A DNA stretch of 26,276 nucleotides from a virus (IMGVR_UViG_3300017786_000112:1-26276), one strand, 5' to 3'; positions 1 through 26,276 are shown, counted from the stretch's first letter. Notes: generated from the sequence alone by a model not told the origin. Made by a program: numbers and translations.

Positions 1-33
1 AACTTTTTTTATCTTGCCAATTTTTCTTTTCAT
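1..33 (-). CDS. Start of a gene truncated by the window edge
   Basis: A minus-strand ATG at 33-31 overlaps the TAA stop of the holin-like gene in a TAATG junction, as several genes of this operon do. Eleven codons are visible before the edge (MKRKIGKIKKV), very basic and without a stop. The Shine-Dalgarno sequence is weak (only an A-rich stretch). No function can be given. The coupling to the upstream stop is the main support. Confidence 0.4.
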   Translation of the reverse strand, partial: MKRKIGKIKKV

Positions 34-425
34 TATTTTTTCTTGAACATCTTTGCAGCTTGTCCAACTCCCTTGATTCCAAAACTTGCACTAATCGCAA
101 TATATAAAAGATATTGATACCATTCTGGTAAACTAGCTAATATCTCAAACCCATCCTTAACATAATCTTTCATGCCGGGCAAAAATACTAAAATTGCGGG
201 CAAAAGTAGTACAACTAAGGCAAACTCGTCTTTCCAAGAATCCACTGTAGCATCAGCCATCTTGCCTTCCCATGCAACTTCACCTGCTGCAACCTTCTCT
301 GCAACAGTAGCACGAGCTCTTGCCTCTGCGACTTTAGCCTGTCCTTCAGCCTTAGTTTTTTCAACTTTGTTTTCAAACCAAGTTCCAGCTAAAGTAGCTA
401 TAGGTCCTATTAACGCTGTGAGCAT
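33..425 (-). CDS. Holin-like membrane protein (3TM holin family resemblance)
   Basis: Predicted 130-aa membrane protein. Residues 1-16 are hydrophobic, followed by a long charged, Ala/Glu/Lys-rich helix (about 17-60). Two hydrophobic segments then follow (about DEFALVVLLLPAILVFLPGM and YQYLLYIAISASF), and the C-terminus is lysine-rich. This layout matches the small holins of the gene-transfer-agent '3TM' type found in many marine phages, which make the inner-membrane lesion at lysis; function is inferred from layout only. The upstream in-frame ATG at 431 sits directly against AAGGA with no spacing. The ATG at 425 has GGA six bases upstream, so I prefer it. It is near the distal end of the minus-strand packaging operon. 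No endolysin is visible in the window. Confidence 0.6.
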   Translation of the reverse strand: MLTALIGPIATLAGTWFENKVEKTKAEGQAKVAEARARATVAEKVAAGEVAWEGKMADATVDSWKDEFALVVLLLPAILVFLPGMKDYVKDGFEILASLPEWYQYLLYIAISASFGIKGVGQAAKMFKKK

Positions 426-556
426 TTGCATTCCTTCTTAGAAAACCTGCTGTCTATCCAAACCTTACCATAGTATAAAATAAACAGCCAAAATGTAAAT
501 AGTACCCCTTCAATATAAGATAAATCATTCCATGCATCTAAAACCATGTTTTCCAT
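410..556 (-). CDS. 48-aa single-TM peptide
   Basis: A 48-aa open frame fills the gap between the small terminase and the holin-like gene. Its ATG at 556 has GGAG seven bases upstream, inside the end of the small terminase gene. The stop (TAA, 412-410) lies inside the start of the holin-like gene. The middle (about residues 13-32, rich in F, L, I, W and Y) is one hydrophobic span with a Lys-rich C-terminal tail containing CKC. Tight packing, a good ribosome site and the membrane span support a real gene, perhaps a lysis accessory peptide next to the holin. I do not recognise a family. Confidence 0.6.
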   Translation of the reverse strand: MENMVLDAWNDLSYIEGVLFTFWLFILYYGKVWIDSRFSKKECKCSQR

Positions 557-560
557 TTTG

Positions 561-1067
561 TCACTCCGCTATTTGTACTGGTTCACTTGATTCGACTTTC
601 TTATAACTACCCTCAACAACCGCATGAGGATATTCTTTCTTAATCGATTCTAGTCTTGCTACAATTTCATCACGACTTAGTTTATCTAATTGGTGAATAT
701 GATTCTGTTCTCTACGGTCAATAGTCAAGCCACCTAATGCACTTCTTATTTTCTCTGCATTAATGCTTGCTGAAAACTGACCTTCTTCTTCCGCTCTCAA
801 CGAAAGCTCTGATAATCTTTTTAACTGACCTAATAAAGTAACTCCGTACTTTCTTTCTTTTTCATCTCGCTTTTCTTTAACCAGTTCAGTAACTAATGGA
901 AAGTCTCTACCATTTAGTAACTTGGAAGCATGAAACTTTGCAGAGTCTTCTGCATATCCCGCTTTAACAGCACATTGTTTAGCAGAATAAATACCATCAA
1001 CATAAAATTTTACAAACTCACGTTGTCTTGCTGTAAGTTTTGCTTTCTTTTCTTTTTCTTCAGTCAT
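561..1067 (-). CDS. terS: Terminase small subunit
   Basis: 168-aa protein with the N-terminal pattern of phage small terminases: a basic start, then 'LTARQREFVKFYVDG.YSAKQCAVKAGYA', the helix-turn-helix of the Terminase_2 family, followed by a helical middle (GQLKRLSELSLRAEE) and a charged tail. Small terminases recognise the packaging site on phage DNA and present it to TerL. The ATG overlaps the stop of the upstream TM-protein gene in an ATGA junction, so translation is probably coupled. It lies far from terL (about 4 kb downstream, after portal), whereas many phages have the two adjacent. Confidence 0.8.
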   Translation of the reverse strand: MTEEKEKKAKLTARQREFVKFYVDGIYSAKQCAVKAGYAEDSAKFHASKLLNGRDFPLVTELVKEKRDEKERKYGVTLLGQLKRLSELSLRAEEEGQFSASINAEKIRSALGGLTIDRREQNHIHQLDKLSRDEIVARLESIKKEYPHAVVEGSYKKVESSEPVQIAE

Positions 1068-1822
1068 TTGCCTTTTACCGCATTCTTTAAAGACTTCATC
1101 ACATCTCCAATCTGAGGTTCTTTTGAACCAGGATTATATACACACGAATATTGGCGTGGGCATCCGATATGGACATCTGTGAATTCAATTTCATATGTCT
1201 TATTCTTTGTACCACCCGCTGCAACATATATGCAAGCCATTTTTCCCATGTAAACTTTCTGTGATTTTAGCCTACAGGTCACCATCTGTTTTTCAATTAT
1301 ATCACCACGCCATATTTTCTGTGCTCTCGTATAATCTTTTGCATGTGCTTTGTTAAAAAAAACAGAAGCAACCAGTAATGCAAAACCACCAACAATTCCT
1401 GCAACAAGAAGCCATGTGATAGCTTCACCAATCTGTCTTCTCATCTGTTGTTGTTTGTAAACTGTCTCTTGACGTTGCTTTCTTATCTGACCTTCCATTG
1501 CCAATAGCTCATCATAAGCACCAGGGCCATGAGTCATGTTTAGAAATGTCTTGAGTTCGTACCTTTGTTCCTCAAGTTTCTTCTTTGCAGCGTATGCAGC
1601 CATTGCCGCCTCTTCAATAGAACCTGCTTTAAAAAGCTTCCCAAAAAGAGGTGGGTTCTTAGCTTGCTTTTCAGCATTGTCAACATCTGATACTGCTCCC
1701 ATCCATCTACCAATGTCCCCTGACATTTGTTCAATGTCACGACCAACGGCAAAACCTTGTTTAATTGCAGAAAAAGCTTTTGATGCCACGCCAACGGCTA
1801 ATGAAATAGTTACTGGATCCAT
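1064..1822 (-). CDS. Single-TM protein between portal and terS, unknown function
   Basis: 252-aa protein. The N-terminal half is helical and charged (GAVSDVDNAEKQAKNPP, then an AAMAAYAAKKKLEEQRYEL helix and a Gln/Arg-rich stretch). One clear membrane span follows at about residues 135-158 (AITWLLVAGIVGGFALLVASVFF), then AHA. The C-terminal domain of about 90 residues has four cysteines (TCR, MAC, IGC, YSC) that could be oxidised outside the cytoplasm. Its place directly after the portal gene (20-bp gap, no clear Shine-Dalgarno) suggests a virion or ejection-related protein, but a lysis or envelope role is also possible. I recognise no named family. Confidence 0.75.
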   Translation of the reverse strand: MDPVTISLAVGVASKAFSAIKQGFAVGRDIEQMSGDIGRWMGAVSDVDNAEKQAKNPPLFGKLFKAGSIEEAAMAAYAAKKKLEEQRYELKTFLNMTHGPGAYDELLAMEGQIRKQRQETVYKQQQMRRQIGEAITWLLVAGIVGGFALLVASVFFNKAHAKDYTRAQKIWRGDIIEKQMVTCRLKSQKVYMGKMACIYVAAGGTKNKTYEIEFTDVHIGCPRQYSCVYNPGSKEPQIGDVMKSLKNAVKGK

Positions 1823-1841
1823 AAGCAGAGTATATCACAAC

Positions 1842-4241
1842 TTATTTACCTTTGTTACCCCTCATGGCCGCAGCTGTATTGATACGATACAGATTTACAT
1901 CGTTACGATCATCAGCAATATTCTCTTGTAAAGCTTGTCTTTGTTGAGCAAGTTCGTAAGCCTGTTGTAGTTTAGCCTGATCTATCTCAAAATTCATCTG
2001 ATCGTTCTGTGCTTTTCTTTGTAACTCAGACGTATCATTCTCAAGCTCTTTCTTTCTAATCTCGACTAACGGATCTTCCTGTTGAGGTGGTTGTAATGAA
2101 GGCATAACTTCATTCAATATCTCACCAACCTGTTGAGCGATTGCTGCTTCAACTGCGGCAGGATCCATCTGCGGAACTTGTTGACCTTGCATCTGTGCCG
2201 CCTGCATGGATTTTTGAAAGAACGTAGTTACCTGATCTCTTGCCATCATACCCACATGTTCTTGTACATGAGCTTGCAACATTATATATCCTTGCGGATT
2301 CGCTTGTGCAGCAGGCGTAGCCAAGAAAGCAACGTGTGCACGAACATGTGCTTCGTGGTCTTGCTCTTGAAATACCTGTAAAGGCATGTTTTTCATAGCA
2401 TTTCCGTTCTCGGTTGCCGGGTCAACTGGCTGTGGTTGAGGTTTTGGTGGTAAAATAGCCTCAATATTCTTAATATCCAACGCATCATACATACGTCTAT
2501 ACGCTTCTTCCACATTATGTATCTGTGGTGCCGCTTGAGCTAGTTGTAATTGTGTCTGAGCCAGTGATAATCGCTGTGCCATAGAGAAAATGTTCGGATC
2601 TGACACCGGAAGTATGTCCACACGACCATCAAAGTCGGCTTGCATAGTTTCTGGAGGTACATTTCCAACAAAATACGGGTATGGAACTGGATTTTCACTA
2701 AAAATCTCCGCTAACATGCGAAATTCTTGCTTTTGAGCGTAATGTAGACGCTTATGTATGCTTGAAATGATCTTTGAACCTTGTTCAATCAACGCAACAG
2801 TCGTTCCAACAGGTGCTTGCGAGTTCATATCAGCAACTTTTGCGTCTGCAACCTGTGCAAATCGTCTACCAGAGTCAACAACTACACCTAAAAGCTGTGC
2901 TAGTGTGTTAGATGGCTCTTTATAGGGAAGTGGGATAATGGAGTTTTTGAGATCTCCACCCGGTACATCGATATCTCTAAATTCACCAGGATTAAGAGGC
3001 TCATCATCGTTACGAATGCGAACACCACGAGCTTTAAAACCAGCTGGTAGATTTGATAACGTACCAGCATCAATCAACTGCCTTAATATAGAAGTCGCTG
3101 CACGAGATAAACCACCGATTGTGTGTAGTAACCCGAAACCATAAAACCCAAATCCCGGTAAAAATTTGAAATGAGTAAAATATTGTCTTTTACGCTTTAG
3201 TGGGTCTTGTTCTCTAAAGTTTCTAGAAATTGATAACACTTTTCCAGAACTTTGATCAAGGGTAACAATATAAGGCAACATAACGCCCGAAGGATTCCCC
3301 TCCATATCCGTGTCTTCAAAACCTTCCAAATCCAAGTCAATGTGGCATTCCAATAAGGTATAAGAGTCGTCAGAATAGTTAGGACGTAATCCCAACAACT
3401 CATCAGCACGTTCTTGGATTGCTCCATCATCGTCACCCTCATCTGCTTCAGATAATTCAACATCTCTATAAACTCCCGCTACTTGTAGTTTGCGAATATC
3501 ATTGTATGTCATTCTAACTACATGTGTCACCCTCTCCGCTGTTCTTAAATCACTAGCCGAATACGGAACAACCATATCTTCTGCTGGTACAAACTTGGAA
3601 ACGGCTCTCTGTTTGGTTTCGTCAAAGTAAACTTTTTTAAATGTAGATCCAGTTAATGGCAAGTAAAATAACATCTGATCTGTGTCTGGGTCATACTCCT
3701 CCATGATCTCAGTAATCTGATAATTCATGAAATCTTCTACACGCTGTGCCTGTGCCTCAGTCTCTTGAGTCGGTGTTCCCAGTACCTGCGTCTTTACAGG
3801 ACCACCACTTGGTAACATCTCTTTATAACTTTGTGCTTGAAACTGCGTAACAGCTTCACTTAATAATGGATGTGTTACACCACTCGCACCTAAGAAGGGT
3901 TCACTTCGATCCTCGTAATTAATTCCAAGTAACCCTAATCCCTTCGCAATAGCCTCTTCCCAATCTTCCCTAGACTCAACGTCCTCTCGGAACTTGGCTC
4001 GTAAATCTGATGATAAATCTCCCAAAACTGAATCGTCAAGAACCTCTGCCAGATTGGCTCCATGGTCATATGGCTCTGCTTCAACTTCTACTACCTCATC
4101 ACTCGCTAATTCAATTCCTTCTGGTAACTCGTCAGTGGTCGATGGTAATTCGATATTTAAACTATCTTCCTCTGGCATTAACCTGCCACCCCCGCCCATT
4201 GACTGTTCGACCATTCCTGCTATTTGTCTAGGTTCCGCCAT
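1842..4241 (-). CDS. Portal protein
   Basis: 799-aa protein. It is large for a siphovirus portal but in the range of podovirus-type head-tail connector portals. The first ~70 residues are acidic and disordered. A conserved portal core follows ('EPFLGASGVTHPLLSEAVTQF' through 'LPYKEPSNTLAQLLGVVVDSGRRFA', about 115-470). The C-terminal ~200 residues are Gln/Ala/Met-rich and helical (QAQMQGQQVPQMDP, QQRQALQENIADD), resembling the barrel of P22-type portals. Portals form the dodecameric DNA channel at the capsid vertex. The gene follows terL in the same operon. The start overlaps the stop of the 34-aa peptide gene (TAATG). Confidence 0.88.
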   Translation of the reverse strand: MAEPRQIAGMVEQSMGGGGRLMPEEDSLNIELPSTTDELPEGIELASDEVVEVEAEPYDHGANLAEVLDDSVLGDLSSDLRAKFREDVESREDWEEAIAKGLGLLGINYEDRSEPFLGASGVTHPLLSEAVTQFQAQSYKEMLPSGGPVKTQVLGTPTQETEAQAQRVEDFMNYQITEIMEEYDPDTDQMLFYLPLTGSTFKKVYFDETKQRAVSKFVPAEDMVVPYSASDLRTAERVTHVVRMTYNDIRKLQVAGVYRDVELSEADEGDDDGAIQERADELLGLRPNYSDDSYTLLECHIDLDLEGFEDTDMEGNPSGVMLPYIVTLDQSSGKVLSISRNFREQDPLKRKRQYFTHFKFLPGFGFYGFGLLHTIGGLSRAATSILRQLIDAGTLSNLPAGFKARGVRIRNDDEPLNPGEFRDIDVPGGDLKNSIIPLPYKEPSNTLAQLLGVVVDSGRRFAQVADAKVADMNSQAPVGTTVALIEQGSKIISSIHKRLHYAQKQEFRMLAEIFSENPVPYPYFVGNVPPETMQADFDGRVDILPVSDPNIFSMAQRLSLAQTQLQLAQAAPQIHNVEEAYRRMYDALDIKNIEAILPPKPQPQPVDPATENGNAMKNMPLQVFQEQDHEAHVRAHVAFLATPAAQANPQGYIMLQAHVQEHVGMMARDQVTTFFQKSMQAAQMQGQQVPQMDPAAVEAAIAQQVGEILNEVMPSLQPPQQEDPLVEIRKKELENDTSELQRKAQNDQMNFEIDQAKLQQAYELAQQRQALQENIADDRNDVNLYRINTAAAMRGNKGK

Positions 4242-4345
4242 TATGTTATCCTCGTTTTTTTACTTTTCTTAGGAAGCATCCGATCCGAAAATCGATTAGT
4301 AACACTTTTACCCTTGCCTTTTTTTATGGGTTTTTTCTTAGCCAT
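4241..4345 (-). CDS. 34-aa Lys/Arg-rich peptide between tail-peptide protein and portal
   Basis: A short frame, ATG at 4345-4343, TAA at 4243-4241. It begins MAKKKPIKKGKGKS and ends KKSKKTRIT, and about 40% of it is Lys/Arg. Both ends show the operon's TAATG coupling: the ATG overlaps the stop of the upstream gene, and the TAA overlaps the portal ATG. AAAGGT lies upstream as a weak ribosome site. It may be a genuine small DNA- or RNA-binding peptide, or a translational relay that couples portal synthesis to the genes before it. No family recognised. Confidence 0.6.
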   Translation of the reverse strand: MAKKKPIKKGKGKSVTNRFSDRMLPKKSKKTRIT

Positions 4346-4779
4346 TAATAAGTACCTTTAAATGTCCCACCACGAGCTTTCATTACTCCGCCCATGTTCA
4401 TTGATTTAGGAATTTGTTTAGCTGCACCTTTTTTCTTCAATTCTTTAATTAATTTTTGTCTTTTTCCTAAAGGTGATGAAACATTTGAAAGTAAGTCACT
4501 TTGAGTAACTCTCTTTATTCTATTATCCAACATATTACCAACATCTCTGGTAGCCTTCGATGTTAATTCAAACTTTTTTAAATTTTTTCTTGATTTTTCG
4601 TTAACAGTTGGAAACGCACTTGATCTCATAGTTTCTCTTTTAGACATAAGATTGGCTGCTTTATCAACTAATTCTTTTTTAGAAGGCGGACCTGATTTAG
4701 TTAATTTTTCTTTAGCTTTAGCTTTACGTTTTAATTCTGCAACTTCTTTTTGTTTTTTCCTAGTCTCGACTCTACCCAT
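4345..4779 (-). CDS. Lys-rich protein with C-terminal MGGVMKxRGGxFKGTY tail (copy 2)
   Basis: 144-aa basic protein, start at 4779 with AAAGGAG seven bases upstream. Residues 1-45 are a charged helix (KKQKEVAELKRKAKAKEKLTK) and the middle is also Lys-rich. It ends in MGGVMKARGGTFKGTY. The next protein upstream in the operon (4791-5162) ends in MGGVMKNRGGMFKGTY, while the remaining parts show little obvious similarity. Gly-rich Met/Lys C-terminal tails of this kind recur in marine phage structural proteins; the role (capsid cargo tag, virion assembly signal, DNA binding) is not established here. Position between terL and portal suggests packaging or head assembly. Confidence 0.75.
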   Translation of the reverse strand: MGRVETRKKQKEVAELKRKAKAKEKLTKSGPPSKKELVDKAANLMSKRETMRSSAFPTVNEKSRKNLKKFELTSKATRDVGNMLDNRIKRVTQSDLLSNVSSPLGKRQKLIKELKKKGAAKQIPKSMNMGGVMKARGGTFKGTY

Positions 4780-4790
4780 TTTATTCTCCT

Positions 4791-5162
4791 TTAATAAGTT
4801 CCCTTAAACATTCCACCACGGTTTTTCATTACCCCGCCCATTGCTTTTTTTACTGAGGGCATATTTCTCTCAGGTAAAAGACCCGCTTGTTTTCTCATTC
4901 CTGTATAACCAGTATTTAACTTTTTTTTAAAATTTTTTGTTTGTTTATTTAAAGTTTTAAGAGCATCTTTCTCACTCTGACCTCTTTTCTTTTGTTGTTT
5001 AAGAAATGCATCTACTTTTTTTTCGCTTTTTCCCTTTTCTAATGCGTATCCCTCTTTATATTCTTTTGGTAATAATCCTTGTTTTTTTAAATCGGTAAGC
5101 ATTAAATTACCCATGTTTACAGCAGATTTAACTTCTTTTTTAGCTTTTTCTTTACCAGACAT
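4791..5162 (-). CDS. Lys-rich protein with C-terminal MGGVMKxRGGxFKGTY tail (copy 1)
   Basis: 123-aa basic protein beginning MSGKEKAKKEVKSAVN; AGGAG lies seven bases before the ATG. It is rich in Lys and helical, and ends in MGGVMKNRGGMFKGTY, matching 14 of 16 residues of the tail of the following gene. It lies 10 bp after terL and 12 bp before its partner, so the three are probably co-transcribed and translated in series. Function unknown; a head-assembly or DNA-associated virion protein is a guess from position and charge. Confidence 0.75.
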   Translation of the reverse strand: MSGKEKAKKEVKSAVNMGNLMLTDLKKQGLLPKEYKEGYALEKGKSEKKVDAFLKQQKKRGQSEKDALKTLNKQTKNFKKKLNTGYTGMRKQAGLLPERNMPSVKKAMGGVMKNRGGMFKGTY

Positions 5163-5171
5163 TTTATACTC

Positions 5172-6671
5172 CTAATAATACTCTCTTGCTCTACGAGGAA
5201 ACCAATCTTCCGGAATCTCCTCACCTTGTAAACTAATAAACCCGCCTTGTCTAAATCTCATTAATGCCATAGTCATACTATCACAATAGTCATCATGATC
5301 GCCATTCGGAAATGAAGCAACCTCTTCTATAACCTCGTCAGCAAACTTTTCATCAGGATACCACACTTTTCCAGATTCGAAAATAGGCGACACAATATGC
5401 ATCCTTGTCGTTTTATCTAAGTTACCCCCTCGCCTTCTTCCTGGACTAAATGTCGTAACAGGTAAATTAATTAATCTTAATTCATCAGCCAAAGGTTGTC
5501 CACTCGCTTTTGCCTCAATCAACATCATGTCCGGTTCCCAGTATTCATTCTGCTCAACAGCAATCTCCTTTAACTCCGGAAAATTCCAACGACCCTTAAC
5601 AGCGTCAAGTAATATAATATGCTGCTCACCATTCTCCTTCGGCTCAAATATACCCCAAGTCGTTATCGCACTATAGTCAGCCGTCTCCTTCTTACTGTAA
5701 GCCGTATCATAACTCTGAATTATATAGTCCAATCGTGGCGTGTCCTCTCGTTCCCATAAATTCCACCACTCACGCTTGACCATGGCAACTTCGTCAGAAG
5801 TCGGATCTTGTTGCCACTGAGCATTCCACTTGCCGGGGGACAATGAAGCCTTGACCTTTAATAACTCTTCCTTCTTCCAGAACTCATGCCACAATGGTTC
5901 CCCCGATGGTAGGATGGCAGGAAACTCAACCATTTCCCACTGATCAGCCATAGTGTCTTTCGCTTGAGCTTGTAATAAACGACCCGTCAAATCTTTCTTC
6001 GACCATCTGGTTTGCACAATTATTATGGTACCCCCCGGTTGAAGTCTTTGACGAGGACCAGACGTATACCATTCATAGGCAGTATCATACGCACTTGTAG
6101 ATAACGCATCTTGCTCGGAATGTGGATCATCAATAATTAATAAATCAGCACCACGACCTGTCATTGCAGCACCCACCCCGGCTGCAAAATATTCCCCGCC
6201 TGCACTAGTCTCCCAACGACCTGCTGCTTGGCTATCCTGTTTCAAGTCCGTGTTGGGGAAGATCTCAGCATATATGGGATCCGCAATGAGATCTCGGACT
6301 TTCCTACCAAACCTTACAGCAAGTTCAGTATTCATGGTAGCCTGTATTATTTTTAATTTAGGATTACGCCCCAAAAACCAAGAAGGCATTAAATAGGATG
6401 CAAATTCAGACTTAGAATGTCTGGGGGGCATGTTTACAATAAGTCTTTTCAACTTACCTTGAGCAATAGCTTCCAATTTTTCTGCGATAATTCCGTGATG
6501 TCTACCCTCTATAAAACCATCATACACATGTTTTGCGTATGCCATAAACTTCTCACGAGCTATATCACGAGTCTCAAGTTTTTTCTTTTGCTCCTCCAGT
6601 AACAAGAGTTCTTTAAGAACCTCGTCTGGAAGGGTTTGTAAATTAACTGACATATCCGAACGATAATACAT
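5172..6671 (-). CDS. terL: Terminase large subunit (ATPase/nuclease)
   Basis: 499-aa TerL, the motor that pumps DNA into the prohead and cuts the concatemer. The N-terminal ATPase shows a degenerate Walker A (PPRHSKSE, about 82-89), Walker B with catalytic acid region (ADLLIIDDPHSE, about 175-186) and a coupling motif (VQTRWS, about 219-224). The C-terminal RuvC-like nuclease shows IIQSYDTAYS (Asp near 322), LIEAKASGQPL and a late HDDYCDSM acidic cluster. Length is typical. Two in-frame starts are possible: M1 at 6671 or M7 (MSVNLQTL, 6653); neither has a strong Shine-Dalgarno. It is the first gene of the leftward operon. Confidence 0.93.
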   Translation of the reverse strand: MYYRSDMSVNLQTLPDEVLKELLLLEEQKKKLETRDIAREKFMAYAKHVYDGFIEGRHHGIIAEKLEAIAQGKLKRLIVNMPPRHSKSEFASYLMPSWFLGRNPKLKIIQATMNTELAVRFGRKVRDLIADPIYAEIFPNTDLKQDSQAAGRWETSAGGEYFAAGVGAAMTGRGADLLIIDDPHSEQDALSTSAYDTAYEWYTSGPRQRLQPGGTIIIVQTRWSKKDLTGRLLQAQAKDTMADQWEMVEFPAILPSGEPLWHEFWKKEELLKVKASLSPGKWNAQWQQDPTSDEVAMVKREWWNLWEREDTPRLDYIIQSYDTAYSKKETADYSAITTWGIFEPKENGEQHIILLDAVKGRWNFPELKEIAVEQNEYWEPDMMLIEAKASGQPLADELRLINLPVTTFSPGRRRGGNLDKTTRMHIVSPIFESGKVWYPDEKFADEVIEEVASFPNGDHDDYCDSMTMALMRFRQGGFISLQGEEIPEDWFPRRAREYY

Positions 6672-6795
6672 TTAAATGAATTTATCAATCAAACTTATTA
6701 CACCTATGCCATACATGTGTACCCCCATATTTAGGGGGTGGGGGGTCTATAATAGTTAAAAGCTGATTGCCAATATCACATAGTAACCCTAGATA

Positions 6796-6837
6796 GTTAA
6801 CATGTTAACAAAACGGTCATAGTTAACATGTTAACTA
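6796..6837. repeat. Paired palindromes GTTAACATGTTAAC (copies 1 and 2)
   Basis: Copy 1 is 6796-6809. Copy 2 is 6822-6835 and extends to an 18-bp perfect palindrome TAGTTAACATGTTAACTA (6820-6837). Centres are 26 bp apart, with AAAACGGTCAT between them. Each is a perfect inverted repeat, as expected for a dimeric repressor or activator site. They lie in the divergent region between the packaging and early operons, a natural place to control both. Confidence 0.8.
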
Positions 6838-6869
6838 GTTTGTTCCTGTTTCGTTCTTTTATTTATTTG

Positions 6870-6884
6870 CTTAACATTGTTAAG
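6870..6884. repeat. Spaced palindrome variant CTTAACATTGTTAAG
   Basis: Inverted repeat CTTAACA-T-TGTTAAG. The arms match the CTTAACATGTTAAG variant of the family, with one extra central base. About 48 bp from copy 2. It may be a weaker or differently read site, or a chance relative in AT-rich DNA. Confidence 0.5.
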
Positions 6885-6932
6885 TATTTTATGTGCTGTA
6901 AGTCTTTGATTTTATTATGTTTTATTTGCCGC

Positions 6933-6961
6933 TTGCAATTAGTTGTGTATTACTTTATTAA
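6933..6961 (+). promoter_or_regulatory. Candidate sigma70-type promoter for the 6993 operon
   Basis: TTGCAA (6933-6938), 17-bp spacer, TATTAA (6956-6961), ending about 31 bp before the ATG. TTGCAATT also occurs upstream of the 8119 and 9806 genes at a similar place after the palindromes, but there a 17-bp-spaced -10 is not clear. Confidence 0.4.
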
Positions 6962-6992
6962 TATAGATATTAACAACGAAGAGGAAAAAACA

Positions 6993-7343
6993 ATGGAAGA
7001 TAAAAAACTAATAGATGCTAGAATAAGAATGCTAGATGCTACCGCTAACGAAGGCACTTATGGAATTGATAGTGCTGAAGATTTAGTTAAGACTTGTTTA
7101 AATCAACAAGTATTTAAAGTTAATCAAAAAAGAGTGCATGAGATTTTAAAGAGAATAGAAGATCATGCTAAAACTTTACGAAAAGAAATAGAAGATAAAG
7201 CAATTGTTAAAGGTAAAGCAAAAAGAGTTGAAACAACACCTTCTTTAACTTTAATAAAAGGTATTCTTCCCGCACTCAAACAAGATCAACCTGATTTGTT
7301 CGAGCTCACAACAAGAAAAATTTTCAAGTGGAATAATGCTTAA
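6993..7343 (+). CDS. Early protein, unknown function (116 aa)
   Basis: First gene of the rightward unit. The start ATG at 6993 follows the strong ribosome site GAAGAGGAAAAAA, which recurs before four other genes of this zone; the longer frame beginning at 6828 lacks one. The protein is soluble, helical and charged: MEDKKLIDARIRMLDATANEG at the start, a Lys/Glu-rich helix in the middle (RVHEILKRIEDHAKTLRKEIEDK), and a C-terminal segment with FELTTRKIFKW. No family recognised. Its location right after the paired palindromes fits an immediate-early regulator or host-takeover protein, but that is inference. Confidence 0.75.
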   Translation: MEDKKLIDARIRMLDATANEGTYGIDSAEDLVKTCLNQQVFKVNQKRVHEILKRIEDHAKTLRKEIEDKAIVKGKAKRVETTPSLTLIKGILPALKQDQPDLFELTTRKIFKWNNA

Positions 7344-7351
7344 CAACAATC

Positions 7352-7374
7352 GAGTGCAGGATAATCCTGCACTC
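7352..7374 (+). other. Intercistronic hairpin
   Basis: Perfect 10-bp stem GAGTGCAGGA / TCCTGCACTC with a TAA loop, between the 6993 gene and the ribosome site of the 7398 gene. No U-run follows, so it is not a standard terminator. It may be an RNA-processing or stability element, or may set relative expression of the two genes. The imperfect relation of its GCAGGA core to the TCGCAGG repeats nearby may be chance. Confidence 0.6.
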
Positions 7375-7397
7375 ATAACAATGAAGAGGAAAAAATA

Positions 7398-7562
7398 ATG
7401 AGCAAACATTTTACAACAAGTGACGGATTTAAAATTGATGGATTTGATAATGCTAACGATTTTACAAAAGCACTTAGAGAATGGGACAAAAAACAAGAGC
7501 ATAAAAGAAAAATGGATATATTAAAAAAGAATAATGAAGAGGAAAAAAACAATGAGAAATAA
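7398..7562 (+). CDS. 54-aa charged peptide, unknown
   Basis: Begins MSKHFTTSDGFKIDGFDNAND and ends in a Lys/Glu/Asn-rich tail. The conserved GAAGAGGAAAAAA ribosome site ends about 2 bases before the ATG, with GAGG eight bases away. The 3' end overlaps the next gene by 11 nt and contains that gene's ribosome site. No membrane span or known motif. Good translation signals support it as real. Confidence 0.65.
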   Translation: MSKHFTTSDGFKIDGFDNANDFTKALREWDKKQEHKRKMDILKKNNEEEKNNEK

Positions 7563-7785
7563 ATTAACATATAAAGAAATACAAAATGAGCATAGATTAG
7601 GACAACAATTAGCAGGTGTAATTTGTTTTCTAGGTGGATTAGGTTTTACTTGGATAGCTTGGAAAATAGGAATTCCATTAGTAAATGATCTATACGAATT
7701 ATCAGCAGTTACATTATTCGGAGCAATTGGAATAACAATAACATTTTGCGGATTAGGTGTAATCTTTAAATATAGAAGTAAATAA
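7552..7785 (+). CDS. Small two-TM membrane protein
   Basis: 77-aa protein from the ATG at 7552. The in-frame ATG at 7534 lies inside the conserved ribosome site (aATGAAGAGG) and is unlikely to be used. Residues about 20-45 (LAGVICFLGGLGFTWIAWKIGIPLV) and 48-72 (SAVTLFGAIGITITFCGLGVIF) are hydrophobic spans, with basic ends. Last gene before a strong terminator. Phage early membrane proteins of this size often act on the host envelope or in superinfection exclusion; no family recognised here. Confidence 0.7.
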   Translation: MRNKLTYKEIQNEHRLGQQLAGVICFLGGLGFTWIAWKIGIPLVNDLYELSAVTLFGAIGITITFCGLGVIFKYRSK

Positions 7786-7800
7786 AACCTTTCCTCCAAG

Positions 7801-7831
7801 AAAAAACCCAGCTTTCGAGCTGGGTTTTTTT
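7801..7831 (+). terminator. Rho-independent terminator after the 6993-7785 operon
   Basis: Stem AAAAAACCCAGCT / AGCTGGGTTTTTT closed by a TTCG tetraloop and ending in seven T. Begins 15 bp after the stop of the two-TM protein gene. Confidence 0.92.
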
Positions 7832-7850
7832 GTGTCTTTTTTTTATAAAA

Positions 7851-7875
7851 CGGTCATGGATCGCAGGACGCAGGG
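7851..7875. repeat. Composite repeat CGGTCAT + CGCAGG units (copy A)
   Basis: CGGTCATGGATCGCAGG followed by ACGCAGG. A closely related block, CGGTCATGAATCGCAGG with further TCGCAGG units, lies at 9015-9045. Each copy sits just after a terminator T-run. Confidence 0.7.
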
Positions 7876-7888
7876 AAAACAATTATTA

Positions 7889-7904
7889 TTTTGGTCGACC
7901 AAAA
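7889..7904. repeat. 16-bp perfect palindrome TTTTGGTCGACCAAAA
   Basis: Perfect inverted repeat 7889-7904, a single copy, between composite repeat A and the 7917 palindrome. A possible protein-binding site. Confidence 0.6.
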
Positions 7905-7916
7905 CAAATAAAAATT

Positions 7917-7934
7917 TAGTTAACATGTTAACTA
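7917..7934. repeat. 18-bp palindrome TAGTTAACATGTTAACTA (copy 3)
   Basis: Identical over 18 bp to copy 2 at 6820-6837. Flanked on the right by the CGGTCAT copies at 7939 and 7952. Confidence 0.8.
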
Positions 7935-8005
7935 CCTACGGTCATTCCCTTCGGTCATGGCTATTGATACGGTCACGCCACCAAAATTTTGTCAAGAAAA
8001 AAATA

Positions 8006-8050
8006 CTTAACATGTTAAGCATAAGGCCAGGAACTAGTTAACATGTTAAT
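8006..8050. repeat. Paired palindromes (copies 4 and 5) upstream of the 8119 gene
   Basis: Copy 4 is CTTAACATGTTAAG (8006-8019), copy 5 GTTAACATGTTAAT (8037-8050), centres 31 bp apart. Copy 5 continues as CGATTGTT, and TTGCAATT follows about 20 bp on. The same order of elements recurs at 9674-9736 before the 9806 gene. Confidence 0.8.
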
Positions 8051-8118
8051 CGATTGTTGTTGTGTTTTGTTGCAATTCATGAAATTATAAATAATCAATT
8101 AATGAAGAGGAAAAAATT

Positions 8119-8883
8119 ATGAATATAAATGAAATTAAAAAATACGTTAAACATACATATAATGTTAATTGTTTACTTGATCGATTTGGAGCAAACACAA
8201 AATTAAAAAAATCTTCAAAAGGTATTTACAACGTGGCGGGCTTGTCACTTATGCCAAGTTTAAAATTTTGTCCAATGTCTTTAATTGCTCAATGTTTTGA
8301 AGAATGTTTAAAGAGTGCAGGAAGAGGCAAGTTTAACAATGTCGTTAAGGCAAGAAATAACAAAAGTAATTTTTATAATAATGATTATGATTTGTTTATT
8401 TACTTGTTAATTCATGAATTAAAATTACATGTTACAAACTGTAAAAAAAATAATGTTAATCCGTCCGCAAGATTAAATGTTTTAAGTGATATACCTTATG
8501 AAAAAACAGAATTATTTAATTTATTTGAAGAAATTTATTTTTATGATTATACGAAACGTGCTAATAGATTAGAGACTTGCAACAAGATTAATAATTATAA
8601 ATTAATGTTTTCTTATTCTGGAGCTTTGGGTTACCAAAAACAAGTTAATCAAGCTTTATTATTTAATAATCCTATTGCGGTAGTATTTAAAAATGAATTT
8701 CCGAAATTCTTTTTAAACCGTCCTGTTTTTAATGGTGATTTATCAGACATTGATAATTCAACAAAAGATAATCATATAATAGGATTAAAAGCAAAAGGTA
8801 GTTTAGCAAAAAATTCTTTTAATGATTTTGTTGTTGATCTTCCTAAAATGACAGATTTTTTAGGAATTCAACAAACCGCATAA
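8119..8883 (+). CDS. GP88-like phage protein with Cys cluster
   Basis: 254-aa protein with ATG eight bases after the GAGG of the conserved GAAGAGGAAAAAA site. The arrangement resembles a phage family often annotated 'gene product 88': an N-terminal 'LSLMPSLKFCPMSLIAQCFEEC' with a CPx6Cx3C cluster (about 42-63), a middle 'RLNVLSDIPYEK' and 'YFYDYTKRANRLE', and late 'AVVFKNEFPKFF...FNGDLSDID...HIIGLKAKG'. The cysteines could hold a metal or Fe-S cluster. Biochemical function is not established. Monocistronic: palindromes upstream, two tandem terminators downstream. Family call is from memory of motif order. Confidence 0.72.
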   Translation: MNINEIKKYVKHTYNVNCLLDRFGANTKLKKSSKGIYNVAGLSLMPSLKFCPMSLIAQCFEECLKSAGRGKFNNVVKARNNKSNFYNNDYDLFIYLLIHELKLHVTNCKKNNVNPSARLNVLSDIPYEKTELFNLFEEIYFYDYTKRANRLETCNKINNYKLMFSYSGALGYQKQVNQALLFNNPIAVVFKNEFPKFFLNRPVFNGDLSDIDNSTKDNHIIGLKAKGSLAKNSFNDFVVDLPKMTDFLGIQQTA

Positions 8884-8899
8884 ATTAAAAATTGACAAC

Positions 8900-8934
8900 A
8901 AACCCAGATCATGATTTTATGATCTGGGTTTTTT
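8900..8934 (+). terminator. Rho-independent terminator 1 after the 8119 gene
   Basis: 13-bp stem AAACCCAGATCAT / ATGATCTGGGTTT, loop GATTTT, T-run to 8934. 16 bp after the stop codon. Confidence 0.92.
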
Positions 8935-8963
8935 ATTTACAGGAATTAAAAATCTCACTCAAT

Positions 8964-9004
8964 AAATCCGCAGGTGTTCCTCCCCTTCCTGCGGATTTTT
9001 TTTT
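8964..9004 (+). terminator. Rho-independent terminator 2 (tandem, possibly bidirectional)
   Basis: 11-bp stem AAATCCGCAGG / CCTGCGGATTT, 13-nt loop, nine T at the 3' end. It lies between the 8119 gene and the 3' end of the minus-strand nuclease gene, so it may also stop leftward transcription, although the leftward T-run is shorter. Confidence 0.88.
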
Positions 9005-9014
9005 CAAAAATCTA

Positions 9015-9046
9015 CGGTCATGAATCGCAGGTCGCAGGTCGCAGGA
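9015..9046. repeat. Composite repeat CGGTCAT + TCGCAGG x3 (copy B)
   Basis: CGGTCAT (9015-9021), then three exact tandem copies of TCGCAGG (9025-9045). A further TCGCAGG lies at 9071-9077 within the end of the nuclease gene. Copy A is at 7851-7875. Confidence 0.75.
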
Positions 9047-9049
9047 CAA

Positions 9050-9445
9050 TTATTTTTTATTAGGGGCAAGTCGCAGGATGTGGTATAATATCTCGTCAAA
9101 ATTTTTGCCTTGATATAGACATTTTGCGCCCAAACCCTCAGAGGATAACTCCATAGCCTGACAACCCTCAAATAAATATAGGTCAGAGGTCAAGAGGTGC
9201 TTTACCAAGAAGAAAGATAACCCTTTTGCACGAGAATGCGACAAATTCCAAGCAATTTGAGATGGTCGGACTAAAACTCGGTTGTTTTTTGTTGTTTTTA
9301 ACTCAACAAATACAGATAAACCCTCATGACATAAATATGTGTCAGGTGTTCCACTTGATGCAATTGATTCAATACGTTGATAATGAGTTTTTTTAGGTAA
9401 TTTCAGCTTAAACAATTTAGCTAAATTTTTCTCAGGTGTAGACAT
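9050..9445 (-). CDS. PD-(D/E)XK nuclease, VRR-NUC-like
   Basis: 131-aa protein with the core of VRR-NUC-type nucleases: an early Glu helix (STPEKNLAKLFK), 'SSGTPDTYLCHEGLSVFVELKTTKN' giving the GxPD...ExK catalytic pattern (about 31-52), then 'RPSQIAWNLSHSRAKGLSFFLVKH', the Q-containing helix and last strand. Such phage enzymes cut branched or recombination intermediates. It is the only minus-strand gene in this zone and stands between the composite repeat and the GTTTACAC array. A promoter TTGAAT-N17-TATAGT ends six bases before its ATG, so its mRNA is probably leaderless. Exact subfamily uncertain. Confidence 0.75.
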   Translation of the reverse strand: MSTPEKNLAKLFKLKLPKKTHYQRIESIASSGTPDTYLCHEGLSVFVELKTTKNNRVLVRPSQIAWNLSHSRAKGLSFFLVKHLLTSDLYLFEGCQAMELSSEGLGAKCLYQGKNFDEILYHILRLAPNKK

Positions 9446-9451
9446 AAAACC

Positions 9452-9480
9452 ACTATAGGGATTTTCACAACAGGATTCAA
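9452..9480 (-). promoter_or_regulatory. Promoter of the minus-strand nuclease; leaderless mRNA likely
   Basis: Minus-strand TTGAAT (9480-9475), 17-bp spacer, TATAGT (9457-9452). The ATG begins seven bases after the end of TATAGT, where transcription would normally start. No Shine-Dalgarno sequence is present. Confidence 0.55.
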
Positions 9481-9525
9481 TAATTATTCAAAAACTGCTA
9501 TGTGTCGTTCAGTAATGATTTGAAA

Positions 9526-9610
9526 GTGTGTAAACGTGTAAAAAGTGTGTAAATTATTTGTTACCTGATAAGGGTTTAAGATATGTTTACACGTTTACAC
9601 GTTTACACAC
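9526..9610. repeat. GTTTACAC iteron-like array with long inverted repeat
   Basis: Right part: three exact tandem copies of GTTTACAC (9585-9608) followed by AC. Left part: GTGTGTAAACGTGTAAA (9526-9542), the exact reverse complement of 9594-9610, then GTGTGTAAAT (9545-9554). The 17-bp arms are separated by about 51 bp. The organisation fits an iteron origin or a cooperative operator. The T-rich tract from 9611 onward (CTGTTTTCTC, then AAAATATTTTTAATTTAATT) is AT-rich, as unwinding elements are. Confidence 0.75.
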
Positions 9611-9673
9611 CTGTTTTCTCAAAAATATTTTTAATTTAATTTCCATTGTGAAAACTCCTTATAAGGGCATTTG

Positions 9674-9712
9674 GTTAACATGTTAAGTTCCTGGATTTGT
9701 TAACATGTTAAT
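9674..9712. repeat. Paired palindromes (copies 6 and 7) upstream of the 9806 operon
   Basis: GTTAACATGTTAAG (9674-9687) and GTTAACATGTTAAT (9699-9712), centres 25 bp apart. Copy 7 continues as CGATTGTT and is followed by TTGCAATT at 9729, the same order as at 8037-8077. GTTCCTGGATTT lies between the copies. Confidence 0.8.
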
Positions 9713-9742
9713 CGATTGTTTAGATAAGTTGCAATTAATTGT

Positions 9743-9772
9743 TTACTTATGCTTTTTTATCATTATTATAAT
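9743..9772 (+). promoter_or_regulatory. Candidate promoter of the 9806 operon
   Basis: TTACTT (9743-9748), 18-bp spacer, consensus TATAAT (9767-9772), 33 bp before the ATG. The -35 is weak, so an activator at the upstream palindromes is plausible. Confidence 0.4.
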
Positions 9773-9805
9773 TATAGAAGATAAATTAATTGAAGAGGAA
9801 ATATC

Positions 9806-10162
9806 ATGAAACATATAAACAGAGATTATTCAGATAATCCATATACTGATCCTAAAAATACTCATCCATCAATTGTTTTAGATGTAGCAATTCCACACAC
9901 ATGGGAATCTGTATCATATAAGAATGATGTTTGTCCTAGTTTTACAGTTAAGAATTTACAGATATTTATTTGTGATGATGAAACAAAAAAACTAGAAGAA
10001 TTACATTTTAAATATTCAGTAATGTATGAAGATGATTATGGATGTGGTTATGACGATTTATTATTAACAGATGATTGGAGTGAGGTTTTATTATTTGTAC
10101 AACTTCATGAGTTTGATAAATGGATTGAGCAACCTAATTATGGAAAAAGGGAGAATTCATAA
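9806..10162 (+). CDS. Early protein, unknown (118 aa)
   Basis: First gene of the long early operon; ribosome site GAAGAGGAAA precedes the ATG by four bases (GAGG eight bases away). The protein is acidic and aromatic, with two Cys near the centre (NDVCPSFTVKNLQIFICDDETKK) and an Asp/Tyr-rich stretch (YEDDYGCGYDDLLLTDDW). No family recognised. The stop overlaps the next start (TAATG). Confidence 0.7.
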   Translation: MKHINRDYSDNPYTDPKNTHPSIVLDVAIPHTWESVSYKNDVCPSFTVKNLQIFICDDETKKLEELHFKYSVMYEDDYGCGYDDLLLTDDWSEVLLFVQLHEFDKWIEQPNYGKRENS

Positions 10163-10359
10163 TGGTCAATGGTCGAGCAACAATCAACCCACTTCGGTCA
10201 TCAAATATCACATTACAATATACATGTGAAGATTGTGCAGGATATGGCAATCAGCCAATAAGTGAAGAAGAGGTTGTATCCTGTTCAACTTGCAATGGTG
10301 CAGGATGGACAGATTTACCTAACAGTCAAGATTTAACAATAAGAATAGTCAGGGGATAA
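10162..10359 (+). CDS. Small DnaJ-type zinc-finger protein
   Basis: 65 aa with two CxxCxGxG-like motifs, CEDCAGYG and CSTCNGAG, spaced about 16 residues apart, the pattern of one DnaJ central zinc-finger half. No J domain. The short zinc hairpin may bind protein or nucleic acid. Starts in a TAATG overlap with the previous gene; GGGAG lies upstream. Confidence 0.72.
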   Translation: MVNGRATINPLRSSNITLQYTCEDCAGYGNQPISEEEVVSCSTCNGAGWTDLPNSQDLTIRIVRG

Positions 10360-10361
10360 TT

Positions 10362-10529
10362 ATGAACGATTGTAACTTTATAAAATTAGATGATTCTCTT
10401 CCACAATTAATAGAAAAAGTTCTTGATTATAAAATTGATTGGGAAAGTGACGAGGACAGAAATCGATACTATGAGTTTAGAAATAGGGTCGAGGGTTTAA
10501 TGGATAAATATTATGGAGTAAGAAAATGA
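10362..10529 (+). CDS. 55-aa acidic peptide, unknown
   Basis: ATG at 10362, two bases after the previous stop, with AGGGGA upstream. Reads MNDCNFIKLDDSLPQLIEKV and a Tyr/Arg-rich second half ending MDKYYGVRK. The TGA overlaps the next start (ATGA). Charged helices, no known motif. Position and junctions support coding. Confidence 0.65.
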   Translation: MNDCNFIKLDDSLPQLIEKVLDYKIDWESDEDRNRYYEFRNRVEGLMDKYYGVRK

Positions 10530-11053
10530 AACTTAATTTTGAAAACGGCAACTTTGATCTTGAAGTAATTGGAAGTCATGGTCAGGGAACAATTGATGCG
10601 ACATTCGAGGAATTGAAACATTGTTTCGGATTTCCAAGAGGCAGTCACGATGATTATAAATGTGATGTTGAATGGAATATAAAATTTGCAGATGGTACAA
10701 TTGCGACCATTTACAATTGGAAGAATGGATTGAATTATTGTGGTGCTGAAAATGGATTGAGGATTTGTCAGATGACATCTTTTAGTGTCGGTGGATTCAG
10801 TAAGTGTGCATTGAGATTAGTTGAATCCATTGTTCATGATCATCAATTGGAAAAAGAATTATCAATGCAAGGTGCACATGAGCAATTTCTAGAACACAAA
10901 ACAAATTTAAGGGTTGATGTTAGTTATATCATTAATCGATTAGAAGGAGTTTTAGATTCTGATTGTATCGGTGCAGAGGCTGAAGATTTACTTGAAGAAT
11001 TAAAGAAGAATAATACTAATCACAGGGAGAAAAATTATGACCAAAATACCTAA
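10526..11053 (+). CDS. Conserved phage protein, unknown (175 aa)
   Basis: N-terminal two thirds carry a conserved-looking core: 'GTIDATFEELKHCFGFPRGSHDDYKCDVEWNIKFADGTIATIYNWKNGLNY' (about 21-71). I recall this motif from unnamed phage and large-virus proteins, where a short acidic/aromatic beta fold is likely. A helical region follows (LRLVESIVHDHQLEKEL), and then a C-terminal acidic helix. No biochemical role known. ATGA overlap with the gene before; its end overlaps the next start by 17 nt. Confidence 0.7.
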   Translation: MKLNFENGNFDLEVIGSHGQGTIDATFEELKHCFGFPRGSHDDYKCDVEWNIKFADGTIATIYNWKNGLNYCGAENGLRICQMTSFSVGGFSKCALRLVESIVHDHQLEKELSMQGAHEQFLEHKTNLRVDVSYIINRLEGVLDSDCIGAEAEDLLEELKKNNTNHREKNYDQNT

Positions 11054-11249
11054 AGATACGTTTGTTCAGTTAACGGATGCAATTGCATCGGCATTAATGG
11101 AAACAGAATTAGGAGAAAGTTTAAGTCTTTATGTGAATCTTAGAGATGGAACTTTTACAGAAGACGGCAAATCTCTTTACAAAGTATGGAGTGAAGAGGC
11201 TGAATCAATTTTAACAAGCAATGGATTGGAGAAAAATAATGGAAATTAA
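11037..11249 (+). CDS. Early protein, unknown (70 aa)
   Basis: MTKIPKDTFVQLTDAIASALM, then an acidic C-terminal half. GGGAG lies about seven bases before the ATG (CACAGGGAGAAAAATT). Overlaps the previous gene by 17 nt and the next by 11 nt. No motif recognised. Confidence 0.65.
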   Translation: MTKIPKDTFVQLTDAIASALMETELGESLSLYVNLRDGTFTEDGKSLYKVWSEEAESILTSNGLEKNNGN

Positions 11250-11433
11250 AGTTGATGATTCTGTTTTTGTCTCAAGAGGAGATGAAAATGTTGGTACATT
11301 TAAATACATTGATGATGCTTTATATTTCTTCGACAGTTTTTCTAAAGAATGGGAAGAGTATGATTATAGCTTTAACATTTTAACTAAAAAAGAAATGAAA
11401 CAATTGAAACAAAAATTAAAGGGAGAAAAATAA
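11239..11433 (+). CDS. Early protein, unknown (64 aa)
   Basis: Start at 11239 (MEIKVDDSVFVSRGDENVG) is preferred over the in-frame ATG at 11221, because TTGGAG lies seven bases before it and the longer form would overlap the previous gene by 29 nt. Predicted beta-rich N-terminus (DSVFVS..NVGTFKYID) and Lys-rich C-terminal helix. Ends in a TAATG overlap with the next gene. Confidence 0.68.
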   Translation: MEIKVDDSVFVSRGDENVGTFKYIDDALYFFDSFSKEWEEYDYSFNILTKKEMKQLKQKLKGEK

Positions 11434-11822
11434 TGGGTAGATATTACACAGGAGATATAGAAGGCAAGTTTATGTTCGGAGTTCAAAGTTCAGATGATGC
11501 TAATTTCTTTGGAGCAGAAGGTCATGCAAGTTATTTAAATTATTATTATAGTAAAGAAGACTTACCTAAAGTTGAAGAGGGTGTCAAAGAATGTGAAGGA
11601 GTTTTAGGAGAATACTTAAAACATATTGATCAGTTCTTTATAGAGAATGATAGTTTTAATAGTGAAAGATTAGCTAGGTATTTAAGTAACGTACTTGATA
11701 AAAATATTACTGAAGAAAACGTAAGATTTAATTTAGAATGGTATGCAAGATTAGAACTCGGAAGAGAGATCAGAGATTGCATAAAAGAAAAAGATCAATG
11801 TAACTTTGAGGCTGAATTATGA
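11433..11822 (+). CDS. Conserved phage protein, unknown (129 aa)
   Basis: Begins MGRYYTGDIEGKFMFGVQSSDDANFFG, an N-terminal pattern I recall from unnamed proteins in marine and cyanophage genomes. The remainder is acidic and helical, with 'ITEENVRFNLEWYARLELGREIRDC' near the end. GGGAG sits upstream of the start. Overlaps the next gene by 4 nt (ATGATG). Role unknown. Confidence 0.72.
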   Translation: MGRYYTGDIEGKFMFGVQSSDDANFFGAEGHASYLNYYYSKEDLPKVEEGVKECEGVLGEYLKHIDQFFIENDSFNSERLARYLSNVLDKNITEENVRFNLEWYARLELGREIRDCIKEKDQCNFEAEL

Positions 11823-12010
11823 TGATTCACATTGTAACAATCAGCACAAAGTATGGGGATGATGTAGAATTGTATTCACACAAACCGACCAAAGCTGAAT
11901 TAGAAAAAAAGCAATTACAAATATATAAAGAATTTGATCTTCATTATGATCATCAAGTGTACGTAGATTATTATGGATCAGTTGATTCTAAAGTTATAGG
12001 GAGAATTTAA
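11819..12010 (+). CDS. Small early protein, unknown (62-63 aa)
   Basis: Starts ATGATG (M1 or M2). Reads MIHIVTISTKYGDDVELYSHKPTKAELEKK, a short beta-strand pattern followed by a helix, then 'VYVDYYGSVD'. Its stop is immediately followed by the ATG at 12011. No family recognised; the 'IVTIS..GDD' start resembles small phage host-interaction proteins only in general shape. Confidence 0.65.
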   Translation: MMIHIVTISTKYGDDVELYSHKPTKAELEKKQLQIYKEFDLHYDHQVYVDYYGSVDSKVIGRI

Positions 12011-12139
12011 ATGGGCGAGTATGAATGTTGGGATTGCAATGAGAAATTCCATTTAGAAGAACCACCATACGATGGTCGAGAAATATGTGACGAATGTAGA
12101 TATGAGGGATTTTTAGAGGATGCTAAAAATGAAGAATGA
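12011..12139 (+). CDS. 42-aa zinc-ribbon peptide
   Basis: Starts directly after the previous stop, with AGGGAG nine bases upstream. Sequence MGEYECWDCNEKFHLEEPPY continues to ICDECRYEGFLED: CWDC and CDEC pairs 20 residues apart give a four-Cys zinc ribbon. The C-terminus is acidic. The end overlaps the next gene by 11 nt. Confidence 0.65.
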   Translation: MGEYECWDCNEKFHLEEPPYDGREICDECRYEGFLEDAKNEE

Positions 12140-12281
12140 TTCATATGAAGATTTATCAGACGGAGAAGTATTAGATTTGATATTTGATAAGTTCGGTATT
12201 CAAGATAACGATCATGCGACAGAACAATTAATGATCAAAATAGATAAGTTATTGGAGAATCAAAATGCAGATGATAACTAA
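12129..12281 (+). CDS. 50-aa acidic peptide, unknown
   Basis: MKNDSYEDLSDGEVLDLIFDKFGIQ, then a helix with EQLMIKIDKLLEN. Preceded by TTAGAGGATGCTAAA, a moderate ribosome site. Overlaps the gene before by 11 nt and the one after by 17 nt. Supported by packing only; no motif. Confidence 0.55.
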   Translation: MKNDSYEDLSDGEVLDLIFDKFGIQDNDHATEQLMIKIDKLLENQNADDN

Positions 12282-12459
12282 AAAAAGATCATATGATTTG
12301 CTTGATTTGAGTGACATGGAATTGAATATTATACAGTCAGCTATGTCATGGTATCAAGTAAAGTTAACTGATCAAGTAAACAAAAGAGGTTACATAGAAG
12401 AACGATTAAATTTTGTCGAAGAAATGGTAACTAAATTAGATTTTGAGAAGGAAGTATAA
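12265..12459 (+). CDS. Early protein, unknown (64 aa)
   Basis: Start at 12265 has TTGGAG seven bases upstream; the second ATG (12271) is too far. A mostly helical protein: 'LLDLSDMELNIIQSAMSWYQVKL' and 'YIEERLNFVEEMVTKLDF'. Ends in a TAATG overlap with the methyltransferase gene, so the two are probably translationally coupled. No family recognised. Confidence 0.65.
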   Translation: MQMITKKRSYDLLDLSDMELNIIQSAMSWYQVKLTDQVNKRGYIEERLNFVEEMVTKLDFEKEV

Positions 12460-13622
12460 TGAAAAAGTTTAATGTAATAAGTTGTTTCGATGGACTGAGT
12501 GGTGGTCAATTGGCAATGGTCAGGGCAGGATTGTCAACTAACAATTACTATGCTTGTGAGATTGACAAGTATGCCATGCAAGTAACACAAGAAAAATTTC
12601 CTGATACAATTCAATTAGGAGATGTAACAAAAGTCACTAGTGAAATGTTTAGGGAAAAATATTTAGAAGAAAACCCTATTGATTTATTAATGGGTGGGAG
12701 TCCATGTCAGGGATTCTCATTTGCAGGAAAGAATCTAAACTTTGATGATCCTAGATCAAAATTGTTTTTTGAATTTGTCAGGATTAAAAACGAATTCAAA
12801 CCTAAATATTTTTTACTTGAGAATGTTAGGATGAAGAAGGAATCTCAAGACATTATCAGTAAGTACATGGGTGTTGAACCTATTGAGATTAACAGTAGTT
12901 TAGTATCGGCACAGAATCGCAAGAGATTATATTGGACGAACATACCTTTTGATATGCCTATCGAAGATAAGGGTTTAGTATTAAGAGATATATTAGAACC
13001 TGAGTCTGACATTGAACCTAAGTATCTTGCAGGTAACAAACTGATAAAGAATTATAGAGGTGGGAATCAATTGAATCCTGACTATAAATCTCAAGCTAAT
13101 ACAATTCATGATAAATCTAAAAAGAGTCCGTGTGTATGTGCAGGGACTCATGGCTATGCAATTGGATATGTTGAAGGATGTGTTCAAGTTGGAGAGGCTG
13201 ATTTAAAAGGTCATGATATATTGAAAAGAGTTTACTCGGTAGATGCAAAGTCTCCGACAGTAAATGCCTGCACAGGTGGGAATAGAGAACCCAAAATAAT
13301 GAGAGCAGGTTCTATTATAAATAGAAAGATTAATCCCTTAACAGGTAAGAGGGATGACTACAATCCAAATATCAAAGCAAAGGCAAGGATAGAAGTCAGG
13401 GCAGACGATAAGACAGGTTGTCTTACAACTGTTCAGAAAGACAATATTGTTGTCCATGAAGAGAAGAGATATTGGAGAAAACTTACACCTCTTGAGTGTG
13501 AGAGATTACAAACTTTACCTGATAATTACACAGACTCTGTATCGAATACACAGAGATATAAAATGATTGGCAATGGTTGGACTGTGGATGTCATTGCACA
13601 TATTTTGAAAGGAATAAAATAA
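12459..13622 (+). CDS. DNA (cytosine-5) methyltransferase
   Basis: 387-aa C5-cytosine MTase using S-adenosylmethionine. Motif I SCFDGLSGGQLAM (8-20), motif II acid in YACEIDKY, motif IV GGSPCQGFS with catalytic Cys near 83, motif VI LLENV (119-123), motif VIII QNRKRLYW (about 152-159), a target-recognition region about 190-340, and motifs IX/X 'LTPLECERLQTLP' and 'MIGNGWTVDVIAHIL' at the end. All catalytic motifs are intact. No cognate restriction enzyme is adjacent, so it is an orphan, probably guarding phage DNA from host restriction or marking it. The target cannot be read from sequence. Confidence 0.92.
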   Translation: MKKFNVISCFDGLSGGQLAMVRAGLSTNNYYACEIDKYAMQVTQEKFPDTIQLGDVTKVTSEMFREKYLEENPIDLLMGGSPCQGFSFAGKNLNFDDPRSKLFFEFVRIKNEFKPKYFLLENVRMKKESQDIISKYMGVEPIEINSSLVSAQNRKRLYWTNIPFDMPIEDKGLVLRDILEPESDIEPKYLAGNKLIKNYRGGNQLNPDYKSQANTIHDKSKKSPCVCAGTHGYAIGYVEGCVQVGEADLKGHDILKRVYSVDAKSPTVNACTGGNREPKIMRAGSIINRKINPLTGKRDDYNPNIKAKARIEVRADDKTGCLTTVQKDNIVVHEEKRYWRKLTPLECERLQTLPDNYTDSVSNTQRYKMIGNGWTVDVIAHILKGIK

Positions 13623-14167
13623 TGAGAGCAGTATCAGATACAATACATAAGATTAGAACATTTAAATTTTATGCAAAGGATATGGAGTTAAAGGCAATCA
13701 AACAATATGAATCAATGAGTGAGGAGACATATTGTTACGAGGCGAATGTTTACATCTTAGGTGTGAAGGTAGGTCGAGTATCTAATCGAGGTCATGGTGG
13801 TGGCGATGATTGGGATGGAGATCATGGTAAGGGTTTCAATCATTCATGGGTGGCTGAATTAGATATATGGTGTCATAAGTCTTTACCTAAATATTATGCA
13901 AAATGGGATGATTCATGGAATCAAAAAAGTTTTGAAATATGGTGTCATGAACAGGTGGAAAAGCATATTGATGAAAGAGAATTCAATAAGGCTATGAAGA
14001 AAACTTTATTCATTGATCCATCTGAGCCTAAACAAATATCTTATTTTAAATCAAAACCGACCAAAGAAAATTTAGAAATTTTAAAGAGAAGAAATCCTGA
14101 TTATATTTTCTTACATGACATGATTAAAGAACAAGCCTTCAAAAAATTTATGGAGAATACAGGATGA
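13622..14167 (+). CDS. Conserved phage protein, unknown (181 aa)
   Basis: The ATG at 13622 shares its A with the methyltransferase stop (TAATG) and has AAGGAAT upstream; the longer frame from 13577 would overlap deeply without a ribosome site. Contains a Gly/Asp/His cluster (VGRVSNRGHGGGDDWDGDHGK) and many Trp, His and Cys (DIWCHKSLPKYYAKWDDSW, EIWCHEQVEKHID), which could bind a metal. Charged C-terminal third. I recognise no named family. It follows the MTase directly, but a functional link is unproven. Confidence 0.7.
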   Translation: MRAVSDTIHKIRTFKFYAKDMELKAIKQYESMSEETYCYEANVYILGVKVGRVSNRGHGGGDDWDGDHGKGFNHSWVAELDIWCHKSLPKYYAKWDDSWNQKSFEIWCHEQVEKHIDEREFNKAMKKTLFIDPSEPKQISYFKSKPTKENLEILKRRNPDYIFLHDMIKEQAFKKFMENTG

Positions 14168-14409
14168 TAAATCCATTAGAACAAAAGAGAAGAGGTTACT
14201 TAAACTTCTTCAAGGATGGAGTAGCAGATGCATTGCTTGATGGAGTAATAGATGACAACAAGCGATCTTCAGCTTACTATAAACAAGGATATGATTTTGG
14301 AATAACAATGTGGACTCAAATAGAGTCCACAGAATTCATCCAAGATAAATATAAAATCCTGGAAAACGTCAATGGAAAGGATACGCAGGACAATGGAAAA
14401 GACACATGA
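14164..14409 (+). CDS. Early protein, unknown (81 aa)
   Basis: ATGA overlap with the gene before. MINPLEQKRRGYLNFFKDGVA followed by 'YYKQGYDFGITMWTQ'; the short GxxxA/YxxGY pattern suggests a helical hairpin. The C-terminus (NVNGKDTQDNGKDT) is a low-complexity imperfect repeat. Role unknown. Confidence 0.65.
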   Translation: MINPLEQKRRGYLNFFKDGVADALLDGVIDDNKRSSAYYKQGYDFGITMWTQIESTEFIQDKYKILENVNGKDTQDNGKDT

Positions 14410-14584
14410 GCAAGAAACTCAATTGCACCATGATCCTATAATCAAGGAAGAGATATCATGGAAAGAGGCAGTCAAAAAAGTAGAAACTGTTCTCAATGAT
14501 GTTTGCAAAGAGTATGAGAAGGATGGTCATCATTACTATGGGGACACTTTAATGAAACATTGGCGAAGGATACTAAAAGGATAA
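14372..14584 (+). CDS. Early protein, unknown (70 aa)
   Basis: Overlaps the gene before by 38 nt. The ATG at 14372 has CTGGAAAA with good spacing; an internal ATG at 14393 has AGGA too close. His-rich (THEQETQLHHDP, KDGHHYYGD) with a helix KEAVKKVETVLNDVCKEYE. Either start is possible. No family. Confidence 0.6.
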   Translation: MERIRRTMEKTHEQETQLHHDPIIKEEISWKEAVKKVETVLNDVCKEYEKDGHHYYGDTLMKHWRRILKG

Positions 14585-14590
14585 ACGGTC

Positions 14591-15415
14591 ATGAGCCAAG
14601 CATATGAATTACCAGAAGGTAATATTCAAATATCTTTTAGTGGTGGAAGAACGAGTGCTTTCATGTTGCATAAGATATTAGAGGCTAATGGTAATTTACC
14701 TGACAGAGTTAAAGTTGTTTTTACAAATACAGGTAAAGAGATGACGGAGACACTTGACTTCATTCAAGAATGTTCTCATCGATGGGATGTGCCTGTTGTA
14801 TGGGTAGAGTATGAGGAGATAGAAACCAAAAACTCGTACAAAATAGTAAATCATAATTCTGCTAGTAGAAATGGAGAACCTTTCGAGAAAATAATAAAAA
14901 GATATGGACGACTTCCTAATGCATTACAAAGATTCTGCACAGGGATATTGAAGGTGCAAACAGGTGCCAAATATCTACAATCATTTAAATGGAAATATTG
15001 GAAGAATGCCACAGGAATAAGATTTGATGAGAAAAGGAGACAGAAGGATGGATTAATAAATAATTGGTATTATGGTTGGTATCCAATGATTGCTGCGGAG
15101 CATATAATTAATGACGTTGAATCATTTTGGGCGAAACAATCATTTAAATTAAACTTACCTATTGTTAATGGAAAGACTATGATGGGTAATTGTGACATGT
15201 GTTTTTTAAAGTCTGAGGCACAAATAGCTATGATGATGAGACAATTCCCCGAAAAAGCTAAATGGTGGATTGACATGGAAAAACAAACAGGAAAACAATT
15301 CAACAGGGACAGAGGTTTAGAAAAAATGTCAAACTATGTTGAAAGGCAACAGGACTGGGTTTTCGATCAGCAGGGTTACTTTTGTCAAGCTGACGATGGA
15401 GATTGCACAGGGTAA
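14591..15415 (+). CDS. PAPS reductase-family (PP-loop ATPase) protein
   Basis: 274 aa. N-terminal PP-loop SFSGGRTSAFML (about 15-26, SGGRTS in place of SGGKDS) preceded by a strand, then VVFTNTGKEMTETLDFI, the nucleotide pocket typical of PAPS reductase/ATP-sulfurylase-like enzymes. Later RFCTG and a GNCDMCFLK Cys pair. Family members reduce or activate sulfur; phage versions are common but poorly understood and could modify nucleotides or tRNA, or act in cysteine supply. The Lys-to-Arg PP-loop change may alter chemistry. AAGGATAAACGGTC precedes the start, so the repeat motif CGGTCAT overlaps the ATG. Confidence 0.8.
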   Translation: MSQAYELPEGNIQISFSGGRTSAFMLHKILEANGNLPDRVKVVFTNTGKEMTETLDFIQECSHRWDVPVVWVEYEEIETKNSYKIVNHNSASRNGEPFEKIIKRYGRLPNALQRFCTGILKVQTGAKYLQSFKWKYWKNATGIRFDEKRRQKDGLINNWYYGWYPMIAAEHIINDVESFWAKQSFKLNLPIVNGKTMMGNCDMCFLKSEAQIAMMMRQFPEKAKWWIDMEKQTGKQFNRDRGLEKMSNYVERQQDWVFDQQGYFCQADDGDCTG

Positions 15416-15424
15416 GGAGAGACT

Positions 15425-15640
15425 ATGTTTAAAGCTATGTTATTTATTTGTACTTTATTTCCAGGAACAGGAGAAAATATGAATTGTTGGGAGTTGCACG
15501 ATATGGTTGCTCCTAATGGATATGTTACTGAAAAGAGATGTATGATTAGAATTGATGAGATGGCTGACGCAGTAAGGAGCATTGTACCTCCACCTTATAA
15601 AATTAAATATAAATGTGAAAAAATTATGGAGAGGACGTAA
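15425..15640 (+). CDS. Small Cys-containing exported-like protein (71 aa)
   Basis: Strong AAGGAG ribosome site. N-terminus MFKAMLFICTLFPGTGE is a short hydrophobic leader, followed by three Cys (NCWE, RCMI, KCEK). The order leader-Cys-P.G.V-x-Cys-helix-P-x-Cys resembles the 22030 gene product, suggesting a distant relation. If exported, the cysteines could form disulfides. Function unknown. Confidence 0.65.
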   Translation: MFKAMLFICTLFPGTGENMNCWELHDMVAPNGYVTEKRCMIRIDEMADAVRSIVPPPYKIKYKCEKIMERT

Positions 15641-15641
15641 A

Positions 15642-15962
15642 ATGAAATTAAGCACTAGAAAAATGGTAAAGCAGTTAACTTATAGAGAAAAAAGAGAAAA
15701 GTATGGAATCTATAAGTCGCAACTTATGGATTACAATAAAGCCGATTCTTATTACATAGAGGTTTACACAAATGTAAAAAGAGTTATTAAGATAGAAGCA
15801 ATTGACGAAAAGCAAGCTATTGAAAAAGCCTTGAAAAGAGAAGCAAGAAGGAAAACTAGAAATTGTTATGAGTTTGTTGATTGCGATTACAATGTAGTTG
15901 AGGAGAAAGACTATGAGGCTTATAGACAGACTAATCAAGAGATTCGAAGAGGACGCAGTTAA
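15642..15962 (+). CDS. Basic early protein, unknown (106 aa)
   Basis: ATG at 15642 is one base after the previous stop, with GGAGAGGACG upstream; the longer frame from 15582 lies inside the neighbour and is rejected. Lys/Arg-rich: MKLSTRKMVKQLTYREKREKYG, then a 'YYIEVYTNVKRVIKIEAIDEKQAIEKALK' strand-strand-helix segment and two Cys. Could bind RNA or DNA by charge; no family recognised. The 3' end overlaps the next gene by 50 nt. Confidence 0.65.
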   Translation: MKLSTRKMVKQLTYREKREKYGIYKSQLMDYNKADSYYIEVYTNVKRVIKIEAIDEKQAIEKALKREARRKTRNCYEFVDCDYNVVEEKDYEAYRQTNQEIRRGRS

Positions 15963-16095
15963 TTTTGCATCAGCGGGCATGGAAGAAGAGGCGAAAGACG
16001 CAAGAAGATTAGCTAGTAAATATGTCGAAATGAAATATAATGGTCACACACATTCACTAAGATCGGAGATAAATGAAAAATGGAAAAAGAAGTAA
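15913..16095 (+). CDS. 60-aa helical protein, unknown
   Basis: Start chosen at the ATG 15913 because TTGAGGAGAAAGACT gives a strong ribosome site; an upstream TTG is in frame. MRLIDRLIKRFEEDAVNFAS and 'EEEAKDARRLASKYVEMKY' form amphipathic helices. Overlaps the genes on both sides (50 nt and 16 nt). Confidence 0.62.
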   Translation: MRLIDRLIKRFEEDAVNFASAGMEEEAKDARRLASKYVEMKYNGHTHSLRSEINEKWKKK

Positions 16096-16253
16096 ATTAT
16101 GAATGGAAAAAAGAAGAAATTAAAACACATTGTTTGCCGAAATGTCCAAGATGTCAAGGCACATTACAGACTGTTAACATACATGGTCATGAGCAATGTG
16201 TTTTGTGCCATAGTATTGTGGATGATTGTTGTCAGGGTGCACAATTAAAATGA
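16080..16253 (+). CDS. 57-aa zinc-ribbon peptide
   Basis: MEKEVNYEWKKEEIKTHCLP continues KCPRCQGTLQ...QCVLCHS...DDCCQG. The CPRC and CVLC pairs form a zinc ribbon; an extra CC lies near the end. GGAG lies about 11 bases upstream. ATGA overlap with the next gene. Third tiny zinc-binding candidate of this operon (others at 10162 and 12011). Confidence 0.62.
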   Translation: MEKEVNYEWKKEEIKTHCLPKCPRCQGTLQTVNIHGHEQCVLCHSIVDDCCQGAQLK

Positions 16254-16477
16254 AGGATAACATCATACATTTAGATAAATTAAAAATGTCTAGAGATCCT
16301 GTTAAAAATGTTTGTGATGCAGCAGCAAAAGAATTTACAGATTTAATTATTATAGGAGAGGACAAACATGGTAAGATACAAATGATAACTACTGTTCCCG
16401 AACCTGCCGATTTAATTTGGTTTTTAAAAGTTTGTGAGCATGGAATAATGTCAAAAGGAGTAGAGGAAGATGAGTGA
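16250..16477 (+). CDS. Conserved small phage protein, unknown (75 aa)
   Basis: Starts in an ATGA overlap (16250); the longer frame begins at TTG and is not needed. MKDNIIHLDKLKMSRDPVKN, then 'FTDLIIIGEDKHGKIQMITTVPEPADLIWFLKVCEHGIM'. The sequence reads as strand-strand-helix, a layout common among unnamed small phage proteins ending 'PADLLWLLE'-like. Role unknown. Confidence 0.65.
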   Translation: MKDNIIHLDKLKMSRDPVKNVCDAAAKEFTDLIIIGEDKHGKIQMITTVPEPADLIWFLKVCEHGIMSKGVEEDE

Positions 16478-16700
16478 ATTGAATGCAACTGCCTGTCTAG
16501 AAGAAGTTGTAGCCTATATAAGAGGGGACACTAACCTTACAGAAGCTACGTCAGCTTTGTATAGACTAGGAATGGATAAAAAAAGTGCAGGTAAAGTTCT
16601 CAGGGATACTCCTAGAAATAACATCTACAACTTTTCCACTAAATCCCGACTTGGCTCTGATCCAAGCGGAGAGAATGTGGGCGATATCGAAACCGATTGA
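16470..16700 (+). CDS. Early protein, unknown (76 aa)
   Basis: MSELNATACLEEVVAYIRGD, then 'LTEATSALYRLGMDKKSAGKVLRD', which looks like a small helical bundle or HTH-like turn. GAGGAAG lies close to the start. The last third is low complexity and overlaps the next gene by 26 nt. No family. Confidence 0.62.
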   Translation: MSELNATACLEEVVAYIRGDTNLTEATSALYRLGMDKKSAGKVLRDTPRNNIYNFSTKSRLGSDPSGENVGDIETD

Positions 16701-16974
16701 CATCATAAGTTTGATGTGTGGTCTTGATGAAAAAGTTCTAAGAATGTTGGCAACAGGTTTAGAATGGAAAAGAGTTAAGAAAGAATGGTGGGAAATAAGA
16801 TGGTTTGGACCTTGGTTAACTACCGAGGAAATGAATCAACTACCAGAATCTAACTTTGAGGACTATAACATAGTGCCACCAGAAGAGGATGGAATACCAT
16901 TCAGAGGAAGTAAATATTTGGTTGATCAATCATCTAGTTCTAGTTTAGATTGGATTAATACAACATATAAGTAA
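16675..16974 (+). CDS. Trp-rich protein, unknown (99 aa)
   Basis: The first ATG, at 16675, has GCGGAGAGA directly upstream; the longer frame starts at GTG 16585 without a site. MWAISKPIDIISLMCGLDEK and a WKRVKKEWWEIRWFGPWLTTEE core with six Trp within about 35 residues. Ser-rich C-terminus. Just before the SNF2-like helicase gene (10-bp gap). Function unknown. Confidence 0.65.
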   Translation: MWAISKPIDIISLMCGLDEKVLRMLATGLEWKRVKKEWWEIRWFGPWLTTEEMNQLPESNFEDYNIVPPEEDGIPFRGSKYLVDQSSSSSLDWINTTYK

Positions 16975-16984
16975 GGGGAAGAAC

Positions 16985-18433
16985 ATGAAATTTAATTACA
17001 AAACAAAACCATATAAACATCAAGAAGATGCTTTAGTTAAAAGTCATAACAAAAAAAACTATGCATACTTCATGGAAATGGGGTGTGGTAAATCAAAAGT
17101 ACTACTCGATAACATTGCATGGTTATACATGCAAAAAGAAATAGATACGGCAGTAATTGTTGCAACAAAAGGTGTTTACAGAAATTGGGAAGTATCAGAG
17201 ATACCAACTCATTTCCCGGATGTAATTGAAAAGGATGTATATATATGGAGTGCGTCTCCTAATAAAGCACAGGAGAAAGAATTACTTCGTGGTGTGCAGG
17301 ACAGAACAAAGCTTAGAATATTACTAATTAATGTAGAGGGTTTTGCTACACCTAAAGTAAAAAAATATGTACATGCTTTTACACAAAACTCTAAATTTAT
17401 GGTAGCCGTGGATGAATCAACAACCATAAAAAATCTAAAAGCTAAAAGAACTAAAGCTTTGATTTCATTTGGACAGAAGGCAACATATAAGAGAATACTC
17501 ACAGGATCTCCTGTTACTAAATCTCCCTTAGATTTGTTTTCTCAATGTTCTTTTATGAGTAATCAATTGTTAGGGTTTGCATCTTATTTTGCCTTTCAAG
17601 GTAGATATGCAGTCACTAGAACACAGAAGATGGGAGCACATTCTTTTCAACAGATCATTGGTTACAGGAACCTGGAAGAATTATCAAATAAACTAAATAC
17701 TTTTTCTTTTAGAGTTACAAAAGATCAAGCATTAGATTTACCACCGAAAATATATACAACTAGACAAGTTAGTTTATCAACGGAACAACTTCAGCATTAC
17801 ACATCATTAAAAAAGAATGCCGTGACAATGATCGATGATGAATTGATATCAGCGACAGAAGTAATGACACAATTGCTTAGACTCCAACAGGTGTTATGTG
17901 GCTATCTAAAAACAGATGATGGAAACATAATCGATATAAAGAATAATCGTATGGATGCTTTGTTTGAAACGATTGAAGAGATGGATGGTAAAGTAATTAT
18001 ATGGTCAAGGTTTAGAAGAGACATAATAAATATTACTGCTAAACTTGCCAAGAAGAATGGACAGGGGTCAGTTGTCAGTTTTTTCGGGGACACATCAGAT
18101 GCGGATAGAAAATCAGCGGTTCAAAACTTTCAATTTGGAGATGCAAGATTCTTCGTAGCCAATCCACAAACCGCAGGTTTTGGTCTGACTTTGACCGCAG
18201 CGACAAATGTTATTTATTATGCAAACGATTTTAATTTAGAAACTAGAATACAGTCAGAGGACAGATGTCATAGAATAGGTCAAAAGAAATCTGTGACTTA
18301 TGTTGATTTACTTTGTAAGGGGACGATTGACGAGTACATAGTTAAATCGTTGAAGGCTAAGATCAACCTTGCGAGTGCCTCATTGAACGAAGAAGTGAGG
18401 AAGTGGTTAGATCTGAGTCCGAAAAAGGTTTAA
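16985..18433 (+). CDS. SNF2-like SF2 helicase/translocase
   Basis: 482 aa. Q-like start KPYKHQEDAL, Walker A MGCGKS (32-37), motif Ia IVATKG, motif II VDESTTIKN (142-150, DEST in place of DEAH), motif III LTGSPVTKSPLDLFSQ (172-), RecA2 with VIIWSRFRRD, FFVANPQTAGFGLTLTAATNVIYY and motif VI EDRCHRIGQKKSVTYVDLL (about 423-441). This is the short SNF2 form common in phages; it moves on double-stranded DNA, perhaps remodelling forks or displacing proteins. AAGGGGAAG before the start. The last 71 bp overlap the convergent nuclease gene. Confidence 0.9.
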   Translation: MKFNYKTKPYKHQEDALVKSHNKKNYAYFMEMGCGKSKVLLDNIAWLYMQKEIDTAVIVATKGVYRNWEVSEIPTHFPDVIEKDVYIWSASPNKAQEKELLRGVQDRTKLRILLINVEGFATPKVKKYVHAFTQNSKFMVAVDESTTIKNLKAKRTKALISFGQKATYKRILTGSPVTKSPLDLFSQCSFMSNQLLGFASYFAFQGRYAVTRTQKMGAHSFQQIIGYRNLEELSNKLNTFSFRVTKDQALDLPPKIYTTRQVSLSTEQLQHYTSLKKNAVTMIDDELISATEVMTQLLRLQQVLCGYLKTDDGNIIDIKNNRMDALFETIEEMDGKVIIWSRFRRDIINITAKLAKKNGQGSVVSFFGDTSDADRKSAVQNFQFGDARFFVANPQTAGFGLTLTAATNVIYYANDFNLETRIQSEDRCHRIGQKKSVTYVDLLCKGTIDEYIVKSLKAKINLASASLNEEVRKWLDLSPKKV

Positions 18434-18728
18434 GAGAAAATTGATTGGGATGTAGTTCTACTCTTTTTGTTTCTATATCCACATAAAGCAGTCGCACTCC
18501 TAGACCTAATTGTTTTGATGTTAATTTTCTAGAAATAACAGAATTATCTTTTCTTCGACCTACTTTCTTAACGTCAAAGTAAAACCATTGATTACCACTT
18601 GATAAAGCAATTACGTCCACAGGACCTTGTTCAACGAAAGGAGCATAAACGTAACAACCTTGAGATAACAACCATTCGGCTGCAATGAGTTCGCATCTCT
18701 TACCAAAACTATTTCTTATATCTAACAT
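18363..18728 (-). CDS. PD-(D/E)XK endonuclease
   Basis: 121 aa, leftward and convergent with the SNF2-like gene. FGKRCELIAAEWLLSQGCYVYAPF (Glu helix and strand), then 'QGPVDVIALSSGNQWFYFDVKKVGRR' gives the core D..DxK pattern (about 36-58) of archaeal-Hjc/phage group-I-intron-type PD-(D/E)XK nucleases. A Lys/Leu-rich segment and strand follow (LGLGVRLLYVDIET). Probably a Holliday-junction-type resolvase or a homing-like nuclease. No clear Shine-Dalgarno sequence. Overlap on the opposite strand of the helicase 3' end is notable. Confidence 0.75.
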   Translation of the reverse strand: MLDIRNSFGKRCELIAAEWLLSQGCYVYAPFVEQGPVDVIALSSGNQWFYFDVKKVGRRKDNSVISRKLTSKQLGLGVRLLYVDIETKRVELHPNQFSLKPFSDSDLTTSSLLRSMRHSQG

Positions 18729-18802
18729 GCAAATACTTGTTGATAATTATAATAAATTGTTTTAATAATAACTATAGCCAAGATAAACACAAGGAGAAAA
18801 TA

Positions 18803-18955
18803 ATGGCTCGTGCATGGAAAGAAAAATACAGGACAGTTGCCATACCCATGGAAAACTACGAAATGCTATCTGAATTAGCTGATGAAGAGGGGCGATCTTT
18901 GACCAGACAAATTTCCTGGTTAATAAAAAAAGCATTTGAGAAAAAAACTTCTTGA
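18803..18955 (+). CDS. Ribbon-helix-helix (Arc/CopG-type) regulator
   Basis: 50 aa from the ATG at 18803 (AAGGAG eight bases upstream). Basic N-terminus MARAWKEKY, then strand RTVAIPMENY, helix MLSELADEEGRS and helix LTRQISWLIKKAFEKK: the RHH fold, whose dimers insert a two-strand ribbon into the major groove of palindromic operators. The longer frame from 18737 is not used. The only clear DNA-binding regulator in the window, so it is a candidate for the TTAACATGTTAA or GTTTACAC sites; no direct evidence. Confidence 0.78.
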   Translation: MARAWKEKYRTVAIPMENYEMLSELADEEGRSLTRQISWLIKKAFEKKTS

Positions 18956-18980
18956 CAACAAATTGCAATTATGCAGAATA
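18952..18980 (+). promoter_or_regulatory. Promoter of the replication module
   Basis: Consensus TTGACA (18952-18957), overlapping the end of the RHH gene; 16-bp spacer; CAGAAT (18974-18979). A start near 18986 would place the 18987-19020 hairpin at the 5' end of the mRNA. Confidence 0.48.
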
Positions 18981-18986
18981 AGATTG

Positions 18987-19020
18987 CTAGGTTAGATTGG
19001 CTTCCTCTTCTCTAACCTAG
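18987..19020 (+). other. 5'-UTR hairpin of the replication transcript
   Basis: 10-bp stem CTAGGTTAGA / TCTAACCTAG with a 14-nt pyrimidine-rich loop, followed by TATTTAAAG rather than a T-run. Lies just after a consensus -35 and about 45 bp before the next ATG. Could protect the mRNA end, serve as a weak terminator of the RHH gene, or bind a protein. Confidence 0.6.
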
Positions 19021-19065
19021 TATTTAAAGCCGAAGGGCATAACTTTTACAATAGGAGAAACAAAG

Positions 19066-19623
19066 ATGAGCGAGTTATTTGAAACGATTGTTGCTGATGC
19101 GAGTGCGTTTGATGAAGTTAACGCAAAGTCTGGGAGTGAATTATCTTCCCTTATTCGTAGTAGCCAACAACTCTCCACTCAAATAAAAGAAGCTGAACAG
19201 CATCTTAAAGACCTTAAAGCAATGCAAAATAAGGTCGATACTGAATCCATCCCAGCAGTCATGCATGAGATGGGTGTAGACTCTGTTACTGTAGATGGTA
19301 ACAAAGTTGAGCTAAAAGCATTTGTTCACGCAAGTATCCCACAGGATAAACGTGACGAAGTTTTTGGTTGGCTTCGATCAATTGGCGAAGGAGACATTAT
19401 AAAGAATGATGTCATCTGTAGTTTTAGCATGGGACAAGATAACCTTGCTAAATCTATTATTGCTGATCTCGAAGACAGAGGAGTGAATCCACAGGCAAAA
19501 ACGCACATCCATCCGATGACGTTGAAGTCTTGGGTTAAAGATCGCATTGAAGCAGGAAAAGATATTGATCTTGAAATGTTCGGTGCATTTGTTGGAACTA
19601 AAGCTACTACAAGAAAGGTGTAA
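19066..19623 (+). CDS. Coiled-coil protein of the replication module, unknown
   Basis: 185 aa, strong AGGAG site. Residues about 25-65 form a coiled coil (SLIRSSQQLSTQIKEAEQHLKDLKAMQ). A small beta segment follows (VDSVTVDGNKVELKAFVHASI), then a helical end (MTLKSWVKDRIEAGKDIDLEMFGAFVG). I recall unnamed relatives next to SSB-like proteins in podovirus and marine phage genomes. A DNA- or SSB-associated role is inference from position, five bases before the SSB-like gene. Confidence 0.72.
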   Translation: MSELFETIVADASAFDEVNAKSGSELSSLIRSSQQLSTQIKEAEQHLKDLKAMQNKVDTESIPAVMHEMGVDSVTVDGNKVELKAFVHASIPQDKRDEVFGWLRSIGEGDIIKNDVICSFSMGQDNLAKSIIADLEDRGVNPQAKTHIHPMTLKSWVKDRIEAGKDIDLEMFGAFVGTKATTRKV

Positions 19624-19627
19624 GCTA

Positions 19628-20428
19628 ATGAGAAACGAAGTAACAGAAAAGAAAGAAGCAGGTTTACCTGCGAATTTATTGAGTGAGATGGTAGCCGATT
19701 CCGGTGTAGGTCTTAGTAACGTAACTGCTGAAGATATGCAGATTCCTTTTCTTAGGATTCTACAAGCATTGTCGCCACAGTTAATTAAGAGTAACTCTGA
19801 CTACATCAAAGGAGCGGAACAGGGAGATATATTTAATACAGTTACCCATCAAGTATGGAAAGCTGATGAAGGTATTACTGTTGTGCCATGTTATTTCGAA
19901 CAAAAATTACTTGAGTTCGTTCCTAGATCGCAAGGTGGTGGATTTGTACAGGAGTTGAAAAAGACAGATCCAAACGTCCTTGCGGTGCAGAAAGACAAAG
20001 AGACAGGCATGGACATGTTACCTAGTGGCAACGAATTAGTTCGTACAGGTCAGCATTATGTCAAGATCATTAACGAAGAACTTGGCATGTTGGAGCCTGC
20101 AATTATTGATATGAAGAAAACTCAAATGAAGAGATCTAAGATTTGGGTTACACAGATGTCAATGCAGACAATTAAGTCGCCTGATGGTTCGTCAAGACCT
20201 GCACCTATGTTTTCTAATAAGTGGAAGTTAAAGACGATAGCTGATGGCAATGATAAAGGTTCTTGGTATTCATGGCAGATTGAGAAGGTTGGATTAATTG
20301 ACACTCTTGATATGTATAATGAATGCAAAGAGTTTCATAACAATGTGTCCACAGGAGCGGTTAAGTCGTCTGCAATTGCTGATGATTTACCACCTGCATC
20401 CATGGGGACAGACGAAGTGCCGTTTTAA
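19628..20428 (+). CDS. Probable single-stranded DNA-binding protein (SSB-like)
   Basis: 266 aa from the ATG at 19628 (GTAAGCTA just after the previous stop, with AAAGGTG upstream); the frame from 19547 lies in the neighbour and is rejected. The core (about 35-230) has strands such as GITVVPCYFEQKLLEFVPR, RTGQHYVKIINEELGMLEPAIIDM, PMFSNKWKLKTIADGN and WYSWQIEKVG, plausible for an OB-type fold. It ends ADDLPPASMGTDEVPF: acidic and terminating in Phe, as in bacterial SSB-Ct and T7 gp2.5 tails that recruit replication proteins. Neighbours are primase, helicase and polymerase. Fold assignment needs a structural model. Confidence 0.65.
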   Translation: MRNEVTEKKEAGLPANLLSEMVADSGVGLSNVTAEDMQIPFLRILQALSPQLIKSNSDYIKGAEQGDIFNTVTHQVWKADEGITVVPCYFEQKLLEFVPRSQGGGFVQELKKTDPNVLAVQKDKETGMDMLPSGNELVRTGQHYVKIINEELGMLEPAIIDMKKTQMKRSKIWVTQMSMQTIKSPDGSSRPAPMFSNKWKLKTIADGNDKGSWYSWQIEKVGLIDTLDMYNECKEFHNNVSTGAVKSSAIADDLPPASMGTDEVPF

Positions 20429-20437
20429 CTAGCTAGT

Positions 20438-20484
20438 TTAGGGCAGGGTTTTTTGTGGAATTATTCCCTGCCCTAATTCTTTTT
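20438..20484 (+). terminator. Rho-independent terminator after the SSB-like gene
   Basis: 11-bp stem TTAGGGCAGGG / CCCTGCCCTAA, 17-nt loop beginning TTTTTT, followed by TTCTTTTT. Starts 9 bp after the stop. Would make the SSB-like gene the end of a strong transcript and the downstream replication genes lower by read-through, or leave them under another promoter. Confidence 0.8.
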
Positions 20485-20500
20485 AAGAGGAAGAGTTAAG

Positions 20501-22030
20501 ATGGACAACGTAAAAAAATTAATGTCTGCTTTTGAAGGTTTTAGTGATGCCCATGGACAGACTAGAATATCAGCAGAACGAAGAGCAGGTAAACAATCTG
20601 CAAATTCATATATAAAACGATCTCCGTTAACAGAGGAACTCGTCAATGGTCATTTGTCAGGTGTCCTTGGTGTAGGATCAATACCAATCAATGAAGATAA
20701 TCAATGCAAGTTCGGTGCTTTAGACATTGACATATATCCATTAGATCATATTGCTTTAGATAAAAAACTGAGAAAGTTAAAGATACCCTGTGTCGTTTGT
20801 CGCAGTAAGTCAGGTGGTGCACACATATTCTTTTTTATGACAGAGTGGATGAGTGCAGGAGAGTTCAGAGACAAAGCATCAGAAATAGCTTCAGTCATAG
20901 GTCACGGTGGATGTGAGATATTTCCTAAACAAGAAGAGATATTAGTTGAACGTGGGGATGTAGGTAACTTCATAAACCTACCTTATTTTGACCATGAGAT
21001 GACAACAAGGTATGCATTTAAAGAAGATGGCGAATCAGCTACACTAGAAGAATTTTTAGAATTAATCGACCAAAGGAAAGTTAAACCTGCTGACTTTAAT
21101 AAACTACAGGTGGGCAGTAAAAAGACAGAGCCATTTCCAGAAGGTCCACCATGTTTAAATGTGATGGCATTAAATGGTATTGGAGAAGGTGGACGTAACT
21201 CTTCTTTATTTAATTATGCAACCATGTTTAAGAAAATGGATCCTGATAATTGGAAAAACTTATTAGAAAAATTTAACATTGAGTATTGTTCTAATCCGTT
21301 ATCAGCTTCAGAGATTGTCACAATTCAAACACAATTAGAAAAGAAAGAATATTTTTATACTTGTGGTCAAGAGCCTTTGAAATCTCATTGCAATAAATCT
21401 TTATGTAAAAGACGTAAGTATGGTATTGGAACAACGACTGATGCCGTTGAGATTACAGGATTATCAGTTGTCAAGTCCGAACCAAGGGTCTTTTTTGCTG
21501 ACTTAGATGGCAGACGATTAGAGTTAACGAGTTATGATTTACAGTCTCAGGCTAAGTTTCAGATAGCTTGTCTTGAACAGCAAAATTTTATGCCACCAAG
21601 AGTCAAAGAAGATGCTTGGCAAATATTAATTAATGGTTTGTTGTCGGAGGCTAATGAAATAGAGGTTCCAGAGGAGTTGACATATAAAGGTCAGTTCTTG
21701 GATTTAATGGAATCATTTTGTCATGGTAGGGTTCAAGCTGCATCAGCCGAAGAATTATTATTAGGTAAACCTTGGGTAATGGAAGATAATGTTTATTTCA
21801 AGATAGATTCTTTTGTAGAATTTTTAAAACAAAAGAATTTTACACATTATTCCAAGGGACAAATACAAGAAAGAATAAAAGAAATAAATTTAGGAGATAA
21901 ATGTAGTGATGCAAAATCTTTTAAAACAACTACAGGTGGTTGGAAAACAATTCGAGTTTGGTGGGTTCCTGACATGAAAGAACATGTTGAAATACCTGAT
22001 GTAGTTATAGAAGAGGAGGTGCCGTTTTGA
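20501..22030 (+). CDS. AEP-type (archaeo-eukaryotic) DNA primase/prim-pol
   Basis: 509 aa, AAGAGGAAGAGTTAAG upstream. Catalytic domain: FGALDIDIYP with D75/D77 (metal ligands), SKSGGAHIFFF with H108, then EIFPKQ and GNFINLPYF (155-163), the order of AEP prim-pol motifs, close to those in 'TOTE'-type primases. A C-terminal Cys set (C263, C288, C297, C302, in 'YTCGQEPLKSHCNKSLCKRRKYGIG') resembles the zinc module after AEP domains. Residues 330-490 are helical and may bind DNA. No helicase domain is fused; separate helicases flank it. Ends EEEVPF, like the SSB-like protein's tail. It makes primers for the polymerase. Confidence 0.8.
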   Translation: MDNVKKLMSAFEGFSDAHGQTRISAERRAGKQSANSYIKRSPLTEELVNGHLSGVLGVGSIPINEDNQCKFGALDIDIYPLDHIALDKKLRKLKIPCVVCRSKSGGAHIFFFMTEWMSAGEFRDKASEIASVIGHGGCEIFPKQEEILVERGDVGNFINLPYFDHEMTTRYAFKEDGESATLEEFLELIDQRKVKPADFNKLQVGSKKTEPFPEGPPCLNVMALNGIGEGGRNSSLFNYATMFKKMDPDNWKNLLEKFNIEYCSNPLSASEIVTIQTQLEKKEYFYTCGQEPLKSHCNKSLCKRRKYGIGTTTDAVEITGLSVVKSEPRVFFADLDGRRLELTSYDLQSQAKFQIACLEQQNFMPPRVKEDAWQILINGLLSEANEIEVPEELTYKGQFLDLMESFCHGRVQAASAEELLLGKPWVMEDNVYFKIDSFVEFLKQKNFTHYSKGQIQERIKEINLGDKCSDAKSFKTTTGGWKTIRVWWVPDMKEHVEIPDVVIEEEVPF

Positions 22031-22248
22031 TGGAAGTATTAATAGCTTTTTGTATTATTTTAGTTGAAGAGCCAAGACATAAAGGTGGTAAATCAATTTG
22101 TAATTTTTATAAACCCGGTGTTGTGTTTAAAACATATGAAGAATGTATGAAGGATAAAAAATTAATCGAAGATTATGTGGTGGAAGAAGCTTGGAAAATT
22201 CATCCTAAGGCAGTCAGAATATATGCGAAAGGAGTGTGTGGAGAATAA
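22030..22248 (+). CDS. Small Cys-containing exported-like protein (72 aa)
   Basis: ATG at 22030 overlaps the primase TGA (TGATG). The GAGGAGG needed for its translation lies inside the primase's EEEV codons, nine bases before. MEVLIAFCIILVEEPRHKG is a short hydrophobic leader, then three Cys (ICNF, ECMKDK, GVCGE). Order and spacing resemble the 15425 product. Unusual among replication genes. Function unknown. Confidence 0.65.
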   Translation: MEVLIAFCIILVEEPRHKGGKSICNFYKPGVVFKTYEECMKDKKLIEDYVVEEAWKIHPKAVRIYAKGVCGE

Positions 22249-23774
22249 TGGAAACAGCGATATTTGGACCCCCAGGAACAGGGAAAACAACTAAACTATT
22301 ACAGATAATTGAGGATGCTATTGCTGATGGTATTCAGCCAGAGAGAATAGCTTTCTTATCTTTTACAAGAAAAGCTGCTCAAGAGGCTATTGACAGAGCC
22401 TGTATTAAATTCAACTTAGATTCAAAACACTTCCCGCATTTTAGAACTCTTCATTCTTTAGCCTTCCGTTGGACAGGTATGAAAAAAGAAGACTTAATCA
22501 GACCTGCTGACATGAGATTTTTAGCCTTAAAGTTAGGTGTTAAGTTTAACAAAGAAGAAAAAATAAATATAGAAGAAGGCGACTTGTTTACACCCGGTAC
22601 AAGTGATGGAGATAGATATTTTCATGTTATGCATTTATCTAAATTAAAAGGAACAGAATTATTAAAAGAGTTTGATGAGTTCAATGATACAACTTTACAC
22701 AGAGATTATGTTACTGTCGTTGAAAAAGCTTATGGAGATTTTAAAAGTAAAAAAGGTAAGATAGATTTTACAGACATGCTTTTAAAGTTTTTGGAGATGG
22801 GCACAGGACCAGACCTAGATTTGTTAATTGTCGATGAAGCACAGGATCTGTCTCCCATACAATGGAGAATGATTAAGGAATGTTTGTTACCTAACTCAAA
22901 GAAAGCTTATTATGCAGGGGACGATGATCAATGCATATTTAATTGGGCAGGTGCCGATGTAAGAGACTTTTTATACTCTTGTGAAAATAAAATTATTTTA
23001 GATAAATCTTACAGAGTTCCTAAGTTAGTTCATAACTTTGCTAGTCGGATAATTTCTAATGTTGGTATCAGACAAAAAAAAGATTGGCAACCTCGTGAAG
23101 AAGAAGGTGTTTTAAGGTTTCATTATGATATAATGGATTTAGACTTTACAACCGGAGAGTGGTACGTCCTTGCTCGAACAAACAGAATACTTACAGAAGT
23201 TTCAGAAGACCTTAAAAGACAAGGTTTTATATTCTGGCGGGAAGGATCTGGTTGGTCTGTTTCACAAGACATCATCAACAGCATCGAGGTATGGGTAAAA
23301 TTATGCAAAGACAAATCTGTGAGTGTTCAAGAATTAGTGGCTTTCTCAAAGAAAACGGAAAAAGATATTATTGGTCATGGTGGCAAGAAACAAATAGAAC
23401 TTTTAGATTCCACACGAAGATACACACTAGACGATTTGTTAGAGAGCGATTTAGGATTAAAGTTGAATCTAAACAAGAGCATGAGTTGGTGGGATGTTTT
23501 GAATGTGACGGAGCAACAGCGGATTTACATAACATCGGCTCTGAGGAGAGGAGAATCCATTCTAGTGGGGACTCCGAGGATTCGGATATCGACTATTCAC
23601 AGATCAAAAGGTGGCGAGGCGGATAACGTAGCCTTATTATTAGAGACACCAAAAATAATTCAAGAAAAAGGGGATCAAGATAGCGAACATAGAGTGTTCT
23701 ATGTAGGGGCAACTCGTGCTAGAAAACAACTACATGTAATCGAAAGAGGGAAGAAAAGTGGCTACAAAATCTAA
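22248..23774 (+). CDS. UvrD/Rep-like SF1 helicase
   Basis: 508 aa from the ATG at 22248 (TAATG overlap; GTGTGGAGAATA upstream). Walker A GPPGTGKT (7-14), motif Ia AFLSFTRKAAQEA, motif II LLIVDEAQD (191-199), motif III YYAGDDDQCIFNWAGAD (220-236), motif IV SYRVP, then motif V RISTIHRSKGGEADNV and motif VI FYVGATRARKQLHV near the end. UvrD-type 3'-5' unwinding fits fork progress or repair. A second, complete helicase of the module. Confidence 0.9.
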   Translation: METAIFGPPGTGKTTKLLQIIEDAIADGIQPERIAFLSFTRKAAQEAIDRACIKFNLDSKHFPHFRTLHSLAFRWTGMKKEDLIRPADMRFLALKLGVKFNKEEKINIEEGDLFTPGTSDGDRYFHVMHLSKLKGTELLKEFDEFNDTTLHRDYVTVVEKAYGDFKSKKGKIDFTDMLLKFLEMGTGPDLDLLIVDEAQDLSPIQWRMIKECLLPNSKKAYYAGDDDQCIFNWAGADVRDFLYSCENKIILDKSYRVPKLVHNFASRIISNVGIRQKKDWQPREEEGVLRFHYDIMDLDFTTGEWYVLARTNRILTEVSEDLKRQGFIFWREGSGWSVSQDIINSIEVWVKLCKDKSVSVQELVAFSKKTEKDIIGHGGKKQIELLDSTRRYTLDDLLESDLGLKLNLNKSMSWWDVLNVTEQQRIYITSALRRGESILVGTPRIRISTIHRSKGGEADNVALLLETPKIIQEKGDQDSEHRVFYVGATRARKQLHVIERGKKSGYKI

Positions 23775-24054
23775 AGACAGAGAATATTTTTTAAAAGAAG
23801 CTGAAGGATTAATCAATGGTCAGAGGGCGAAGGAGTATGGTCCAGCTAGAAAAAATCATAAGCGAATAGCAGATATTTGGAGTATTCTATTAGAGAAGAA
23901 ACTAAATGAACCTATAACTCCAGAGGAAGTTGTTGCTTGTATGATAGGTGTTAAAGTTGCTAGACTTGCCGAGGATATCTCAAAGGATGATTCTTGGACA
24001 GATATTATAGGGTACGCTGCACTAGGTGGAGAAATAGTTAATGACGAAAATTGA
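23758..24054 (+). CDS. DUF6378-like phage protein (98 aa)
   Basis: Starts at GTG 23758 with AGAGGGAAGAAAA directly upstream, overlapping the helicase end by 17 nt. 'GQRAKEYGPARKNHKRIADIWSILL' and 'ITPEEVVACMIGVKVARLAEDISKDDSWTDIIGYAALGGEI' match the pattern I associate with DUF6378, a small helical phage family. This H/D-containing helical type resembles MazG-like nucleotide hydrolases only distantly; no enzyme activity is shown. Ends in a 14-nt overlap with the polymerase. Confidence 0.7.
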   Translation: MATKSKDREYFLKEAEGLINGQRAKEYGPARKNHKRIADIWSILLEKKLNEPITPEEVVACMIGVKVARLAEDISKDDSWTDIIGYAALGGEIVNDEN

Positions 24055-25951
24055 TAATCATCAATATCATTTATTGGAACAGGACATTGGAGATATAGCT
24101 TGGGGTAAATCAGATTCAGATTGGTCGCCCCCTAATACATTTCCTGATCTTACAAAAGCTACACGAATTGCTGTTGACTTAGAAACAAAAGATCCGAATT
24201 TAATTAAGCTTGGACCTGGTTGGTGTAGAAATGATGGACATATAATTGGTGTTGCAGTTGCTGCAGGAGAGTTTCATGGATACTATCCTATTCGTCATGC
24301 AGCAGGAAACATGGATAAACGTATTGTTTTCAATTGGTTAAAGAAACAAATGGCTACACCTAATATACCAAAAGTATTTCATAATGCTATGTATGATCTT
24401 GGTTGGTTAAGAGCAGAAGGTATAGAAGTACAAGGTAAAATAATAGATACCATGATTGCTGCTCCTTTAGTTGATGAGAATAGAAGATTTTATAACTTAA
24501 ATTCTTTAGCTAAAGATTATTTAAATGAATCTAAAAGCGAAAAAATATTGAGAGCTGCCGCAGAAGAATTTGGAATAGATCCAAAATCTGAAATGTACAA
24601 ACTTCCTTCACGATATGTTGGTGCTTATGCAGAACAAGATGCAGCTGTGACATTACGATTATATGATCATTTAAGCATTAAATTAGAAAAAGAAGAATGT
24701 ACATCTATTTTTGAATTAGAGTCTAATCTGCTTCCTGTTATTTTTGAAATGAAAACAAGAGGGGTAAGAGTTGATGTTGACAAAGCCGAACAAGTTAAGA
24801 AGTTAATGGCTAAAGAAGAAAAGAATTTACTTCAAGAGATATTCAAAGATACCGGGACTATGATTGAACCTTGGGTCGCCACATCTATAGCAAAGACCTT
24901 CGACTTTCTTGGGTTGGAGTATTCTCGCACAGAAAAGTCTGGGTCGCCCATGTTCACAAAACAATTTTTGACGAATCATCCTCATCCCATTGCGAATAAA
25001 ATTGCGAAGATAAGAGAACTTAACAAAGCTAATACAACCTTTGTTGAAACTATTCTTAATCATGCTCATAACGGTAGAATACATTGTGACTTTCATCCTT
25101 TGAGAACTGACGATGGTGGTACTGTAACAGGTAGATTTAGTTCTAGCAATCCGAATTTGCAGCAAATTCCTGCAAGAGATCCGGATATTAAAAAAGCAAT
25201 CAGAGGATTATTTATTCCAGAAGAGGGAACCAAATGGGGGTCATTTGACTATGCTTCGCAAGAACCTAGATGGTTGGCTCATTACTGTGCTAATTCAACA
25301 GGGGATTTACGACATCCGTTAATTGACGATGTTGTAGAGATGTATAAAGAAGGTAAAGCAGACTTCCATCAAATGGTAGCCGACATGGCAAATATAAACA
25401 GGAAAGAAGCTAAGACAGTTAATCTTGGAATTATGTATGGTATGGGTAAAAAGAAACTTGCGGATACCTTATCTATTACTGAAGACGAGGCGGTAGCCTT
25501 ATTAGAAAAATACAATGAGAAAGTTCCTTTTGTTAGAGATTTAGCTAACAGGGTTTCTACTCACGCATCAAACAAAGGTGCGATAAGAACTCAGCTTGGA
25601 AGAAAATGTAGATTTGATATGTGGGAGCCTAGGGGATTTGGTTATAAAAAAGCATTGCCGATGAAAGAGGCTATAAAGCAATATCAGAATGTAAAGAGAG
25701 CATTTACATACAAAGCTTTGAATAGATTGATTCAAGGATCTAGTGCCGACCAAACTAAAAAGGCAATGGTCGATTGTCATGCGGCAGGTCTTACACCTAC
25801 ATTAACAGTCCACGATGAATTATGTTTCAACATTGAAAATCAGGAACAGGCAGACAAGATCGTTGATATCATGTCCAACTGTGTTCCTGATCTAAACGTA
25901 CCTTTTGAAGTTGATGCAGAACTTGGCAACAATTGGGGCGAGGTCGGTTAG
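24041..25951 (+). CDS. polA-like: Family A DNA polymerase with 3'-5' exonuclease
   Basis: 636 aa; GGAG nine bases before the ATG. Exonuclease domain about 40-215: Exo I D46/E48, Exo II FHNAMYD (N115, D119), Exo III Y196-D200. Polymerase domain: motif A WGSFDYASQEPR (D403), motif B R454-K458-L462-Y466 in NRKEAKTVNLGIMYG, motif C TVHDE (591-593). No 5'-3' exonuclease domain. At the E. coli F762 position it has Leu (L462), a variant tied in phage surveys to slower, sometimes temperate, replication. Main replicase of the phage. The end overlaps the convergent DUF1127 gene by 4 nt. Confidence 0.95.
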   Translation: MTKIDNHQYHLLEQDIGDIAWGKSDSDWSPPNTFPDLTKATRIAVDLETKDPNLIKLGPGWCRNDGHIIGVAVAAGEFHGYYPIRHAAGNMDKRIVFNWLKKQMATPNIPKVFHNAMYDLGWLRAEGIEVQGKIIDTMIAAPLVDENRRFYNLNSLAKDYLNESKSEKILRAAAEEFGIDPKSEMYKLPSRYVGAYAEQDAAVTLRLYDHLSIKLEKEECTSIFELESNLLPVIFEMKTRGVRVDVDKAEQVKKLMAKEEKNLLQEIFKDTGTMIEPWVATSIAKTFDFLGLEYSRTEKSGSPMFTKQFLTNHPHPIANKIAKIRELNKANTTFVETILNHAHNGRIHCDFHPLRTDDGGTVTGRFSSSNPNLQQIPARDPDIKKAIRGLFIPEEGTKWGSFDYASQEPRWLAHYCANSTGDLRHPLIDDVVEMYKEGKADFHQMVADMANINRKEAKTVNLGIMYGMGKKKLADTLSITEDEAVALLEKYNEKVPFVRDLANRVSTHASNKGAIRTQLGRKCRFDMWEPRGFGYKKALPMKEAIKQYQNVKRAFTYKALNRLIQGSSADQTKKAMVDCHAAGLTPTLTVHDELCFNIENQEQADKIVDIMSNCVPDLNVPFEVDAELGNNWGEVG

Positions 25952-26148
25952 TAAGTAGACTTTGCGTACAAATCATGTAGTTCTGACATAGGATCATCTA
26001 CAGGTTTTTCTTTTTCAAAAATTTCATATGCATGAGATCTAATATTTGATCTATGTATTCCTATGTCCTTTAGTGTGGCATCATCCAAACTATGTAAAGC
26101 TGTAATTGTTCTTCCTATCTTAAATTTATAAAACCAATTTGATAACAT
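25948..26148 (-). CDS. DUF1127 protein
   Basis: 66 aa, leftward; AAGGA eight bases before the ATG. The core 'ITALHSLDDATLKDIGIHRSNIRSHA' is the DUF1127 (YjiS) motif. Such small Arg-rich proteins are common in Alphaproteobacteria, where some bind RNA or affect stress and phosphate control; here the Arg content is modest. It extends about 20 residues past the motif. A host-derived auxiliary gene in a phage is the likely reading. Convergent with the polymerase (4-nt overlap). Confidence 0.8.
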   Translation of the reverse strand: MLSNWFYKFKIGRTITALHSLDDATLKDIGIHRSNIRSHAYEIFEKEKPVDDPMSELHDLYAKSTY

Positions 26149-26231
26149 TCGTATTTCCTTTTTTATGTTTGTGCTTAACTCTGCATTTTTTATTTATACA
26201 TTCATTCTTAATAATAAAAAACTAGGCAAAC

Positions 26232-26276
26232 ATGAAAGACATTGTTGCCAAAACAGAGTCAATTAACGCTAGGCTA
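26232..26276 (+). CDS. Start of a gene truncated by the window edge
   Basis: ATG at 26232 opens 15 codons, MKDIVAKTESINARL, running off the right edge. The upstream TAGGCAAAC is a weak ribosome site. Too short to identify. Confidence 0.4.
   Translation, partial: MKDIVAKTESINARL

Follow-up and report, generated by a model that had tools for sequence, protein, structure and literature searches.

A strictly conserved, promoter-linked palindrome in a group of phages related to pelagiphages, and its candidate ribbon-helix-helix binder

Introduction

The Ogr and Delta proteins of phages P2 and P4 are small zinc-finger proteins that activate several late promoters through a dyad near -55. Most of the known ribbon-helix-helix (RHH) proteins are repressors, Arc, Mnt and CopG among them. 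These three act at sites that overlap their promoters, and Arc contacts DNA through Gln9, Asn11 and Arg13. The phage Mu activator Mor has its site at the middle promoter Pm; the site has its centre at -43.5 and takes the place of the -35 element (PMC4390567). The host regulator CRP is productive as a class I activator from -61.5, -71.5/-72.5 and -82.5, with a periodicity of about 10.5 bp (PMC6301791).

Phage HTVC027P, a relative by terL of the virus described here, lacks an RNA polymerase and reportedly depends on the host enzyme throughout infection (PMC12753301). A phage with this dependence must time its genes by other means. In the 2025 transcriptome of HTVC027P the early genes were all of unknown function, and the initiation of phage transcription was left open (PMC12753301). 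The window analysed here, meaning the whole stretch of 26,276 bases, is an IMG/VR virus record and is probably incomplete. Its terL has 60% identity to those of phage DSL-LC04 and Pelagibacter phage HTVC027P, and its genes include polA, a primase, a UvrD-like helicase, a portal protein and TerS.

Results

The palindrome and its copies in the window

The window contains seven perfect copies of the palindrome TTAACATGTTAA (Table 1). Under a first-order Markov model 0.0085 copies would be expected in the window, and a chance origin was ruled out on this basis. The other perfect 12-bp palindromes of the window occur once each, and the single one-mismatch copy of TTAACATGTTAA is at 11372. The first-pass annotation of this DNA had described the same seven-copy family, with coordinates that take in one flanking base; the centre spacings that it gave for the pairs (26, 31 and 25 bp) are correct, and the spaced variant that it placed near 6870 is TTAACATTGTTAA. 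All seven copies are intergenic, as it had also claimed, and lie among the ORFs starting at 6671 (minus strand), 6993, 8119 and 9806 and not in long coding stretches. The second group has a third site in the copy at 7920, which lies about 190 bp ahead of the gene at 8119. The downstream order common to two of the pairs is real, with CGATTGTT and then TTGCAATT following the sites at 8038 and 9700. Duplication of the control module within the window is plausible and, judging from the sequences compared below, cassettes may more broadly have been exchanged between phages.

Table 1. Palindrome copies, predicted promoters and terminators, and genes of the window
Feature	Position	Strand	Remarks
Possible terL promoter TTGGCA, 16 bp, TATAGA	6773 to 6746	-	23 bp from nearest site
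TTAACATGTTAA copy 1, terL/e1 divergent region	6797..6808
TTAACATGTTAA copy 2	6823..6834
Spaced variant TTAACATTGTTAA	6871..6883		Kept in close relatives L032, L061 (one change) and L007
Candidate e1 promoter TTGCAA, 17 bp, TATTAA	6933..6961	+	49 bp past variant site; weak alone
e1, 116 aa	6993..7343	+	Homologues (34-44%) only in site-bearing relatives
Intrinsic terminator, end of first unit	7800..7831	+
TTAACATGTTAA copy 3	7920..7931
TTAACATGTTAA copy 4	8007..8018
TTAACATGTTAA copy 5	8038..8049		Candidate TTGTGT box begins 10 bp further on (8060)
GP88-family protein (PF17338), 254 aa	8119..8883	+
Intrinsic terminator, end of second unit	8900..8931	+
TTAACATGTTAA copy 6	9675..9686
TTAACATGTTAA copy 7	9700..9711		Centre about -71 relative to inferred start
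Third-unit promoter TTTACT, 16 bp, TATTAT	9742..9769	+	30 bp past copy 7
First gene of third unit, 118 aa	9806..10162	+
Ribbon-helix-helix (Arc-like) protein, 50 aa	18803..18955	+	Candidate palindrome binder

Conservation among viral contigs

Two copies of TTAACATGTTAA 8-38 bp apart were sought in 2.9 million viral contigs, and 57 stretches had them. Homologues of window genes were present in 49 of these, and the remaining eight had no such homologue or one weak match. On this distribution TTAACATGTTAA is the signature of a phage group. Its site-bearing members have up to ten copies from terL to the TerS or nuclease genes, plus single copies elsewhere, and a lone copy about 3 kb downstream recurs in several of them. 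Copies in related phages stay intergenic, a point that the first-pass annotation had left to be checked: ORFs of 80 aa or longer make up 73% of the DNA, yet 186 of the 192 distinct sites fall outside them, and of the other six that in L053 at least is a start-codon artefact. The site-bearing phage DNA counted, 139.6 kb, has 35 exact copies and four with one mismatch, about 1.8 of the latter being expected by chance, and 92 kb of siteless relatives had neither exact nor one-mismatch copies. Bacterial operators are not usually so strict in sequence. The sites are real, and they are both strictly conserved and linked to promoters.

Literature searches found no regulatory use of the TTAACATGTTAA palindrome and no RHH work on pelagiphages. 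Paired TTAACATGTTAA sites also occur in the Marinobacterium stretches L220 and L222 near apparent aromatic-degradation genes, in L222 adjoining a MarR-like protein. Before a gene whose start is weakly RHH-like (E=0.14), the unrelated phages L006 (1518-1575) and L026 have three 25-bp repeats, GTTAACATGTTAATTTTGTTAGTTT, the third of them imperfect. The paired sites in L006, L026 and Marinobacterium look like independent uses.

Geometry of the predicted promoters

In the relatives, the DNA downstream of the proximal palindrome has a common layout: first an element of the TTGYAATTA type, then boxes resembling a -35 and a -10 with about 17 bp of spacer between them, and last a ribosome site. Promoters were called automatically on 61 sequences forming 27 clusters, and the gap was measured from the end of the palindrome to the -35. 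The gaps in the 27 clusters (0, 3, 8, 10, 10, 11, 11, 11, 11, 15, 17, 18, 20, 20, 21, 26, 29, 30, 30, 30, 31, 40, 41, 41, 41, 51 and 51 bp) are mostly 10-11, 20-21, 30-31, 40-41 or 51 bp, with a best period of 10.1. For these predicted promoters the Rayleigh R is 0.64 (n=27 clusters, p ~2e-5 versus uniform), clusters being counted as independent when some have common ancestry; R is 0.75 in the 23 clusters scoring at least 14.5. The distance from the -35 to the ATG, used as a control, has no phase (R=0.16 in the 27 clusters and 0.10 in the 23 best). If the spacer is 17 bp, the centre of the palindrome lies at -41.5 minus the gap, giving classes near -52, -62, -72, -82 and -92, and gaps of 20, 31 and 41 bp correspond to centres at -61.5, -72.5 and -82.5, which coincide with productive CRP positions (PMC6301791). 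CRP does not classically activate from about -52, the position given by the most frequent gap class (10-11 bp). The stepping could come partly from expansion of the 10-bp TTGYAATTA unit; the phase is kept where the filler differs from this unit (L020 versus L038, L056 versus L021). Among about 60 promoters, the proximal palindrome never overlapped the called -35, the -10 or the transcribed region.

Within the window, the third-unit promoter is the only clear phased case, and the promoters at 6933 and after 8049 show no clear fit to the phase. A generic promoter scan of the region gave no excess of promoters, so the individual calls are weak. Control of terL through the divergent region, which the first-pass annotation had considered, is not borne out, as the gap of the possible terL promoter is out of phase. 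That annotation had also left the choice between operator and activator of a dimeric protein open; the position of the proximal site, always upstream of the called -35, and the helical phase favour the activator half. At the predicted promoters the geometry is that of a class I activator, and activation is rather the likelier role for the sites.

The RHH protein as candidate binder

The protein encoded at 18803 matches RHH_5 (PF07878) at 28 bits, the cutoff being 26, and no other of the window proteins scanned has a recognised domain of a sequence-specific regulator. Its AlphaFold model (pLDDT 87.6), a monomer, has two helices and no assigned strand, and the best PDB fold matches of the model are Arc, then AmrZ and CopG (E 0.01-0.2). 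Residues Y9, T11 and A13 align with Q9, N11 and R13 of Arc. The gene is syntenic across the group, flanked by a SNF2-like helicase and g185, and there is no TTAACATGTTAA site at the RHH gene itself.

RHH type and sites were compared in distinct contigs holding both the RHH gene and the early region, 18 further Y-T-A loci, which have no sites, lacking that region. Y-T-A at residues 9, 11 and 13 is found in all eight contigs with both the RHH gene and sites; one of these, L148, has TerS and lacks the nuclease and terL. The siteless contigs holding the early region have W-S-A, Y-S-A or F-T-S (16 of 16) and never Y-T-A. RHH type and site presence split once only in the RHH family, in one clade, so the match is explained equally well by shared ancestry of the replication module. 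The e1 protein, the zinc protein at 10162, g55 and g76 are likewise found only in site-bearing genomes.

Upstream motifs vary among the W-S-A phages, in which near-identical RHH proteins are found together with either CCAGCTGG or TGTGACA motifs; a universal RHH-to-operator code has no support within this group. The 50-aa protein, already named in the first-pass annotation, stands as the best candidate for binding TTAACATGTTAA on its match with the sites; this is a correlation within one clade and not proof, and the contig G003, described below, sits uneasily with it.

Siteless relatives and cassette exchange

Absence of the sites from the same places in close relatives, which would speak against a regulon, was found in part: there are siteless phages whose terL is 92-94% identical to that of the window. 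The site trait requires four changes on the terL tree, and together with these relatives this indicates that it is not tied to terL. Nor do the sites track the gene downstream of them, since GP88 identity to the window's protein is 83% in siteless G013 versus 43% in site-bearing G010. Siteless relatives often carry CCAGCTGG pairs or TGTGACA-N4-TGTCACA-like dyads in the same spot.

Over 3.2 kb that take in the promoter, G003 and L124 share 90% identity, and the palindrome pair is present in G003 only, 11 bp before the -35 and with the flank TAAGAAAGTT as in other site-bearing phages. The G003 contig has no RHH gene of its own, and a search for overlapping contigs that might carry it found relatives only. 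Those at both ends of G003 have W-S-A RHH proteins, which suggests that the RHH protein of G003 is probably also of a type other than Y-T-A. G003 is the main difficulty for the RHH reading. Cassette exchange before an otherwise conserved promoter, as between G003 and L124, would offer a clean natural system for a change of regulatory specificity in virulent phages.

Other repeats and genes

Upstream of terL, CCAGCTGG pairs replace TTAACATGTTAA in L077, L083, L087, L089, L093 and L094. A second dyad, TGTGACA-N4-TGTCACA or TGTTGCAAAAATGTCACA, occurs in L085 (8697-8967 and 9700-9960), L090 and G003 (18430-18480), and also in some site-bearing phages, for example L009 and L038. The window has an inverted pair of repeat arrays at 9521-9610 (GTGTGTAAACGTGTAAA / TTTACACGTTTACACAC, 100% complementary and 51 nt apart), which is a candidate TerS/pac site or origin; L093, L085 and G003 have a similar architecture in other letters at the equivalent spot by TerS or the nuclease. 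TerS itself (561-1067 in the window) lies beside the portal-side genes, and in many relatives by the nuclease or deeper in the replication side; the differing position is a gene relocation. A DUF1127 protein is phage-encoded at 25948-26148 of the window, and many relatives have one too.

Discussion

We propose that a phage-encoded dimeric protein, most likely the 50-aa RHH protein, binds TTAACATGTTAA ahead of promoters of the ordinary sigma-70 type, centred near -52, -62, -72, -82 or -92, and that the bound protein would activate, in class I fashion and through the host RNA polymerase, small host-takeover units from terL to the replication genes. We give this explanation as a whole about an even chance of being right. 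From the sites and their surroundings we infer the binding, the RHH protein as binder, activation rather than repression, and the timing.

The palindromes might instead be operators of a phage repressor that closes the units later in infection by upstream pairing, looping or contact with RNA polymerase. Sites that are often paired and nearly invariant, as strongly selected operators are, would suit such a protein, and so would the RHH fold, which is that of the repressors Arc, Mnt and CopG. Repression is nevertheless unlikely, because the proximal palindrome leaves the called promoter elements and the transcribed region free and keeps a helical phase to the -35 that is expected for contact activation. 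The binder could also be another clade-restricted phage protein, such as e1, the zinc protein at 10162, g76 or a protein encoded off the contig. The restriction of the three named proteins to site-bearing genomes fits this, as does G003, which probably lacks the matching RHH type; none of the three has a recognised DNA-binding domain, however, and the likeness of the zinc protein is to the zinc domain of DnaJ and not to Ogr. We hold another binder to be somewhat less likely than a repressor.

A host transcription factor, whose regulon the phage would borrow, comes lower in our estimation and seems improbable. It would be there at the onset of infection, and the different motifs that relatives carry in the same spot would then reflect differences between hosts. 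Against it, the Alphaproteobacteria sampled have the site at chance level: TTAACATGTTAA was found three times in 44 small genomes (0.6-1.8 Mb), below the reversed control, and paired sites in one of 190 genomes. A collection of genomes from 84,980 species had paired sites in only 16 stretches, from unrelated taxa. Replication origin, partition or packaging (TerS/pac) sites, of which the first-pass annotation had offered partition or origin as its alternative, are very hard to credit. The copies in relatives do lie mostly between terL and terS or the nuclease, but there are up to ten of them over kilobases, each group stands before its own promoter and in phase with it, and this includes the lone site some 3 kb away; the inverted repeat arrays at 9521-9610 are the better pac or origin candidate.

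If the class I activation proposed here holds, a wider picture can tentatively be drawn, which we regard as possible and more doubtful than the proposal itself. Marine phages that are lytic and encode no RNA polymerase would time early genes by a tiny RHH protein working as a class I activator on the nearly invariant palindromes, and relatives would swap operator cassettes (TTAACATGTTAA, CCAGCTGG or TGTGACA-N4-TGTCACA) ahead of shared promoters and genes. The swapped cassettes would then mark regulatory specificity groups in virulent phages. What the analysis offers for uncultivated relatives is a defined cis code together with a 50-aa candidate for the trans factor. Weak RHH-like ORFs are present in HTVC027P (about 11641), HTVC023P (gp13) and 023Pt_psg01 (10602), and such ORFs in cultured or complete relatives would make tests in culture possible.

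Comparison with known systems

The pelagiphages of the HTVC023P/HTVC027P type are close to the window in terL (53-60% identity), portal (48-49%) and polA (46-52%), and contain no TTAACATGTTAA at all. With Arc, Mnt and CopG the candidate RHH protein shares its fold and an aligned DNA-contact strand; unlike their operators, the sites here lie upstream of the -35 and are nearly invariant. The likeness to CRP is in a palindromic site kept on one helix face in steps of about 10.5 bp. CRP is a host regulator; sites near -52 are also frequent here, and activation is our proposal from the geometry. The Ogr/Delta system resembles the one proposed in using one small phage protein at several promoters with a dyad upstream of the -35, and differs in being a zinc-finger protein at late promoters, where we have early units, several phased distances and an RHH candidate. 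No Ogr-like protein was found among the proteins scanned from this incomplete genome, and the zinc protein at 10162 gave DnaJ and Anti-TRAP matches below the cutoff and no Ogr match. With Mu Mor the proposal from sequence shares a phage-encoded dimer, an upstream inverted repeat and activation of host sigma-70 RNA polymerase; Mor serves one promoter and belongs to a different protein family (PMC4390567). By analogy, the mechanism would be a variation on that of Mor, Ogr and other known phage activators.
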